The notes under the pieces were generated by a model. It did not search any database. It saw nothing but the letters and a program-made list of their open reading frames with translations, and was not told where the DNA came from. From positions 1,224,501 to 1,288,500 of the forward strand of contig CP019797.1 in NCBI GenBank assembly GCA_002951995.1: a DNA stretch of 64,000 nt. Reading direction: 5' to 3'. Both the position numbers and the translations under genes were made by a program. Positions 1 through 64,000 of this stretch are shown one piece after another. The stretch comes from Stenotrophomonas acidaminiphila. Lineage in GTDB: Bacteria; Pseudomonadota; Gammaproteobacteria; Xanthomonadales; Xanthomonadaceae. Every line of letters starts with the position of its first letter. Position 1 is the stretch's first letter.

Positions 1-199
1 TGCCGGCGCCGGTGAACAGCACGCGCTGCGCCGGGTCGGACAGGCGCTGGCCGAGGAACGCCTGCAGGCGTTCGCGGTCGCGCCCCAGGTCTGCGGCCAG
101 AGCGTCCCACAACGCCGGCTGCTGGGCGATTTCGGCGGCGGTATCGGCTCCGCCCAGGCGCTGCCAGGCAGATAGATCGGTAAGCAGGGTGGCGTCCAT
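1..199 (-). CDS. agaS: AgaS-like SIS-domain sugar-phosphate isomerase/deaminase, N-terminal part (cut by window edge)
   Basis: Only the first 66 codons are present; the gene runs off the left edge. The start is the ATG whose complement lies at 197-199. The visible protein has a spacing like the start of E. coli AgaS: a helix with EIAQQPALW, then after about 30 residues VLFTGAG, the beta-strand and glycine loop that opens the SIS sugar-phosphate fold. AgaS enzymes deaminate and isomerise galactosamine-6-phosphate in the cytoplasm during N-acetylgalactosamine catabolism. It is divergent from a GH31 enzyme, with a shared control region between them, and a GH109 alpha-N-acetylgalactosaminidase lies nearby. 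That context favours a GalNAc role over a glucosamine (NagB-II) role, but the specificity-determining part is outside the window. Confidence 0.7.
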   Translation of the reverse strand, partial: MDATLLTDLSAWQRLGGADTAAEIAQQPALWDALAADLGRDRERLQAFLGQRLSDPAQRVLFTGAG

Positions 200-237
200 T
201 CTTGGTTCCTGTTGGGCCAGCGCACGATCTGCTTTTT

Positions 238-451
238 CTTTCGAAATGTCAAACATCGAAAGAAAATGGAAAGATAACTTTCGGCGCACGAGCCTGTGCG
301 GGTCATGACGCCGAACGAAAGTTCTGTGCGCCCTATCTTTCGTTGCCGCGATACGGCAGATGAATGCCGATATAGAAAGTGGTGCTTTGCACAAACTTTC
401 GATTTATCAAAAAATCCTTATCTTTTGCTTTCATTTTGTTGACATCTTTCG
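238..451. promoter_or_regulatory. Divergent control region with seven CTTTCG/CGAAAG operator-like words
   Basis: The hexamer CTTTCG or its complement occurs seven times in 214 bp: 238-243, 257-262, 278-283, 316-321, 337-342, 396-401 and 446-451. Near matches lie at 268 (GGAAAG), 374 (AGAAAG) and 428 (CTTTCA). Several are spaced 19-21 bp apart, about two helical turns. The word TTTCATTTTGTT at 429-440 fits the TTTCRTTTYRTTT core reported for the DeoR-family repressor AgaR of E. coli. The stretch is much more AT-rich than the rest of the window. I infer a DeoR/AgaR-type repressor controlling both agaS and the GH31 gene. No regulator gene is in the window. Confidence 0.6.
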
Positions 452-468
452 AATTGCTGCCCTAGAGT
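439..468 (+). promoter_or_regulatory. Sigma-70 type promoter for the GH31 gene
   Basis: A perfect -35 TTGACA (439-444) is followed after 18 bp by TAGAGT (463-468), a 4/6 match to the -10 consensus. A CTTTCG word at 446-451 sits inside the spacer and an AgaR-like word overlaps the -35, a typical place for a repressor. The predicted transcript starts near 475, about 40 nt before the chosen GTG start. This is also why the upstream in-frame ATG at 360 was rejected as the start. Confidence 0.6.
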
Positions 469-512
469 CGGCGCAACGCCATCGGATGCCCGATCGGGCC
501 TGGGGAGCAAGG

Positions 513-3500
513 GTGCACAACCGCGTACGACGTCTGCCACTGCCGGTGGCGCTGCTTTCCGTCCTGCTGCTGCCGGCGCTGCCGGCGCAGGCCGAGCCGG
601 TGGGCAACCTGCGCGCGGTCAGCGCCGGCGATGGCCGCGACGGCGTGCGTGGCTGGGACCTGCTCACCGACACCGGCACGCGCGTGCGCATCGAACTGCC
701 GGCCGCCGACATCGTCCGCGTGCAGGCCGGGCGCAAGGGCAGGCTGAGTGGTGCCGGCGACAAGGCCGCGCCCATCGTGCTGCCGCAGCCCACGGCCGCC
801 GTGCAGGCGCAACTGGAACAGGACGCGCAGGAAATCCGCGTGCGCACCGATGCCCTGGTGCTGCACGTGCAGCGGCAGCCGCTGCGGCTGCGCCTGGAGC
901 GGCTGGACGCTGGCCGGCCCACCGCCCTGTGGCAGGAACTGCAGCCGCTGGACCTGGATGCCGCGCAGAGCGTGCAGGTGCTGTCCTCGCAGGCCGACGA
1001 GGCGTTCTTCGGCGGCGGCCAGCAGAACGGCCGCTTCCAGTTCAAGGGCCGCGAGCTGGAGATTTCCTATTCCGGCGGCTGGGAGGAGGGCGACCGCCCG
1101 AGCCCGGCGCCGATGCTGCTCAGCTCGCGCGGCTGGGGCATGCTGCGCAACACCTGGAGCGATGGCAGCTACGACCTGCGCCAGCCCGACCAGGCCACGC
1201 TGCTGCACCGCGAGGACCGCTTCGACGCCTATTACTTCGTCGGCGCCGACCTGCCGCGGCTGATCGAGCGCTACACGCAGCTGACCGGCCGCCCGAACAT
1301 GGTCGCGCGCTGGGCGCTGTCCTACGGCGATGCCGACTGCTACAACGACGGCGACAACATCAAGAAGCCCGGCAGCGTGCCCGAAGGCTGGAGCGATGGC
1401 CCCACCGGGACCACGCCGGACGTGGTCGACAGCGTCGCCAGGCAGTACCGCGAGCACGACATGCCCGGCGGCTGGATCCTGCCCAACGACGGTTACGGCT
1501 GCGGCTACAAACAACTGCCCGAGACCGTGCAGGGGCTGGCGAAGTACGGCTTCAGGACCGGCCTGTGGACCGAGAACGGGGTGGACAAGATCGCCTGGGA
1601 AGTGGGCAAGGCCGGCAGCCGCGTGCAGAAGCTGGACGTGGCCTGGACCGGCCAGGGCTACCAGTTCGCGATGGACGCCAACCGCCAGGCGTTCAACGGC
1701 ATCCTCGACAATTCCGACTCGCGCCCGTTCCTGTGGACGGTGATGGGCTGGGCCGGGATCCAGCGCTACGCCGTGGCCTGGACCGGCGACCAGAGCAGCA
1801 GCTGGGACTACATCCGCTGGCATGTGCCGACCCTGGTCGGCTCGGGCCTGTCCGGCATGGCCTACGCCAGCGGCGACGTCGACGCGATCTTCGGCGGCAG
1901 CGCCGAGACCTTCACCCGCGACCTGCAGTGGAAGGCGTTCACCCCGGTGCTGATGGGCATGTCGGGCTGGTCGTCCAACGCACGCAAGCACCCGTGGTGG
2001 TTCGACGAACCCTATCGCTCGATCAACCGCGACTACCTCAAGCTGAAGATGCGCCTGACCCCGTACATGTACGGGCTGGTGCACGAGGCCGCGCAGACCG
2101 GCGCGCCGCCGGTGCGCGGGCTGATGTGGGACTACCCACGCGATCCGCACGCGCGCGACGAAACCTACAAGTACCAGTTCCTGCTCGGCCGCGACCTGCT
2201 GGTGGCGCCGGTGTACCGCAGCCAGGCCGCCAGCCGCGGCTGGCGCCGCGACATCCACCTGCCGGCCGGCGGCTGGATCGACTACTGGGACGGCCGCCGC
2301 GTGCAGGCCGGCGCCGACGGCCGCCAGCTCGACCGCCAGGTGGACCTGGCGACGCTGCCGGTGTTCGTGCGCGCCGGCGCGATCCTGCCGATGTACCCGG
2401 CCATGCTGTTCGACGGCGAGAAGCCGCTGGATGAGGTGACCTTCGACCTGTATCCGCAGGGCGATTCGCAGTACACGCTGTACGAGGACGACGGCAACAC
2501 GCGCCGCTACCAGCAGGGCGAATCGAGCACCCAGCAGATCCGCGTGCAGGCGCCGGCGCAGGGCAGTGGCCCGGTGCAGGTGCGCATCGAGGCGGTGCAG
2601 GGCGAATACCGCGGCCAGCTGGCGCAGCGCCGCTACGGCCTGCGCGTGCTCAACCGGCAGGCACCGGCCGCGGTGCGGCTGGACGGCCGCGCGCTGCCCG
2701 CGCTCGCCGATGCCGCCGCTTTCGACGCGGCCGGCGAAGGCTGGTACTTCGACGCCGGCGAGCGCCGCGGCACCCTGCACGTGCGCACCGCGGCGGTGGA
2801 CATCCGCCAGCCGCTGCAACTGCAGCTGGACTTCCCGGTGGCCGCCGCGGCAGCCGACGACGCGTTCCCGGCCGCCCCGCAACAGGGTCGGGCGCTGCCG
2901 CCGGACAGCCTGCTGGTGGTCAACCGCCCGGCCGAGGAGAACGGCTACCCGCTGGAGAACGCCTTCGACGACGATCCGGCCACCTGGTTCCGCACCGTGC
3001 GCAACCAGGCCATCCGCACCGGCGCCCACGAATGGGTGATCGGCTTCGGCGAGCGCAGGATGATCGATGGCATCGAACTGGCACCGCGCAACGACCAGCA
3101 CTGGAAGCACGGCCAGGTACGCGACTACGAGATCTACCTGGCCGACAGCAACGGCGAATGGGGCGAGCCGGTCGCACGCGGCCGCCTGCCGCTGAAGGAA
3201 GGCCTGCAGCGCGTCGATTTCCCGGCCCATGCCGGCCGCCTGCTGCGCTTCCGCGTGCTCGGCGTGCAGAACCCGGACGGCGACGGTGCCGCGGCCAGCG
3301 ACCCGATGGTCAGCGCCGCGCAGGGCGCCACGGCACGCGCCGTCGATGCGCTGCGGCCGCGCGACGTCGGCCCGATCGCACTGTCCACTTTCCGCATCCT
3401 CGAGCAACGCCGACCGGAGCGGCCGGCACGGCAGCAATACCTCTCCCGGCTGCCGCTGCCGGCCGCGCTGGCCGGCCAGGTGCGGGCCGACCGCGCGTTC

Positions 3501-3875
3501 CGCGGCGATGCCGGCATGCGCATGAACGGCCTGCAGTTCCGCAGCGGGCTGGGCGTCGGTGCCGACAGCCGCATCGACCTGGCACTCACCGGCCACTGGC
3601 AGCTGCTGCGCGCCGACCTCGGCATCGACGATGCCTGCCGCGCCGCCGGCGGCCTGCAGTTCCAGGTCTGGGGCGATGGCCGCCTGCTCTACGACAGTGG
3701 CCTGGTGAAGGCGCCCGGCGTGGTCAAGCCGGAGCTGGACATCCGCGGCCTGTCCGCGCTGAGCCTGCGCACGCTGGGCGCGCAGGGCAGCCAACCCGCC
3801 CAGGTCTGTGGCAACTGGGCCAATGCCGTGCTGATCGGCGAGGAGGGCGACTCCGCCGAACTCGTCGCCCCATGA
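513..3875 (+). CDS. Secreted multidomain glycoside hydrolase family 31 enzyme, probable alpha-N-acetylgalactosaminidase type
   Basis: This is a retaining alpha-glycosidase of about 1120 residues. GTG at 513 follows GGGGAG at 502-507 and opens a signal peptide ending near LPAQA. A mutarotase-like N-domain (about 30-230) precedes the catalytic barrel (about 255-620). Asp375 in KLDVAWTG is the predicted nucleophile and Asp426 in AWTGDQ the predicted acid/base. Their 51-residue spacing and the VAWTG context resemble the GH31 alpha-GalNAc enzymes (Nag31A group) rather than alpha-glucosidases. C-terminal beta domains are followed by an F5/8-type-C (CBM32-like) module (about 796-926) and an NPCBM module (about 957-1114). 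It lies between agaS and a TonB receptor and likely cuts alpha-GalNAc glycans outside the cytoplasm. Substrate is inferred from motifs and context; alpha-xylosidase or alpha-galactosidase activity remains possible. Confidence 0.8.
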   Translation: MHNRVRRLPLPVALLSVLLLPALPAQAEPVGNLRAVSAGDGRDGVRGWDLLTDTGTRVRIELPAADIVRVQAGRKGRLSGAGDKAAPIVLPQPTAAVQAQLEQDAQEIRVRTDALVLHVQRQPLRLRLERLDAGRPTALWQELQPLDLDAAQSVQVLSSQADEAFFGGGQQNGRFQFKGRELEISYSGGWEEGDRPSPAPMLLSSRGWGMLRNTWSDGSYDLRQPDQATLLHREDRFDAYYFVGADLPRLIERYTQLTGRPNMVARWALSYGDADCYNDGDNIKKPGSVPEGWSDGPTGTTPDVVDSVARQYREHDMPGGWILPNDGYGCGYKQLPETVQGLAKYGFRTGLWTENGVDKIAWEVGKAGSRVQKLDVAWTGQGYQFAMDANRQAFNGILDNSDSRPFLWTVMGWAGIQRYAVAWTGDQSSSWDYIRWHVPTLVGSGLSGMAYASGDVDAIFGGSAETFTRDLQWKAFTPVLMGMSGWSSNARKHPWWFDEPYRSINRDYLKLKMRLTPYMYGLVHEAAQTGAPPVRGLMWDYPRDPHARDETYKYQFLLGRDLLVAPVYRSQAASRGWRRDIHLPAGGWIDYWDGRRVQAGADGRQLDRQVDLATLPVFVRAGAILPMYPAMLFDGEKPLDEVTFDLYPQGDSQYTLYEDDGNTRRYQQGESSTQQIRVQAPAQGSGPVQVRIEAVQGEYRGQLAQRRYGLRVLNRQAPAAVRLDGRALPALADAAAFDAAGEGWYFDAGERRGTLHVRTAAVDIRQPLQLQLDFPVAAAAADDAFPAAPQQGRALPPDSLLVVNRPAEENGYPLENAFDDDPATWFRTVRNQAIRTGAHEWVIGFGERRMIDGIELAPRNDQHWKHGQVRDYEIYLADSNGEWGEPVARGRLPLKEGLQRVDFPAHAGRLLRFRVLGVQNPDGDGAAASDPMVSAAQGATARAVDALRPRDVGPIALSTFRILEQRRPERPARQQYLSRLPLPAALAGQVRADRAFRGDAGMRMNGLQFRSGLGVGADSRIDLALTGHWQLLRADLGIDDACRAAGGLQFQVWGDGRLLYDSGLVKAPGVVKPELDIRGLSALSLRTLGAQGSQPAQVCGNWANAVLIGEEGDSAELVAP

Positions 3876-3911
3876 CCCCCGCGTAACACCGCTGCTCCCC
3901 CAACACACCGC

Positions 3912-3932
3912 CCACGGCCGTCGCGGCCGTGG
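3912..3932 (+). terminator. GC hairpin between the GH31 gene and the TonB receptor
   Basis: A perfect 9-bp stem (CCACGGCCG / CGGCCGTGG) with a TCG loop lies 37 bp after the GH31 stop. There is no T-run, so it may be an attenuator or mRNA-stabilising hairpin rather than a full terminator. Confidence 0.4.
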
Positions 3933-3992
3933 AACGGGATCGCCATGCCCGCCATCCGCTGTTCCGTGCGTCACCGCCAGGAGAGAACCCCG

Positions 3993-6970
3993 ATGTTGCC
4001 AGCCCGCCGCAATCCCACCCGTTGCCTGTCCACGCCGCTGTCGCTGGCCGTGGCCAGCGCCCTGATCGCCATCGCCGCGCCGGCCCTCGCGCAGGATGCC
4101 GGCAAGGACAAGGACAAGGAAAAAACCACCGAACTGGCCCGCGTCGAAGTCACCGGTTCCAACATCCGCCGCACCGACGTGGAAACCGCCTCGCCGGTGC
4201 AGGTGATCAGCAAGCAGGACATCCAGAACATGGGCGCCCGCACCCTGCTGCAGGTGCTGGACAACCTGCCTGCCGCGCGCCCGGCCCAGGTCGATTCCAA
4301 GTCGCTGTTCACCGGTTCCGACGGCGCCTCGCAGGCCAACCTGCGCGGCCTCGGCCCGCAGGGCACGCTGGTGCTGCTCAATGGCCGCCGGCTGTCGTAC
4401 TACGGCGCGCCGTCGGGCTTCCAGACCCAGTTCGTCAACATCGACGCCATCCCCGCCGCCGCGATCGAACGCATGGAAGTGCTGACCGACGGCGCCTCGG
4501 CGGTGTACGGCACCGACGCGGTGGCCGGCGTCATCAACGTCATCACCAAGCGCAGCTACCAGGGCCTGGAGGTCAGCGGCACCTGGGACACCGCGCCGCG
4601 CTTCGACTCCTACGGCGAGAAGCAGGCCAGCATCACCGGCGGCTTCGGCGACCTGTCCCGCGACCGATACAACGTCTACGCCAGCGTCAACCTGTACGAG
4701 CGCGACGGCATCCCCGACAGCGAGTGGTACGACAAGAACCCGGCCCAGTTCTACGTCAACAATCCGGACTACATCAAGAACCTGCGGCTGGGCACGGGCA
4801 GTGCGCCGGGGGTGTTCAACCCGGGGTACTACTTCGCCTTCGACCCGGTCACCAAGGCGCGCGTGGACGAGGCCGCGCCGGGCTGCAAGAACGTGCTGCA
4901 GGTGAGCAGCGGCACCCGCTGCATCTGGCAGACCTGGATGAACCGCCAGATCAACGGCGGCGCCGACTCCCGCCGGGTCACCGCCTACGTCAACGGCCAC
5001 TTCGTGGTGAACGATGCCACCGAGGCGTTCGCCGAGGTCACCTATACCGACATCGACCTGCGCGCCAATGGCGGCACCCGCGCGCCTACGGCACCACCAC
5101 CGGCAACCCGCAGAGCTGGTTCTCGCGCAATACCGGCAACACGGTCAACCAGTTCCTGTATCCGTTCCTGGGCCCGAACAACGAGTACAACCACGCCAGC
5201 CCCGAGCTGAAGGCGCTGATGGGCGGCGTGGTCGGCCTGGGCTACCTGCTGCAGGACGTGGGCGGCAACCACTTCGGCCAGCGCAATACCGACAAGAGCT
5301 ACCGCGCGGTGGCCGGCCTGCGCGGCAGCATCGGCGACTGGAACTGGGAAACCGCCTTCGCCACCGCCGGCTCGCATTCGGTCACCTACCAGACCACCAA
5401 CGTCAACCTGCGCGGCTTCGAGAAGGCCTTCGGCCCGTACACGGTCGACCCGGGCACCGGCCGGGTGATCATTTCCGACCACCCGGCCTACAAGTTCGGC
5501 GAGCTGAGCGAAGCCAATGCCGCGCTGATCCGCGAGGCGTTCCCGACCTTCGACATCCAGTCGTGGACGCGGCTGCATACCCTGGACGGCAAGATCGAAG
5601 GCCCGCTGTTCAACCTGCCGGCCGGCGAAGTGCGCGCCGCGTTCGGCTTCAACGCCACCCGCGAGACCTTCTATACCCCCGGCAACCCGGACGCCGCCAA
5701 CGGCCTGATCACCCAGCAGGGCGGCTCATGGTTCGACGGCAAGCGCAACACCTACGCGCTGTTCTCCGAAGCGGTGGCGCCGATCACCGACAAGCTGGAG
5801 CTGGACGCCGCGCTGCGCGTGGACAAGTACCCGGGCTTCAGCGCCAACCTGGCGCCGAAGATCGGCCTGAAGTACCAGGCGCTGCCGCAGCTGATGCTGC
5901 GCGGTACCTATTCCGAAGGCTTCCGCGCGCCCAGCCTGGCCGAGTCCGGCAGCGGCGGCGTGTACGCGCAGATCGGCGGCTACCGCGACGAGACCCGCTG
6001 CGCCGAGACCAATGCCATCGCCGGCCTGCTGCGCCAGTCCGCGCGCGGCGTCGACAAGGACCTGGGCAACAGCCTGTGGAACAGCGACTGCAGCCGCAAC
6101 GTGGCGCGCATGACCCAGCCCAACCCGGAGCTGAAGCCGGAGAAGGCCAAGATCGCCACCGTCGGCTTCGTGCTCGAGCCGACCGACTGGCTGTCGCTGT
6201 CGGCCGACTACTGGTTCGTGTACCGCCGCAACGAGATCGTCGCGCCGGACTACAGCAAGCCGGAAGAAATCAGCGCGATGACCCGCTTCCCGATCACCGA
6301 GACCGACCTGGCCAACCTGGCCGCGCTGGCCCGCATGTGCGCCGACCCGGCCAGCGGCGTGGCCTGTCCGGCGACCCTGCCGGGCTACAGCACCGGCAAC
6401 GTGGCCAGCGTGATCGGCCAGTACAAGAACCGCGGCCGCACCCTGGTCGACGGCCTGGACGTGGACGCCCGCGGCCGCTTCGACCTGGGCGAGTGGGGCC
6501 GGCTGAACGTCGGCGTGGCCGCGACCATCGCCAACCGCAACATGTACAACGCCGATGATGCCGACGGCTGGTACTACGGCAACTTCGTCGGTTACTACAA
6601 CAACCCGCGGCTGCGCGCCACGTTCAACACCAACTGGACCTACGGCAACTGGGACACCGGCTTCTACATCAACTATGTCGGCGGCACCAAGTGGGCGTAT
6701 GACCGCATCGACGCGGAAGACAACAACGCCGAAACCTGCACCGGCAGCTACGTCGACGTGTCGCCCAGCCAGTGCGAGGGCGCGCCGTCGTGGTGGACGG
6801 CCAACCTGAGCGTGAACTGGCGGCCGGTCGAGAAGCTGAGCGTGGGGGTGACGGTGAAGAATCTGTTCAACCGCCTGCCGTTCTACGACCCGAACGACTG
6901 GATGAACTTCCCGGGCTACACCAACAACTTCGGCCGCATCTACAGCGTGACCGCCACCTACCGGTTCTGA
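3993..6970 (+). CDS. TonB-dependent outer-membrane receptor (frameshifted as read near 5085-5095)
   Basis: Active uptake pore for a carbohydrate, powered by TonB. Of two in-frame ATGs (3945 and 3993) I chose 3993 because AGGAGAG sits at 3979-3985. The signal peptide ends near PALAQ. The plug domain begins about residue 45 (VEVTGSNIRR) and contains typical LRGLG, LLNGRR and GVINVITK words; the barrel ends in the terminal phenylalanine YRF. The first frame is good to about 5085 (TYTDIDLRANGG) and homology resumes in another frame from about 5090 (YGTTTGNPQSWF). One missing base or two extra bases in the CGCGC tract explains this. It resembles the large Xanthomonadaceae TonB receptors found with glycan-degrading genes, so it probably imports the product of the flanking GH31 and GH109 enzymes. 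Confidence 0.85.
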
Positions 6971-6982
6971 TGCCGCACCGTT

Positions 6983-7021
6983 GCGTGCTCCCCTGCGTGC
7001 ATGGCATGAAGGGGAGCACGC
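6983..7021 (+). terminator. Stem-loop after the TonB receptor gene
   Basis: A perfect 12-bp inverted repeat, GCGTGCTCCCCT (6983-6994) and AGGGGAGCACGC (7010-7021), with a 15-nt loop starts 12 bp after the receptor stop. No T-run follows, so it may only weaken transcription into the GH109 gene. Confidence 0.5.
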
Positions 7022-7091
7022 CTGCTTCGCCCGCCCGGGGCGTGCCATGGCGGCCGCCACGGGCGTGATTCCAAGCCAAAGAGGACATGCA

Positions 7092-8447
7092 ATGAAACGC
7101 AGGGAATTCATCCTGGCCGGCGCCGCGCTGGCCGCCACCAGCCTGTTGCCGGAGACCCCGGCCTGGGCGCGCGGACGCAGGCTGCGGCTGGGCATGATCG
7201 GCACCGGCATGCGCGGCCAGGTGCTGCTCAAGGAACTGCTGCGCCGTGACGACGTGGACATGGTGGCGCTGTGCGACATCGAGCCGATCATGCTCGGCCG
7301 CGCCACCGCCATGGCAACCCGGGCCGGCAAGCCGGTGCCGCGGACCTACGGCGCCGATGGCGATGCCAACGCCTGGAAACGCCTGCTGGAGCAGCGTGGC
7401 CTGGACGGGGTGATCATCGCCACGCCATGGGAACTGCACGCGCCGATGGCGATCGCGGCGATGCAGGCCAGGGTCGCGGTTGGCTGCGAAGTGGTGGCCG
7501 GCATCACCCTGCAGGACCACTGGGACGTGCTCAACACCCAGCTGCAGACCGGCACCCCGTACATGCTGCTGGAGAACGTGTGCTACCGCCGCGACGTGAT
7601 GGCGGCGCTGCAGATGGTACGCGAAGGCCTGTTCGGCGAGCTGGTGCACCTGCAGGGCGGTTACCAGCATGACCTGCGCGGGGTGAAGTTCAACGACGGC
7701 AATCCCGACCATCCCTACGGCAGCGGGGTCGAGTTCGGGCCCAAGGGCTGGTCCGAGGCGCGCTGGCGCACCGAACACTCGGTCACCCGCAACGGCGAGC
7801 TGTACCCGAGCCATGGCATCGGCCCCTGCGCGATGTACACCGGCATCAACCGCGGCAACCGCTTCACCCACATCAATGCCTTCGCCAGCAAGGCGCGCGG
7901 GCTGCATGAATACACCGTGGCCAAGAGTGGCGGCACCACGCATCCGAGCACCCGGGTGCAGTTCAAGCTCGGCGACATCGTCACCACCACCCTGGCCTGC
8001 GCCAACGGCGAGACCATCCTGTTGCAGCACGACACCTCGCTGCCGCGCCCGTACTCGCTGGGCTTCCGCGTGCAGGGCACCAAGGGCCTGTGGATGGACC
8101 TCAACCACGGCATCCATATCGAGGGCCGCAGCCCGCCGCACGAGTGGGAGGACTTCAAGGCCTACCAGGACCAGTACGAGCACCCGCTGTGGAAGCAGCA
8201 TGCCGATACCGCCGCCGGCGCCGGCCACGGCGGCATGGACTGGTTCGTGATCCACGCCTTCGTCGAGGCGCTCAAGGCGCAGGCGCCGATGCCGATCGAC
8301 ATCTTCGACGCGGTGACCTGGAGCGCGATCACGCCGCTGTCCGAGCAGTCCATCGGCAACGGCTTCCAGACCCTGGAGTTCCCGGATTTCACCGGTGGCC
8401 TGTGGCGCCAGCGCAAGCCGATCTTCGCGTTCGACGGGCGCTATTGA
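7092..8447 (+). CDS. GH109 family protein (NAD-dependent alpha-N-acetylgalactosaminidase)
   Basis: A 451-residue protein with a Gfo/Idh/MocA fold. ATG at 7092 has GAGG 7 nt upstream. The N-terminus KRREFILAG with a hydrophobic stretch to PAWA is a twin-arginine export signal, suiting an enzyme that must fold around NAD before export. The Rossmann motif GMIGTGMRG follows at about 35. The words ATPWELHAPMA, LENVCYRRDVM, GELVHLQGGYQHDLR, LYPSHGIGP and INRGNRF match the GH109 family founded on the Elizabethkingia enzyme, which removes alpha-GalNAc by a redox-assisted elimination mechanism. Members act on blood-group A and mucin-type glycans. It is the second candidate alpha-GalNAc-releasing enzyme in this locus, unrelated in fold to the GH31 enzyme upstream. 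Confidence 0.85.
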   Translation: MKRREFILAGAALAATSLLPETPAWARGRRLRLGMIGTGMRGQVLLKELLRRDDVDMVALCDIEPIMLGRATAMATRAGKPVPRTYGADGDANAWKRLLEQRGLDGVIIATPWELHAPMAIAAMQARVAVGCEVVAGITLQDHWDVLNTQLQTGTPYMLLENVCYRRDVMAALQMVREGLFGELVHLQGGYQHDLRGVKFNDGNPDHPYGSGVEFGPKGWSEARWRTEHSVTRNGELYPSHGIGPCAMYTGINRGNRFTHINAFASKARGLHEYTVAKSGGTTHPSTRVQFKLGDIVTTTLACANGETILLQHDTSLPRPYSLGFRVQGTKGLWMDLNHGIHIEGRSPPHEWEDFKAYQDQYEHPLWKQHADTAAGAGHGGMDWFVIHAFVEALKAQAPMPIDIFDAVTWSAITPLSEQSIGNGFQTLEFPDFTGGLWRQRKPIFAFDGRY

Positions 8448-8520
8448 GCCCGCAGCAGCGCACCCCGGTACGCGAGCGGGCTTTGCCCTGATACCCCGCA
8501 CCTGGGCGTGCCGGCAATGC

Positions 8521-8544
8521 GAAGGGCCTGCGTGCAGGCCCTTC
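8521..8544. terminator. Bidirectional hairpin between convergent GH109 and MATE genes
   Basis: A perfect 11-bp inverted repeat, GAAGGGCCTGC / GCAGGCCCTTC, meets across GT at 8532-8533. It lies between the convergent stops at 8447 and 8580, so it can end both transcripts. No T-run is present on either side. Confidence 0.6.
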
Positions 8545-8579
8545 GCGCACTGAAGTGGGGTCCTGCCGCCTGCCGGTTC

Positions 8580-10052
8580 TCAGCGGGTGGCGGTTTCCGC
8601 ATCGGCGTCGGCCACCGGCGAGGGCGGGCACGCCGGCACTTCGGCCGGCGTCGCCAGTTCCCCGGCATGCGCCGGCGGCGCCAGCATCCTGGCCCTGCGC
8701 CAGCCGCCCCAGCGGTAGTAGGCCAGCGACAGCAGCATCGAGACCAGCGAACTGACCGGGAAGCTCCACCAGATCGCATCGGCGCCCCAGTACGGCTGCA
8801 GCAGTTCGGCAAACGGCACGCGCACGCCCCACAGCGCGGCGGCCAGGATCAGCAGCGGGGCCATCACCGCACCGGTGGAGCGGACCACGCCGGAAATCAC
8901 GAAGCTCACGCCGAAGAACAGGAACGACCACACCGCGATGTGGTTCAGGTGCCGCGCGACCGCCAGCGCCTGGCTGCCGTCGGGCAGGAACAGGGCCAGC
9001 GAGTGCCGGTCCAGCAGGACCAGCGGCAGGATCAGCACCCCGGTGAGCACGAAGTTGTACAGCACGCCCTTGCGCGCGGTGCCGCGGACCCGGTTCCAGT
9101 GGCCGGCGCCCACGTTCTGCGCGGCCATGGACGAGCATGCCGCGCCGATCGCCATCGCCGGCATCTGCACGTAGGTCCACAACTGCAGCGACGCGCCATA
9201 GGCGGCGGCGGTATCGGTGCCGTAATCGTTGACCATGGTCATCAGCATGATCATCGACAGCGAGATCAGCACCATCTGCAGGCCCATCGGCACGCCCTTG
9301 ACCACCAGTGCGCGCAGGATCGCCAGGTCGATGCGCAGCAGCCCCAGGTCCTTGCGCCCCAGCCACAGCACATGGCCGCGCTGGCGCATGTAGGCCAGCA
9401 GGCCGAGCAGCGACAGCGACTGCGCCAGCAGCGTGGCCCACGCCGCACCGGCGATGCCCAGCCGCGGGAACGGGCCGATGCCGAAGATCAGCAGCGGGTT
9501 GAGCACGATGTCCAGCGCCACCGACAGCAGCAGGAAGCGGAACGGCGTGCGCGAGTCGCCGGCACCGCGCAGCGCCGCGCTGAGGAAGGCGAAGGCGTAC
9601 AGCGTCGGCGTGGCCAGGAAGATGATCCGCAGGTAGGCCTCGGCCAGCGGCAGCGACGCGGCCGGGGTACCCATCGCGCGCAGCAGCGGATGCGCCATGA
9701 ACCAGCCGGCGATGGCGATCAGCACTGAAATGCCGATGAAGAAGGTGGCGCTGGTGCCCATCACCCGCCGTGCCTGGACCACGTCGCGCGCGCCCATCGC
9801 CTGGCCGATGAGGATGGTGGCGGCCATGCCGATGCCGAACACCGAGCCGATCAGGAAGAACATGATGTTGTTGGCGTTGGCCGTGGCGGTCAGCGCCGCT
9901 TCGCCGAGGAACCGGCCGACCCAGATCGCGTTGACCGAGCCGTTGAGCGACTGGGCGATGTTGCCGGCCAGGATCGGCAGGGCGAACAGCAGCAGGTTGC
10001 GCCCGATGGGGCCTTCGGTCAGCGAGCGGGCGGCAGGGGCGGGGGCGGTCAT
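8580..10052 (-). CDS. MATE family multidrug efflux transporter
   Basis: About 490 residues with twelve predicted membrane helices and the repeated MATE layout (LPILAGNIAQSLNGSVNAIWVG near the start, then a second half opening VKGVPMGLQ). MATE proteins export cationic drugs or metabolites in exchange for Na+ or H+ across the inner membrane. I placed the start at MTAPAPAAR (10052), just before the conserved N-terminal helix. An alternative ATG at 10088 adds 12 residues, and neither has a clear ribosome-binding site. The C-terminal tail is rich in Ala, Pro and acidic residues and is not conserved in the family. It stands alone and its substrate is unknown. Confidence 0.85.
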   Translation of the reverse strand: MTAPAPAARSLTEGPIGRNLLLFALPILAGNIAQSLNGSVNAIWVGRFLGEAALTATANANNIMFFLIGSVFGIGMAATILIGQAMGARDVVQARRVMGTSATFFIGISVLIAIAGWFMAHPLLRAMGTPAASLPLAEAYLRIIFLATPTLYAFAFLSAALRGAGDSRTPFRFLLLSVALDIVLNPLLIFGIGPFPRLGIAGAAWATLLAQSLSLLGLLAYMRQRGHVLWLGRKDLGLLRIDLAILRALVVKGVPMGLQMVLISLSMIMLMTMVNDYGTDTAAAYGASLQLWTYVQMPAMAIGAACSSMAAQNVGAGHWNRVRGTARKGVLYNFVLTGVLILPLVLLDRHSLALFLPDGSQALAVARHLNHIAVWSFLFFGVSFVISGVVRSTGAVMAPLLILAAALWGVRVPFAELLQPYWGADAIWWSFPVSSLVSMLLSLAYYRWGGWRRARMLAPPAHAGELATPAEVPACPPSPVADADAETATR

Positions 10053-10156
10053 GGGCGGCGGTCGGCGACTGAATGCGGACACTAGCATTGCCGGTGTGAC
10101 GGTGGCCGCAGGTCTCGCTACGATGGCGTCCGGGTATGTCCAGTGGAGGAACGGGA

Positions 10157-10417
10157 GTGCGCAGACAGCTGTGCGGCGCAATGGCGGTGCTGGCCCTGTC
10201 GGGCTGCGCCAACAGCGAGCGCCTGATGGACGCCGGCGTGCGTCCGTCCGACCATGCCGACTGCCTGGTCGGCGCCGGGCCCGCCGAGCCGGTGCCCAGG
10301 GGGGCCGCGCCATCGATGCGCAGCCGGCGCTGCAACCCCGACGAGGGCCTGAACTGGACCATCGGTTCGTCGCGCAGCGAGACGATGGACGTGGACTTCA
10401 AGAAAAAGCATGACTGA
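10157..10417 (+). CDS. Small putative lipoprotein
   Basis: An 86-residue protein with a charged N-terminus (VRRQL), a short hydrophobic stretch and the lipobox LSGC, so it is probably anchored in the outer membrane or facing the periplasm. GTG at 10157 has GGAGG at 10145-10149; an ATG at 10136 has no such site. A -10-like TACGAT lies at 10119-10124. After the Cys the protein has three further cysteines and ends in the basic FKKKHD. I do not recognise a domain. Its stop lies inside the start of hslR (8-bp overlap), so the two are translationally coupled, but no functional link is known. Confidence 0.65.
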   Translation: MRRQLCGAMAVLALSGCANSERLMDAGVRPSDHADCLVGAGPAEPVPRGAAPSMRSRRCNPDEGLNWTIGSSRSETMDVDFKKKHD

Positions 10418-10817
10418 AACGCAACAAGTACCGGCGACCATCCGCCTGGACGTGTGGCTGTGGGCCGCGCGTTTCTTCAAGACCCGCAGCCTGGCCAAGC
10501 ACGCGGTGGAGACCGGCAAGGTCGAGGTGGACGGGCAGCGCCCGAAATCCTCGCGCGCGGTCCGCGTCGGCGACGCCCTGCGCGTGCAGCGCGGCGATGA
10601 GGTTTTCGAGATCGGCGTGCGCGGTCTCAGCGACACGCGCGGGCCGGCACCGGTGGCGCAGGCGCTGTACCAGGAGACCGAGGCCTCGCGCAGGGCGCGC
10701 GAGGAACAGCGGCTGCAGCGCGCCGCCGCCCGCGACGGCTACCTGCCCCCGGAGCACAAGCCGGACAAGCGCGCGCGGCGGCTGATCCGCGCGCTGGGCG
10801 ACATCGACGCGCTGTAG
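10410..10817 (+). CDS. hslR: Hsp15-like RNA-binding S4 domain protein
   Basis: 135 residues. The S4 domain fills about residues 10-60 (IRLDVWLWAARFFKTRS, then VEVDGQRPKSSRAVRVGD), followed by a basic, arginine-rich C-terminal tail. Hsp15 binds 50S subunits that still carry a nascent chain after premature dissociation and helps to recycle them, especially after heat stress. Length and domain layout match E. coli HslR (133 residues). The gene overlaps the upstream lipoprotein gene by 8 bp. Confidence 0.9.
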   Translation: MTETQQVPATIRLDVWLWAARFFKTRSLAKHAVETGKVEVDGQRPKSSRAVRVGDALRVQRGDEVFEIGVRGLSDTRGPAPVAQALYQETEASRRAREEQRLQRAAARDGYLPPEHKPDKRARRLIRALGDIDAL

Positions 10818-10919
10818 GCGAGGCCGCGCCCTGGCGGCGCGTGGCAACGGCCGCCTGCGGCACGGGCGGGGCCGCTCACCGCCGCCAGCGGGTGCCGTTC
10901 AGATCGCGTGGGCGCCGGC

Positions 10920-11525
10920 TCAGCGCTTGCCGCTGCCGAGCAGGCCGCTGCCAAGCCGGATCAGGTCGGATACGCCGAGCTGGCCATCGCCGTCCTGGTC
11001 GAGCAGGCTGCCGAGCAGGCCGCCGGCGACACCGCCCTGCTGCACCACCTGTTGTCTTTCCTCGCCAAGCAGGCGGCCCAGGCCACCGGCGTCGACCTGG
11101 TCGCCCGCGGACAGGCGCTGGGCCAGGTAGGCCATCACCACCGGTGCCAGGATCCGTAGCAGTTGCCCGGCGCGCTCGCCGCCCAGGCCGGTGGCCTGCG
11201 CCAGCCCGGCCTCGGCGCGGCCCTGGTTGCCGCCGAAGATATGACCGAGGATGCCCGCGCCGTTGGTAGCCGGGCTGCTGCCGCCGCCCAGCACCGCGCC
11301 CAGCACGCTGCCGATGTCCAGGCCGCTGTGGTTGTCCTGCAGCGCGCCGAACAGCGCCTCGGCGCCCTGTGGCCGCGCGGCGTTGTTGCCCAGGGCGCCC
11401 AGCAGCAGCGGCAGTGCCGCGCTGACCGCGCCGGCGGCCTGCCGGCTGTCCAGTCCCAACTGCTGGGAGACCTGTTGCAGCGGCGCGCCCTGCAATTGGG
11501 AAAGAAGCTCGTCGGTAAGGCTCAT
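10920..11525 (-). CDS. DUF937 (YidB-like) protein
   Basis: A 201-residue protein that starts MSLTDELLSQL and follows the DUF937 pattern: an N-terminal helical part (QVSQQLGLDSRQAAGAVSAA, LLLGALGNNA) and glycine-rich stretches (VLGAVLGGG, ILGHIFGG). Near the C-terminus LLDQDGDGQLGVSDL looks like an EF-hand-type calcium or dockerin-like loop. AAGGA stands about 7 nt before the ATG. The biochemical role of DUF937 is unknown, and no signal peptide is seen. It is convergent with hslR. Confidence 0.75.
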   Translation of the reverse strand: MSLTDELLSQLQGAPLQQVSQQLGLDSRQAAGAVSAALPLLLGALGNNAARPQGAEALFGALQDNHSGLDIGSVLGAVLGGGSSPATNGAGILGHIFGGNQGRAEAGLAQATGLGGERAGQLLRILAPVVMAYLAQRLSAGDQVDAGGLGRLLGEERQQVVQQGGVAGGLLGSLLDQDGDGQLGVSDLIRLGSGLLGSGKR

Positions 11526-11796
11526 CGGGCGGATCCTTGCGGTGGGTATGCCTGGCCATGGTAGCGCCGGCGGACGCCATGCGCGGCCGCCGGCACACGG
11601 GGCACGCGGCAGTGGGGCGCGCTGGATGCGGCCGGTACGCCGGTGCGGTGCGCGCCCGGCGGCCATGCGGCGGGGGCGCGGACCGCCAGCGCAGCGCCAC
11701 CCCGGCGCCGGCATGTCCGCCCTGGCGGGGAGCGGGCGGTGGGGCGGCAATCGCCCGCTCCGCGTGGCGGCGCAGGCGCCGCTTGCAGGTGTCCGC
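11526..11796. other. Gene-free GC-rich spacer
   Basis: Between the DUF937 start and the catalase terminator I see no convincing gene. The reading frames here have no ribosome-binding site and give Arg/Ala/Gly-rich low-complexity peptides. It should hold the promoter of the DUF937 gene, but no clear -35/-10 pair was recognised. Confidence 0.4.
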
Positions 11797-11820
11797 GGCC
11801 CCGCCGCGCAGGGCGGGGCC
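11797..11820 (-). terminator. Terminator hairpin after the catalase gene
   Basis: A perfect 9-bp stem, GGCCCCGCC (11797-11805) and GGCGGGGCC (11812-11820), with a 6-nt loop lies 7 bp past the catalase stop. It lacks a T-run. Confidence 0.5.
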
Positions 11821-11827
11821 AAGGGCG

Positions 11828-13470
11828 TCACAGCGTGATGTCTTCCGCGCCCGGCGTGGCCCTGGGGAACGTCGCTTCCGGCTGTGCCGGCGCGAACGGG
11901 TCGGCCGGCCCCGCCTCCGCCAGCTTCTTCAGTGCCGCCGCGACGCCGGCGCCATAGGCCGGGTCGGCCTTGCTGCAGTTGTCCACGTGGCGCTGCTTGA
12001 TGAAGTCCGGGGCGTCGCCCAGGGCGCGCGCGGTGTTGTCGAACAGGCGCTGCTTCTGCGCGTCGTCGTAGCTGCGGAACAGCGCGCCGGGCTGGCTGAA
12101 ATAGTCGCTGTCGTCCTCGCGGAAGTTCCAGAAGTCGGCATCGCCGCGGATGCGCAGCGGCGGCTCGCGGTACTGCGGCTGCTCCTGCCACTGGCCGTAG
12201 CTGTTGGGCTCGTAGTGCGGCAACCCGCCGTAGTTGCCGTCCACCCGCATGGCACCGTCGCGGTGGTTGCTGTGTACCGGGCAGCGCGCCGCGTTCACCG
12301 GGATCTGGTGGTGGTTGACGCCCAGCCGGTAGCGCTGCGCGTCGGAATAGGCGAACAGCCGCGCCTGCAGCATCTTGTCCGGCGAAGGACCGATGCCCGG
12401 CACCAGGTTGCTCGGCGCGAACGCCGACTGCTCCACGTCCTGGTACCAGTTCGCCGGGTTGCGGTTGAGCTCGAACTCGCCCACCTCGATCAGCGGGTAG
12501 TCGCTCTTGGGCCACACCTTGGTCAGGTCGAACGGGTGGATGCGGTAGGTCTCGGCCTCCAGCTCCGGCATGACCTGCACGAACAGCTTCCACTTGGGGA
12601 AGTCGCCGCGCTCGATCGCCTGGAACAGATCGCGGCCGTGGCTTTCGCGGTCGTGCCCGACCAGCACCTGCGCCTGTGCGTCGGTCAGCGCTTCGATGCC
12701 CTGCTGGCTGTGGAAGTGGAACTTCACCCAGAAGCGCTCGCCGTCGGCGTTGGTGAAGCTGTAGGTATGCGAGCCGAAGCCATGCATGTGGCGGAACGTG
12801 CGCGGGATGCCGCGGTCGCTCATCACCACGGTGACCTGCAGCAGCGCCTCCGGCAGCAGGGTCCAGAAGTCCCAGTTGTTGCGCGCGCTGCGCAGGTTGG
12901 TGTGCGGGTCGCGCTTGACCGCCTTGTTGAGGTCGGCGAACTTGCGCGGGTCGCGCAGGAAGAACACCGGGGTGTTGTTGCCCACCAGGTCCCAGTTGCC
13001 TTCCTCGGTGTAGAACTTCAGCGCGAAGCCGCGGATGTCGCGCTCGGCATCGGCCGCGCCGCGTTCGCCGGCCACGGTGGTGAAGCGGGCGAACATCTCC
13101 GTCTTCTTGCCGACCTCGGAGAAGAGCCTGGCGCGGGTATAGCGGGTGATGTCGTGGGTGACGGTGAAGGTGCCGAACGCGCCGGAACCCTTGGCGTGCA
13201 TGCGCCGCTCGGGATCACTTCGCGGTTGAGGTTGGCCAGCTTCTCCAGCAGCCACACGTCTTCCATCAGCAGCGGTCCGCGCGGCCCGGCGGTGCGGCTG
13301 TTCTGGTTGTCCACCACCGGCGCGCCGAACGCCGTGGTCATCGGCGTGGTCGGCGCGTCACCGTGCTTCTGGGCCGGGGTGGTACTGGTGTCGCGCTGCG
13401 ACTGCGCGGCCTGCGCCGGCGTGGGCGCGGCATGGTACGGGCAGGTGGGTTTGCTGTCGTTGCTGCTCAT
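11828..13470 (-). CDS. Monofunctional haem catalase (frameshifted as read near 13210)
   Basis: Breaks down hydrogen peroxide. Full length would be 547 residues. The start at 13470 has AGGAG 6 nt upstream, and the first 80 residues are a Pro/Ala/Thr-rich lead followed by [18 protein letters not shown], the usual catalase entry. The frame breaks at LNREVIP; the next frame continues [15 protein letters not shown], which carries the catalytic histidine. Reading one extra G (CCGGAGCGG for CCGAGCGG) restores the frame. The haem-ligand region [17 protein letters not shown] and the [11 protein letters not shown] motif are intact. An OxyR-like site lies about 100 bp upstream. It resembles small-subunit (clade 3 type) catalases. 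Because the break is one base at a conserved site, I suspect a sequence error rather than a dead gene. Confidence 0.85.
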
Positions 13471-13560
13471 GGCGGGCTCCTGGCTGGCATCGGGAAACAT
13501 CGTGCGACGACGATAGCTACGGGACGGTGAAATGAAAAATCGAATGATCCGCTCGGAACC

Positions 13561-13575
13561 ATAGGTTCGGCCTAT
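13561..13575 (-). promoter_or_regulatory. OxyR-like half-site upstream of catalase
   Basis: ATAG-N7-CTAT (13561-13575) matches the OxyR half-site ATAGnTnnnAnCTAT at 9 of the 10 defined positions. It sits inside the longer palindrome CCATAGG-N5-CCTATGG (13559-13577) about 91 bp before the catalase start codon. A second half-site 7 bp nearer the gene is weak. OxyR control of catalase is well known in xanthomonads. Confidence 0.5.
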
Positions 13576-13609
13576 GGCGTTGCAGACCGGTCGAGCCCGC
13601 CGCCTGCGC

Positions 13610-14269
13610 TCAGTCGCGGTCCGGCGCGCCCAGCGGGAACAATGCGCGATAGGGACGCGCCGCGGCGACCGCGCGGGCGAACGAAGGGCGGGCGAGCAGC
13701 CGCGCCCGGTAGTCGCGCAGCACCGGGTAGCGGGCGTCGATGCGGTGGGTCCAGTCGGCATAGAACAGCGCCGGCGCAGCGGCGCAGTCGGCCAGGGTGA
13801 AGTCCGCCCCGGCCGCCCACGGCCTGCCGGCCAGCGCGTCCTCGAGCCAGCCGTAGGCCAGCTCCAGCCGTTCCACCGCGCTGGCCAGGGCATCGCCGGC
13901 CTTGCCGGCGTCGCCGCTGAGCGCGCCGCCGACCGCGTGCTGCACCGGGCTCATCACATGCAGGTCGAAGAAGCGGTCGAGGAAGCGCACCTCCAGCGCG
14001 GCGCCGGCATCGTCCGGCAGCAGCGGCACCGGTCCGCGGTGCCGCTGCTGCAGGTATTCGATGATGATGCTGCTCTCCACCACGCTGCGCCCGTCGTCCA
14101 GCAGCAGCGGGAACCTGCGCAGCGGCCAGCGCTGCAGCCATTCGGCCGCGTTGAGCGGCGCATCCGGGCCGAGCATGCGGAACTCGAACGCGGTGGCGTT
14201 CTCGTACAGGGCGATGAGCACCTTCTGGGTGTACGAGGAGAACGGGTGGCCATACAGCAGCAGCGACAT
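13610..14269 (-). CDS. Glutathione S-transferase family protein
   Basis: 219 residues with an N-terminal thioredoxin-like domain ([22 protein letters not shown] holds the probable catalytic Ser/Tyr; [10 protein letters not shown] is the cis-Pro loop and [11 protein letters not shown] the gamma-glutamyl binding motif). The C-terminal half is all helical ([17 protein letters not shown]). GGAGGG lies 6 nt upstream of the ATG. Cytosolic GSTs of this type conjugate or transfer glutathione to electrophiles; the substrate is unknown. It is divergent from a WYL-domain regulator, which may control it. Confidence 0.85.
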
Positions 14270-14414
14270 GGAAGCCCTCCGCGGCGGATGCCGATGCCGG
14301 CAATGTGGGCGCAATGCCGGCGCCGCGCAAGGTGGCCCGGCCGGTGCCGGATGTCGGCGGTGGCCGGTATCTGCCAGACTGCGCCTGCCCCCGGACCGCC
14401 CTGGATTGTCCCGC

Positions 14415-15119
14415 ATGAGCGAACGCGCCACCCGCCTGCTGCACCTGCTGGACGAACTGCGGCGGCGGCGCAAGCCGGTGCGCGGCGCGCACCTGGCCGA
14501 GCACCTGGGGGTGAGCCTGCGCACGCTGTACCGTGACATCGACGCGCTGCGCGGGCAGGGCGCGGACATCGGCGGCGACCCCGGCGTCGGCTATCAGCTG
14601 CGGGGCGGATTCCTGCTGCCGCCGATGATGTTCTCGGCCGAGGAACTGGAGGCGATCGTGCTCGGCGTGCGCTGGGTGGCCTCGCATGCCGATCCGGACC
14701 TGGCGGTTGCCGCCGGCGCCGCGCTGGACCGGGTGACCGGGGTGCTGCCGGAGAACCTGCGCCTGCAGGTCGAGACCAGCGGCCTGTACGCGCCGCAGTG
14801 GCACCCGACCGAGCCCGAACCCTGGTTGCCGGCGCTGCGCCGTGCGATCCGCGCCGGGCATGCGGTGCGCATCCATTACCGCGATGCCGAAGACCGCGCC
14901 AGCGAGCGGGTGATCTGGCCGTTCGCGATGGCCTTCCTGGCCGAGGTCCGGCTGTTGGCGGCCTGGTGCGAGATGCGCGGCGACTTCCGCCATTTCCGCG
15001 CCGACCGCGTGCTGGCCCTGCACGACACCGGCCAGTGCTACCCGGAGCAGCGGCACCGCCTGCTCAAGCGCTGGGGCGAGCAGCGGCGGCAGCGCCAGGC
15101 ACTGGGGGCTGACTGCTGA
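14415..15119 (+). CDS. YafY-family transcriptional regulator (HTH_11 plus WYL domain)
   Basis: 234 residues. Residues 5-60 form a DeoR-like winged helix (VRGAHLAEHLGVSLRTLYRD), followed by the linker GVGYQLRGGFLLPPMMFSAEE and a C-terminal WYL domain (VRIHYRDAEDRASERVIWPF) that usually senses a ligand. It stands between two GST genes: the first is divergent and the second begins 60 bp downstream on the same strand. In related genomes YafY-type regulators often sit next to the detoxification gene they control, so one or both GSTs are likely targets. A -10-like element TGCCAGACT lies about 35 nt before the ATG at 14415. Confidence 0.85.
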   Translation: MSERATRLLHLLDELRRRRKPVRGAHLAEHLGVSLRTLYRDIDALRGQGADIGGDPGVGYQLRGGFLLPPMMFSAEELEAIVLGVRWVASHADPDLAVAAGAALDRVTGVLPENLRLQVETSGLYAPQWHPTEPEPWLPALRRAIRAGHAVRIHYRDAEDRASERVIWPFAMAFLAEVRLLAAWCEMRGDFRHFRADRVLALHDTGQCYPEQRHRLLKRWGEQRRQRQALGADC

Positions 15120-15178
15120 CAGCGGCTGTCAGCAGCCCCCGCGCACACTGCCGGCTCCTTCCCGTACCGGAGCCCGCC

Positions 15179-15802
15179 ATGACCACGCTGACCTTCTACA
15201 CCCATCCGTTCTCCCGCGGCCGCATCGCGCGCTGGATGCTGGAAGAGGCCGGCCTGCCCTACGAGGAGGTCATCCTCGATTACGGCACCACGATGAAGGC
15301 GCCGGCGTACCTGGCGATCAACCCGATGGGCAAGGTGCCCGCGCTGCGCCACGACGACACCGTGGTGACCGAGAACGCGGCCATCTGCCTGCACCTGGCC
15401 GACCTGGTGCCGGAAAAGGCGCTGCTGCCGCCGCCCGGCACCGCGGCGCGCGGTGCGTGCTATCGCTGGGTGCTGTTCGCCGCCGGTCCGCTGGAGTCGT
15501 TCATCACCGCGCGCCGGCACGGCGCGCTGGCGCCGGCGAGGGAGGCCGGTTATGGCAACGAGGCCGACCTGATGCGCACCGTGGAAGGCGCGCTGGCGGG
15601 CAGGCGGTATCTGGTGGGTGACCGGTTCAGCGTCGCCGATCTGTACATGGCGGCGTTGCTTGGCTACTACATGCGTATCGGCGAGCTGGAATCGAGGCCG
15701 GTGTTCGAGGCGTATGCGGCCGCGCATCTGCAGCGGCCGGCGGCGCAGCGGGCCAATGCGCGCGACGATGCGCTGGTGGCGGAACGGGCGGAGAGTGCCT
15801 GA
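15179..15802 (+). CDS. Glutathione S-transferase family protein
   Basis: 207 residues. The thioredoxin-like N-domain shows LTFYTHPFSRGRIARWML, the substrate-binding NPMGKVPAL loop and VVTENAAICLHL; the C-domain has RYLVGDRFSVADLYMAALL. The catalytic residue is probably the Ser or Arg of PFSRGR. It lies 60 bp downstream of the YafY-family regulator and may be transcribed with it. It is not closely similar to the GST at 13610-14269, so the pair is not a recent duplication. The substrate is unknown. Confidence 0.85.
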   Translation: MTTLTFYTHPFSRGRIARWMLEEAGLPYEEVILDYGTTMKAPAYLAINPMGKVPALRHDDTVVTENAAICLHLADLVPEKALLPPPGTAARGACYRWVLFAAGPLESFITARRHGALAPAREAGYGNEADLMRTVEGALAGRRYLVGDRFSVADLYMAALLGYYMRIGELESRPVFEAYAAAHLQRPAAQRANARDDALVAERAESA

Positions 15803-15819
15803 GTGCGGCACGCTGCCCA

Positions 15820-15859
<40 letters not shown>

Positions 15860-15937
15860 GCTTGTGAAGTTGCTCCGCTTTTGACTTCCGGATCCCTTTC
15901 CGCAGCGACGGAGCCAACGGACAAGACCCCGCAGGGG

Positions 15938-15959
15938 CGACGTGCAGGGACGCACGTCG
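15938..15959. repeat. 8-bp hairpin with AGGGAC loop (left arm)
   Basis: CGACGTGC / GCACGTCG with loop AGGGAC. The counterpart in the right arm (16465-16486) has the complementary loop GTCCCT, showing that the two arms are inverted copies of one structured unit. Confidence 0.8.
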
Positions 15960-16328
15960 TTTTTCGACACGACAGGGACGACCGGAAATAGGCGAAGCAC
16001 TGCTTCGCCCCGGTGAGCGGGCTGGCGCCGTGAGGCGACTGCCCCGGCCCCAGTTGCATCGCAGCTGGGTCGTGTCGAAAAATCCCGGCGGCGGAGTGGA
16101 CCCGGCGCGTGCAGCGCACCGAAGGGGAGCGAAAGCCTTTGATCCTGTTTCTGCCCTTGCTCTGGCTTCTCTTGGAGGCGTGTGTCAAAGCGATAGGCAA
16201 AGGACCAAGCCAGAGGCCAAGCCAGCGCCAGAGGAAAGGATAGAGCCCAAAGCTAAGCGCAAGGCGGAGGCCAAGCATGAAGCGGAAGCTTGAAAGCAGA
16301 GCTTTCGCCCCTGCTTCGCAGGAGCGAG

Positions 16329-16360
16329 TTACTTCTCTTTGCTCGTGCAAAGAGAAGTAA
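16329..16360. repeat. Perfect 13-bp hairpin in the centre of the element
   Basis: TTACTTCTCTTTG (16329-16341) and CAAAGAGAAGTAA (16348-16360) with loop CTCGTG. It is strikingly AT-rich for this genome and lies at the middle of the large inverted repeat. Confidence 0.85.
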
Positions 16361-16430
16361 CCAAGAGAAAGCACGCCCCTGCCTACGCGCCCAGCCCACT
16401 GCGCGGGCTGGGTCCACTCCGCCGGTGGGA

Positions 16431-16486
16431 TTTTTCGACGAGACGTCCCTGTCTCGTCGAAAAACGACGCGCGTCCCTGCGCGTCG
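16431..16486. repeat. Two consecutive hairpins with identical GTCCCT loops (right arm)
   Basis: The first hairpin has a perfect 14-bp stem (16431-16444 with 16451-16464) carrying TTTTT on one side and AAAAA on the other. The second has an 8-bp stem (16465-16472 with 16479-16486). Both loops are GTCCCT. The first could end transcription in either direction. Confidence 0.85.
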
Positions 16487-16569
16487 CCCTTCGGGTTTTT
16501 CCCGCCGGCTCCGTCGCTGCGGAAGGGGGCCCGGAAATCAAAAGCTGGAGAGCAACAGCACAATCACGG

Positions 16570-16633
16570 GCAACCGCAACCGCAACCGCAACCGCAACTG
16601 CAACTGCAACTGCAACTGCAACTGCAACTGCAG
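16570..16633. repeat. Hexanucleotide repeat (GCAACC) x 4 then (GCAACT) x 6
   Basis: Ten hexamers in a row, the first four GCAACC and the last six GCAACT, ending 25 bp before the mutS stop complement. This is the right cap of the element. The abrupt change of unit suggests two expansion events. Confidence 0.95.
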
Positions 16634-16658
16634 GGGCGTGCAGCCGGCGGGCGTGCGC

Positions 16659-19268
16659 TCACAGCAGCGATTTCATCCGGTACAGCGCCTCCAGCGCCTG
16701 TTTCGGCGTCAGCTCGTCCGGGTCGATCGCCTGCAGCGCCTCCAGTGCCGCCGAGGACACCGGCGCGAACAATCCGAACTGCTGCGGTGCGTCCAGCGCC
16801 TGTGGCGCCATCTGCGCGGCGTGGGTCTCGCCGCCACGCTGTTCCAGCTCGGCCAGGCGGCGCCGCGCCTGCGCCACGGTGGCGCGCGGCAACCCGGCCA
16901 GCGCGGCCACCTGCAGGCCGAAGCTGCGGTTGGCCGGGCCGTCCTTGACCGCGTGCATGAACACCAGTGTCTCGCCGCCGCTTTTATCGTGATGTTCCAC
17001 CGCGTCCAGGTGCACGTTGGCGATACCACTGGGGCCGCCCTCGTGGGTTTCATCGGCCAGCGCGGTCAGTTCGAAGTAGTGGGTGGCGAACAGGGTGTAG
17101 CAGCGGTTGACGTGGGCCAGGTGGCGCGCGACCGCGTCGGCCAGGGCCAGGCCGTCGTAGGTGGAGGTGCCGCGGCCGATCTCGTCCATCAGCACCAGCG
17201 AGTGCGCGGTGGCGTGGTGCAGGATGTAACTGGTCTCGGCCATTTCCACCATGAAGGTCGACTGGCCCTTGGCCAGGTCGTCGCCGGCGCCGATGCGGGT
17301 GAGGATGCGGTCGATCGGGCCGATCACCGCGCGGCTGGCCGGCACGAAGCTGCCGATGTGGGCCAGCAGCACGATCAGTGCGTTCTGCCGCATGTAGGTC
17401 GATTTGCCGCCCATGTTCGGGCCGGTGATGACCAGCATGCGCCGCTGTGGGTGCAGGTCCAGGTCGTTGGGCTCGAACGGCGCCTCGCGCACCGCTTCCA
17501 CCACCGGGTGGCGGCCGCGCTCGATCTTCAGGCACGGCGCGGTGTCCAGTTCCGGTCGCGCCCAGTCCAGCGCCTGCGCGCGCTCGGCGAAGCAGGCCAG
17601 CACGTCCAGTTCGCTCAGCGCGGCGGCGCAGCGCCGGAGCGGTTCCAGGCGCTCGCCGATGCTGTCCAGCAGGCCTTCGTACAACAGTTTCTCGCGCGAC
17701 AGCGAACGCTCCCGCGCCGACAGCACCTTGTCCTCGAAGTTCTTGAGTTCCTCGGTGATGTAGCGCTCGGCATTGGCCAGGGTCTGCCGCCGGGTGTAGT
17801 GCACCGGCGCCTTGTCGGCCTGGCCCTTGCTGATCTCGATGTAGTAGCCGTGCACCCGGTTGTAGCCGACCTTCAGGGTCGGGATGCCGCTGCTCTCGCG
17901 CTCGCGCAGCTCCAGGTCGATCAGGAACTGGTCGGCGTGGGTGGACAGCCGCCGCAGTTCGTCCAGTTCGGCATCGAAGCCCTCGGCGATCACCCCGCCG
18001 TCGGACAGCTTGAGCGGCGGTTGCGTGGCGATGGCGCCGGCCAGCAGCTGCGCGCTGTCGTCATGCGAGCCGAGCTCGGCGCGCAGTTGCTGCAGGCGCG
18101 GCGAATCCAGCGCCTGCAACTGCGTGGCGATCGCCGGCAGCATGCCCAGGCCGTCGCGCAGGGTGGAAAAATCGCGCGGGCGCGCCGAGCGCAGCGCCAT
18201 GCGGGTGAGGATGCGCTCGATGTCGCCAAGCGCGCGGAACGACTCGCGCAGGTCGGCATCGACGCCGCGGTCGATCAACGTCGCCACCGCGTGGTGGCGC
18301 TGCTGCAGCACCTCGCGCAGGCGCAGCGGGCGGTGCAGCCAGCGTCGCAGCAGGCGCCCGCCCATCGGCGTCACCGTGCTGTCGAGCACGCCCAGCAGGG
18401 TGTTGCGGGTGTCGCCGTCCACGCGCGTGTCCAGCTCCAGGTGGCGGCGGGTGGCGGCATTCATCGCGATCGCCTCGCCGGCGGTTTCCACCGCGATCGA
18501 GGTCAGGTGCGGCAGCCGCTGCTTCTGGGTTTCCTCGACATAGCCGAGCAGCGCGCCGGCGGCGGCGGTGGCGCGCGGCTTGTCGTCGATGCCGAAGCCG
18601 GAAAGGTCATGCAGCTTGAAGAAGGCCAGCAGCTGGCGGCGGCCGCTGTCGGCGTCGAACAGCCAGGGCGCGCGACGCCGCACGCCACTGCGCTGGCGCA
18701 GGAATTCCGGCCAGTTCTCCTCGTCCGGCACCAGCAGCTCGGCCGGCTCCAGCCGTGCCAACTCCGCTTCCAGCGCGTCCTCGGTCTCGACCTCGTTGAC
18801 CAGGAAGCGGCCGCCGGCCAGGTCGGCCCAGGCCAGGCCGTAGCCCTGCTTGCTGCGCGACAGCGCCATCAGCAGGGTGTCGCGGCGTTCGTCCAGCAGG
18901 GCTTCGTCGGTGACCGTGCCGGGGGTGACGATGCGCACCACCTTGCGTTCGACCAGGCCCTTGGCCAGCGCCGGGTCGCCGATCTGCTCGCAGATCGCCA
19001 CCGACTCGCCCAGCGCCACCAGCCGTGCCAGGTAGCCCTCGTAGGCATGTACCGGCACCCCGGCCATCGGGATCGGCGCGCCGCCGGAGCTGCCGCGCTG
19101 GGTCAGGGTGATGTCCAGCAGCCGCGCGGCCTTGCGCGCGTCGTCATAGAACAGCTCGTAGAAATCGCCCATCCGGAAGAACAGCAGCAGGTCCGGGTAA
19201 TCGGCCTTGGCTGCGAAGAACTGCTTCATCAACGGGGTGTGTTCGGGCTTTTTCTCGGTCACGCGCAT
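16659..19268 (-). CDS. mutS: DNA mismatch repair protein MutS
   Basis: 869 residues, a normal MutS length. The start [18 protein letters not shown] was chosen at 19268 because it lies just before the conserved N-terminal mismatch-recognition domain; the mismatch-contacting [11 protein letters not shown] motif is at about 35. The ATPase domain has Walker [15 protein letters not shown], Walker [16 protein letters not shown] and the helix-turn-helix after [11 protein letters not shown]. MutS binds base mismatches and small loops and recruits MutL for strand-specific repair. The stop lies only 25 bp from a hexanucleotide repeat block. Since the repeats are downstream of the gene, slippage there cannot switch it off. 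Confidence 0.97.
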
Positions 19269-19479
19269 TCCACTTCGATAGCCGGACAGGGGCTGCGGCC
19301 ATTGTAGTGGCTGGGCATGGGCAGCACGAATCGCGGTGCGCCGGTACCGGCGCCGATGTCGCGGCCAGCGCGCGCGGCACGCATCCGCGGCTTGACCGCG
19401 CCGGTCACGCCCGGCGCCTCCCGGAAGCCCTGCGCGCATCTGCCGGGCAGGCGCCCGCCGCCGGCCGCGAGGGAGACGC

Positions 19480-20385
19480 TCAGGTCCAGGCCGGGTCGGA
19501 GGTGAAGTCGATGGTCAGCCAGAAACGGCCCGAACGCGCATCCAGGCGTTCGGCGATGCCATCGCGCAGGCGGTCGACATCGCCGATGCTGCCCAGCCGC
19601 GCATCGGGCCGGGTGAGCACATGGATCTCGATGAACTGCATCCGGCCGATCTTGGCGACGTGGCTGGTGAAGCCCTCGAAGCCGTGTTCGGTGACGAACG
19701 CCCGCATGACCTCGCGTACCTGCCGGTCCAGGTCGTCCGGGGCCACCTGCAGCACTTCGCGCGCGGCCTTCCACGCCGCGCGCAGCGGCACCGGCAGCGC
19801 CGCCAGGCTGATGCCGGCCAGCACCAGCGGGTCGATGTAGGGGATCCAGTGCGCATGCGCGCCGCCGCGCAGGGCCAGGGCGATCAGGAACGACAGGACC
19901 ACCGCCAGGCTCATCAGCCCGGTCAGCAGCCAGGCGCGGGCGTCGAGCGCCAGCAGTCCGGACTGCAGCCGGCGCGCATGGCGGCCGATCCACAGCGCCA
20001 TGACCAGGTCGACCGCGGCCAGCAGCGCGGCCCAGGCCAGGCCGGGGCCGAGCCGGGGCTCATGGCCGCCATCGCTGAAGCCGATGACGGCGTTGGCCAG
20101 CGCGTAGATGCAGGCGAGGCTGAGGATCGCCCCGCCCAGCGCCTCGACCATCGGCTCCAGGTGCCAGAACCCGTACTGGAAGCGCGGGCTCTGCTCGCTG
20201 GCCATCAGCCGCAGCACCGCCAGCGCGACCAGGGTGAGGGCGACGTCGACCAGGCTGTAGACGCCGTCGAACAGGATCGCCTGCGAGCGCGCCAGCAGGC
20301 CGCCGAAAAAACCGATCGCGGCGACCAGCACGGTGGCCGCGATCGAGCGCTGCAGTACGCGTTGTTCCTGTCGGGTACCGGTCAT
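19480..20385 (-). CDS. Cation diffusion facilitator family transporter
   Basis: 301 residues: six predicted membrane helices, then a cytoplasmic alpha-beta domain ([24 protein letters not shown]). The helix-2 motif [13 protein letters not shown] and the helix-5 motif [10 protein letters not shown] match the metal-site positions of CDF proteins, though the usual HxxxD is replaced by FDGVYSLVD here. CDF proteins export Zn, Fe, Co or Mn against protons. The start was set at MTGTRQEQR (20385). It is less typical than the CzcD-like gene at 30469, so its metal is uncertain. Confidence 0.8.
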
Positions 20386-20431
20386 CGGGCTGTCGGCTGG
20401 CGGTTGCGGCGCACCCGGCCGCATGCCGGGC

Positions 20432-22719
20432 TCACAGTTTCAGTACCTCCACCTTATAGCCGGGCTGCGCGCCGCTGTCATCGATGATCAGGCCGTGCAC
20501 GTCGGACTCGAAGCCGGGGAAGCGCGCGTTCTGCTCGCGGGCGATGCGCAGCGACTGGATGATCGGCTCGTCCTGCGCACCGAAGCGCTCGCCGGGCATG
20601 ATGGTCGGGATGCCCGGCGGATACGGCACCAGCATGGTGCCGGCGACGCGGCCGCTGATGTGGTCGATGTCGACCCGCTCGATCTCGCCGCGCACCAGGT
20701 GGTCGTACGCCTGCGCCGGGGTCATGACCGGCTCGGGCAGGTCCACGTACATCTCGCGCATGACCTCGGCCACGCGGAACTCGCGGTTGAAGTCGTGCAG
20801 CGCCTCGCACAGGTCGCGCAGGCCCCAGTCGGCGTAGGCGGCCGGATGTTCCCGGGCCAGGTCCGGCAGCGCCTGGGCCAGCGGCGCATTGGCGTCGTAC
20901 AGGTCCTTGAACGCCAGCAGCTCGGTGACCAGCGTGCTCCACTTGCCCTTGGTGACGCCCATCGAGAACAGGAACAGCACCGAGTACAGGTTGGTCTTCT
21001 CCACGGTGATGCCGCGGGTCCACAGGAACTTGCTCAGCACCGCGGCGGGGATGCCGCGCCGGCCCATCTCGCCGTCCATGGACAGCCCCGGGGTGAGCAG
21101 GGTGACCTTGACCGGGTCGATCAGCACGTAGTCGTCGGCCAGGTTGTCGAAGCCATGCCAGTGCGCGTCGGGGCGCAGGTACCAGTTCGGGCGCGAGGTG
21201 GCCATCGGCCGGGCGGCGTCCTCGCGCGCAAGCGCACGTTCCACGCCATCGGGTTGCCACACCTTGAACCACCAGTCGTCGCGACCGAGGTCGCGGCTGA
21301 CATGCAGCATCGCACGGCGGAACGCCACCGCCTCGTCGTGCATCTCCTGCACCAGCGAGCGGCCGGCTTCGCCTTCCATCATCTTCGAGGCGACATCGCA
21401 GGAGGCGATGATCCCGTAGTGCGGGCTGGTGGAGGTGTGCATCATGAACGATTCGTTGAACCGCTCCGCATCCAGCGCGCGGGTGGCGGCATTGCGCACG
21501 TGGATCATCGATGCCTGCGAGAACGCGGCCAGCAGCTTGTGCGTGGACTGGGTGGTGAAGATGATCGCGTCCTGCTCGCGCGGCTTTCCCTTGGCCATGC
21601 CGTAGTGGTTCTCGTAGAACGGGTGGAACGCGGCGTAGCCATACCAGGCTTCGTCGAAGTGCAGGAAGTCGACCGCGGTGCCGAGGTTGTCGGCGATCTT
21701 CTCGGCGTTGTAGCAGAGCCCGTCATAGGTGGAGTTGGTGACCACCGCGATGCGCGGCCGGGCGCCGGGGCGGGCGGCCTTGCTGGCCAGCGGGTTGGCC
21801 TGGATCATCCGCTGCATCGCCTCGCCGGAGAACTGCTCCAGGCTGATCGGCCCGATGATGCCGTGGGCGTTGCGGCTGGGGTGAAGTACACCGGAATGCC
21901 GCCGGTCATGATCAGCGAGTGCAGCAGCGATTTGTGGCAGTTGCGGTCCACGAACACGATGTCGCCGCGGGCCACGGTGCCATGCCAGACGATCTTGTTG
22001 GCGGTGGAGGTGCCGTTGGTGACGAAGAAGGTGTGGTCGGCGCCGAAGTTGCGCGCGGCCTCGGCCTCGGCCGCGCGTATCGGGCCGGTGTGGTCCAGCA
22101 GCGAGCCCAGCTCCGGCACCGAGATCGACAGGTCGCTGCGCAGCGTGTTCTCGCCGTAGAACTGGTGCAGCGCACGGCCCACCGGCGATTTGGTGAAGGC
22201 CACGCCGCCGGCGTGGCCCGGGGTATGCCAGGAGTAGTTGGACTCGGCGGCATGGTGGATCAGCGCCTTGAAGAACGGCGGCAGCAGCCGGGCCATGTAG
22301 TCCTCGGCCGCGCGCATCACCTGGCGGGCGATGAAGCTCTTGGTGTCCTCGAACAGGAAGATGTAGCCGTGCACGAACTTGAGCAGCTTGCTCGGCACTT
22401 TCTCGATGGTGCGGCGGTCGCCGTACAGGAACACCGGCAGGTCGGCGCGGCGCTTGCTCTGTTCGCGCAGGAACGCCAGCAGCTGCTGGAACTGCTCGTC
22501 GTTTTCCTCGGTGCCATCGATGGAAATCAGCACCGCCGACGCGGCCACGTAGGTGCGGGCGCCGGCGCGCGCGTCGTCCAGGGTCAGCCCGCACAGCACG
22601 CGCTGGTCGTTGTGGCGCAGCTCGTCGGCCAGGGCGCGGATCAGGATGCCGTTGATGCGCGGCGAGTCATAGTCCGCGTCGATGATGACGATGGGATAGT
22701 CCAGGGATTTGAAGTACAT
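20432..22719 (-). CDS. Arg/Lys/Orn decarboxylase, fold type I (frameshifted as read at 21878-21881)
   Basis: PLP enzyme of about 762 residues that decarboxylates a basic amino acid and consumes a proton. The N-terminal wing (YPIVIIDADY ... VPVFLYGDRRTIEKVP) is followed by the aminotransferase-like domain with SWHTPGHAGG, FVTNGTSTANKI, VDRNCHKSLLHS, HFDEAWYGYA and the PLP lysine in TTQSTHKLLAAFSQ; the C-domain has PYPPGIPTIMPGE. The frame breaks after VYFTP; adding one C to a CCCC run (G-run at 21878-21881 on the plus strand) gives VYFTPSRNAHGIIGP, as in homologues. It lies 31 bp downstream of an AdiC-like antiporter, which favours arginine as substrate (AdiA-type acid resistance). Lysine or ornithine cannot be excluded. 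Confidence 0.85.
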
Positions 22720-22750
22720 GGCGGTTTCCTTGTGCAGCCGGGCGGGGGAT

Positions 22751-24100
22751 TCAGTTCGACCCGGCACGCGGGGCGCCGGCGGGGGTGAGCCGGGCAAGCC
22801 GCTGCCTGCGACGCTCTTCGCTGAAGAACGGATAGAAGACGGTGATGAACAGCACGAACAGGAAGGCGTACTGCACGATCGCGCCGGACGAGCCGAAGAT
22901 CGCCCACAGGCAATAGACCACGGTGATGCTGGTCAGTACCCAGAACGCGCCGGTGTGCACCAGCGTGTGCGAGCGCTCCACCACGAAGTAGCAGGCCACG
23001 CAGGAGTAGATGTAGGGCAGCAGGGTCAGCACCACGGCGGCGGAGGTGATGACGTCGAACTGTGCCGATGCGGTCTTCGAGGTGGAGGTGATCAACACCG
23101 CCACGGTCATCAGCACCGCGACGATCAGCACCCCCTTGACCGGCACGTCATCCTGGTTGGTGCGGCTGAACACGCCGGGGAACAGGCCGTCGTCCGAGGC
23201 CGCCTTGGCGCTCTGCGCGGTCAGCAGGATCCACCCGCCCAGCGAGCCGGCCGCGCCCAGGAACGCGCACAGGCTCACCAGCGCGCCGCCCCAGCCGCCG
23301 ACCGCATTGGCCGCCGCCAGCGCGAACGGCGCATCGGAGACCTGCAGCTGCGCGTTCGGCACCATGCCCATGATCACCGAGGAACTGGCGATGTAGGCGA
23401 TGGCGGCCAGGAACACGCCGGCCAGGGTGGCGCGGGCGACATTCTTCTCCGGGTTCTCGACCACGCCGGCGGTCACCGAGGCCGATTCCACGCCGATGAA
23501 CGCCCACAGGGTCAGCGCCGCGGCGCTGGACACCGCGCCGAAGTTGGACTGGCCCGAGACGTTGTAGGCGCCCCTGAAGATGGCCGGGTCGAAGAAGAAC
23601 CAGCCGAACACCGCGATGCCCAGGATCGGCACCAGCGCGAAGCTGGTGGTGACCGTCTGCACGCGGCTGACGAAGGCCGGGCCGACGACGTTGGCCAGGC
23701 TCAGCGCCCACACCAGCAGCAGCACCGCGATGCAGCGCGGCAGCGGCTCGGACAGGATCGGGAAGAAATAGCTGAAGTAGCCCACCGCCGCGATCGGGAT
23801 GGCCACGTTGCCGATCCAGTTGGCGAACCAGTAGATGGTGTTGGTCTGGAAGCCCATGTACGGGCCGAACCAGTCGCGCGCATAGGCGTAGGGGCCGCCG
23901 GCCTTGGGCGCGAGCTTGCCGAGCTTGGCGAACACGAACGCCAGCAGCAGCGCGCCGGCGGTGGTGATCAGCCAGCCCCAGATCGAGGCGGTGCCGATCT
24001 TGGCCAGGCTGGAGGGCAGCAGGAACACGCCCGAGCCCATCATGTTGCCGGCAACCAGGAAGGTTGCTCCAACCACGCCGATCTTCTTCTGGCCTGCCAT
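22751..24100 (-). CDS. adiC: AdiC-like arginine/agmatine antiporter (APC superfamily)
   Basis: 449 residues, about twelve membrane helices. Similarity to E. coli AdiC is visible throughout: AGNMMGSGVFLLP in helix 1 (the substrate-carboxylate loop), GGPYAYARDWFGPYMGFQTN, TLWAFIGVESASV (holding the Trp202-equivalent) and GSLGGWILLTAQSAKAASDDGLFP (holding the Trp293-equivalent that packs on the arginine side chain). AAGGAG stands before the ATG at 24100. AdiC exchanges external arginine for internal agmatine, exporting a proton equivalent for each decarboxylation. The decarboxylase follows 31 bp downstream and a porin precedes, so the three look like one operon. Confidence 0.85.
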   Translation of the reverse strand: MAGQKKIGVVGATFLVAGNMMGSGVFLLPSSLAKIGTASIWGWLITTAGALLLAFVFAKLGKLAPKAGGPYAYARDWFGPYMGFQTNTIYWFANWIGNVAIPIAAVGYFSYFFPILSEPLPRCIAVLLLVWALSLANVVGPAFVSRVQTVTTSFALVPILGIAVFGWFFFDPAIFRGAYNVSGQSNFGAVSSAAALTLWAFIGVESASVTAGVVENPEKNVARATLAGVFLAAIAYIASSSVIMGMVPNAQLQVSDAPFALAAANAVGGWGGALVSLCAFLGAAGSLGGWILLTAQSAKAASDDGLFPGVFSRTNQDDVPVKGVLIVAVLMTVAVLITSTSKTASAQFDVITSAAVVLTLLPYIYSCVACYFVVERSHTLVHTGAFWVLTSITVVYCLWAIFGSSGAIVQYAFLFVLFITVFYPFFSEERRRQRLARLTPAGAPRAGSN

Positions 24101-24172
24101 GGGGTTCTCCTTTCAACGGGTATGCCGGTGTGACTCCAGTGGAAACGGTGCTGGCGCCCGCGCGGGCGCGGG

Positions 24173-25596
24173 CTATTTGATGAAGCTGTACTGCAGGCTG
24201 CCCTGCACGCGCAGGGTGTCGGCGCTGCGGCCGTCCTGCAGCCGCTGCTGGCCGTAGAGCACTTCCATGCCCATCGTCCACGACGGCGCCGGGCTCCAGA
24301 TCAGGTTCAATGCGGCGTACTGGCTGCGGCGGAACGCGTCGCCGGCCAGCGCCCCGGCATCGCCCAGGTACAGGCGGCCATAGACCAGGTTCGAGCGCCA
24401 CATGTCCGACCAGTAGTGGGTGTAGCCGAAGAAGCCGCCGTGCAGCGGCAACGCCCTGAGCCGGCCGTCGGCATCGATCGCCGCATCCAGCCCCGAGCCG
24501 GTGAGGTCGGCGGTATAGCGGGCGATGCCCTTGCCGCCGACCAGCCCGAACAGCAGCAGGTCGCGTTCGGCGACGGCGTAGGAGCCGCTGAGCTGCAGCC
24601 CGCCGCCGAAGGTCCGGTCGTCGCGTCCATCACCGTCGTAGCCCAGGCTGCGCGCGACCGCTCCCAACTGCAGGTGGCCCCACTCGCGCTCCATGCGCGC
24701 CACCAGGCTGATGTCGGGCAGGCGTTCGGTGCTGATGTCGGCATCGCCGGCAGCGGCCAGCTGCGAATCGGGGTCCTCGGCGGCCAGGGTCAGCGTGTTG
24801 CCCTTGCCCAGTGCGAAACTGTGGTGGATGCCGGCCACCAGCAGGTAGCCGGCGGCGCCGGGGCCGGCGAAATCCAGCGTGTCGGGCAGCGAATCGGCAT
24901 CCATGAACGTGGCGTAGCCGTAACCGGCGTAGGTGTTGCCCAGCTGCCCGTAGGCATGCCGCAGACGGAACTGGTAGCCGTCGCTGCTGCCGAAGAAGTC
25001 GTTCTCAAGGTAGAAGCGCAGCGCGCCATGGGTGGTCGGCCGGCGCGCCTCGAAGCTGAAACGGGTCTGCTTGGCGTGCATGCCGAAATGCGCGACATCC
25101 CGGTGCGGGCCGCCGACCGGGATGGACGAGGGAATGAACTGCTCGTTGTCGCCGGCGGCATGGTTGTCGGCGATGGCGTCGAGCTTGGCATAGCCACCGA
25201 GGCGGATCCGGGTCTGGGTGCCGGGGATGGCGAAGAAGCCCTTGAGTTCCGGGTCGGTGGGCGAGGCCGCGCTGTCCGGGCGCGATGCCGCGGTGGACGG
25301 GTCGGCGACCGAATCGCGGGGCGGGAGGATGGGCGCCGCGGCCACCGCGGTCCGTGCGCTGGCAGGCGCTGCCGGTGCGGGTGCCGGGGGGGCGTGGCCT
25401 GCGCGCCGGTTGCCGCGGGAGTGTCGGGCGGCGCGTGGCCCTGCTGGCGTTCCAGCGCGTCCAGGCGCGCGGTCAGGGCCTGCAGGTGCGCCTGGGCCTG
25501 GCTGATTTCCTGCCGCAGTGCGCTGACCGAGTCCTGCGCGAGCGCGGTTCCCGGGGCCAGCAACAACGGCAGCATCGCAAGTGCGCGTGGTTTCAT
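24173..25596 (-). CDS. DcaP-like trimeric outer-membrane porin (frameshifted as read at 25386-25392)
   Basis: About 474 residues: signal peptide (MLPLLLAPGTALAQ), then a coiled coil (SVSALRQEISQAQAHLQALT, then RLDALERQQG), a Pro/Ala-rich linker, and a beta-barrel that starts FFAIPGTQTRIRLGGYAKLD and ends in QYSFIK. The layout of coiled coil plus barrel is that of DcaP family porins. The linker frame changes at a run of seven G (plus strand, 25386-25392); eight would restore it. It is first in a probable operon with an AdiC-like antiporter and a decarboxylase, so it may let arginine or agmatine cross the outer membrane. That role is inferred from position only. Confidence 0.75.
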
Positions 25597-25902
25597 CGCC
25601 TGTCCCAAGCTCTGCAAACACCACGTCGCGCCGGGCGCTTGCCCGTGCGCGGCTTCTGTCGGTCGTGGCGGGCGCCCCGGCGATTCCCGATGTCCGGCGA
25701 CGCCCCGCCTGGTCAGGCTGGCGCGGGTTTCATGACGGGGGTGTGAAACCTGGGGGGAGGCAGTCGTTTCTGGAACGCCAGTCACGCGGCAACCGCGCGT
25801 TCATGGACGAAGCGCGGGACCGGCGCGGCAGGACGGCGCGTACAGCGCGCGCCGGCCGGCCGCATGGTGCGGCGAGGGCGGCGCGAGGCACCGTACGGCG
25901 GC
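25597..25902. other. Gene-free spacer upstream of the porin operon
   Basis: Between the porin start and the phosphatase stop no credible gene is seen. A 7-bp inverted repeat GGTTTCA (25726-25732) / TGAAACC (25744-25750) lies about 130 bp before the porin start and might be an operator. The rest is GC-rich with no clear terminator. Confidence 0.35.
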
Positions 25903-27024
25903 TCAGCCGTCCGCGTCGGGCGTCCCCTCGGCCAGCGGTGCCCGGGTGCCGTCAAGCAGGCCGCGGCTGAGCTTCCCGTTTTCGATGAACAGCAGTTCGC
26001 CGTTGTCACCGTTCTTGATGCTGCTGTCGATGGCGATGACGCGGCCGCCGTGGAAGGTGCTCACGTGCGCCATCGAGGTATGGCCGACGACGATGCGCTC
26101 CAGCCCCAGCCGCTCGAGCAGGGCCTGCACGCCGGCGGTATCCAGGCGGCCGTCGAAGTAGCCGCGGTACCAGATCGGGCTGGTCTTGCCGTCGTACAGC
26201 GGCGCGGTGGCCGGATCGGCCTTGACCTCCGCCTTGGGGCGCCCGAGCGATGCCTGGTAGGCGGCATTGGTGGCGGCCGGGTCCAGGGCCAGCTGCAGCG
26301 CCTCGGGCGAGATGCCGCCGTGCAGGAACAGCGTGTCGCCGACCCGCAGCAGCACCGGGCGGGTGCGCAGCCACTGCCCGATCACCGAATCGGCGCCGTA
26401 CAGCTGCGGGTAGCTGCGACCGAGCAGCCGCGCGCTGCGCAGGTACTTGGGGTTGACGTAGCGCAGGTCGTCGTACAGCACCATGGTCTCGTGGTTGCCG
26501 AGCACGAAATGCACCGCACCGCCGGCCGCGGTGGCCTGCTGCTGCAGGCCGTACAGCAGCCAGAACACGTCGGTGACCTGCGGCCCGCGGTCGAACACGT
26601 CGCCGGCGATCACCAGCGTGTCGCGGCCCAAGGTCCAGCGGTCCTGTTCGTCGATGACGCCGTGGGCGCGCAGCAGTTTCACCAGCAGGCCGTACTGGCC
26701 GTGGATGTCGGACACCGCGACGATGCGCGCGGCCTGCGGCAGTACCGCCGTGGCCACCGGCAGCGGCGGCGCCACCGCGACCGGGTGCGGATAGCCGCAG
26801 CGCGCCGCAACCGTCGCCTGCGCGTCGTCCCATACCTGCTCCTGCACCGCGTCGTTGCAGATCCAGCGGGCGCGCAGATGGCCGTTTTCCCGGAACACGT
26901 AGGGACCGTCGGCATCGACATGCGCGGGCTCGGCCAGCGGCGGGGCGGCCAGCGCGGCGGCGCTGGCGAGCAGCACCCAGCAGGCCAAGAGCATGCGGCG
27001 GAACGACGGGCGGCAAGTCGGCAT
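25903..27024 (-). CDS. Exported calcineurin-like metallophosphoesterase
   Basis: 373 residues with a signal peptide (LLACWVLLASAAALA). The dinuclear metal-site motifs of the calcineurin fold are present in order: VSDIHGQYG, AGDVFDRGP, LGNHE, then LFLHGG and VVGHTS. This set resembles the serine/threonine-phosphatase-like bacterial branch. It is probably periplasmic, and its substrate (phosphoprotein or phospho-metabolite) is unknown. The start MPTCRPSFRR at 27024 has AGGAAA 6 nt upstream; an in-frame upstream ATG at 27057 lacks one. Confidence 0.85.
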   Translation of the reverse strand: MPTCRPSFRRMLLACWVLLASAAALAAPPLAEPAHVDADGPYVFRENGHLRARWICNDAVQEQVWDDAQATVAARCGYPHPVAVAPPLPVATAVLPQAARIVAVSDIHGQYGLLVKLLRAHGVIDEQDRWTLGRDTLVIAGDVFDRGPQVTDVFWLLYGLQQQATAAGGAVHFVLGNHETMVLYDDLRYVNPKYLRSARLLGRSYPQLYGADSVIGQWLRTRPVLLRVGDTLFLHGGISPEALQLALDPAATNAAYQASLGRPKAEVKADPATAPLYDGKTSPIWYRGYFDGRLDTAGVQALLERLGLERIVVGHTSMAHVSTFHGGRVIAIDSSIKNGDNGELLFIENGKLSRGLLDGTRAPLAEGTPDADG

Positions 27025-27089
27025 CGGGCTTTCCTGTGGCGGTGGCAGCCCGATCATGCCACGTGCCCGGTGCGCTGGCCCGCGTCCGC

Positions 27090-28523
27090 TCAGCCGCGCT
27101 GCAGGGCGATCCGTCCCGGCGCTTCCGGCAGCGAGCCGTCGGCCAGCACCACGCGGTTGCGGCCGCGCTTCTTGGCCTGGTACATCGCCGCGTCGGCACG
27201 GGCCATGACCCGCTCGTAGTCCGGGTGGCCGTCATGCACGGCCACGCCGATGCTGGTGGTGATCGCCAGCGCATCGCCGTTGGCCAGCGCCACCGGCGAC
27301 TCGGCCACGCGTCGGCACAGGCTGTTGGCGATCACCAGCGCCTGCGGCTCGTCCACCGCCACCAGCACCACCACGAATTCCTCGCCGCCGTAGCGGAACA
27401 CGTAGTCGCTGCCGCGGGTGAACTGGCCGAGGATGGTGGCCACGTGCTGCAGCGCGCGGTCGCCCACTTCGTGGCCGTGTTCGTCATTGATCGCCTTGAA
27501 GTGGTCCAGGTCCAGCAGCAGCACCGCGAAGCTGCTCTGCGATTTGGCCGCCAGTTCGATTTCGCGGCGCAGCACGGTGGGCAGGAAGCGCCGGTTGAGC
27601 AGGTTGGTCAGCGTGTCGCAGCCGGCGTCGAGTTCGCCGATGCGTTCGAACAGCATGCCCAGCAGGCTGCGGACCTGGCTGACGCGGCTGCGGATGTCCT
27701 GCAGCTGGATGGCGCGCACGCGCGCATCGTTCTCGCCGTGCAGGGTCTGCTGCAGGGCGTTGTCGATCTCGCCGATGAGTTCGCAGATCTGCCGGGTTTC
27801 GGCGCTTTCGCCAAAGCTGGGCACGCCCTTGTGGGTGAACCACAGCCCGAACTCCGAGCCGGCCAGCGACGGGAAGCCGGCGGTGTCGCACTGGCTCGCC
27901 AGGGCGTAGAGCAGGGTGTTTTCCCAGTCCAGCAGCAGCGCGCGCTGGCGCTCGCGCTCGGTGCCGACGTTCTGCACCAGCGAGAACAGGCGGTAGGCGG
28001 CATCGGTACGCGAGGAGCGTTCGCGCGCGTTGGAATAAGCCAGGGTCATGCCTTCCAGCGCGATGTCGAACGAGGCGGTGAGGCTGGCCACGGCCGCGTG
28101 CGCGACCTGGCCATGGCCGGCCAGTGCGGCGATGGACTGGAACAGGCGCTGCTTGAGCACGCGGGTGCCGCGCGTCACCAGGTCCACCGGGATGCCGACG
28201 CGGGCATGCACGTCGCCGATCACCCGCTGCGCGGCGATCAGCCCCTCGACGTCGTCCGGCGTGGCGCGCAGCAGGCCGTTCACCCAGCGTTGCATCGCCG
28301 GCTGCAGGCGCGTGCGCACCTGCTCGTGCGACAGCAGGCGCGAGGCGCGCGGGTCGCCCATCATCACCTGGTAGAAATGCACCGCCATCGCCGCCGCGTC
28401 GGTTTCCGCCAGCGCCGCCAGCACCTGCGTGGCTTCGGGGCCGGCCTCGACCAGGTTCCTGCGCCAGTCCGCGGCAAGGCTGTTGTCGTCGTGGTCGGCG
28501 CGGGCAGGAGCGGTGTTGGGCAT
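27090..28523 (-). CDS. Globin-coupled sensor diguanylate cyclase (DosC-like)
   Basis: 477 residues. The N-terminal globin-coupled sensor domain (about 15-170) contains GDVHARVGIP, whose His is the likely proximal haem ligand. A middle helical domain (about 180-300) follows, then a GGDEF domain with the active motif YGGEEF. An RxxD inhibitory site (RGSD) lies exactly five residues before it, so product inhibition by c-di-GMP is expected. By analogy with E. coli DosC (YddV), oxygen or NO binding to haem would tune c-di-GMP synthesis and so biofilm versus motility. It is divergent from the TlpA gene with a 198-bp spacer. Confidence 0.9.
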   Translation of the reverse strand: MPNTAPARADHDDNSLAADWRRNLVEAGPEATQVLAALAETDAAAMAVHFYQVMMGDPRASRLLSHEQVRTRLQPAMQRWVNGLLRATPDDVEGLIAAQRVIGDVHARVGIPVDLVTRGTRVLKQRLFQSIAALAGHGQVAHAAVASLTASFDIALEGMTLAYSNARERSSRTDAAYRLFSLVQNVGTERERQRALLLDWENTLLYALASQCDTAGFPSLAGSEFGLWFTHKGVPSFGESAETRQICELIGEIDNALQQTLHGENDARVRAIQLQDIRSRVSQVRSLLGMLFERIGELDAGCDTLTNLLNRRFLPTVLRREIELAAKSQSSFAVLLLDLDHFKAINDEHGHEVGDRALQHVATILGQFTRGSDYVFRYGGEEFVVVLVAVDEPQALVIANSLCRRVAESPVALANGDALAITTSIGVAVHDGHPDYERVMARADAAMYQAKKRGRNRVVLADGSLPEAPGRIALQRG

Positions 28524-28721
28524 GGCGATGGCGGGGGACGTGTCGGGGGCGAAGAGACATTATCGGCCGTAGCGGCTACTGTTTGAGGGCTTATCCGCAA
28601 CGGTCCATGCCAACGTGTCGTCCAGCGCTTTTGCCCCTGTTTTTCCGCCGGCGCGTCCGCAGCCGCTGCACATGATCCGGCTCGTCCCCGTTCAGCTTTG
28701 CCCGCCGCTCGGAGGCGCGCC

Positions 28722-29525
28722 ATGTCCGTGATCAGCGCCGGGCCGTTTCCGCTGATGGCGGTGCTGGGCCTGGTCGCGGCCCTGATCGCCTGGTTGTTCG
28801 CGCGTGGCGTCGCCAGCGCCACCGATGGCGGACGCCGCCGCGCCGGCGCGGTGGTGCTCGACGCGTTCCTGCTCGGGGTGCTGGGCGCGCGCGTGGCGCA
28901 TGTGCTGTGGCATGCCACGGACTACCTGCCGCAGCCGCTGTCGATCATCCGCCTGGGCGATGGCGGGTACTCGGTGTGGGCCGGCGTGGTCGTGGCCGCG
29001 GTGTACGCGCTGTGGCGCACCCGGCGCCAGGCGCCACGCAGGCCGGTGCTGCTCGGGTTGGCCGCGGGCGCCGTGTTCTGGCTGGTCGGCGGCATGGCGC
29101 TGTTCGCGGTGCAGCGCTCCACCATCGTCCTGCCCGACATCGTGCTCACCGACATGCAGGGCGCCGCGGTGCCGCTGTCCACGCATGCCGGCAGACCGCT
29201 GGTGATCAACCTGTGGGCGAGCTGGTGCGGCCCGTGCCGGCGCGAGATGCCGACCCTGGCGCGCGCGCAGGCGGAGCATCCGCAGGTGGCCTTCGTGTTC
29301 GCCAACCAGGGCGAGGACGCCGGCGAGGTGGCCGACTACCTGCGCGCCGAAATGCTGGCGCCGGGGAACATCCTGCTGGATCCGGAGTCGGAGCTGATGC
29401 GCCTGACCGGCGCGCGCGCGCTGCCGACCACGCTGTTCTTCGACGCCGATGGCCGGCTGCGCCGCGCGCACATGGGCGAACTGTCGCGGGCCACGCTGGA
29501 GGCGCGCCTGCGCGAGCTGCAATGA
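28722..29525 (+). CDS. TlpA-type thiol-disulfide reductase with an Lgt-like membrane N-domain
   Basis: 267 residues. The first about 130 carry four predicted membrane helices with words like GARVAHVLWHATDYL and LGDGGYSVWAGV, which echo the GAR and GG-S-xxG regions of prolipoprotein diacylglyceryl transferase (Lgt). The periplasmic C-domain is a TlpA/ResA thioredoxin fold with WASWCGPC and the cis-Pro loop ALPTTLFF. GGAGG (28711-28715) precedes the ATG. Such proteins use the CxxC to reduce periplasmic disulfides, often in cytochrome c maturation. The Lgt-like part may anchor it or carry electrons; it is unlikely to be an active Lgt. A DsbG-like gene follows 28 bp downstream. Confidence 0.85.
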   Translation: MSVISAGPFPLMAVLGLVAALIAWLFARGVASATDGGRRRAGAVVLDAFLLGVLGARVAHVLWHATDYLPQPLSIIRLGDGGYSVWAGVVVAAVYALWRTRRQAPRRPVLLGLAAGAVFWLVGGMALFAVQRSTIVLPDIVLTDMQGAAVPLSTHAGRPLVINLWASWCGPCRREMPTLARAQAEHPQVAFVFANQGEDAGEVADYLRAEMLAPGNILLDPESELMRLTGARALPTTLFFDADGRLRRAHMGELSRATLEARLRELQ

Positions 29526-29553
29526 CTTCCCGATTCCTTCCGTGAGATATGCG

Positions 29554-30366
29554 ATGACCCGTTCCCGTCCGCTCCTGTTCCTGCTCTCGGCCACATTGCT
29601 GGCGCCGGTTGCCTGTGCCCGCGACGGCGGTGCCACGCCACCGGCATCCCCGCCGGCAGGCACCCCCGCCGCCGCCGAGCCGGAGGTGGTCAAGACCCTG
29701 CGCGGGCAGGGCGTGGAGTTCATGGGCACGTTCGATACGCCGGTGGGATTGACCGGCTACGCCGGCGTCGCCGGGCAGCGGCCGTTGGCGGTGTACGTGT
29801 CCAGCGACGGGCAGCATGCGATCGTCGGCACCTTGGTCAATGCCAAGGGCGAAGACGTCGGTGCCGCCAGGCTCAAGGCGCTGGTGTCCGGGCCGATGGG
29901 CGCCAAGCTGTGGCAGCGGGTCGAGGCCAGCCACTGGGTGGCCGACGGCAAGGCCGACGCGCCACGCATCGTGTACGCCTTCAGCGACCCCAACTGCCCG
30001 TACTGCAACCGCTTCTGGGAAGCGGCGCGGCCGTGGGTGGAATCGGGCAAGGTGCAGATCCGGCAGATCCTGGTGGGCGTGATCCGCGAGGACAGCGCCA
30101 ACAAGGCCGCGGCGATCCTCGGCGCGGCGTCGCCGGAGCAGGCGCTGCAGCAGAACGAACGCGACTTTTCCCGCGGCGGGATCAAGGGCGTGGCCAAGGT
30201 GCCGGCCGCGATCGAGGCCAAGCTGCGCGACAACGAACTGGCGATGCTGGAGCTCGGGTTCCAGGGCACGCCGGGCATCGTGTTCAAGGACGCCGACGGC
30301 AGCGTGCAGACGCGCTCGGGCCTGCCGCAGGGCGATGACCTGCAGGCGGTGCTGGGGCCGCGCTGA
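29554..30366 (+). CDS. dsbG: DsbG-like periplasmic disulfide isomerase/reductase
   Basis: 270 residues with an N-terminal signal (LLFLLSATLLAPVACA), a Pro/Ala linker, a dimerisation part, and a thioredoxin fold with FSDPNCPYCNRFW; CPYC is the usual DsbG/DsbC active site. The cis-Pro loop is GTPGIVF. DsbG keeps single cysteines of periplasmic proteins reduced or isomerises wrong disulfides, and needs a membrane reductant. The TlpA-type membrane protein encoded just upstream is a plausible partner. Confidence 0.85.
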   Translation: MTRSRPLLFLLSATLLAPVACARDGGATPPASPPAGTPAAAEPEVVKTLRGQGVEFMGTFDTPVGLTGYAGVAGQRPLAVYVSSDGQHAIVGTLVNAKGEDVGAARLKALVSGPMGAKLWQRVEASHWVADGKADAPRIVYAFSDPNCPYCNRFWEAARPWVESGKVQIRQILVGVIREDSANKAAAILGAASPEQALQQNERDFSRGGIKGVAKVPAAIEAKLRDNELAMLELGFQGTPGIVFKDADGSVQTRSGLPQGDDLQAVLGPR

Positions 30367-30468
30367 TCGCGGCGCCCGCGGGCACCGCGGCATGGCGGCC
30401 GGCGGCGATGTAATAGTCTCCGCCGCGCCGGGCTGACTAAGCTGGCGGGGTCCTGCACGGAGCCCGCC

Positions 30469-31419
30469 ATGAGCCACGACCACAACCACGTCCCCAGCGA
30501 GATACGCCACGAAAAGCCCCTGTGGTGGGCGCTGGCGCTGACCTCGTCCTACCTGGTGGTGGAGGTGGTCGGTGCGTTCATGACCAACAGCCTGGCGCTG
30601 TTGTCCGATGCCGCGCACATGGCCACCGACGCGCTGGCGCTGGTGATCGCGCTGACCGCGGTGCGGCTCAGCCGGCGCCCGGCCGATGCGCGTCGCACCT
30701 ATGGCTACGCGCGGCTGGAAGCGCTGGGCGCGCTGGCCAACGGCGGCCTGCTGTTCGCGGTCGGCCTGTACATCCTGTGGGAGGCCGTGGGCCGCTTCCG
30801 CGCGCCGCAGCCCATCGCCTCCACCGGCATGCTGTGGGTGGCCGGCTTCGGCCTGCTGGTCAACCTGATCGCCATGCGCCTGCTCAGCGCCGGCAGCGGC
30901 GAGAGCCTGAACGTCAAGGGCGCCTACCTGGAAGTGTGGAGCGACATGCTCGGCTCGGTGGCGGTGATCATCGCCGCGCTGATCATCCGCTTCACCGGCT
31001 GGACCCTGGTCGACCCGATCCTCGCCGTGCTGATCGGCCTGTGGGTGCTGCCGCGCACCTGGGTGCTGCTGCGCGACGCGCTGAACGTGCTGCTCGAAGG
31101 CGTGCCCAAGGGCATCGCGCTGGCCGAGGTCGAGCAGGCGCTGCGCGGCCATGCCGGCGTCACCGACATCCACGACCTGCATGTCTGGGCGCTGGGCTCG
31201 AGCACGCCGGCGTTGACCGCGCACGTGGTGACGGCGGCCACCGGCCAGGACGCGGACACGCTGCGGCGCACCCTGGCGGCCATGCTGCACGAGCGCTTCG
31301 GCATCGACCACGTGACCCTGCAGGTGGAGGCCGACCATTGTGGCGATGCCTGCGCCGTGCACGCGCGGCAGGGCGCGCACGCCGATGGCGACCACGACGG
31401 CCACGATCACGGGCATTGA
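30469..31419 (+). CDS. Zinc/cobalt exporter of the cation diffusion facilitator family (CzcD/ZitB-like)
   Basis: 316 residues. A short His-rich lead (SHDHNHV) and His-rich tail (DHDGHDHGH) flank six membrane helices. The zinc-site motifs are complete: LLSDAAHMATD in helix 2 (HxxxD) and YLEVWSDMLGS in helix 5. The C-terminal cytoplasmic domain has HDLHVWALGSSTPALTAHV. These match CzcD/ZitB, which expels Zn2+ (and Co2+ or Cd2+) against protons. Confidence 0.9.
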   Translation: MSHDHNHVPSEIRHEKPLWWALALTSSYLVVEVVGAFMTNSLALLSDAAHMATDALALVIALTAVRLSRRPADARRTYGYARLEALGALANGGLLFAVGLYILWEAVGRFRAPQPIASTGMLWVAGFGLLVNLIAMRLLSAGSGESLNVKGAYLEVWSDMLGSVAVIIAALIIRFTGWTLVDPILAVLIGLWVLPRTWVLLRDALNVLLEGVPKGIALAEVEQALRGHAGVTDIHDLHVWALGSSTPALTAHVVTAATGQDADTLRRTLAAMLHERFGIDHVTLQVEADHCGDACAVHARQGAHADGDHDGHDHGH

Positions 31420-31489
31420 GCGGCGTTGCCGGCGGCTGTCCGGAAGCGGTGTATCCTCGCGGCAGGACACCGGGCAGCGGAGGCTGTGC

Positions 31490-31768
31490 ATGAAAACCGC
31501 GCAGGAAATCGTCGATTCGCGCCTCGTGCTGCGTTCGCTCTGTGCCGCGCTGGCGCTGATGGGCATGGCGGCGATGGCGTATCGGGTGCATCAGGTCGCC
31601 ATCGGCCGCATCCCGTTTGATTATTGGCTGCCGGTGTCCCTGCTCGGCGCACTGTATGCCGTATGCCTGTTCGGCCATGTCGCGCTGAAGGGCCGGCTGC
31701 CGCGTTCATGGCCAGGGCCGGCGGTCCGGCAGGGGATTGATCAGCGCGGTCACCACCGCCTGCATTGA
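31490..31768 (+). CDS. Small predicted membrane protein, function unknown
   Basis: 92 residues with two predicted membrane helices (LCAALALMGMAAMAY and WLPVSLLGALYAVCLFGHVA). GGAGG at 31479-31483 sits 6 nt before the ATG. No domain is recognised. The last few codons run into the first unit of the REP array, so the extreme C-terminus (RQGIDQRGHHRLH) may be recent sequence brought by the repeat. Confidence 0.6.
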   Translation: MKTAQEIVDSRLVLRSLCAALALMGMAAMAYRVHQVAIGRIPFDYWLPVSLLGALYAVCLFGHVALKGRLPRSWPGPAVRQGIDQRGHHRLH

Positions 31769-32225
31769 CGCGGCAGGTGCGCGGCTTGCCTCGCACGCTG
31801 TTGCCACGACGGAAAGGCCCATGCGGGGCAAGCCCCGCACCTACGCAGGTGGGCGCCTGCCTGCGCCGTGCGCGGATCGTACGAGGTCCCGACCACCGAT
31901 CATCGAGAGGATCCAACCACCGCCGGCATTGACGCGGCAGGTGCGAGGTTTGCCTCGCACGCTGTTGCCACAACGGAAAAAGCCCCATGCGGGGCAAGCC
32001 CCGCACCTACGCAGGTGGGCGCCCGCCTGCGCCGTGCGCGGATCGTACAAGGTCCCGACCACCGATCATCGACAGCATCTGACCACCGGCAGCATTGGCG
32101 CGGTAGGTGCGAGGCTTGCCTCGCACGCTGTTGCCCCAACGGAAAAAGCCCCATGCGGGGCAGGCCCGCATCTCCGCGCAGGTGCCGGTGGGGCCATCCG
32201 GCAAGTCGTCAATGCCGGGGCATGC
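31762..32225. repeat. Tandem array of about 165-bp units with paired GTAG-type REP hairpins (BIME-like)
   Basis: Three units start at 31762, 31926 and 32092 (periods 164 and 166 bp); the third is partial and diverges. Each unit has two hairpins facing one another. The first is GTGCGAGG-CTTG-CCTCGCAC (32107-32126 in unit 3), preceded by GTAG at 32103. The second is TGCGGGGC-AA-GCCCCGCA (31822-31839; 31988-32005), followed by CTAC, the complement of GTAG. A GTAG head on a GC-rich stem is the mark of SMAG-type REPs of Stenotrophomonas. No RAYT transposase gene is in the window. The array runs into the end of the gene at 32209. Confidence 0.85.
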
Positions 32226-32934
32226 AGCCCAGCGCGCTGAGTACGCCATGCAGGGCCGGTACCTGCATCAGCCATGGGGCGGCGATGGTCAGCAGACCGG
32301 CGGCGAGGATGAAACCGGCCAGCGCCATGCGCAGGCCCGGGCGTTGCAGCCCACGGCCGATGCGCGCGCCGGACCAGGTCAGCGGCACCATCACCGGCAG
32401 GGTGGCCAGGCCGAATACCGCCATCACCAGCGCGCCGCCCAGTGCGTTGGCCTGCAGCCAGGCCACGCTCAGCAGGCTCAGGCTCAGGCCGCACGGCATC
32501 CAGCCCCACAGCGCACCCAGCGCCAGGCGGCGCCAGGCGCGGTCCGCCGGCAGCAGGTGCCGGTGCAGGGGCCGCAGCCATTGCCACAGCTGCTGGCCGG
32601 GACGGGCCAGCAGGTCCAGGCGGCCGCCGCGGCCGAGCAGGCGCAGCGCCAGCAGCACCAGGGCGAGGCCGGCGGCGACGCGCACGCCCAGCGCCAGGGT
32701 GTCGCTGCGTGCCAGCCGCAGGATGCCGCCGCCCAGTCCACCGGCCAGCGCGCCGGCCACGGTGTAGCCGCTGACGCGGCCGAGATTGGCCTGCCAGGCC
32801 ACGCCCAGGGCACGGCCCGGGGCCATCGCCGGGAAGCCGGTGGCGATGCCGCCACACATCACCGCGCAGTGCAGCCCGCCGAGCAACCCGGCGACGAACG
32901 CGGCGGTCAGGACCGGGATGTCCAGTGGCAACAC
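32209..32934 (-). CDS. Sulfite exporter TauE/SafE family membrane protein (cbb3 cluster)
   Basis: 241 residues with six or more membrane helices. The N-terminal GLLGGLHCAVMCGGIATGF and later WGWMPCGLSLS words are typical of the TauE/SafE-like proteins that follow ccoS. HCxxMCGG is thought to handle copper or electrons during oxidase assembly. It begins at GTG 32934, two bases after the ccoS stop, so it is clearly in the cco operon. The stop lies inside the third REP unit. Confidence 0.8.
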   Translation of the reverse strand: MLPLDIPVLTAAFVAGLLGGLHCAVMCGGIATGFPAMAPGRALGVAWQANLGRVSGYTVAGALAGGLGGGILRLARSDTLALGVRVAAGLALVLLALRLLGRGGRLDLLARPGQQLWQWLRPLHRHLLPADRAWRRLALGALWGWMPCGLSLSLLSVAWLQANALGGALVMAVFGLATLPVMVPLTWSGARIGRGLQRPGLRMALAGFILAAGLLTIAAPWLMQVPALHGVLSALGCMPRH

Positions 32935-32936
32935 GG

Positions 32937-33146
32937 TCAGTCTTCGCGGGCCGGTTCCGCGCTGCCGCGGCGGTCGTCGCCCGCCTGGGCCGGGGGCGGC
33001 GCGGGGCGGTCGTTGTCTTCCAGGATGTCCAGCGCGGGGGTGTCGAGGTCATCGAACTGGCCGCGCTTGACCGCCCAGACAAAGGCGCCCACGGCCGCGC
33101 CCAGCAGCACCAGGCTGATCGGGATCAACATCAGCAGGATGGCCAT
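32937..33146 (-). CDS. ccoS: cbb3-type cytochrome oxidase assembly protein CcoS
   Basis: 69 residues: one N-terminal membrane helix (LLMLIPISLVLLGAAVGAFV) and the conserved FDDLDTPALDILEDND. CcoS is needed for cofactor insertion in the cbb3 oxidase. The ATG overlaps the ccoI stop (ATGA), which indicates translational coupling. Confidence 0.93.
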   Translation of the reverse strand: MAILLMLIPISLVLLGAAVGAFVWAVKRGQFDDLDTPALDILEDNDRPAPPPAQAGDDRRGSAEPARED

Positions 33147-35575
33147 CAGGATGCCTCCGTGGGGGTCTTGAGCCGCGCCAGGCGCAGCGCGTTGAGGGTG
33201 ACGATCAGCGACGACAGCGCCATGCCCAGCGCCGCCAGCCACGGCGTGACCCAGCCGGCCGCGGCCAGCGGCAGCGCCAGCAGGTTGTAGCCGGTGGCCC
33301 AGGCCAGATTCTGGCGGATGATGCGCTGGGTGGCACGCGCCAGGGTGACCGCGGCCGGAATCCGACGCAGGCCGCCGCCGGTGGTGACCAGGTCGGCGGC
33401 GCGGTGCGCCAGCGAGGCGCCTTCGCCCATGGCGATGGAAACGTCGGCGCCCGCCAGCACCGGCGCGTCGTTGAGGCCGTCGCCGACCATCGCCACCACC
33501 CGGCCTTCGGCCTGCAGGCGCCGCACCAGCGCCAGCTTGTCCTCCGGCGACTGCCGCGCGTGGGCATCGTCCAGCCCCAGCGCCGCGGCCATGCGCCGCA
33601 CCGCCGCTTCGCCGTCGCCGCTGGCCAGGTGCACGCGCAGGCCCTGCGCGCGCAGCGCGGCGAGCGCCTGCGCGGCGTCGTCGCGGGCGCGTTCTTCCAG
33701 CACGAAGCGGGCGGCGGCGCGCTGGCCGTCGCCGAGCCAAAGCGCACCGTCGTCCGGCTGCGCGGCGGCGAAATCGGCCCGGCCCAGGCGCCAGTGGCGG
33801 CCATCGACCATGCCCTGCACGCCGCGCCCGGGAACCGCCTGGACCTGGGTGGCGGGCAGCGCGGCGGCATTGCCGCGGGTGAAGGCGGCGGCCAGCGGGT
33901 GGCCGCTGTCGCGCTCCAGCGCGGCGGCGATATCCAGCGCGGCGGCCGCATCCAGCGACGCATCCAGCACCTGGGTGGCGGCCAGCACCGGGCGGCCGTC
34001 GCTGAGCGTGCCGGTCTTGTCGAACACGATGTCGGTGGCGCGTGCCAGCGTATCCATCGCGTCCGCGCGTACCGCCAGCAGGCCGATGCGCGCCAGTGCG
34101 CCATGCGCGGTGGCCAGCGCCGCCGGCACCGACAGCGACAGCGCGCAGGGGCAGCTGATCACGAGCAGGGCGAGGGTGACTTCCAGCGCGCGTTCGGGCT
34201 GGTAGTGCCACCAGCCGGCGAACACGACCAGCGCCACCGGCAGCAGCGCCAGCACGAAGCGGCTGCCGATGCGGTCGGCCAGCCGCGCCAGCGCCGGCCG
34301 GTGCGCCTGCGCCTGTTCGACCAGCCGCGCCAGCTGCGACAGGCGGGTGGCGGTGCCGGTGAGGGTGACGCGCAGCCGCGCCGGACGCTCGCGGCAGACG
34401 GTGCCGGCATAGACCGGCTCGCCGGGTTGCTTGCGTACCGGTTCGGATTCGCCGGTCAACAGCGCTTCCTCGAACCAGGCCTCGTCGCCGTCGCCGCCGA
34501 GCAGCACGCCGTCGGCCGGCACCGCTTCGCCGGCGGCCACGCAGGCCACGTCGCCGACGCTCAGTGCCGCCAGTGGTACCGCCTCGCGCTGGCCGTCGGC
34601 GCGCTCGCGGGTGGCGAACGCCGGGCGCGCGCGCGCCAGCGCATCGACCTGGGCGCTGGCCACCGCGCGTGCGCGTTGCTCCAGCATGCGCGCGGCCAGC
34701 AGCAGGAACACGAACATCACCGCCGCGTCGTACCACACATGCGGCCCGCCGCGGAGGGTCTCGAACAGGCTGGCGAAGTAGGCGAGCAGGGTCGAGCTGG
34801 CGATCAGCACATCCATGCCCAGGCGGCGTTCGCGCAGTTCGCGCATCGCCCCGGACAGGAACGGCCAGCCGGAATAGAACACCACCGGCGTGCACAGCAG
34901 GAACGTCAGCCAGCGGAAGAAATCGCGGGTCGGCACCGGCATGGTGCTGTTGAAGTCCAGGTACAGCGCCTCGGCCAGCATCATCGCCTGCAGCATGCCC
35001 AGGCCGGCGATGCCCAGCCGCAGCAGCCAGCGCCGGCGTTCGCGGGTGCGCTGCCGCTCGGCGGCCTCGCTGCCGGCCAGGTACGGGCGGTAGCCGAGCA
35101 TCGCCAGCCGCCGCAGTGGCGCCGACAGCGCGGTGCGCGCCGGGTCCCAGGCGATGCGGATGCGGCCGGTGACGGCGTTGGCGCCGCAGTCGATCACGCC
35201 CGGCTCGCGCGCCAGCGCGCGATCGATCAGCCACGCGCAGGCGGCGCAGCGCATGCCGTCGGTGAGCAGGGTGATCTCGCGGCCGCCGTCGACCGGGCGG
35301 CTGTGCTCGGCCTGCACGTCGGCGCGGTCCCAGACCGCAAGGTCGGGCAGGTCCTCGCCGACGCGCGCGGCATTGGCGCTGCGCAGGCGGTAGTACCCGT
35401 CCAGGTCGGCGCTGGCGATCCACTCGGCGGCGGCGGCGCAGCCATGGCAGCAGAACGCGTGCGTGCCGCCGCCCAGCGTCGCCATGTGGGGCTGGGCCGG
35501 CAGTGCTTCGCCGCAGTGGTGGCAGGTGCCGGTGGCCGCCATGACGGCGGGCGACCGCGCCGGATCGGCGATCAC
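33146..35575 (-). CDS. ccoI: Copper-transporting P-type ATPase CcoI (FixI)
   Basis: 809 residues. A cysteine-rich lead (CHHCG, FCCHGC) and a heavy-metal domain with DGMRCAACAW precede eight membrane helices. The metal-pore motif is SCPCALS, the phosphorylation site is FDKTGTLSDG and the hinge is MVGDGLNDAPVL. It exports copper to the periplasm for the binuclear centre of the cbb3 oxidase. GTG at 35575 was used as start; an ATG 11 codons later (35542) is an alternative, and neither has a strong ribosome-binding site. Confidence 0.95.
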   Translation of the reverse strand: MIADPARSPAVMAATGTCHHCGEALPAQPHMATLGGGTHAFCCHGCAAAAEWIASADLDGYYRLRSANAARVGEDLPDLAVWDRADVQAEHSRPVDGGREITLLTDGMRCAACAWLIDRALAREPGVIDCGANAVTGRIRIAWDPARTALSAPLRRLAMLGYRPYLAGSEAAERQRTRERRRWLLRLGIAGLGMLQAMMLAEALYLDFNSTMPVPTRDFFRWLTFLLCTPVVFYSGWPFLSGAMRELRERRLGMDVLIASSTLLAYFASLFETLRGGPHVWYDAAVMFVFLLLAARMLEQRARAVASAQVDALARARPAFATRERADGQREAVPLAALSVGDVACVAAGEAVPADGVLLGGDGDEAWFEEALLTGESEPVRKQPGEPVYAGTVCRERPARLRVTLTGTATRLSQLARLVEQAQAHRPALARLADRIGSRFVLALLPVALVVFAGWWHYQPERALEVTLALLVISCPCALSLSVPAALATAHGALARIGLLAVRADAMDTLARATDIVFDKTGTLSDGRPVLAATQVLDASLDAAAALDIAAALERDSGHPLAAAFTRGNAAALPATQVQAVPGRGVQGMVDGRHWRLGRADFAAAQPDDGALWLGDGQRAAARFVLEERARDDAAQALAALRAQGLRVHLASGDGEAAVRRMAAALGLDDAHARQSPEDKLALVRRLQAEGRVVAMVGDGLNDAPVLAGADVSIAMGEGASLAHRAADLVTTGGGLRRIPAAVTLARATQRIIRQNLAWATGYNLLALPLAAAGWVTPWLAALGMALSSLIVTLNALRLARLKTPTEAS

Positions 35576-35583
35576 GTCCGGGC

Positions 35584-36087
35584 TCAGTGTGCCCCGCCCA
35601 GCGAGGGGGACAGGCGTGCGGCGTGCTGCTGCTTCGGCAGCCGGCCGTGCAGGCGCCAGCGGCCGTCGGCGTCGCGCAGCTGCACGACCCAGTCGTGCTC
35701 GCCGTCCACCGCCTGCTCGACGCGCCAGCCCGGGCCCTGCGGCAGCAGTTCCAGGCGCAGGTCGTCGGACTGCCGGGTGGGGTGTTCCAGCACCAGTTGC
35801 AGCGCCGCCGCGCTGGCGAACTTGCCGGTGGCCGGCAGCACTTCGACCACGCCATCCTCGACCCGCAGCACCGCGCTCAGGCCCAGCTTGGCGGCCGCTT
35901 CATCCGGCCCCAGGTCGGTGGTCTGGATCTGCGACACGCGCTGTACCGGATCGGACACGACATCGGCACCGCCGGAACGCACGGCAACGATCACCAGCCC
36001 GACACCGGCCACGATCGACAGCAGCGGCAGGCCGACCACCAGCCAGAACACGGGGACCCGCCAGGGGGATTTCGGACGTTCGTTCAT
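35584..36087 (-). CDS. ccoH: FixH/CcoH family oxidase assembly protein
   Basis: 167 residues with one N-terminal membrane helix (VFWLVVGLPLLSIVAGVGLVIV) and a periplasmic domain that ends in the arginine- and histidine-containing RWRLHGRLPKQQHAARL. CcoH stabilises the assembling cbb3 complex. The ATG overlaps the ccoG stop (ATGA), and ccoI begins 9 bp after its stop. Confidence 0.88.
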   Translation of the reverse strand: MNERPKSPWRVPVFWLVVGLPLLSIVAGVGLVIVAVRSGGADVVSDPVQRVSQIQTTDLGPDEAAAKLGLSAVLRVEDGVVEVLPATGKFASAAALQLVLEHPTRQSDDLRLELLPQGPGWRVEQAVDGEHDWVVQLRDADGRWRLHGRLPKQQHAARLSPSLGGAH

Positions 36088-37634
36088 TGCACCGGACCAA
36101 AGAAACTGCTTTCGACGACGCGCTTCTCGTCGCCCCCTTCGCGCTCGACCACGAAGCGCAGCGCACGGCGGCCGCTGACCTGGCCGTCGGCGACCACGTT
36201 CAGTGCCACCGGCAGCACCTGCTCGGGGCCGGCCTGGACCTCGGTCTGGCCCTGCAGGCGCAGGCCGGCGTCGGCAGGCTCCAGGGTGATGCGGTAACGC
36301 CGCGTCTCCTGGCTCTTGTTGATCAGCTTGAGCGTGTAGTCGTTGGCGATGGTGCCGTCGGCGGACTGCCGGTACAGCGCATTGCGGTCGCGCAGCACTT
36401 CGGCGATCAGCTCGCTGCGGTGGCCCACGCCCCACACCCAGGCGCTGCACAGGCCCAGCAGCAGCAGGCCGTAGACGAAGATGCGCGGGCGCAGCACGCG
36501 GGTCGGCTTGCCGTCGATGGCGTTCTGCGTGGAGTAGCGGATCAGGCCATGCGGGTAGCCCATCTTGTCCATGACTTCGTCGCAGGCGTCGATGCAGGCG
36601 CCGCAGGCGATGCATTCGTACTGCAGGCCGTTGCGGATGTCGATGCCGGTCGGGCAGACCTGCACGCAGATGGTGCAGTCGATGCAGTCGCCCAGTTCCT
36701 CGGGCGCGAATTTCGGCAGCGGCGCGACTTCGGCCAGGTCGCCGTCCCAGGTGATCGTGCCCTTGGCGTGGGCGGCCTGGGTGGCGGCGGACGGATGGCG
36801 GCCGGCACGGAACACGTAGTCATAGGCGACCGACGGGACCAGCAGGCCGCGTGCGCGCTCCAGCACGCTGCCGAGGCCGCGCTTGCGCGGGCCGCGCGGT
36901 TCGCCGCGCATCGGGTCGTAGGCGATCAGCAGCGTGTTGCGGTCGAACATCGCGCTCTGGAAGCGCGCATACGGGCACATGTACTTGCACACCTGCTCGC
37001 GCAGGACGCCGGCGTTGCCCCAGGTGGCCAGCGCGTAGAACAGTACCCAGAAGGTCTCCCAGCCGCCCCATTCGAACGGCAGCAGGCGTGCGCCCAGGTC
37101 CTTGATCGGGGTGAAGAAGCCGACGAAGGTGAAGCCGGTCCACAGCGCGAACAGCAGCCACAGCAGGTGCTTGCTGCCCTTGCGCAGCACCTTTTCGCGG
37201 TTCCACGGGCCGGCGTCGAGCTTCATCCGCCGCGGGCGGTCGCCCTCGGTCCAGCGCTCCATCCACAGGAAGGTCTCGGTCCACACCGTCTGCGGGCAGG
37301 CATAGCCGCACCACAGCCGGCCGGACAGCGCGGTCGAGAAGAACAGGGTCATGGCCGCGATGATCAGCAGCAGCGCCAGGAACAGGAAGTCCTGCGGCCA
37401 GAACACCAGCCCGAAGATGTAGAACTTGCGCGCGGGCAGGTCGAACAGTACCGCCTGGCGGCCGTCCCACGACAGCCACGGGAACACGTAGTACATGCCC
37501 AGCAGCCACACCACCGCGGCCACCCGCAGGCGGTTGAAGCGGCCCGAGACATCGCGCGGGTAGACCTTGCGCTCGCTGACGTAGAACGAATTGCCCTGTT
37601 CGTCCACGACATCCAGCGGAATGCGCTTGCTCAT
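36084..37634 (-). CDS. ccoG: Cytochrome c oxidase accessory protein CcoG (FixG-type ferredoxin)
   Basis: 516 residues. Membrane helices in the first half surround GRLWCGYACPQTVWTE. Two 4Fe-4S motifs follow: CIDCTICVQVCPTGID and CIACGACIDACDEVM. A C-terminal Ig-like domain completes the CcoG layout. CcoG is thought to reduce Cu(II) to Cu(I) for delivery to the oxidase through CcoI. Confidence 0.95.
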   Translation of the reverse strand: MSKRIPLDVVDEQGNSFYVSERKVYPRDVSGRFNRLRVAAVVWLLGMYYVFPWLSWDGRQAVLFDLPARKFYIFGLVFWPQDFLFLALLLIIAAMTLFFSTALSGRLWCGYACPQTVWTETFLWMERWTEGDRPRRMKLDAGPWNREKVLRKGSKHLLWLLFALWTGFTFVGFFTPIKDLGARLLPFEWGGWETFWVLFYALATWGNAGVLREQVCKYMCPYARFQSAMFDRNTLLIAYDPMRGEPRGPRKRGLGSVLERARGLLVPSVAYDYVFRAGRHPSAATQAAHAKGTITWDGDLAEVAPLPKFAPEELGDCIDCTICVQVCPTGIDIRNGLQYECIACGACIDACDEVMDKMGYPHGLIRYSTQNAIDGKPTRVLRPRIFVYGLLLLGLCSAWVWGVGHRSELIAEVLRDRNALYRQSADGTIANDYTLKLINKSQETRRYRITLEPADAGLRLQGQTEVQAGPEQVLPVALNVVADGQVSGRRALRFVVEREGGDEKRVVESSFFGPVQ

Positions 37635-37781
37635 GGCGTGCGTTCCATGGGGGCTGGCGGGGGAGGGAGCGGGAACGGGCGGTAAGCGGTCATGGGGTCT
37701 GCGGGGCGTATTGCTGCGCGGGAGCGCTCAGTATCGGGCCGTAACGGAGGCAAGGAAGCGACGGATTGTCGCAGCCGCCGC

Positions 37782-38080
37782 TCAGCGGTCTGGCGGCAGG
37801 GCGCGGTTGAAGCGGCTGGCGGGCCGCAGCAGGATCCAGGTGAACAGGCTGGAGGACGCGGTGGCCAGCCAGAACATGGCGAAGCCCAGCGTATAGCCGA
37901 GCTCGCGTGAAATGGGCAGGTCGGGGAAGGTCATGTCGCGCAGCGTCAGCGGGTCGACGAAGGCGAAGAACACCATCGTCGCCACGCCGGCGGCAAAGAA
38001 GCTGGGCCAGGCGATGGCCCCCACGCGCTGGGCCAGCGGACGTGGGGGTGGTCGAAGCGTGGCTCGCTGAAGTCGGTCAC
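37782..38080 (-). CDS. Small membrane protein of the cbb3 operon, function unknown (frameshifted as read at 38044-38048)
   Basis: The start GTG at 38080 overlaps the ccoP stop (GTGA). It reads VTDFSEPRFDHPH and then loses homology-like character; another frame continues PLAQRVGAIAWPSFFAAG with two membrane helices and ends FNRALPPDR. Adding one C to a CCCCC run (GGGGG at 38044-38048) joins the two into a protein of about 99 residues. I infer this from the operon overlap and the hydrophobic pattern. Small proteins at this place between ccoP and ccoG are common but have no known role. Confidence 0.6.
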
Positions 38081-39018
38081 TTTGCGCTCGTGCCTGCCGG
38101 GGTGTCCGCCTGATTATGCGACAACGACCAGACATAGGCAGCGACCAGCCGGACCCGGGTCTCGCCGAGCAGTTCGCGGTGCGCCGGCATGCTGCCGTGG
38201 CGGCCTTCGGTGATCGTCTTGTACAGGCTTTCGCGGCTGTTGCCGTAGAGCCAGTAGTTGTCGGTCAGGTCCGGCGCGCCGATGTCCAGGTTGCCCTTGC
38301 CGTCGACCCCATGGCAGGCCACGCAGACGCCCTCGTAGAGCTTCTTGCCGCGGGCGGCCATGTAGTTGTTCTGCAGGGTCTCCGGGGCCGACAGGGTGCG
38401 CACGTAGGCGATGGTGTAGTCGATCGCCTCCGGGCCGCCCATGCCGGTGAGCACGGTGCCCCACTCGGGCATGATGCCTTCGCGGCCGTCCAGCACCGTT
38501 TCCAGGATGCGCTCGGGCGAGCCGCCCCAGTGCCAGATGTCGTCGGTCAGGTTCGGGTAGCCGATGGCACCCTGGCCCGAGGAGCCGTGGCAGGTGGCGC
38601 AGGTGTTGCCGAAGATCGAGCGGCCCAGCGCCAGCGCCTTGGGATCCCTGGCCAGCTGGTCGATCGGCTTGCCGGCATACGGCTTGAAGGTCTGCTCGAG
38701 CTTGGCGTCCTCGATGGCCTTCTCCTTGGCATGCTCGCCCTTGGAGGTCCAGCCGCTGTAACCGGGGATATTGCCCAGCCCGCCGTACCAGAACAGGTAG
38801 CCAATGCTGAAGAAGATGGTCAGGTAGAACAGGTTGATCCACCAGCGCGGCAACGGCTTGTTGTACTCGGTGATGTCACCGTCCCAGGTGTGCAGCGTGT
38901 CCTCGGGCTTCGGGTCGCCCGGGCGGCGGCGTGCGGTCCACCACAGCAGCCACACGCAGCCCAGAATGTTCAGCGCAACCAGGGCGATGACGTACCACGT
39001 CCATCCCATGCTCATCAT
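38077..39018 (-). CDS. ccoP: cbb3-type cytochrome c oxidase subunit III (dihaem cytochrome c)
   Basis: 313 residues. Two N-terminal membrane helices (WTWYVIALVALNILGCVWLL and INLFYLTIFFSIGYLFWY) precede two cytochrome c domains with haem sites CATCH and CVACH and methionine ligands in EGIMPEWG and GSMPAH. It passes electrons from periplasmic cytochromes to CcoO and CcoN. The start overlaps the ccoQ stop. Confidence 0.97.
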   Translation of the reverse strand: MMSMGWTWYVIALVALNILGCVWLLWWTARRRPGDPKPEDTLHTWDGDITEYNKPLPRWWINLFYLTIFFSIGYLFWYGGLGNIPGYSGWTSKGEHAKEKAIEDAKLEQTFKPYAGKPIDQLARDPKALALGRSIFGNTCATCHGSSGQGAIGYPNLTDDIWHWGGSPERILETVLDGREGIMPEWGTVLTGMGGPEAIDYTIAYVRTLSAPETLQNNYMAARGKKLYEGVCVACHGVDGKGNLDIGAPDLTDNYWLYGNSRESLYKTITEGRHGSMPAHRELLGETRVRLVAAYVWSLSHNQADTPAGTSAK

Positions 39019-39173
39019 CCGCGCTCTCCCCCGTTGCCGTATTGCACGTTGTCATCTTCCAGCGGCAGGCGTGCCGCATCCTCGAACTCACGCTTGCGCT
39101 TCGGGCTCCAGGCCCAGATCCAGCCGCCGACGAACAGCACCAGCAGCAGCGCGGTCACGATGCCGGAGATCAT
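39015..39173 (-). CDS. ccoQ: cbb3-type oxidase subunit IV (CcoQ/FixQ)
   Basis: 52 residues: one membrane helix ([19 protein letters not shown]) followed by [16 protein letters not shown], the standard CcoQ pattern. It stabilises the complex. It overlaps ccoO upstream (ATGA) and ccoP downstream. Confidence 0.93.
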
Positions 39174-39799
39174 GGCTGGCCTCCCCGCGGCGCATGCCGG
39201 CCCAGTCCCTGCAGGTAGGCCACGACCGCATCCAGCTCGGTCTTGCCCTTGACGTCCTCGGCGGCGCTGGCGATCTGCTCGTCGCTGTACGGGTCGCCCA
39301 GCGCCTTGAGCGCGCTCATGTGCCGGGCCACGGTGGCGCCGTCGACCTGGTTCTTCTCCAGCCACGGGAAGCTGGGCATGTTCGACTCCGGCACCACGTC
39401 GCGCGGATTGATCAGGTGCACGCGGTGCCAGGCGTCGGAATAACGGCCGCCGACACGCGCCAGGTCCGGGCCGGTGCGCTTGCTGCCCCACTGGAAGGGG
39501 CGGTCGTAGACCGATTCGCCGGCCAGCGAGTAGTGGCCGTAGCGCTCGGTCTCGAAGCGCAGGGTGCGCACCATCTGCGAATGGCAGTTGTAGCAGCCCT
39601 CGCGGACGTAGACGTCACGGCCGGCCAGTTCCAGCGCCGGGTAGGGCTCGACGCCCTCCAGCGGCTTGATCGCCTCGGCCTGGAACATCAGCGGGACGAT
39701 CTCGGCCAGGCCGCCGAACGACACGGCGACCGCGATCAGCACCGCCATCAGGCCGACGTTCTTCTCGACTTTCTCGTGGGGATTCTTGTTCTCGCTCAT
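39170..39799 (-). CDS. ccoO: cbb3-type oxidase subunit II (monohaem cytochrome c)
   Basis: 209 residues. One N-terminal membrane anchor ([20 protein letters not shown]) and a cytochrome c domain with haem site CYNCH and the axial methionine in [10 protein letters not shown]. The words [15 protein letters not shown] and [15 protein letters not shown] are diagnostic of CcoO/FixO. Confidence 0.97.
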
Positions 39800-39814
39800 G
39801 GGGTTCCTTCCTCC

Positions 39815-41254
39815 TCAGGCACGCACTTCGGAGGCGTCGACGGGCAGCAGCGGCTGCGGTTCGATCGCGGGGGCGGTACGCCAGGTACGCCAGACGTTCC
39901 AGGCCATCAGGCACATGCCGCTCAGCACCACCAGGCCGCCGCCGAGGCGGATCAGGTAGTACGGATAGGTGAACTTCAGCGATTCGACGAAGGTGTAGGT
40001 CAGGGTGCCGTCGTCATTGGTCGCGCGCCACATCAGGCCCTGCATCACGCCGGCGATCCACATCGAGGCGATGTACAGCACCACGCCGATGGTGTGCAGC
40101 CAGAAGTGCGTGTCGATGGCCTTGACCGAATACATCTGCTCGCGGCCCAGCAGCTTGGGCATCAGCGCGTAGATCGAGCCGATCGAGATCATCGCCACCC
40201 AGCCCAGCGCGCCGGCGTGGACGTGGCCCACGGTCCAGTCGGTGTAGTGGGACAGCGAGTTGACCGTCTTGATCGACATCATCGGGCCTTCGAAGGTGGC
40301 GATCATGTAGAACGACACGGCCACGATCAGGAACTTCAGGATCGGGTCGGTGCGCAGCTTGTGCCACACGCCGGACAGGGTCAGCACGCCGTTGATCGCG
40401 CCACCCCACGACGGGGCCAGCAGGATCAGCGAGAACACCATGCCCAGCGACTGCGCCCAGTCGGGCAGGGCCGTGTACTGCAGGTGGTGCGGGCCGGCCC
40501 ACATGTAGACCGCGATCAGCGCCCAGAAGTGCACGATCGACAGCCGGTAGGAGTACACCGGGCGGCCGGCCTGCTTGGGCACGAAGTAGTACATCATTCC
40601 CAGGAAGCCGGCGGTCAGGAAGAAGCCCACCGCGTTATGGCCGTACCACCACTGCACCATCGCGTCCACCGCGCCGCTGTAGACCGAGTAGGACTTGGTC
40701 GCGCCGGCCGGCATGGAGATGTTGTTGACGATGTGCAGCAGCGCGATGGCGATGATGAAGCTGGCGTAGAACCAGTTCGCCACGTAGATGTGCTTGACCC
40801 GGCGCTTGGCGATGGTGCCGATGAACAGCACCGCGTAGGCCACCCACACCGCGGCGATCAGGATGTCGATCGGCCATTCCAGCTCGGCGTATTCCTTGCC
40901 CTGGGTGTAACCCAGTGGCAGGGTGATGGCCGCGGCCACGATCACCAGCTGCCAGCCCCAGAACACGAAGGCCGCCAGTTTGTCCGATATCAGCCGGACG
41001 TGGCAGGTACGCTGCACCACGTGCAGGCTGGTGGCGAACAGCGCGCAGCCACCGAAGGCGAAGATCACCGCATTGGTGTGCAGCGGTCGCAGCCGCCCGT
41101 AGCCCAGCCACGGTATGCCTTCGCCGAGCGTCGGCCAGTAAAGCTGGGCGGCGATGATCACGCCCACCAGCATCCCCACGATGCCCCAGACCACGGTCAT
41201 CACCGCGAACTGGCGCACCACCTTGTCGTTATACGTCCCCTGCACGCTTTGCAT
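39815..41254 (-). CDS. ccoN: cbb3-type cytochrome c oxidase catalytic subunit I
   Basis: 479 residues, twelve membrane helices. Haem and CuB ligands can be seen in [45 protein letters not shown] and [14 protein letters not shown]; the crosslink-type Tyr lies near [12 protein letters not shown]. It reduces oxygen with high affinity and pumps protons, so it serves low-oxygen respiration. The start at [10 protein letters not shown] (41254) gives the normal N-terminus; an upstream in-frame ATG at 41314 would overlap the FNR-type box. Confidence 0.97.
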
Positions 41255-41313
41255 GCGGCCTGATCCTCGGTCTGAACGGGGAAAATCATCCCCCGTGTGG
41301 AGCACTCCGGGCA

Positions 41314-41327
41314 TTGACTTGAATCAA
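41314..41327 (-). promoter_or_regulatory. FNR/Anr-type box upstream of ccoN
   Basis: TTGAC-N4-ATCAA matches the FNR consensus TTGAT-N4-ATCAA at 9 of 10 positions. It lies 60 bp before the ccoN start codon, suitable for activation under low oxygen. Confidence 0.7.
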
Positions 41328-41398
41328 TCCGTGTCCCGGGCGGTTGCGGCCATCCATGGATCCTTCCCCGTGGATGCCATCCTGAACAGTATATGACG

Positions 41399-41429
41399 GA
41401 GGCCCGGGCGACAGGGTCGCCCGGGCCTC
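41399..41429 (-). terminator. Terminator hairpin after the azurin gene
   Basis: A perfect 14-bp stem (41399-41412 with 41416-41429) and an AGG loop lies 19 bp past the azurin stop. It separates azurin from the ccoN promoter. No long T-run follows. Confidence 0.7.
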
Positions 41430-41447
41430 GGTCCAGGTGCAGCGGAA

Positions 41448-41906
41448 TCAGCGGGTTACGACCAGCTTGCCCTTCATCATGGCCGAGTGGCCGGGGAACG
41501 AGCAGTAGAAGCTGTAGTCGCCGCCGGCGGTGAGCTTGTTGCCCGGGAAGCGCACCTGGGTCTTCTGGCCGCCGCCGATCAGGCTGGTGTGGGCGATCAC
41601 GCGGGCGTCCTTGGCCGGCACGTAGTTGTTGGCCACGCCGGCGCGGATCGCGTCACGGTTGACGCCGGCCATGTCGGCGGTGGTGGACACCACCACGTTG
41701 TGGCCCATGGCGGTGGCCGGGAGCTTGCCGGTGTGGGTCAGTTCGAGGGTGATCGTGGCGCAGCCGGCCGAGACGGTGACTTCCTTGAGATCGAACTGCA
41801 TCGCGTCGTTGCCCTTGAGCGAAACGGTGCAGTTGCCGGCAGCCTGGGCCGCGCCCGCGGCACCGACGAGGGCCAGGGCGAGGAGAAGACGGCGCGAGGT
41901 TTTCAT
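41448..41906 (-). CDS. azu: Azurin (periplasmic type 1 copper protein)
   Basis: 152 residues: signal peptide (RRLLLALALVGAAGAAQA), then a mature cupredoxin beginning GNCTVSLKGNDAMQFDLKEV. Copper ligands are His in MGHNVV, Cys and His in CSFPGHSAMM, and the axial Met close behind. Azurin carries electrons between periplasmic redox enzymes and terminal reductases or oxidases. AGGAG lies 8 nt before the ATG. An FNR-type box lies about 120 bp upstream, which suggests that it is co-induced with the cbb3 oxidase. Confidence 0.93.
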   Translation of the reverse strand: MKTSRRLLLALALVGAAGAAQAAGNCTVSLKGNDAMQFDLKEVTVSAGCATITLELTHTGKLPATAMGHNVVVSTTADMAGVNRDAIRAGVANNYVPAKDARVIAHTSLIGGGQKTQVRFPGNKLTAGGDYSFYCSFPGHSAMMKGKLVVTR

Positions 41907-42022
41907 GGGTGTTGCTCCTGTGGGATATGCGTGGACGCAGCGTGCGGCCTGGCCGTCACGGCCCGGCGCAGGCGTGTGCCGGGCGACGCGCATAGGGTCG
42001 GTCCAGACGCGCCGGATTTCCT

Positions 42023-42036
42023 TGATCTGGGTCAAT
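42023..42036 (-). promoter_or_regulatory. FNR/Anr-type box upstream of azurin
   Basis: TTGAT-N4-GTCAA matches the FNR consensus at 9 of 10 positions. It is 117 bp upstream of the azurin start codon. It is the second such box in 700 bp, the first being in front of ccoN. Confidence 0.6.
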
Positions 42037-42143
42037 CAACCCGGCGGTGGCCGGCATCGGCGCATTCGGCGTGCTTCCCCCGGATGCGGGGGCGACGCCG
42101 CGGAAGCCGCGGCGAACGCATGAGGGAACAAAGGAGCAAAAAA

Positions 42144-42175
42144 GCAAAAGCGCAAAAGCGCAAAAGCGCAAAAGC
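42144..42175. repeat. Octamer repeat (GCAAAAGC) x 4
   Basis: Four perfect GCAAAAGC units follow the A-rich tract GGAGCAAAAAA, an AT-rich island in the spacer between azurin and the fadB-like stop (42227). No gene or promoter is evident here. Confidence 0.9.
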
Positions 42176-42226
42176 AGCGCCCCCCGGGGGCATGGCGCGG
42201 CCGGGGAGGGCGACCGCCGCCAGCGG

Positions 42227-44290
42227 TCAGGCCACGGGCGTGCGCAGTACCGGCATGTCCCAGCCCGGACGCGGCGCGAAACGGTCGCCGTGGCGGGCCT
42301 GCAGGGTCCTGAGTTTTTCCACCAGGGCGTCGGCGCCGGTGGCGCGGATGTGCTGGATCGGGCCACCGCGGAACGGCGCGAAGCCGGTGCCGAAGATCAC
42401 CCCGGCATCGAGCAGGTCGGCATCGGCGACCACGCCGTCGTGCAGACAGGCGACCGCCTCGTTGAGCAGCGGCAGGATCAGGCGGTCCTCCAGGTCCGAC
42501 GGCGCCTGGTAGTCCTTGGCCACCTCCGGCTTCACCGCGCGTCCGTTCTCCCATTTGTAGATGCCCTGGCCGTCCTTCTTGCCGCGCTTGCCGGCGTCCA
42601 CGGACGCCAGCGCGGCCGGGATCTGCAGGCCCAGGAACGGCGCCAGCTCGCGGCCGACACTGGCGGCCACGTCCAGGCCGACGGTGTCGAGCAGTTCGAT
42701 CGGGCCCATCGGCATGCCGAACTTCACCGCGGCGCGGTCGATCACCGGGCCGGGGATGCCTTCGGCATAGGCGGTGGCCGCTTCCAGCATGTACGGGAAC
42801 AGCACCCGGTTGACCAGGAACCCCGGGGTGCCGGCCACCGGCACCGGGAACTTGCCCAGCGTCTTGCAGAACGCGGCCAGCCGCTGTCCGGTCTCCGGCG
42901 CCATGCGGTCGTGGTGGATGATCTCCACCAGCGGCATCTGCGCCACCGGGTTGAAGTAGTGCAGGCCGGCGAACCGGGCCGGCTGCGCGATGTGTTCGCG
43001 CAGTTCGTCCAGCGGGATCGAGGAGGTGTTGGTGGTCAGCAGCGCGTCGGGCTTCAGCCGCGGCTCCAGCGCCTGGTACAGCGCGCGCTTGGCTTCCGGG
43101 TTCTCGATGATCGCCTCGATCACCAGGTCGGCCTGGGCCACGCCGTCGCCGGCCAGATCGGCCTTCAACCGGGCGGCGACATCCGCGCGCCTGGCCGGGT
43201 CCTTCACCTTCTTCTCGAACAGCGCCTGGGCACGGGCCATGGCCGGGTCGATGAAGCGCTGTTCGCGGTCCTGCAGGGTCACGTCGAACCCCTTGTAGGC
43301 CGCCCACGCGGCGATGTCGCCGCCCATCACCCCGGCGCCGACCACGTGCACGTGGCGGATGTCCGATTCCTTGCCGCCCAGGGCCTTGAGCCGTTCGGTC
43401 AGGAAGAAGATGCGGATCAGGTTGCGCGCGGTCGGGCCGCCGGCCAGCTTGACCACCGCGCGGCGCTCGGCGTCCAGCCGCGCCTGGATGCCGCTGCCGC
43501 CGCTGCGTTCCCAGGTCGAGATCAGCGCGTACGGCGCCGGGTAATGCTCCTTTCTGGCCTTGCGCGCGACCTGCCTGGCCATCTGCGGGGCCAGGATCCT
43601 GCGCGCCAGCCAGGTATTGGTGGCCCAGGCGGTGGCGCGTTGCCTGAACGGCCGGGTCACGCCCGACTGCAGCAGCGCTACCGCCGCGTCGACCAGTACC
43701 GCCGGGGCCGCGACCTTGTCGACCAGGCCGATGCCACGGGCGGCCGACGCCGACAGGGTGCGTCCGGTGAGCATCATGTCCATCGCCGCCGGTGCGCCGA
43801 CCAGGCGCGGCAGGCGCGCGCTGCCGCCCCAGCCCGGGAAGATGCCCAGCTGGGTCTCGGGCAGGCCGATGCGGGTGGATGGATCGCTGGAGGCCACGCG
43901 GTAGCGGCAGGCCAGGGCCAGCTCGGTGCCGCCGCCCAGGCAGTGGCCGTGGATCGCGGCCACGGTGGGGCAGGGCAGCTCGGCCAGCTTCTGGTAGGTG
44001 GACTGGCCGCGGCGGATGGCGTCATTGACGGTGCCGCGGCGGTCGAACTCCTGGAACTCCTTCAGGTCCGCCCCGGCAATGAAGCCGGCGGCCTTGGCCG
44101 AGCGGATCACCACCCCCCTGGGCGGGTCGATCGCCAGCCGCTCGACGATGTCGCCCAGTTCCAGCAGCACGTCCTGGGACATCGCGTTGACCGGACTGTC
44201 GCGGCGGTCCAGGGCCAGCACGACGACGCCGTCGTCGCGGATTTCGGCCTGCCAGTGAGTGAAGCGGAGCCCATCGAAACCTGAAAGCAT
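42227..44290 (-). CDS. fadB: Fatty-acid oxidation multifunctional enzyme (enoyl-CoA hydratase / 3-hydroxyacyl-CoA dehydrogenase)
   Basis: About 687 residues. An N-terminal crotonase domain (AGFIAGADLKEFQEF; IHGHCLGGGTELALACR; GIFPGWGGSARLPRL) is fused to an NAD-dependent dehydrogenase (HVVGAGVMGGDIAAWAA; TNTSSIPLDELRE; HYFNPVAQMPLVEII) and two C-terminal 3-HCDH helices (GVIFGTGFAPFRGGP). It carries out the hydration and first oxidation of beta-oxidation. No thiolase gene is next to it, so it may be a FadJ-like stand-alone form. I chose ATG 44290 (MLSGFDGLRF); an ATG 4 codons earlier (44302) is possible. Confidence 0.9.
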   Translation of the reverse strand: MLSGFDGLRFTHWQAEIRDDGVVVLALDRRDSPVNAMSQDVLLELGDIVERLAIDPPRGVVIRSAKAAGFIAGADLKEFQEFDRRGTVNDAIRRGQSTYQKLAELPCPTVAAIHGHCLGGGTELALACRYRVASSDPSTRIGLPETQLGIFPGWGGSARLPRLVGAPAAMDMMLTGRTLSASAARGIGLVDKVAAPAVLVDAAVALLQSGVTRPFRQRATAWATNTWLARRILAPQMARQVARKARKEHYPAPYALISTWERSGGSGIQARLDAERRAVVKLAGGPTARNLIRIFFLTERLKALGGKESDIRHVHVVGAGVMGGDIAAWAAYKGFDVTLQDREQRFIDPAMARAQALFEKKVKDPARRADVAARLKADLAGDGVAQADLVIEAIIENPEAKRALYQALEPRLKPDALLTTNTSSIPLDELREHIAQPARFAGLHYFNPVAQMPLVEIIHHDRMAPETGQRLAAFCKTLGKFPVPVAGTPGFLVNRVLFPYMLEAATAYAEGIPGPVIDRAAVKFGMPMGPIELLDTVGLDVAASVGRELAPFLGLQIPAALASVDAGKRGKKDGQGIYKWENGRAVKPEVAKDYQAPSDLEDRLILPLLNEAVACLHDGVVADADLLDAGVIFGTGFAPFRGGPIQHIRATGADALVEKLRTLQARHGDRFAPRPGWDMPVLRTPVA

Positions 44291-44577
44291 GGGACGTTCC
44301 ATCCGGTTGTGTATGGAGAAGATCGCTATGATCCAGAGGTTGTTTCCCCGGCGTCAAATCCCAATGCTGGGGAGGCAGGCGCGTTCGCGCCGGCCGGTCG
44401 TCAGCGACAGGCTATCCGAACGCGGGTTGCAGCATGTCTACATCCCGTTCGCGCGCGTCACGGCGGCGCGCGCAGGGCAGCCGCTATGCTCGGGTGCAGT
44501 GCGCGCCGGCCCGGGCCTGGCGGCCGCAGGGTAAACATGCTCTGAAGGACGGCGCGGCGCTCCGGGGACGGGACGCT
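44291..44577. other. Spacer between fadB-like gene and rpoE promoter
   Basis: Divergent control region. It should hold the leftward promoter of the fadB-like gene and upstream elements for rpoE. TATGCT at 44485-44490 could be a -10 for a housekeeping rpoE promoter, but no good -35 is seen. No small gene was recognised. Confidence 0.35.
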
Positions 44578-44604
44578 GAACTTTTTCCGCCCCAGGCGGT
44601 CTCA
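44578..44604 (+). promoter_or_regulatory. Sigma-E (AlgU-type) promoter for rpoE
   Basis: GAACTT (44578-44583), 16 bp, TCTCA (44600-44604). This fits the ECF sigma-E/AlgU consensus GAACTT-N16/17-TCtga closely and lies 41 bp before the rpoE start codon, so autoregulation is expected. Confidence 0.75.
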
Positions 44605-44644
44605 TTGCCCGACGTCGGTTGGGCTGACAGGAGTGCGGCCCCGC

Positions 44645-45265
44645 ATGGCCGAGGTTGAAACACCGCAGGAGCTGGATCTGGAGCTGGTCCGGCGCGTGCA
44701 GCGCGGCGAGAGCGCGGCGTTCGATGTCCTGGTGCGCAAGTACCAGCACCGCATCGTCGCGCTGATCGGGCGCTACATCGCCGACTGGAGTGAATGTCAG
44801 GACGTGGCCCAGGACACTTTCGTCCGCGCCTATCGCGCGATCGGGAATTTCCGTGGCGACGCCCAGTTCTATACCTGGTTGCATCGAATCGCAGTGAATA
44901 CCGCCAAGAACTACCTTGCCGCGCACAACCGGCGCCCGCCCACCGATGACGTCGAGATCGGCGATGCCGAACAGTTCGACGCCGGCGCGCGCCTGCGCGA
45001 CACCGACACGCCCGAGCGCGAACTGATGCGGCAGGAACTGGAACAGACCGTGATGAAGGCGGTCGATGCGCTTCCCGAGGAGCTGCGTTCGGCCATCACG
45101 TTGCGAGAGGTGGAAGGCATGAGCTACGAGGAAATCGCACAGAAAATGGGGTGCCCGATCGGCACCGTGCGCTCGCGGATATTCCGTGCCCGCGAAGCCA
45201 TCGACGCGCAGTTGCGTCCCCTGCTGGACACCGCCAGCGCCACCCGCGAGAGGAGCCGCGCATGA
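44645..45265 (+). CDS. rpoE: RNA polymerase sigma factor RpoE (sigma-24 / AlgU)
   Basis: 206 residues. Region 2 (ALIGRYIADWSECQDVAQDTFVRAYRAI) and region 4 (SAITLREVEGMSYEEIAQKM, then GCPIGTVRSRIFRARE) are complete, and the length fits E. coli RpoE (191) and AlgU. It directs transcription of envelope-stress genes. ATG 44645 was chosen to give the usual MAEVETPQELD start; a GTG at 44633 overlaps the AGGAG. The stop overlaps the rseA start (ATGA). Confidence 0.96.
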   Translation: MAEVETPQELDLELVRRVQRGESAAFDVLVRKYQHRIVALIGRYIADWSECQDVAQDTFVRAYRAIGNFRGDAQFYTWLHRIAVNTAKNYLAAHNRRPPTDDVEIGDAEQFDAGARLRDTDTPERELMRQELEQTVMKAVDALPEELRSAITLREVEGMSYEEIAQKMGCPIGTVRSRIFRAREAIDAQLRPLLDTASATRERSRA

Positions 45266-46131
45266 ATGTTTCCGGCCGCGTCGATGCGGCGGCGGGCAAT
45301 GCCGCCGACAAATTCGAACTGCACTACCGGCAGCAGCTGTCGGCGCTGGTCGATGGCGAGCTGGCCACCGACGAGGCGCGCTTCCTGCTGCGCCGGCTCG
45401 AGCACGACGACGAGTTGTCCGGCTGCCAGGAACGCTGGCAGCTGTTGGGCGACGTACTGCGCGGCCAGGCCTGCGCGCCGGCACCGGCCGGGTTCGACCG
45501 CCGGATCCGTGCGGCGATCGCCGCCGACGCGGAGCAGGGGGGCACGGTCTCCGTGCGCCCGCCGCGTCGCGCGGGCTGGCGGCGCTGGGGCGGCGGTGCC
45601 GCCCTGGCCGCGTCGGTCGCGGCCGTGGCGCTGTTCATGGCGCGCGGACAGCTGCCGGCGCCGGGCGTGCCCGAAACCGTGATCGCCACCGCGGCGCAGG
45701 TCCCGGCGACCCCCGTCGTCGCCGATGCCGACCCGGCCACGGCCTCCGATGCCGAAGCCGGGCTGGCCGCCGCGGCGCCCGCCGTGGCCGCCGTCGCACT
45801 GCGGCGGGCAGATGCCGCCGCACGCCGCGGCAGCGCCACCCGCAACCAGCAGGTGGCACGCAGCGTCGCCTCGCGGCAGGCCGAGCCGGCACGCGCGGTG
45901 GCCGTGCAGGCGCCGCTGCCGGTCGTGCGCCATGACCCGTTCGCCGACCCCGGCAGCGTGCTGCAGGCGCGGCCATGGCCGCGCTCGAGCCTGGCGCCGG
46001 CGCTGTCGTCGGGCAATGCCCTGAATGCCAGCGCGTCTGCCGAAGGCGGCGCGACCTTCTACCCGTTCGAGCCGCGCCTGCCCCCGCAGGGGGCGCCGGC
46101 GCAGCCGGACGCGCAGCCGGCGCGGCCCTGA
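45262..46131 (+). CDS. rseA: Anti-sigma-E factor RseA/MucA-like
   Basis: 289 residues. The cytoplasmic sigma-binding domain (about 20-75; LSALVDGELATDEARFLLRR, RWQLLGDVLRG) is followed by a membrane helix (about 104-124, GGGAALAASVAAVALFMA) and a long Ala/Pro/Arg-rich periplasmic part ending in LPPQGAPAQPDAQPARP. It holds RpoE inactive until stress triggers its proteolysis. Start coupled to rpoE by a 4-bp overlap. The periplasmic domain looks unlike enterobacterial RseA, so the signal that starts its cleavage may differ. Confidence 0.88.
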   Translation: MNVSGRVDAAAGNAADKFELHYRQQLSALVDGELATDEARFLLRRLEHDDELSGCQERWQLLGDVLRGQACAPAPAGFDRRIRAAIAADAEQGGTVSVRPPRRAGWRRWGGGAALAASVAAVALFMARGQLPAPGVPETVIATAAQVPATPVVADADPATASDAEAGLAAAAPAVAAVALRRADAAARRGSATRNQQVARSVASRQAEPARAVAVQAPLPVVRHDPFADPGSVLQARPWPRSSLAPALSSGNALNASASAEGGATFYPFEPRLPPQGAPAQPDAQPARP

Positions 46132-46255
46132 GCCGGCGTTTGTCCAGGTGCCCGCGGCGCTGTGCGGCGGGTACCGTTTCCCGGGATTTCCCCGTCTGGC
46201 GGCCACTGCCGGGCGGAGCGTGTTTCTTCATTTTCCAATCGGAGGCTCGAGTCTG

Positions 46256-47773
46256 ATGACCCACCGTATCCCCACGCGGCTGTTCGGCCTGCTGGCAATG
46301 ACCCTGCCGCTGGTCGCCTGCGCCCAGAGCAATGCCCCCACCGCCCCCGCCGAACAGGCGGTCGCCGCGCGCCCGGCCACGCCGGCCCCGCAGCTGGTCA
46401 GCGGCCTGCCCGACTTCACCCAGCTGGTGGACCGGGTCGGGCCCGGCGTGGTCAACGTCGAGACCGTCATCGGCGCGCGGCGCGGGCCGCGCATGGCCGG
46501 CGGCGGACGACCGGACATGGACCAGATGCCGGAATTCTTCCGGCGCTTCTTCGGGCCGGATTTCCAGATGCCGCGCGAGGCGCCTGAGGACGGCCCACGC
46601 GGCCGCGGCATGGGCTCGGGCTTCATCATTTCCGCCGACGGCTACGTGCTCACCAACCACCACGTGATCGACGGCGCCGAGACGGTCAAGGTCAAGCTCA
46701 GCGATCGCCGCGAGTTCGACGCCAAGGTCGTCGGCAGCGACCAGCAGTACGACGTGGCGCTGCTGAAGATCGACGCCAAGGGCCTGCCGACCGTGCGCGT
46801 GGGCGATTCCAACACGCTCAAGCCCGGCCAGTGGGTGGTGGCGATCGGCTCGCCGTTCGGCCTGGATCACTCGGTGACCGCCGGCATCGTCAGCGCCACC
46901 GGCCGCAGCAACCCCTACGCCGAACAGCGCTACGTGCCGTTCATCCAGACCGACGTGGCGATCAACCAGGGCAACTCTGGCGGCCCGCTGCTCAACACCC
47001 GCGGCGAGGTGGTCGGCATCAACTCGCAGATCTTCTCCGCCTCCGGCGGCTACATGGGCATCAGCTTCGCCATCCCGATCGACCTGGCGATGAGCGCGGT
47101 GGAGCAGATCAAGAAGACCGGCAAGGTCAGCCGCGGCCAGCTGGGCGTGGTGGTCGAGCCGCTCGACTCGCTCAAGGCCCAGGGGCTCGGCATGCCCGAC
47201 AGCCGCGGCGCGCTGGTCAACCAGATGGTCGAGGACAGCCCGGCCCGCAAGGCGGGCCTGGAAGTCGGCGACGTCATCCGCTCGGTCAACGGCACCGAGA
47301 TCGCCGCCTCCAGCGACCTGCCGCCGTTGATCGGCGCCATGCCGCCGGGCAGCAAGGTGCGGCTGGGCATCCTGCGCGACGGCAAGCCGCGCGAGATCAC
47401 CGTGACCCTGACCGAACTGGCCGAGGACGCCGCGCGCACGGCCAATGCCCCGGCCACGGCCGGCGAGGACAAGCCGCAGGCCGGTGCCAACGCGCTGCTG
47501 GGGCTGGAAGTGGCCGACCTGACCGCCGCCGAGCGCCGCCAGCTGGGCCTGGATGCCGGCGAGGGCGTGCGCATCACCGCCGTGAACAGCCAGGCCGCGC
47601 GCGAGGCACGGCTGGCGCCGGGCATGGTGGTGCTGCAGGTCGGGCGTACCCCGGTCGGCAGCGTGGCCGCGCTCAACCGCGAGCTGGCCGGCTACAAGAA
47701 GGGCGACGTGGTGATGCTGCTGGTGCGCGCGGGCGGCAACAGCGCCTTCGTCGCGGTCCGTGCCGGCGGCTGA
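46256..47773 (+). CDS. mucD: Periplasmic serine protease/chaperone MucD (DegP family)
   Basis: 505 residues with an N-terminal signal ([18 protein letters not shown]; the Cys may make it a lipoprotein). The trypsin-like domain has the triad His in VLTNHHVID, Asp in [10 protein letters not shown] and Ser in [10 protein letters not shown]. Two PDZ domains follow ([12 protein letters not shown] and [13 protein letters not shown]; then [17 protein letters not shown]). It degrades or refolds damaged periplasmic proteins and dampens the RpoE response. The place after rpoE-rseA matches Pseudomonas and Xanthomonas. GGAGG stands 10 nt before the ATG. Confidence 0.94.
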
Positions 47774-47796
47774 ACTCGATATTCATCAAGCTGTAC

Positions 47797-47824
47797 GCAG
47801 GGGCCGCCTCCGGGCGGCCCCTGC
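47797..47824 (+). terminator. Stem-loop between mucD and lepA
   Basis: A perfect 12-bp stem, GCAGGGGCCGCC / GGCGGCCCCTGC, with loop TCCG lies 24 bp after the mucD stop. GATAAT at 47867-47872, preceded by TGC, may be the -10 of a separate lepA promoter. Confidence 0.65.
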
Positions 47825-47912
47825 CGTTGCGGCGGCCGCCCTGTGCGGGCTGCCCGCCGGCCGTGCGATAATGGCGCGTTATCCTGACGACGCGACGCGC
47901 CGCCGCCACCTT

Positions 47913-49720
47913 ATGTCTGCCGATTCGATGCGGAACATCCGCAATTTCTCCATCATCGCCCACGTCGACCATGGCAAGTCCACCCTGGCCGACCGCATCA
48001 TCCAGATCTGCGGCGGCCTGACCGCGCGCGAAATGGAAGCGCAGGTCCTGGACAACAACCCGATCGAGCGCGAGCGTGGCATCACCATCAAGGCGCAGTC
48101 GGTGTCGTTGCCGTACACCGCGCGCAACGGCGAAACCTACTACCTGAACTTCATCGACACCCCCGGCCACGTCGACTTCTCCTATGAAGTCAGCCGTTCG
48201 CTGGCCGCCTGCGAGGGCGCGCTGCTGGTGGTGGACGCGGCGCAGGGCGTGGAAGCCCAGTCCGTGGCCAACTGCTATACCGCGGTGGAGATGGGCCTGG
48301 AAGTGGTGCCGGTGCTGAACAAGATCGACCTGCCCACCGCCGACACCGAGCGCGCCAAGGCCGAGATCGAGGCGGTGATCGGCATCGACGCCACCGACGC
48401 GGTGCCGGTGTCGGCCAAGACCGGGCTGAACGTGGAAGAGGTGCTGGAGGCCATCGTCCACCGCATCCCGCCGCCGGCTCCGCGTGATACCGACAAGCTG
48501 CAGGCGCTGATCATCGACTCCTGGTTCGACAACTACCTGGGCGTGGTCTCGCTGGTGCGGGTGATGCAGGGCGAGGTCAAGACCGGCGACAAGCTGCTGG
48601 TGATGTCCACCGGCCGCAACCACCAGGTCGACGCGGTGGGCGTGTTCACGCCCAAGCGCAAGGTCACCGGCAAGCTGTCGGCCGGCGAGGTGGGCTGGAT
48701 CACCGCGTCGATCAAGGACGTGCACGGCGCGCCGGTCGGCGACACCCTGACCCTGGCCGCCGACCCGGCGCCGGCGCCGCTGCCCGGCTTCCAGGAAATG
48801 CAGCCGCGCGTGTTCGCCGGCCTGTTCCCGGTCGACGCCGAGGACTACCCGGACCTGCGCGAAGCGCTGGACAAGCTGCGCCTGAACGACGCCGCGCTGC
48901 GCTTCGAGCCGGAAAGCTCCGAGGCGATGGGCTTCGGCTTCCGCTGCGGCTTCCTCGGCATGCTGCACATGGAGATCGTCCAGGAGCGCCTGGAGCGCGA
49001 GTACGACCTGGACCTGATCAGCACCGCGCCGACCGTGGTCTACGAGGTGCTCAAGAGCGACGGCTCCATCGTGATGATGGACAACCCGGCCAAGCTGCCC
49101 CGGTCAACCAGGTCGAGGAGATCCGCGAGCCGATCATCCGCGCCAACGTGCTCACCCCCGAGGAGTACATCGGCAACATCATCAAGCTGTGCGAAGAGAA
49201 GCGCGGCACCCAGATCGGCATCAATTACCTGGGCAGCCAGGTGCAGATCAGCTACGAGCTGCCGATGGCCGAGGTGGTGCTGGACTTCTTCGACAAGCTC
49301 AAGTCGGTCAGCCGCGGCTATGCGTCGCTGGACTACCACTTCGTGCGCTTCGAGGCCGGTCCGTTCGTGCGCGTGGATGTGCTGATCAACGGCGACAAGG
49401 TCGACGCGCTGTCGCTGATCGTGCACCGCAGCCATGCCGACCGCCGCGGCCGCGAGCTGTGCGAGAAGATGAAGGACCTGATCCCGCGGCAGATGTTCGA
49501 CGTCGCCATCCAGGCCGCCGTCGGCTCGCAGATCATCGCCCGCACCACGGTCAAGGCGATGCGCAAGAACGTGCTGGCCAAGTGCTATGGTGGCGACGTT
49601 TCGCGCAAGAAGAAGCTGCTGGAGAAGCAGAAGGAAGGCAAGAAGCGCATGAAGCAGGTCGGCCGCGTGGAGATCCCGCAGGAAGCCTTCCTGGCCGTGC
49701 TGCAGATGGACAACAAGTAA
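47913..49720 (+). CDS. lepA: Elongation factor 4 LepA (frameshifted as read at 49098-49101)
   Basis: GTPase that back-translocates or rescues stalled ribosomes; full length would be 602 residues. The G-domain is intact: [15 protein letters not shown] (P-loop), [16 protein letters not shown] and VSAKTG. The frame breaks at DNPAKLP: CTGCCCCGG should be CTGCCCCCGG, which gives [19 protein letters not shown]. Beyond it the EF-G-like C-part and LepA tail ([20 protein letters not shown]) are perfect. A natural loss of this part is unlikely, so I take this as a one-base sequence error in a C-run. [11 protein letters not shown] at 47913 was used as start; MRNIRN at 47928 is an alternative. Confidence 0.93.
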
Positions 49721-49768
49721 GAGGCCAGGGGCCTCCGGCCCCCGGTCCCCGCACTCAAGGACTCTGGA

Positions 49769-50587
49769 ATGAAATGGTTTGAAATCGCCCTGGTGGTGCT
49801 GACCCTGGGATCGGGCCTGGTCCTGCTGCTGGACAAACTGTTCCTGGCCAAGCGCCGCGCGACCAAGGGCGGCCTGCTGGACAGCGAGGAACCGGCGCTC
49901 GTCGATTACTCGCGCGCGTTCTTCCCGGTGCTGGCGGTGGTGCTGGTGCTGCGCAGCTTCATCGCCGAGCCGTACAAGATCCCGTCCAGCTCGATGATGC
50001 CCAACCTGCTGATCGGCGACTTCATCCTGGTCAACAAGTTCGCCTACGGCATCCGCCTGCCGATCACCAACACCAAGGTGATCCCGACCGGCGAGCCCAA
50101 GCGCGGCGACGTGGTGGTGTTCCAGTTCCCCGGCCACCCGGACATGCCCGGCGACCCGCAGCGCGGCGAGAATTTCATCAAGCGCGTCATCGGTCTGCCG
50201 GGCGACCGCATCGGCTTCCATGGCGACACCCTGTCGATCAACGGGCAGCCGCTGGCCTACGAGATCAAGGGCGAGTACGTGGGCAAGGGCCGCGGTGCCG
50301 AAATGAATGGCGCCACCCTGCTCGGCGAGGCATTGCCGGGCCGTCCGCACACCGTGCTGGAGTACCTGGGCCGCGCCAATCCGGCCGGCCAGGGCGACTG
50401 GCAGGTGCCGCAGGGCCAGTACCTGGTCATGGGCGACAACCGCGACAACAGCGACGACGGCCGTTTCTGGGGCTTCCTGCCGGAGCAGAACCTGCGCGGC
50501 AAGGCGTTCCTGATCTGGCTCAACTGCAGCGGCTGGTTCTGCAAGGACGGCTTCGAGCCGTCGCGGATCGGCTCGGGCATCCAGTAA
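49769..50587 (+). CDS. lepB: Signal peptidase I
   Basis: 272 residues. Two N-terminal membrane helices (EIALVVLTLGSGLVLLLDKL; FFPVLAVVLVLRSFIAEP) precede the catalytic domain. The catalytic Ser lies in IPSSSMMPNLLIGD and the general-base Lys in FIKRVIGLPGDRI; MGDNRDNSDDGRFWGF is the third signature. It cleaves signal peptides from exported proteins on the outer face of the inner membrane. It follows lepA by 48 bp, the usual operon, with a small GC hairpin (49728-49742) between. Confidence 0.96.
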   Translation: MKWFEIALVVLTLGSGLVLLLDKLFLAKRRATKGGLLDSEEPALVDYSRAFFPVLAVVLVLRSFIAEPYKIPSSSMMPNLLIGDFILVNKFAYGIRLPITNTKVIPTGEPKRGDVVVFQFPGHPDMPGDPQRGENFIKRVIGLPGDRIGFHGDTLSINGQPLAYEIKGEYVGKGRGAEMNGATLLGEALPGRPHTVLEYLGRANPAGQGDWQVPQGQYLVMGDNRDNSDDGRFWGFLPEQNLRGKAFLIWLNCSGWFCKDGFEPSRIGSGIQ

Positions 50588-50613
50588 CCTAGGCGCAAAC
50601 CGGGGAGAATGCT

Positions 50614-50982
50614 ATGAATCGCAAACAAGGCGGCATGACGCTGACGTCGTTCCTGATGGTGCTGGCCGTGGTCGGTTTCGCGCTCTACGTGGGCATGAAG
50701 CTGTTCCCGATGTACCAGGAGTTCTACGCGGTAAAGACCTCGATGAAGGCCCTGGCCAAGGAGCCGGGCACGTCGGATCCGGCCAAGGCGCAGGAGCTGT
50801 TCTTCAAGCGCATGGACATGAACTACTCGGACAGTGTCAAGCGCGACAACATCAAGTTCGACCGCATCGACGGTGGCGTGCGCATGAACGTGAGCTATGA
50901 AGTGCGCCGCCCGCTGGTCGGCAACCTCGACATCGTCGGCCGCTTCGAGAACTCCCAGGACCTGACCTCGCACGGTGAGTAG
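50614..50982 (+). CDS. DUF4845 membrane-anchored protein
   Basis: 122 residues. A type IV pilin-like lead ([20 protein letters not shown]) gives one membrane helix; the rest ([17 protein letters not shown], then [19 protein letters not shown]) is the periplasmic DUF4845 domain. It is always found between lepB and rnc in gammaproteobacteria and its function is unknown. Its stop overlaps the rnc start by 8 bp. Confidence 0.85.
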
Positions 50983-51649
50983 GACGGTGACGCGGGGTGA
51001 CCGCATCGGCCACCCGTTCCGGGATCCGGGCCTGCTGCGGCAGGCCCTGACCCATCGCAGCGCGGGCGCGCCGCACAACGAGCGCCTGGAGTTCCTCGGC
51101 GACAGCATCGTCAACCTGATCGTGGCCGAGGCGCTGTTCGCGCGCTGGCCCAAGGCCGACGAAGGCGCGTTGACCCGGGCGCGGGCGGCGCTGGTGTGCG
51201 AAGCCGCACTGGCGGCCATGGCGCGTACCCTGGACCTGGGCGAGCGCCTGACCCTGGGCCCCGGCGAGATGAAATCCGGTGGCCACCGCCGCGATTCGAT
51301 CCTGGCCGACGCCTTCGAGGCGGTGGTGGCGGCGATCTACCTGGATGCCGGGTTCGAGGCCTGCCGTGCGCGGGTGTTGCCCTGGTTCGAGGCACCGATG
51401 GCCGCGGTGCCGGTCGGCAAGCCCGAGAAAGACCCCAAGACCCGGCTGCAGGAATGGCTGCAGGCGCGGCAGAAGCCGCTGCCGGTGTATGAACTGGTAT
51501 CGGAAACCGGCGATGACCATGCCCGGCATTTCCGGGTACGCTGCCGCCTGACCGACCCGGATGTGACCACCGCGGGCGAGGGCAGCTCCCGGCGGCTGGC
51601 CGAACAACAGGCGGCTGCGGCCGCGATCGAGCAACTGGATTCCAAGTGA
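50975..51649 (+). CDS. rnc: Ribonuclease III
   Basis: 224 residues. The RNase III signature [20 protein letters not shown] carries the catalytic Glu and Asp, and [13 protein letters not shown] is the second metal-binding motif. A double-stranded RNA-binding domain occupies the last 70 residues ([27 protein letters not shown]). It processes rRNA precursors and cuts structured mRNA. Start GTG 50975 overlaps the DUF4845 gene; the stop overlaps the era GTG. Confidence 0.96.
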
Positions 51650-52542
51650 ACGACACCTCCTCCCACCGCTGTGGCAGCGTCGCCGTCATCGGCCGCCCCA
51701 ATGTCGGCAAATCGACCCTCACCAACGCCCTGGTGGGCGCCAAGGTCAGCATCGTCTCCAACCGGCCGCAGACCACCCGCCACCGCCTGCTGGGCATCGC
51801 CACCTTCCCCGAGGGGCAGCTGGTGCTGGTCGACACCCCCGGGCTGCACCGCCAGCAGAAGCGGGCGATGAACCGGGTGATGAACCGCGCCGCGCGCGGG
51901 TCGCTGGAAGGCGTGGACGCCGGCCTGCTGGTGATCGAGGCCGGGCGCTGGGACGAGGAGGACACGCTGGCCTTCAACGTGCTGCGCGACGCCGGCATCC
52001 CGGTGCTGCTGGTGGTCAACAAGGTCGACCGGCTGAAGGACAAGGGCGCGCTGCTGCCGTTCCTGCAGGAAATCACCGAAGGCCGCGACTTCGCCGGCGT
52101 GCACCCGATCTCGGCGCAGAAGCGCAATGGCCTGGAAGCACTGGTGCGCGACGTGCTCAAGCTGCTGCCGGAGGCCCCGCCGATGTTCGGCGAGGACGAG
52201 ATCACCGACCGCAGCCAGCGCTTCCTGGCCGGCGAACTGGTGCGCGAGCAGTTGATGCGCCAGCTCGGCGAGGAGTTGCCGTATGCGACCACGGTGGAGA
52301 TCGAACGCTTCGCCGAGGACGGCAACCTGCTGCGCATCGGCGCGGTGATCTGGGTCGAGCGCGAGGGCCAGAAGGCCATCGTGATCGGCAAGGGCGGCGC
52401 GCGGCTGAAGGAAATCGGCGCCAAGGCCCGCCTGCAGATGGAGCGCCTGTTCGGCGCCAAGGTGTTCCTGGAAACCTGGGTGCGCGTACGCGAAGGCTGG
52501 TCCGACGACGAGGCCGCGCTCAAGGCGTTCGGTTACGAGTGA
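51646..52542 (+). CDS. era: GTPase Era
   Basis: 298 residues. GTPase motifs: [12 protein letters not shown] (G1), DTPGLH (G3), VVNKVDRL (G4) and ISAQK (G5). The C-terminal KH domain has [15 protein letters not shown] for binding the 3' end of 16S rRNA. Era helps to mature the 30S subunit. It starts at GTG 51646 overlapping the rnc stop, as in many gammaproteobacteria. Confidence 0.96.
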
Positions 52543-52705
52543 GGCCGGTAACGGGGGCGGGCGGCCAGGAATGAGGGCGCGCGCGTAGTCGGCTCCGCCC
52601 TGTCGTGCCCCGGCCTGCGGGTGGCAGGTGGCCGGCGCTCTGCCAGACTGCGGACGCGGCACGGTTGCATCCCCGACCCCTGCCTCCCACTCCCGGCTCC
52701 AGCGC

Positions 52706-53413
52706 ATGCGCATCGACGACGAACCCGCTTACGTGCTGCATGCGCGCCCCTGGCGCGAAACCAGCCTGTTGGTCGAGGCGCTGACCCGCGGGCATGGCCG
52801 CATCGGCCTGCTGGCGCGTGGCGTGCATGGCCCGAAAAAGCAGCTCCTGCGCGCCGCGCTGCAGCCGCTGCAGTCGATCCGCCTGGATGCGGTGATGCGC
52901 GGCGAACTGGCGCAGCTGCGGCGTGCCGAGAGCCAGGACGCGGCACCGCGGCTGCATGGGCAGGCGATGCTGGCCGCCTTCTACGTCAACGAACTGGTGC
53001 TGCGGCTGGCGCCGCGCCACGACCCCTTGCCCGAGCTGCACCATGCCTATGGCCAGGTCCGCGGCCGGCTGGCCGACGCGGCGGGTCTGGCGTGGGCGCT
53101 GCGGTGTTTCGAGCGCGACCTGCTCGAGGCGCTGGGGTTCGGTTTCGACTGGACCTGCACCGCGGACGGGCAGCCCATCGATCCGGCGGCCCGCTACCGG
53201 CTGGACCCGCAGGAGGGGCCGCTGCGGCTGCTCAGCGAGCGCAACGCCAGCGAACGCCGGGGCCTGGCCACCGGCGCGGCGCTGCTGGCACTGGCCGCGG
53301 ACCAGCCGCCGGCGGCGGCCGACCTCGCCAGCCTGCGGCCGCAGATGCGCGCGGTGCTGCTGCACCACCTGGGGGGGCGCGGGCTCAAGTCCTGGGAAAT
53401 GCTGGGGATTTGA
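52706..53413 (+). CDS. recO: DNA repair protein RecO
   Basis: 235 residues. The OB-fold N-domain ([34 protein letters not shown]) and the helical C-domain ([34 protein letters not shown]) match RecO. It loads RecA on SSB-coated DNA together with RecR. The chosen ATG 52706 gives [16 protein letters not shown], the conserved entry. A -10-like TGCCAGACT lies near 52641. The zinc-finger cysteines of some RecO proteins are not present, as is usual in this group. Confidence 0.93.
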
Positions 53414-53418
53414 AAGGC

Positions 53419-53528
53419 AGGAGTGAGTGAAGAGGAGTGAGGAATGAGAAGAAGCAAGAGCGATCTCCGCCTTCGCGGAGATGACGGCTTTTGCTCCTGC
53501 CTTTTCTCACTCCTCTTCACTCACTCCT
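53419..53528. terminator. Large hairpin with perfect 23-bp arms between convergent recO and REC-Hpt genes
   Basis: The arms 53419-53441 and 53506-53528 are exact inverted copies (AGGAGTGAGTGAAGAGGAGT...). Inside is a smaller perfect hairpin, ATCTCCGC-CTTC-GCGGAGAT (53463-53482). The structure begins 5 bp after the recO stop and ends 5 bp before the stop of the leftward gene, so it can end both. The purine/pyrimidine strand bias of the arms is unlike the nearby genes. Confidence 0.75.
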
Positions 53529-53532
53529 GGCT

Positions 53533-54249
53533 TCAATGCAGTAGCGCGCTCACGGCCGCATCGAACTGGCGCCGCGCCATGTCCGACTCCGGCGCCTGGT
53601 GCAGTTGCCGCACCGCGCGGCCGAGCCGCGAGGCACCGACGAAACCGCAGCTGGCCTGCAGCCGGTGCAGCTGCCGGCGTAGGGCGCCATCGTCATGCTG
53701 CCGCAGCGCCACCGATACCGCGTCGCGGGCCACCGGCAGTTCGGACAGGAACAGTTCGCGCAACGCCACGACATGCGCCTGCTGGCCATTGAGTGCGCTC
53801 AGCGCCGCGCCTTCGTCCCAGTCGGGCGCGGCCGCATCCTCGCTGGCCGGGGCCTCGCCGGCGGTGGCCTGGCCGAGGCCCTCACGCACCGCGGCCTGCA
53901 GTTCGGCGCGGGTCATCGGCTTGACCAGTACCCGCTCGAAACCGGCCTCGTGCAGCGACCGCCGGATGTCCGCGCCATTGTCGGCGGTGTGCGCCAGCGC
54001 GGGCACCTGCGGGTGCAGCGCGCGCAGTTGCCGCAGCAGCGCGTGGCCGCTGCCATCGGGAAGATGGACGTCCACCAGCCACAGGTCGTGGCGGACGGCG
54101 CTGCCCATCCGCAATGCCTGCGCGACCGAGCCGGCGATGTCGACCGTGGCCGGCAACGCTTCCAGCGCGGCCCGGAAAAAGCCCTGGCTGGTCGCGTCGT
54201 CCTCGACCAGCAGCAGGCGCGGTGGATGCCCCTGGGCGTGCGTATTCAT
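53533..54249 (-). CDS. Response-regulator receiver fused to an Hpt phosphotransfer domain
   Basis: 238 residues. The receiver domain (about 10-125) has the acidic pair in LLLVEDDATS, the phospho-acceptor Asp in WLVDVHLPDG, and the switch Lys in RVLVKPMT. A linker leads to an Hpt domain (about 145-235) with the phospho-His in LHRLQASCGFVGASRLG. There is no DNA-binding or enzyme output. Such REC-Hpt proteins relay phosphate between hybrid histidine kinases and final regulators. No kinase gene is nearby. It is divergent from rlmD. Confidence 0.82.
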   Translation of the reverse strand: MNTHAQGHPPRLLLVEDDATSQGFFRAALEALPATVDIAGSVAQALRMGSAVRHDLWLVDVHLPDGSGHALLRQLRALHPQVPALAHTADNGADIRRSLHEAGFERVLVKPMTRAELQAAVREGLGQATAGEAPASEDAAAPDWDEGAALSALNGQQAHVVALRELFLSELPVARDAVSVALRQHDDGALRRQLHRLQASCGFVGASRLGRAVRQLHQAPESDMARRQFDAAVSALLH

Positions 54250-54333
54250 ATGCTGCCTCCATGTCAGCCGTGCCCGGCATCATTGGCGATGTGGCCGTGC
54301 CGCGCAAGCGGCGGAAGTCAGGCCGATGTGCAT

Positions 54334-54343
54334 CTGCGACAAT
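54334..54343 (+). promoter_or_regulatory. Extended -10 promoter element for rlmD
   Basis: TGCGACAAT reads as an extended -10 (TGn plus GACAAT). The 13-mer ATCTGCGACAATG (54332-54344) occurs again before nagZ at the same distance from the start codon (about 30 nt). Confidence 0.45.
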
Positions 54344-54373
54344 GGCGCCCCGCAACCCGCAGCCTTTCGCCAC

Positions 54374-55711
54374 GTGGCCCGATCCAGATCCCGCATCGAC
54401 AAGACCCCGTTCCAGACCGACATCCTCGACCTCAGCCATGACGGACGCGGCGTTGCCCGCCGTGAAGGCGAGGGCGGCAAGGTGACCTTCGTGGCCGGTG
54501 CGCTGCCTGGCGAGACGGTGATGGCCGAACAGACCGGCAAGAGCCGCCATTTCGACGAGGCGCGGACCGTGGAGGTGCTCGCGGCCTCGCCGCACCGGGT
54601 GCAGCCCCGCTGCCCGCATTTCGGCGTCTGCGCCGGCTGCGTGCTGCAGCACCTGGACGAGGGCCAGCAGATCGTGGCCAAGCAGCAGGTGCTGATGGAC
54701 AACCTGACCCGCATCGGCCATGTCAGCCCGGGCACGGTGCTGGCGCCGCTGGTCGGCGACAACTGGGGCTACCGGCGCAAGGGCCGGTTCTCGGTGCGCC
54801 GGGTCGAGAAGAAGGACAAGACCCTGGTGGGCTTCCGCGAGCAGGACCCGCGCTTCGTCGCCGACCTGTCGCAGTGCCTGACCGTGATTCCCGAGATCGG
54901 TACCCGGGTCGCGGCACTGTCGGCCTTCATCGAGGGCCTGGACGGCAAGCGCGACATTCCGCAGATCGAGTTCATCGGCGGCGATGCCGCCATCGCCCTG
55001 ACCGTGCGCCACCTGCAGCCGCTGTCCGACGCGGACCGCCAGGCCTGGCAGGCGTTCGGCCAGCAGCATGGCTTCGCCATCTACCTGCAGCCCGGCGGGC
55101 TGGAGTCGGTGCATCCCTTGTGGCCGGCCGACGGCGTGCCGCTGTCCTTCGCGCTGCCGCAGTGGGACGTGGAGCTGGCGTTCCGTCCGCTGGACTTCAT
55201 CCAGGTCAACGCCAAGCTCAACCAGCAGATGATCGCGCATGCGCTGGCGCTGCTGGACGCACAGCCGGACGAGCGCGTGCTCGACCTGTTCTGCGGCCTG
55301 GGCAATTTCACCCTGCCGCTGGCGCGCACCGTGCGCGAGGTAGTGGGCGTGGAGGGCGAGGCCGGGCTGGTGGCGCGGGCAAGGGAAAACGCGCAGCGCA
55401 ACGGGCTGGACAACGCGCAGTTCTTTGCCGCCGACCTCACCCAGGACCAGCGCGCCGCGCCGTGGATGCGGCAGGGCTTCGACAAGCTGCTGCTCGACCC
55501 GCCGCGCTCGGGTGCGATCGACGTGCTGCAGCAGCTGCCGCTCAAGCAGTTCAAGCGCATCGTCTACGTCAGCTGCCACCCCGGTTCGCTGGCGCGTGAT
55601 GCCGGTTACCTGGTCAACGAACAGGGCTTCACCCTGGTCTCGGCCGGCGCGATGGACATGTTCCCGCACACCGCGCACGTGGAAAGCATCGCGGTGTTCG
55701 AGAAAAAATGA
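54374..55711 (+). CDS. rlmD: 23S rRNA (uracil-1939-C5)-methyltransferase RlmD
   Basis: 445 residues. A TRAM domain (FQTDILDLSHDGRGVARREG) is followed by the iron-sulphur cysteines CPHFGVCAGCVLQHL, a SAM-binding domain (DERVLDLFCGLGNFTLPLA), DPPRSG and the catalytic Cys in VYVSCHPGSLARD. It methylates U1939 of 23S rRNA. GTG 54374 was chosen because homologues begin MARxRxRIDxTPFQT; an ATG at 54326 is in frame but overlaps the promoter element. The stop overlaps the first 51-bp repeat. Confidence 0.93.
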   Translation: MARSRSRIDKTPFQTDILDLSHDGRGVARREGEGGKVTFVAGALPGETVMAEQTGKSRHFDEARTVEVLAASPHRVQPRCPHFGVCAGCVLQHLDEGQQIVAKQQVLMDNLTRIGHVSPGTVLAPLVGDNWGYRRKGRFSVRRVEKKDKTLVGFREQDPRFVADLSQCLTVIPEIGTRVAALSAFIEGLDGKRDIPQIEFIGGDAAIALTVRHLQPLSDADRQAWQAFGQQHGFAIYLQPGGLESVHPLWPADGVPLSFALPQWDVELAFRPLDFIQVNAKLNQQMIAHALALLDAQPDERVLDLFCGLGNFTLPLARTVREVVGVEGEAGLVARARENAQRNGLDNAQFFAADLTQDQRAAPWMRQGFDKLLLDPPRSGAIDVLQQLPLKQFKRIVYVSCHPGSLARDAGYLVNEQGFTLVSAGAMDMFPHTAHVESIAVFEKK

Positions 55712-55914
55712 AATCCGCGCACAGGGATGTGCGCTGCTCCTGTGAAGGACTCGCATAAATAAGATCCGCGCACAGGTAGGTGCGCTGCTCCTGCGAAGGA
55801 ATCGCACAAATTAAATCCGCGCACAGGCATGTGCAGCCGCTCCTGCGGGGATTGGCGCCGGTTGAATCCGCGCGCACGGACGTGCGCTGCTTCGGCATCA
55901 ACGAATCGCACGCG
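55711..55914. repeat. Four tandem 51-bp repeats, each with a GCGCAC/GTGCGC hairpin
   Basis: Units start at 55711, 55762, 55813 and 55864, with an exact period of 51 bp. Each opens (A/G)AATCCGCGC-like and has a small hairpin: GCGCAC-AGGGAT-GTGCGC, GCGCAC-AGGTAG-GTGCGC, a degenerate third, and GCGCAC-GGAC-GTGCGC. The words GCTGCTCCTG and GAATCGCAC recur. The first unit starts on the last base of the rlmD stop codon. The repeats decay toward the CYTH gene at 55981. Confidence 0.85.
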
Positions 55915-55980
55915 CAGCGACGCGCGGGTCACGCGGGAACGCGGGGAACGCGCACCAACGAGCGCACCAACGAGGTGGTG

Positions 55981-56484
55981 ATGGGCATCGAGATCGAACG
56001 CAAATTCCTGGTCACCGGCGACGGCTGGCGCGCTGCCGCGCATGCCGTCATCCCGATGGCGCAGGGCTACATCAATGACATGGCGGCGATGGACAGCGGC
56101 GCGCAGAAGGCGTCGGTACGGGTGCGCATCCAGGGCGATGCGGCGTACCTGAACATCAAATCGCGCGAGCTGGGCCATACCCGCCAGGAGTTCGACTACC
56201 CGGTGCCGGTGGAGGAGGCCCGCGAACTGCTGGCGCTGTGCGTCGGTGGCCTGGTCGACAAGCGCCGCCACCTGGTCAGGCACGCCGGCCTGCTGTGGGA
56301 AGTGGACGAGTTCCTCGGCGACAACGCCGGGCTGGTGGTGGCCGAGGTGGAGCTGGAAAGCGCCGACCAGCCATTCGACAAGCCGGACTGGGCCGGTGCC
56401 GAAGTGACCGACGCGCCGCGCTACTACAATCTCGCCCTGGCCTCGCACCCCTACACCCGTTGGAGCGCCGCCGAGCGCGGCTGA
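55981..56484 (+). CDS. CYTH domain protein (triphosphate tunnel metalloenzyme family)
   Basis: 167 residues. The start MGIEIERKFLV carries the ExExK motif; later VRVRIQGDAAYLNIKSRE, VVAEVELES and RRHLVRH provide the tunnel charges of the CYTH fold. Bacterial members cleave inorganic tripolyphosphate or thiamine triphosphate, and a few make cAMP. The short single-domain form (without a CHAD domain) points to triphosphatase. The start at 55981 is set by the motif. Confidence 0.85.
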   Translation: MGIEIERKFLVTGDGWRAAAHAVIPMAQGYINDMAAMDSGAQKASVRVRIQGDAAYLNIKSRELGHTRQEFDYPVPVEEARELLALCVGGLVDKRRHLVRHAGLLWEVDEFLGDNAGLVVAEVELESADQPFDKPDWAGAEVTDAPRYYNLALASHPYTRWSAAERG

Positions 56485-56511
56485 GCCCCCGGGAGAACAG
56501 AAGGAACCCCC

Positions 56512-57207
56512 ATGCGCATCGACATCTGGTCCGACGTGGTCTGCCCCTGGTGCTGGATCGGCAAGCACCGCTTCCAGCGCGCGCTGGCGCTGATGGGCGA
56601 CAAGGCGCCGCCGGTGGAGGTGCGCTGGCATCCGTTCCTGCTCGACCCCGGCGCCGACGCCACGCCGGTACCGCTGCGCGAGGCCTACGCGGCCAAGTTC
56701 GGTGGCGCCGAGCGTACCGCGCAGATGCTGGCGCAGACCCAGTCCACCGCCCGCGCCGAAGGCCTGCCGATGGATTTCGACCGCGGCCAGGTCCGGGTGA
56801 CCACGCTGCCGGCGCACCGCCTGCTGTGGCTGGCCGGGCGCGAGGGCGTGCAGGACGCGGTCGGCGAGGCGCTGTTCCGCGCCCATTTCGAGCAGGGCCG
56901 CAACCTGGCCGACCCGCAGGTGCTGGCGGAGGCCGCGGCCGCCGGCGGCATTCCGGCCGCGCGCGTCGAGGCCCTGCTGGCCTCGGACGAAGGCCTGGCC
57001 GAGGTCTGTGCCGGGCTGGGACAGGCGCAGGCGCTGGGCATTCAGTCGGTGCCGACCTTCGTCATCAACGGCCGCTACGCGGTGCAGGGCGCGCAACCGC
57101 CGGAGGTGTTCATGCAGGTGCTGGAGAAGGTGGCCGCCGAGCTGGCGCCGGCGCCGGTGGCCGGGAACCATGAACCGGGCTGCGGCGCGGACGGCTGCAG
57201 CGTCTGA
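56512..57207 (+). CDS. DsbA family oxidoreductase (FrnE-like)
   Basis: 231 residues, no signal peptide, so cytoplasmic. The thioredoxin fold starts at once with IDIWSDVVCPWCWIGKHRF; CPWC is the FrnE-type active site. VPTFVINGRYAVQGAQPPE supplies the cis-Pro and the typical C-terminal helix. Members act as disulfide oxidoreductases or isomerases in the cytoplasm. A cysteine pair near the end (CGADGC) could bind metal or act as a second redox site. Confidence 0.88.
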   Translation: MRIDIWSDVVCPWCWIGKHRFQRALALMGDKAPPVEVRWHPFLLDPGADATPVPLREAYAAKFGGAERTAQMLAQTQSTARAEGLPMDFDRGQVRVTTLPAHRLLWLAGREGVQDAVGEALFRAHFEQGRNLADPQVLAEAAAAGGIPAARVEALLASDEGLAEVCAGLGQAQALGIQSVPTFVINGRYAVQGAQPPEVFMQVLEKVAAELAPAPVAGNHEPGCGADGCSV

Positions 57208-57222
57208 CGCGGCGGGCGCCAT

Positions 57223-57232
57223 CTGCGACAAT
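57223..57232 (+). promoter_or_regulatory. Extended -10 promoter element for nagZ
   Basis: TGCGACAAT lies about 30 nt before the nagZ start, in the 13-mer ATCTGCGACAATG (57221-57233) that is identical to the one before rlmD. Confidence 0.45.
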
Positions 57233-57261
57233 GCCGGGCTTGGCCGTATGGGAATCCGCAC

Positions 57262-58269
57262 ATGCTTCTGATTGGCGTCGCCGGCACCACACTGACCGCG
57301 CGGGAACGCGACTGGCTGCAGCATGACGCCGTGGCCGGCGTGGTGCTGTTCAAGCGCAATTTCGCTTCGCGCGACCAGGTGGTCGAGCTGACCGCTGCGA
57401 TCCGTGCCGCCACCGCGCGTCCGCTGCTGGTGGCGGTGGACCAGGAAGGCGGCCGCGTGCAGCGCTTCCACGCCGGCTTCACCGAACTGCCGCCGCTGGA
57501 CGGCTTCGGCCGGCTGCACGCCACCGACCCGGACGCCGCGCTGGCGCTGGCCGAGCAGCATGCCTGGCTGATGGCCAGCGAAATCCGCGCGACCGGGCTG
57601 GACCTGAGCTTCGCCCCAGTGGTGGACCTGGGGCGCGGCAACCTGGCCATCGGCAACCGCGCCTTCGCCGGGGACCCGCAGGTCGTGGCGGCGCTGGCCC
57701 AGGCCTATGTGCGCGGCATGCACGCGGCCGGCATGGCCGCCACGCTCAAGCACTTCCCGGGCCACGGCACGGTGCGCGAGGACACCCACCACGACACCGC
57801 CATCGACCCGCGCCCGCTGCACGCGCTGGAAGCGGAGGATCTGCTACCGTTCCGCGCCGGCATCGACGCCGGCGCCGATGCGGTGATGATGGCTCACGTC
57901 ATCTACCCGCAGGTGGCGCCGGAACCGGCCGGCTACTCGCCGCGCTGGATCAACCAGATCCTGCGCGGGCAGATGGGCTTCCGCGGCGTGGTGTTCTCCG
58001 ACGACATCGGCATGGCGGCCTCGTCCGCCGCCGGTGGGGTCAAGGCCCGGGTCGAAGCCCACCTGGATGCCGGCTGCGACGTGGTGCTGGTCTGCCACCC
58101 GGAGCTGGTCGAAGAATCGCTGCAGGCCGTGGCCGGCCGCAGCCTCAACACCGCCGCGCTGCTGGGCCTGATCGCCCACGGTGCCATGGGCTGGGGCGGC
58201 CTGCTGGCCGATGCCCGCCACGGCGATACCCGAACCCGTCTGCTCGAAACTCTTGGAAGAACCGCCTGA
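57262..58269 (+). CDS. nagZ: Beta-N-acetylhexosaminidase NagZ (GH3)
   Basis: 335 residues, cytoplasmic. NagZ removes N-acetylglucosamine from anhydromuropeptides during peptidoglycan recycling. GH3 motifs: VAVDQEGGRVQRF, FAPVVDLGRG, the mobile loop KHFPGHGTVREDTHHDT with the acid/base His-Asp dyad, and the nucleophile Asp in VVFSDDIGM. The ORF begins MLLIGVAG, as in other NagZ proteins. The stop overlaps the hpt start (TGATG). Confidence 0.95.
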   Translation: MLLIGVAGTTLTARERDWLQHDAVAGVVLFKRNFASRDQVVELTAAIRAATARPLLVAVDQEGGRVQRFHAGFTELPPLDGFGRLHATDPDAALALAEQHAWLMASEIRATGLDLSFAPVVDLGRGNLAIGNRAFAGDPQVVAALAQAYVRGMHAAGMAATLKHFPGHGTVREDTHHDTAIDPRPLHALEAEDLLPFRAGIDAGADAVMMAHVIYPQVAPEPAGYSPRWINQILRGQMGFRGVVFSDDIGMAASSAAGGVKARVEAHLDAGCDVVLVCHPELVEESLQAVAGRSLNTAALLGLIAHGAMGWGGLLADARHGDTRTRLLETLGRTA

Positions 58270-58820
58270 TGTCCAAACTCACTCTTGCACAAGCCGTGGC
58301 CCAGGCCGACCTGCTGGTCGATCGTCCCGCCATCGACCAGGCCATCGCCGGCATCGCCGACGCCATCGCGCGCGATTACAAGGGCGAGGTGCCGGTGTTC
58401 CTGTCGATCATGAATGGCGCGCTGCCGTTCGCCGGCCAGCTTGCGCTGGAACTGGGCGCGCGCGGCCAGGATGCGCAGTTCGACTACATGCAGGCCTCGC
58501 GCTACCACGGCGAGAGCGGTGGCGAGCTGGTCTGGAAGCACCGCCCGGTATCCTCGCTGTTCGGCCGCCGCGTGCTGCTGGTGGATGACATCCTCGATGA
58601 GGGGTTCACCCTGCAGGGCGTGCGCGACTGGTGCCTGGAACAGGGCGCCACCGATGTCCGCATCGCGGTGCTGACGGTCAAGAAGCACGACCGCTGCCTG
58701 GACGGCGTCAAGGCCGACTACGCGGGCATCGAGCTGCCGGACCGCTTCGTCTTCGGCTTCGGCATGGACGTGAGCGAATCGCTGCGCTCGCTGCCGGCGA
58801 TCTACGCGATGAAGCAGTAG
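58269..58820 (+). CDS. hpt: Hypoxanthine-guanine phosphoribosyltransferase
   Basis: 183 residues. The PRPP-binding signature is VLLVDDILDEGFTLQ, and SIMNGALPFAGQLAL is the pyrophosphate loop. KKHDR and DRFVFGFGMD complete the purine-binding site. It salvages hypoxanthine and guanine to IMP and GMP. The ATG shares a base with the nagZ stop. The next gene releases hypoxanthine from methylthioinosine, so the two form a salvage route. Confidence 0.92.
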   Translation: MSKLTLAQAVAQADLLVDRPAIDQAIAGIADAIARDYKGEVPVFLSIMNGALPFAGQLALELGARGQDAQFDYMQASRYHGESGGELVWKHRPVSSLFGRRVLLVDDILDEGFTLQGVRDWCLEQGATDVRIAVLTVKKHDRCLDGVKADYAGIELPDRFVFGFGMDVSESLRSLPAIYAMKQ

Positions 58821-59007
58821 CGGCCGGGTAGCCGGTCCGCGCGATCGCGCTGCCGCCTTCCGCGCAACGCGCGCCGACCCGGAGCGGCCGGGGTGCGGGC
58901 GGTGTCCCGGGCCGCGGCGCGCTGGTGGGCGCCGGCGCGCGGCCGCTACGATGACGCGGCCACGCCCCGTGTCGCCCCCGACTGCGAACAGAAACCAGGA
59001 AACCACG

Positions 59008-59754
59008 ATGGACGATATCGCACTGGCCGTGATCGGCGGCACCGGTGTCTACAAGCTCGCCGCGCTGGACGATGTCCAGGCCCATGAAGTCCCGACCCGC
59101 TACGGTGCGCCGTCGGGCCCGGTGCGGGTCGGACGGCTGGATGGCCGTCGGGTGGCGTTCCTCGCCCGCCATGGCGAAGGGCATTCGATCCCGCCGCACA
59201 AGGTCAACTACCGCGCCAACCTGGCCGCGTTGAAGCAGCTGGGCGCCACCCGCGTGCTCGCCCTGAACACGGTCGGCGGCATCACCGGCGATTTCGGTCC
59301 GCGCGTGCTGGCCTGCCCGGACCAGCTGATCGACTACACCTGGGGCCGCGTTTCCACGCTGTGCGAGGAGGAGGGCAGCGAGGTGCTGCACGTGGATTTC
59401 GGCCATCCCTATACGCCTGCGCTGCGCGCGCAGGTGCTGGCCGCGGCACGTGCGCGCGGCGTCGCGGTGCATGACGGCGGCTGCTATGGCGCCACCCAGG
59501 GCCCGCGCCTGGAGACCATCGCCGAAATCGCGCGGATGCGCCGCGACGGCTGCGACCTGGTCGGCATGACCGGCATGCCCGAGGCCGGGCTGGCACGCGA
59601 GCTGGGGCTGGATTACGCCTGCCTGGCCATCGTCGCCAACTGGGCGGCGGGCTGCGGTGACGCGGCCGAGATCACCATGGAAGAAGTACTGGCCAACGTC
59701 GCCGCCGCCTCGGCTGGGCTGCCCGCGCTGGTGGGGGAGCTGGCCCGGGGGTGA
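59008..59754 (+). CDS. S-methyl-5'-thioinosine phosphorylase (MTAP/PNP family)
   Basis: 248 residues. The N-terminal GGTGVYK loop, ARHGEGHSIPPHKVNYRAN (phosphate site), LNTVGGI, and TQGPRLETIAEIARMRRDG with VGMTGMPEAGLARELG are motifs of the MTAP/PNP-2 family. In Pseudomonas the neighbour of nagZ-hpt (PA3004) splits S-methyl-5'-thioinosine to hypoxanthine and methylthioribose-1-phosphate, and gene order suggests the same here. A -10-like TACGAT lies at 58947-58952. AGGAAA precedes the ATG. Confidence 0.85.
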   Translation: MDDIALAVIGGTGVYKLAALDDVQAHEVPTRYGAPSGPVRVGRLDGRRVAFLARHGEGHSIPPHKVNYRANLAALKQLGATRVLALNTVGGITGDFGPRVLACPDQLIDYTWGRVSTLCEEEGSEVLHVDFGHPYTPALRAQVLAAARARGVAVHDGGCYGATQGPRLETIAEIARMRRDGCDLVGMTGMPEAGLARELGLDYACLAIVANWAAGCGDAAEITMEEVLANVAAASAGLPALVGELARG

Positions 59755-59783
59755 TTGTCATCGCGGCCCAAGCTTTGCATACT
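59755..59783 (+). promoter_or_regulatory. Sigma-70 promoter of the cold-shock gene
   Basis: TTGTCA (59755-59760), 17 bp, CATACT (59778-59783). The transcript would begin near 59790, giving an untranslated leader of about 55 nt. It starts directly after the MTIP stop. Confidence 0.6.
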
Positions 59784-59844
59784 CCGCGAGCGCGCTTCAT
59801 TCAGCGTGCATCAATCCATTCATCGAACAAGGTCTCGCATCACC

Positions 59845-60051
59845 ATGCCGAACGGTACCGTCAAGTGGTTCAACGACGCCAAGGGATTTGGCTTCATCTC
59901 ACCGGAGGACGGCAGCGCCGATGTCTTCGCGCACTTCTCCGCGATCAATTCCAAGGGTTTCCGCAGCCTGCAGGAAGGACAGCGCGTCAGCTATGACGTG
60001 ACCCAGGGCCCGAAGGGCGCCCAGGCTTCCAATATCACGCCGGTCGAGTGA
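59845..60051 (+). CDS. cspA: Cold-shock domain protein (CspA family)
   Basis: 68 residues, one OB-fold domain. RNP1 is KGFGFI, RNP2 is DVFAHFS, and [12 protein letters not shown] is the family start. It binds single-stranded RNA or DNA and melts mRNA structure. It has its own promoter and a strong terminator, so it is monocistronic. Confidence 0.96.
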
Positions 60052-60070
60052 TCCACTCGGCTGTGCCGGA

Positions 60071-60099
60071 AAAACCCGCCGAGGCGGGGTTTTTTTTTA
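60071..60099 (+). terminator. Rho-independent terminator of the cold-shock gene
   Basis: CCCGCC-GA-GGCGGG followed by a run of nine T (60090-60098); the upstream A-run extends the stem. It begins 20 bp after the stop and is one of only two intrinsic terminators with a real T-run in the window. Confidence 0.92.
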
Positions 60100-60122
60100 G
60101 CCGGCCGCCTCCGGGAAACGCA

Positions 60123-61352
60123 ATGAACAGGTCATTGGATATCGCCATCGTCGGTTACGGCACCGCCGGCCAGTCGCTGGCCGTGCTGCTGTCGCGCGAC
60201 GGCCACCGCGTGCAGGTATTCGAACGCGCGCCGCGGCCCGGGCCGGTGGGCGCCGGCTTCCTGCTGCAGCCCAGCGGGCTGCAGGTGCTGTGGCGGATGG
60301 GCCTGTTGCCGCAGGTGCTGGCCCATGGCGCGGCGGTACGCCGCCTGTACGGCGAGACCTCGTGCGGGCGCGCGGTGATGGACATGCGCTATGCCGGGCT
60401 GGATGCGCGCCTGCACGGGGTGGGCATGCAGCGCGGGGCGCTGTTCTCGCTGCTGGACGCGGCGTGGGAGCCTGGCGACGCACTGCACGTGGACTGCTGC
60501 ATCGGCGCCATCGACGACGGCCTGCGCCGGGTACGCGACCAGCACGGGCAGTGGCACGGCCCCTTCGACCTGGTGGTCGCCACCGACGGCGCGGCGTCGG
60601 CGTTGCGCGCGCAGGTGCGGGGCACGCGGCTGGACCGCCCGTACCCGTGGGGCGCGCTGTGGTGCCTGCTGCCGGCCGGCGACTGGCCGTTCGTCGACGA
60701 ACTGCGGCAGCGCTACGTGGCCGCGCGGCGGATGATCGGCCTGTTGCCGGTGGGCACGCGCCCCGGCGACGCGGTGCCGCGGCTGAGCTTCTTCTGGAGC
60801 CTGCCGGGCGATGGCTTCGAGGCCTGGGAGCGGGCCGGGCTCGCGCCTTGGCTCGACGAGATCGCGCAGCTGTGGCCGGAGGCACGGCTGCGGATGCAGG
60901 ACATCGGCATGCCGTCGCAGCTGGCGCGGGCCAGCTACCGCGACGCGGTGCTGGACCGCTGGTACCGCGGCCGCCTGGTGCTGGCCGGCGACGCCGCGCA
61001 TTCGATGAGCCCGCAGCTCGGGCAGGGCGTGAACATGGCGCTGCTCGACGCCCTGGCCCTGCGCGACGCACTGCGCGGGCAGCCCGACCTCGATGCGGCA
61101 TTGGCGCATTACCAGGCAACCCGCCAGGCGCATGTGCGCCTGTACCAGTTCTGGAGCCGCTGGCTGACGCCGCTGTTCCAGTCCGACCGCGACTGGATCG
61201 CGCATGCGCGCGATCTCCTGTTCGGGCCGCTGGGGCGCATGCCGGGCGGGCGCGGGCACATGCTGCGCGTGCTCAGCGGCACCCAGCAGGGGGTGTTCGG
61301 CACGTTGCCGCTGGCGCCCGGGTTCGTAAAGGCGCTGGCCGCCGGCGGCTGA
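60123..61352 (+). CDS. FAD-dependent monooxygenase (PHBH fold)
   Basis: 409 residues. The FAD-binding N-terminus is IAIVGYGTAGQSLAVLLSRDG (GxGxxG), the DG motif is in VVATDGAASALR, and the second FAD motif is LVLAGDAAHSMSPQLGQG with VNMALLDALAL. These are group A flavoprotein hydroxylases that add oxygen to aromatic substrates using NAD(P)H. The substrate is unknown. ATG 60123 starts just after the csp terminator. Confidence 0.85.
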   Translation: MNRSLDIAIVGYGTAGQSLAVLLSRDGHRVQVFERAPRPGPVGAGFLLQPSGLQVLWRMGLLPQVLAHGAAVRRLYGETSCGRAVMDMRYAGLDARLHGVGMQRGALFSLLDAAWEPGDALHVDCCIGAIDDGLRRVRDQHGQWHGPFDLVVATDGAASALRAQVRGTRLDRPYPWGALWCLLPAGDWPFVDELRQRYVAARRMIGLLPVGTRPGDAVPRLSFFWSLPGDGFEAWERAGLAPWLDEIAQLWPEARLRMQDIGMPSQLARASYRDAVLDRWYRGRLVLAGDAAHSMSPQLGQGVNMALLDALALRDALRGQPDLDAALAHYQATRQAHVRLYQFWSRWLTPLFQSDRDWIAHARDLLFGPLGRMPGGRGHMLRVLSGTQQGVFGTLPLAPGFVKALAAGG

Positions 61353-61432
61353 GCCGGCCGCCCCGGCGCCGCACGGCGCGGTCCCGGCGTGCGGCAGAAT
61401 GGACGGCATCCTCCCGTGCGCAGGGGCCGGCC

Positions 61433-63076
61433 ATGAACACCGAAGCAGCGCCGTTCGAAACCCACGTGGTATTCAACCAGCCGCCGCCGTTTCCCGAATG
61501 CAACCTGTGGCGCGACGACCGGGTGCTGCGCGAGGCGGTCGCACGCGAAGGCGGCGGCGCGTTCGCCACGGCGCTGGACGACTACGGCGCGCTGGCTGGC
61601 GGCGAACTGTACCGGCTCGGCTTCGACGCCAACCGCAACCGGCCGCTGCTGCGCACCCATGACGCGCAGGGCCAGCGCATCGACGCCGTGGATTTCCACC
61701 CCGCCTGGCACCGCTTGATGGACGCGGCCAAGGCGCACGGCGTGGCCGGGCTGTCGTGGCGGCAGCCGCAACCGGGCGCGCACGTCGCGCGCGCCGCGTT
61801 GAGCTTCCTGCACCACCAGGCGGAGGCGGGCAGCAGCTGCCCGTTGACCATGACCCATGCCGCGGTGCCGGTGCTGCGCCGCGAACCGGCGCTGGCCGAG
61901 TGGGCGGCCAAAGCCGCCGCGCCGCACTACGACCCGCGCGACCTGCCCATCGCGCAAAAGCCCGGCATCACCGTAGGCATGGGCATGACCGAGAAGCAGG
62001 GCGGCTCGGACGTGCGCAGCAACCGCACCTGCGCGACGCCGCTGGCCGGCGAGGGCGAGTACTCGCTGGTCGGGCACAAGTGGTTCCTGTCCGCGCCCAT
62101 GTCCGACGGCTGGCTGGTGCTGGCGCAGGCGCCGGGCGGATTGAGCTGCTTGCTGATGCCGCGGCGCCTGCCCGACGGTGCGCGCAACGGCTTCCGGCTG
62201 ATGCGGCTGAAGGACAAGCTCGGCGACTGGGCCAACGCCTCGAGCGAGGTCGAGTTCTGCGGCGCGTGGGCAAGGCGCATCGGCGCCGAAGGGCGCGGCG
62301 TGGCGACCATCATCGAGATGGTGATGCTGACGCGGCTGGACTGCATGCTCGGCGCGGCCGCGGAAATGCGCATGGCGCTGGCCCAGGCGCTGCACCATGC
62401 ACGGCACCGCCGCGCCTTCGGCCGGCGCCTGGTCGAGCAGCCGCTGATGGCCAACGTGCTGGCCGACCTGGCGCTGGAATCGGAGGCCTCCACCGCACTG
62501 GCGCTGCGGGTCGCGCGCGCGGTGGATGCGGCCGCGCGCGACCCCGCCGAAGCGGCGTTCGCGCGCGTCGCCACGGCCCTCGGCAAATTCTGGGTCTGCC
62601 GGCGCGTGGCGGGCTTCGTCAACGAGGCGCAGGAGTGCCTGGGCGGTGCAGGCTACATCGAGGAGTCGATGCTGCCGCGGCTGTACCGGCAGGCGCCGCT
62701 CAATTCGATCTGGGAAGGCAGCGGCAACGTGCAATGCCTGGACGTGCTGCGCGCGCTGTCGCGCGAGCCGCAGTCGCGGCAGGCGCTGCTGCGCGAACTG
62801 GAGCAGGCGCGTGGGCGCGAGGCGGCCTACGACGCGGCGCTGGAGGCCTTGCCGCCCTTGCTGGACGGGGCAACGGTGGCCGAAGCCGCGGCACGGCACG
62901 TGGCCGCTTCGCTGGCGCTGCTGCTGCAGGCGGCCACGCTGCTGCGGGGCGGCAGCCCGGTGGCGGGCCTGTTCGTGGCCGCGCGGCTGGCGGCGCCGCT
63001 GCCGCCAGCCTACGGCATGCTGGAGGCGTCGGTGGCGTTCGCGGACATCCTGGAGCGGGCCGTGCCGGCACCCTGA
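61433..63076 (+). CDS. AidB-like acyl-CoA dehydrogenase family protein
   Basis: 547 residues, the length of AidB. The start FETHVVFNQPPPFPECNLW and AGSSCPLTMTHAAVPVLR, ITVGMGMTEKQGGSDVRSN, HKWFLSAPMSDGWLVLAQ and NEAQECLGGAGYIEESMLPR match AidB from E. coli. AidB is a flavoprotein of the Ada alkylation response that binds DNA and is thought to guard it from alkylating agents. No ada or alkB gene is nearby. A -10-like CAGAAT lies at 61395-61400. The monooxygenase gene is 80 bp upstream, so the two may be co-transcribed. Confidence 0.9.
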   Translation: MNTEAAPFETHVVFNQPPPFPECNLWRDDRVLREAVAREGGGAFATALDDYGALAGGELYRLGFDANRNRPLLRTHDAQGQRIDAVDFHPAWHRLMDAAKAHGVAGLSWRQPQPGAHVARAALSFLHHQAEAGSSCPLTMTHAAVPVLRREPALAEWAAKAAAPHYDPRDLPIAQKPGITVGMGMTEKQGGSDVRSNRTCATPLAGEGEYSLVGHKWFLSAPMSDGWLVLAQAPGGLSCLLMPRRLPDGARNGFRLMRLKDKLGDWANASSEVEFCGAWARRIGAEGRGVATIIEMVMLTRLDCMLGAAAEMRMALAQALHHARHRRAFGRRLVEQPLMANVLADLALESEASTALALRVARAVDAAARDPAEAAFARVATALGKFWVCRRVAGFVNEAQECLGGAGYIEESMLPRLYRQAPLNSIWEGSGNVQCLDVLRALSREPQSRQALLRELEQARGREAAYDAALEALPPLLDGATVAEAAARHVAASLALLLQAATLLRGGSPVAGLFVAARLAAPLPPAYGMLEASVAFADILERAVPAP

Positions 63077-63148
63077 GCGCGCTGGCCTCGGCAACCGGCA
63101 CCCGCGGCGCCGGACAGATCGCTGGACGGCGTCGCCGCCGTCGCAGGG

Positions 63149-63183
63149 ATCGCGCAGCCGCCCGCCGGGGACGGCTGCGCGAT
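63149..63183. terminator. Bidirectional terminator between the AidB-like gene and the alanine-rich lipoprotein
   Basis: A perfect 12-bp stem, ATCGCGCAGCCG / CGGCTGCGCGAT, with an 11-nt loop lies between convergent stops (63076 and 63197). No T-run. Confidence 0.65.
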
Positions 63184-63196
63184 GGGGTGGGGACGA

Positions 63197-63592
63197 TCAG
63201 TGCTTGGCGTCGTCCGCCTTCTGGCGCGCCTTCTCCGCCGCGTCGTGCGCTTCGTCGGCGACCTTCTGCGCGGCGTTGGCGGTGGCGGCGCTGGCATCGG
63301 CCGCGGCCTCCTTGGCGGCCGCCGACGCATCTTCGGCCGCGGCGCTGGTGGCGTTGGCCGCGCGGTCCAGCGCATGCTCCGACTTGGCGGCGGCCTCGCG
63401 GGTGGCGTCGGCGGCACGGTCGGCGGCGCTGCGGGCGGCGTCGGCCGCCGACTCACCGGCGTTGCGCGCGGCATCGGCGGCGTGGTCGGCCGCGGCTTCG
63501 GCATCGCGCTTGGCCTGTTCGGCATTGGGGTCGTTGCAGGCGGACAGGGCCAGCATCAGGCTGCCGGCCAGCAGCGGTACAAACAGCTTCAT
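63197..63592 (-). CDS. Alanine-rich putative lipoprotein with heptad-like repeats
   Basis: 131 residues. The signal peptide ends in the lipobox LALSACN. The rest is a nearly continuous low-complexity helix of AAD/AAR/AAE units (e.g. AADAARNAGESAADAARSAA), with regular Ala-Ala and Asp/Glu-Lys/Arg spacing that should form a long amphipathic helix or coiled coil. Alanine makes up nearly half. This resembles Lpp-like or late-embryogenesis-like envelope proteins. The start at 63592 is the only one that keeps the signal peptide. Confidence 0.8.
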   Translation of the reverse strand: MKLFVPLLAGSLMLALSACNDPNAEQAKRDAEAAADHAADAARNAGESAADAARSAADRAADATREAAAKSEHALDRAANATSAAAEDASAAAKEAAADASAATANAAQKVADEAHDAAEKARQKADDAKH

Positions 63593-63768
63593 CGCGTTCT
63601 CCTGGGTTTGGGGGACGACGCGCGCAGCGTAGGCGGACGCGGATTCAGATTGCGTCAACGCCGACCCGGCACCGCCGGCTGCGCCGGCCATCGGCGCCCT
63701 GGACGATCCGCGGCTGGGTGGCGCGCGCGCCTGGCCCCTGCGGCCGAGGGGGAAAGGCGGGAGAAGGC

Positions 63769-63802
63769 AAAAAAAAAAGCCGCTGGCGAACCAGCGGCTT
63801 TT
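63769..63802 (-). terminator. Rho-independent terminator of the right-edge alanine-rich gene
   Basis: On the minus strand a perfect 12-bp stem (63775-63786 with 63791-63802) with a TTCG-type tetraloop is followed by a long T-run. It is 26 bp past the stop at 63828 and is a textbook intrinsic terminator. Confidence 0.93.
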
Positions 63803-63827
63803 CCGACTTGCGTCGAAGCAGAAGTTA

Positions 63828-64000
63828 TTACTTCTTGGCTTCTTCGGCAGCGTCCTTGGCCTTGTCGGCCACGTCTTCAGCAGCCTTGGCGGTGTCGGCA
63901 GCGGCGCCGGCAGCGGCGTCGGTGGCGGCGCCGGCAGCGGCGGCAGCGGCGTCACCAGCGGCGTCAGCAGCGGTGGCGGCGGTGTCGGCAGCAGCCTGGG
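63828..64000 (-). CDS. Alanine-rich repetitive protein, C-terminal part (cut by window edge)
   Basis: The last 56 codons are visible, ending in a double stop (TAATAA). The sequence is made of AAADTAATAADAAGDAAAAA-type units and ends KAAEDVADKAKDAAEEAKK. It resembles the alanine-rich lipoprotein 235 bp away in composition and repeat style, so the two may be paralogues. The start, and hence a signal peptide, lies outside the window. It has its own strong terminator. Confidence 0.7.
   Translation of the reverse strand, partial: QAAADTAATAADAAGDAAAAAAGAATDAAAGAAADTAKAAEDVADKAKDAAEEAKK

Follow-up and report, generated by a model that had tools for sequence, protein, structure and literature searches.

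Four neighboring genes at the left end (positions 1 to 8,447) of a 64,000-nucleotide stretch of Stenotrophomonas acidaminiphila DNA (contig CP019797.1; hereafter, the window) raise the question of whether they belong to a pathway for the consumption of α-linked N-acetylgalactosamine (GalNAc) and, if so, how that pathway would run to its end. An agaS-like gene, a glycoside hydrolase family 31 (GH31) gene, a TonB-dependent receptor gene, and a GH109 gene are all present, in the order and place given in a preliminary description of the locus. Extension to the left into the genome sequence revealed agaK, agaZ, and agaR alongside agaS. The regulator and kinase that the same description had proposed to look for on this side are therefore in place, whereas the deacetylase and the inner-membrane transporter are absent from this locus. 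Sequence comparisons support the reading of an α-GalNAc locus, and it is likely that the cluster is controlled by AgaR and feeds GalNAc into metabolism without a tagatose-bisphosphate stage.

Based on the gene content, the following pathway can be proposed. Exported GH31 and GH109 enzymes would cut GalNAc off glycans at their non-reducing ends. In relatives, passage of the glycan or sugar through the outer membrane would fall to the TonB receptor, whose gene is broken in this strain. Inside the cell, AgaK would convert GalNAc to GalNAc-6-phosphate, which would be deacetylated to galactosamine-6-phosphate by AgaA in most relatives and presumably by the single NagA here. AgaS would produce tagatose-6-phosphate, and AgaZ would epimerize it at C4 straight to fructose-6-phosphate, so that no tagatose-bisphosphate stage would be involved. 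AgaR would hold both divergent units repressed via an array of CTTTC words until a pathway sugar appears.

Table 1. Features of the locus within the window and the basis of their assignment.
Feature	Position	Strand	Basis
agaS, galactosamine-6-phosphate deaminase/isomerase (predicted)	1..199, continues left to about -955 (L002:18045-19199)	minus	TIGR02815, PDB ranking
Array of 10 CTTTC/GAAAG words, putative AgaR operators	238..450	.	between agaS and GH31
GH31 exo-α-N-acetylgalactosaminidase (EfNag31A type), predicted exported	513..3875	+	PDB, profile, Pfam
TonB-dependent receptor gene, reading frame interrupted near 5,078	3993..6970	+	Pfam halves in two frames
GH109 NAD-dependent α-N-acetylgalactosaminidase (predicted), 451 aa	7092..8447	+	PDB 2ixa, Pfam

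The claim that two enzymes for the α-GalNAc bond stand together is borne out to the extent that each is nearest to solved α-N-acetylgalactosaminidases. The GH31 gene has a GTG start, a signal peptide as judged by eye, and GH31, F5/8C, and NPCBM domains in Pfam. Its best PDB match is EfNag31A (6m76, 3.5e-110; next other GH31, 1.3e-47), and a profile search gave the same order (2.7e-137 versus 2.4e-68). D426 and D477, numbered from base 360, align by hand count with D434 and D487 of the 6m76 chain, which we take to be the catalytic pair. EfNag31A (6m76, 7f7q, and 7f7r) is thus the best match for the catalytic part, with both aspartate motifs kept, as they are in all 80 relatives (the best 80 of 215, selected by GH31). 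The best NCBIfam model is named alpha-xylosidase and scores 141 bits, far under its cut-off of 606. An α-xylosidase or α-galactosidase, which the preliminary description had considered as alternatives, was rejected on the PDB and profile rankings; these rankings take the place of a subfamily tree because only one GH31 outside the locus was found in the six genomes searched, too few outgroups for a tree.

The GH109 protein begins with a twin-arginine-like MKRREF, judged by eye, and carries an NAD-binding domain and Glyco_hydro_109_C (1.7e-81). It aligns nearly end to end with the α-N-acetylgalactosaminidase 2ixa (6.4e-142), no difference beyond sequence distance being noted; the GAGHGG loop is common to both. 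The GHGG part, presumably catalytic, is kept in all 65 gene-bearing relatives (from the best 80 of 215). Enzymes that remove α-GalNAc attract interest as a means to trim blood-group A and Tn glycans, and GH31 and GH109 represent two such candidates from environmental bacteria.

On the other side of the promoter, the agaS start codon lies at 199-197, with the first ~66 codons inside the window; once the genome sequence beyond the left edge is added, the full protein comes to 384 residues. It scores 399 bits against the AgaS subfamily model TIGR02815, under the cut-off of 529. Each of its top three PDB matches carries the name tagatose-6-phosphate ketose/aldose isomerase (the best at 3.8e-78), with glucosamine-type proteins trailing at 1.8e-18 and weaker. 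The proposed role of AgaS as the intracellular step is supported, and its neighbors agaR, agaZ, and agaK point to the GalNAc pathway. AgaR exceeds the cut-off of NF040755 (330 versus 260 bits). AgaK belongs to the ROK family (7.1e-61), and its assignment to GalNAc is only putative because the best named NCBIfam model is a GlcNAc kinase, matched below its cut-off (289 versus 380 bits).

The interval between agaS and GH31 contains 10 CTTTC/GAAAG words, compared to a mean of 0.6 and a maximum of 4 in 5000 letter shuffles; the whole window contains 42. CTTTC is, we assume, the AgaR core motif, and the array may represent AgaR operators. At least four such words occur in this promoter in 71 of the 72 measured relatives (from the best 80 of 215), the sole other being L058, with three. 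This count rests on 74 rows, two of which (L001 and L002) are the genome itself, the other 8 of the 80 being without a usable interval. Facing CTTTCG pairs occur at two sites in the whole genome, both in this locus, by a strict pattern that single or spaced sites escape; its reversed control gave 14 matches per strand.

The arrangement is conserved. Among the best 80 of 215 relatives, agaR, agaZ, agaK, and agaS are all present in 75, agaS adjoins GH31 divergently in 72, and the four aga genes with receptor and GH109 occur in 59, counts that describe gene order rather than prevalence since the relatives were chosen by GH31. The recurrence of the order and of the full set indicates that the grouping is not due to chance. 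Genes were picked by a third-position-GC heuristic that missed some (AgaZ in 56 loci by ORF versus 76 by tblastn). The cluster also recurs in Oxalobacteraceae. The preliminary description had seen an unusual specialization for the bacterial family, which does not hold: members of AgaZ's protein family were found in 73 of its 297 genomes, spread over 15 of the 54 genera, and a GalNAc locus of Stenotrophomonas has already been published (PMC8027193). Clusters of this kind have been described before in relatives, and the copy in this strain is one without some of the parts.

The end of the pathway depends on AgaZ, which scores 607 bits against TIGR02810 (cut-off 569) and matches PF08013 at 1e-185. 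The models it matches bear the name of an aldolase subunit, which counts against an epimerase. AgaZ belongs to the same family as the reported C4-epimerases GatZ and KbaZ (PDB 2fiq and 3txv), and its H91, E174, and H261 align with H88, E171, and H257 of 2fiq, the residues modeled as metal ligands of E. coli GatZ (PMC11907403). In that work, production of tagatose from fructose-6-phosphate required gatZ or kbaZ, or was restored by one of them. E. coli has, besides GatZ and KbaZ, the class II aldolases GatY and KbaY, whereas this genome has no member of that family: PF01116 is absent here and from 30 further Lysobacteraceae genomes (31 of 31 searched), so that the aldolase said to be assisted by AgaZ is missing, and a role as its partner in Lysobacteraceae was rejected. 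No LacD-type aldolase (PF01791) was found in this genome either. Each of the nine Oxalobacteraceae genomes searched has one PF01116 gene, and the argument from a missing aldolase therefore fails in that family. For the PF01116 survey and that of NagA below, 40 of the 80 loci were submitted and 39 genomes searched, with L058 left out.

Because both aldolase families are missing here and the metal residues of the epimerases are kept, AgaZ is probably a tagatose-6-phosphate 4-epimerase and not the kinase or aldolase component given in print. It seems unlikely that this GalNAc locus instead leads to phosphorylation of tagatose-6-phosphate, whether by AgaZ, the genome's phosphofructokinase, or a PfkB-type kinase, followed by a promiscuous class I fructose-bisphosphate aldolase. 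Such a route could draw on the one phosphofructokinase and seven PfkB-family matches in the genome, and AgaZ has been called a tagatose-6-phosphate kinase (PMC4694137) or proposed to be one (PMC12118421), but against it stand the lack of PF01116 and PF01791 aldolases in this genome, the lack of PF01116 in the other Lysobacteraceae genomes surveyed, and the retention of the modeled ligands in AgaZ. With AgaZ as an epimerase, the end of a much-cited GalNAc pathway becomes testable by one enzyme assay.

Within the locus, agaA is found in 67 and a permease in 59 of the 80 relatives (best 80 of 215); both are missing here and in two other records, L053 (S. nitritireducens) and L084 (S. acidaminiphila). 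A relative's MFS permease, AgaP, found no orthologue in this genome (best match, 25% identity, 3.2e-4). NagA-family genes number two in 34 and one in 5 of 39 relatives' genomes; L053, L084, and this genome have one each, which here lies elsewhere, at 694-699 kb, in a cluster that looks like nagP-nagI-nagB-nagA (NagA was model-tested; nagP, nagI, and nagB, like rplS and trmD, were named by eye). E. coli NagA is able to replace AgaA, and AgaA NagA (PMC3668189), and cross-activity is therefore expected. A 2026 study of S. maltophilia (PMC13055268), which does not mention a GalNAc cluster, reports effects of NagK and NagA2 on GlcNAc kinase activity and on growth with that sugar. These two proteins very probably correspond to AgaK and AgaA of the present cluster, which would tie the recent GlcNAc mutants to a GalNAc cluster. 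For Lysobacteraceae, the balance tips toward a combined reading in which AgaZ would be a 4-epimerase with no tagatose-bisphosphate stage, NagK (Smlt4435) and NagA2 (Smlt4438) would correspond to AgaK and AgaA, and the S. acidaminiphila/nitritireducens lineage would use the nag deacetylase and transporter.

The receptor gene noted in the preliminary description is present, but that account overlooked its broken reading frame. The plug (PF07715) lies in the frame 3945-5207 and the barrel (PF00593) in the frame 5066-6967, and the receptors of four relatives align across the two frames with a junction near 5,078. Clustered receptor ORFs reach at least 900 residues in 70 of 70 relatives (from the best 80 of 215). 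With a frameshifted receptor and no permease orthologue found, this strain's locus may be inactive. That it is a decaying remnant here and in near kin, non-functional through the lack of a receptor, a permease, and a deacetylase, nevertheless appears improbable. The parts missing here, in L053, and in L084, with one NagA-family gene per genome, would fit decay, but the other six genes have open frames with a third-position GC of 0.84-0.93, and the operator-like array is complete. The receptors of L053 and L084 each occupy a single frame, and the one-base difference here could be a sequencing error. L053 and L084 are presumably the phenotyped strains JCM 13311 and DSM 13117 under other collection numbers. 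In the phenotype table of PMC9797726, GalNAc use is recorded for S. nitritireducens JCM 13311 and weak use for S. acidaminiphila DSM 13117, against which stands the GalNAc-negative CPCC 101365, a strain clustering with these two species; S. daejeonensis is also negative there.

As to the natural substrate, the specificity class of GH31 and GH109 by itself would suggest a host mucin or blood-group A glycan, but preference for these over microbial or algal glycans is doubtful. Carriers among the relatives listed include Lysobacter, Duganella, Janthinobacterium, and S. rhizophila, which are mostly soil, plant, or water bacteria, beside clinical-type S. maltophilia. In addition, genes of the GalNAc PUL of Stenotrophomonas sp. 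SKA14 were enriched in co-culture with a diatom (PMC8027193). Extra genes flanking the relatives' loci gave no clear clue to the substrate.

The preliminary description had also considered that the left-edge gene might be a glucosamine-type enzyme of a chitin operon, which its GalNAc-pathway neighbors contradict; a chitin or GlcNAc operon was rejected given the separate NagA cluster. To our knowledge, AgaZ has no role in GlcNAc use. It is very improbable that glucosamine-type sugars are the substrates of AgaK, AgaA, and AgaS in a GlcNAc/chitin locus, as the S. maltophilia phenotypes (PMC13055268) and the best model for AgaK might suggest, in view of that cluster, the AgaR score above cut-off, and the match of GH31 and GH109 to α-GalNAc enzymes.

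Among known systems, the SKA14 PUL contains AgaP, a "tagatose-bisphosphate aldolase" gene, and a glycoside hydrolase that carries a binding module, and is described as a homologue of an operon in S. maltophilia K279a, citing Leyn et al. 2012 (PMC8027193). Its last step is given as the aldolase AgaY in the main text, the available part of which leaves GH31, GH109, and acetylgalactosaminidase unmentioned. Unlike SKA14, this genome is without AgaP and AgaA. The Shewanella Aga pathway, comprising agaP, agaK, agaAII, agaS, and ompAga, shares entry by permease plus kinase rather than a PTS, AgaS, and an outer-membrane receptor, but the divergent GH31 and GH109 unit sets the present locus apart, as does its lack of agaA and agaP (PMC2996990). 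The E. coli aga/gam cluster uses PTS uptake and the KbaY aldolase, neither of which is in this cluster, the aldolase family being absent from the genome; in common are AgaR, AgaS, a KbaZ-type protein, and an AgaR site before agaS, putative in the present locus and bound by AgaR in E. coli (PMC3668189).

Leftward from the minus-strand agaS lie genes for a ROK kinase (agaK), a GatZ/KbaZ-like protein (agaZ), and a DeoR-type regulator (agaR), followed by genes resembling rplS and trmD, while the plus strand carries genes for a GH31 enzyme, a TonB-dependent receptor, and a GH109 enzyme. The preliminary description had proposed an alpha-GalNAc locus, and this is very probably what the region serves. 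The leftward extension that it called for yielded AgaR and the kinase; the deacetylase and the MFS permease are absent from this locus. The MATE-type transporter gene next to GH109 is probably unrelated, since it occurs in only 6 of the loci from the best 80 of 215 relatives.

Positions of features in the window and elsewhere
Feature	Position	Strand	Remark
Window	bases 1224501-1288500		single contig of 3.66 Mb
Receptor frame junction	window, near 5,078	plus	halves in different frames
GH109 gene	window, last base 8447	plus	
MATE-type transporter gene	window 8580-10313	opposite to GH109	adjoins GH109
nagP-nagI-nagB-nagA-like cluster	694-699 kb of own genome		holds the NagA gene
DUF5077-DUF3472 protein, example	L066:21366-22673		locus of a relative

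AgaR and AgaZ score above the curated model cut-offs and AgaS and AgaK below them; the closest structures to AgaS are nonetheless AgaS-type. The three top solved relatives of the GH31 protein are EfNag31A and its variants, which are well separated from the next GH31 both in a single-sequence search (3.5e-110 versus 1.3e-47) and with a 14-member profile (2.7e-137 versus 2.4e-68). GH109 aligns with 2ixa over nearly its full length. The receptor gene is broken in this single assembly, the junction stretch being one base shorter than in the S. acidaminiphila copy; this may be a true loss or an error.

Conservation was assessed in the best 80 of 215 relatives found by GH31, with some loci cut by contig ends. 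Stenotrophomonas acidaminiphila and S. nitritireducens come nearest at the locus (GH31, best segment, 92% and 91% identity; AgaR, 97% and 96%). In this sample agaS was present in 77, agaZ in 76, agaK in 76, agaR in 77, the receptor in 70, and GH109 in 65; the complete agaR, agaZ, agaK, and agaS set occurs in 75, and agaS adjoins and diverges from GH31 in 72. The aga genes lie some kilobases off in Duganella (L063, L068, L072, and L075), and GH31 stands without an adjoining aga set in Thermomonas (L048, L054) and Rudaea (L059). The joint arrangement is shared by Stenotrophomonas, Lysobacter, Pseudoxanthomonas, Luteimonas, and Vulcaniibacterium and, within Oxalobacteraceae, by genera including Janthinobacterium, Massilia, and Rugamonas, so the linkage between the hydrolases and the sugar pathway has been maintained across two families. 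The suggestion of an unusual specialisation for the family is not supported: AgaZ's family is found in 73 of 297 family genomes and 15 of 54 genera, and a Stenotrophomonas GalNAc locus has already been published. Still of interest are the proposed exit through an epimerase, the reinterpretation of NagK and NagA2, and the parts missing from this lineage.

Several loci show further features. In 18 loci (L060-L082, mostly Oxalobacteraceae), GH31 has a further TonB-receptor-like protein nearby, which is of a different type (component 12) and is often placed between GH109 and the first receptor. Of the best 80 of 215 loci, 19 encode a secreted-looking DUF5077-DUF3472 protein close to the GalNAc genes, among them many from Oxalobacteraceae plus L032 and L034; in the Lysobacter locus L040, which clusters with L031 and L038, a DUF3472 protein has a ricin-type lectin domain. 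DUF3472 may represent a module linked to GalNAc glycans. L036, a contig with the label Bacillus subtilis SK7B5, carries a Stenotrophomonas-like version of the locus and is probably contaminated or mislabelled.

In S. maltophilia, PMC13055268 assigns NagA2 (Smlt4438; 375 aa and 37% identity to NagA) and NagK (Smlt4435, 285 aa) to GlcNAc use; 'GalNAc', 'galactosamin', and 'tagatose' are absent from its main text. Strain D457 of this species carries a pair of NagA-family genes, of which one adjoins agaR in its locus (L008). AgaA in three S. maltophilia-type loci measures 371 (L008), 371 (L010), or 375 aa (L025), and a relative's AgaA is 38% identical to the NagA of our genome. AgaK of D457 has 312 aa, and a start at Met residue 28 would give 285 aa; Smlt numbers 4435 to 4438 match the order agaK, agaZ, agaR, agaA. 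We strongly infer that NagA2 and NagK are AgaA and AgaK of the GalNAc cluster. Should the published 285-aa NagK correspond to AgaK begun at an internal Met, its annotated start would omit the N-terminal DIGGTK stretch of the kinase encoded by agaK in L008 and other S. maltophilia loci.

In most relatives agaR is followed by genes for a deacetylase resembling NagA and for an MFS sugar porter (67 and 59 of the best 80 of 215, above 200 bits). Two NagA-family genes are present in 34 of 39 relatives' genomes and one in the other five; the loci of these five (L032, L034, L045, L053, and L084) are all among those lacking agaA. Our genome has one NagA and no orthologue of the relatives' permease. Since other Stenotrophomonas with the same trmD neighbour (e.g., L042 and L018) possess both genes, their absence here is likely a loss. 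Even so, GalNAc use is positive in S. nitritireducens JCM 13311 and weak in S. acidaminiphila DSM 13117; on the other side, it is negative in S. daejeonensis and in CPCC 101365, which clusters with S. nitritireducens and S. acidaminiphila (PMC9797726). In E. coli, NagA can replace AgaA (PMC3668189).

The agaS-GH31 intergenic region holds 10 of the 42 CTTTC/GAAAG words in the entire window (shuffled mean 0.6, maximum 4), and CTTTCG pairs that face each other are confined to two sites genome-wide, both in this promoter region. The words average 6.9 versus 0.28 expected over the 74 rows measured, with at least four in 71 of 72 relatives measured. CTTTC is reportedly the AgaR core motif.

The known routes out of tagatose-6-P combine a kinase with a tagatose-bisphosphate aldolase, either class II (PF01116) or LacD type (PF01791). 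Neither family was detected in our genome, in searches whose controls were positive in 11 and 13 of 14; PF01116 was found in 0 of 30 other Lysobacteraceae genomes searched and as one gene in each of nine Oxalobacteraceae genomes. AgaZ retains the modelled His-Glu-His ligands of E. coli GatZ, the protein in 2fiq, with which the residue numbers agree. For the final part of the pathway, published texts give or propose a tagatose-6-P kinase (PMC4694137, PMC12118421) or name an aldolase for the Stenotrophomonas GalNAc locus (PMC8027193), and among the papers listed in a limited literature search none has a GalNAc pathway ending in an epimerase. Tagatose production was lost on deletion of gatZ and regained when gatZ or kbaZ was supplied together with a phosphatase, which PMC11907403 interprets as C4 epimerisation of fructose-6-P. 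As KbaZ belongs to the E. coli GalNAc cluster, the epimerase activity itself is already in print; what is added here is that in Lysobacteraceae C4 epimerisation by AgaZ would serve as the exit from the GalNAc pathway.
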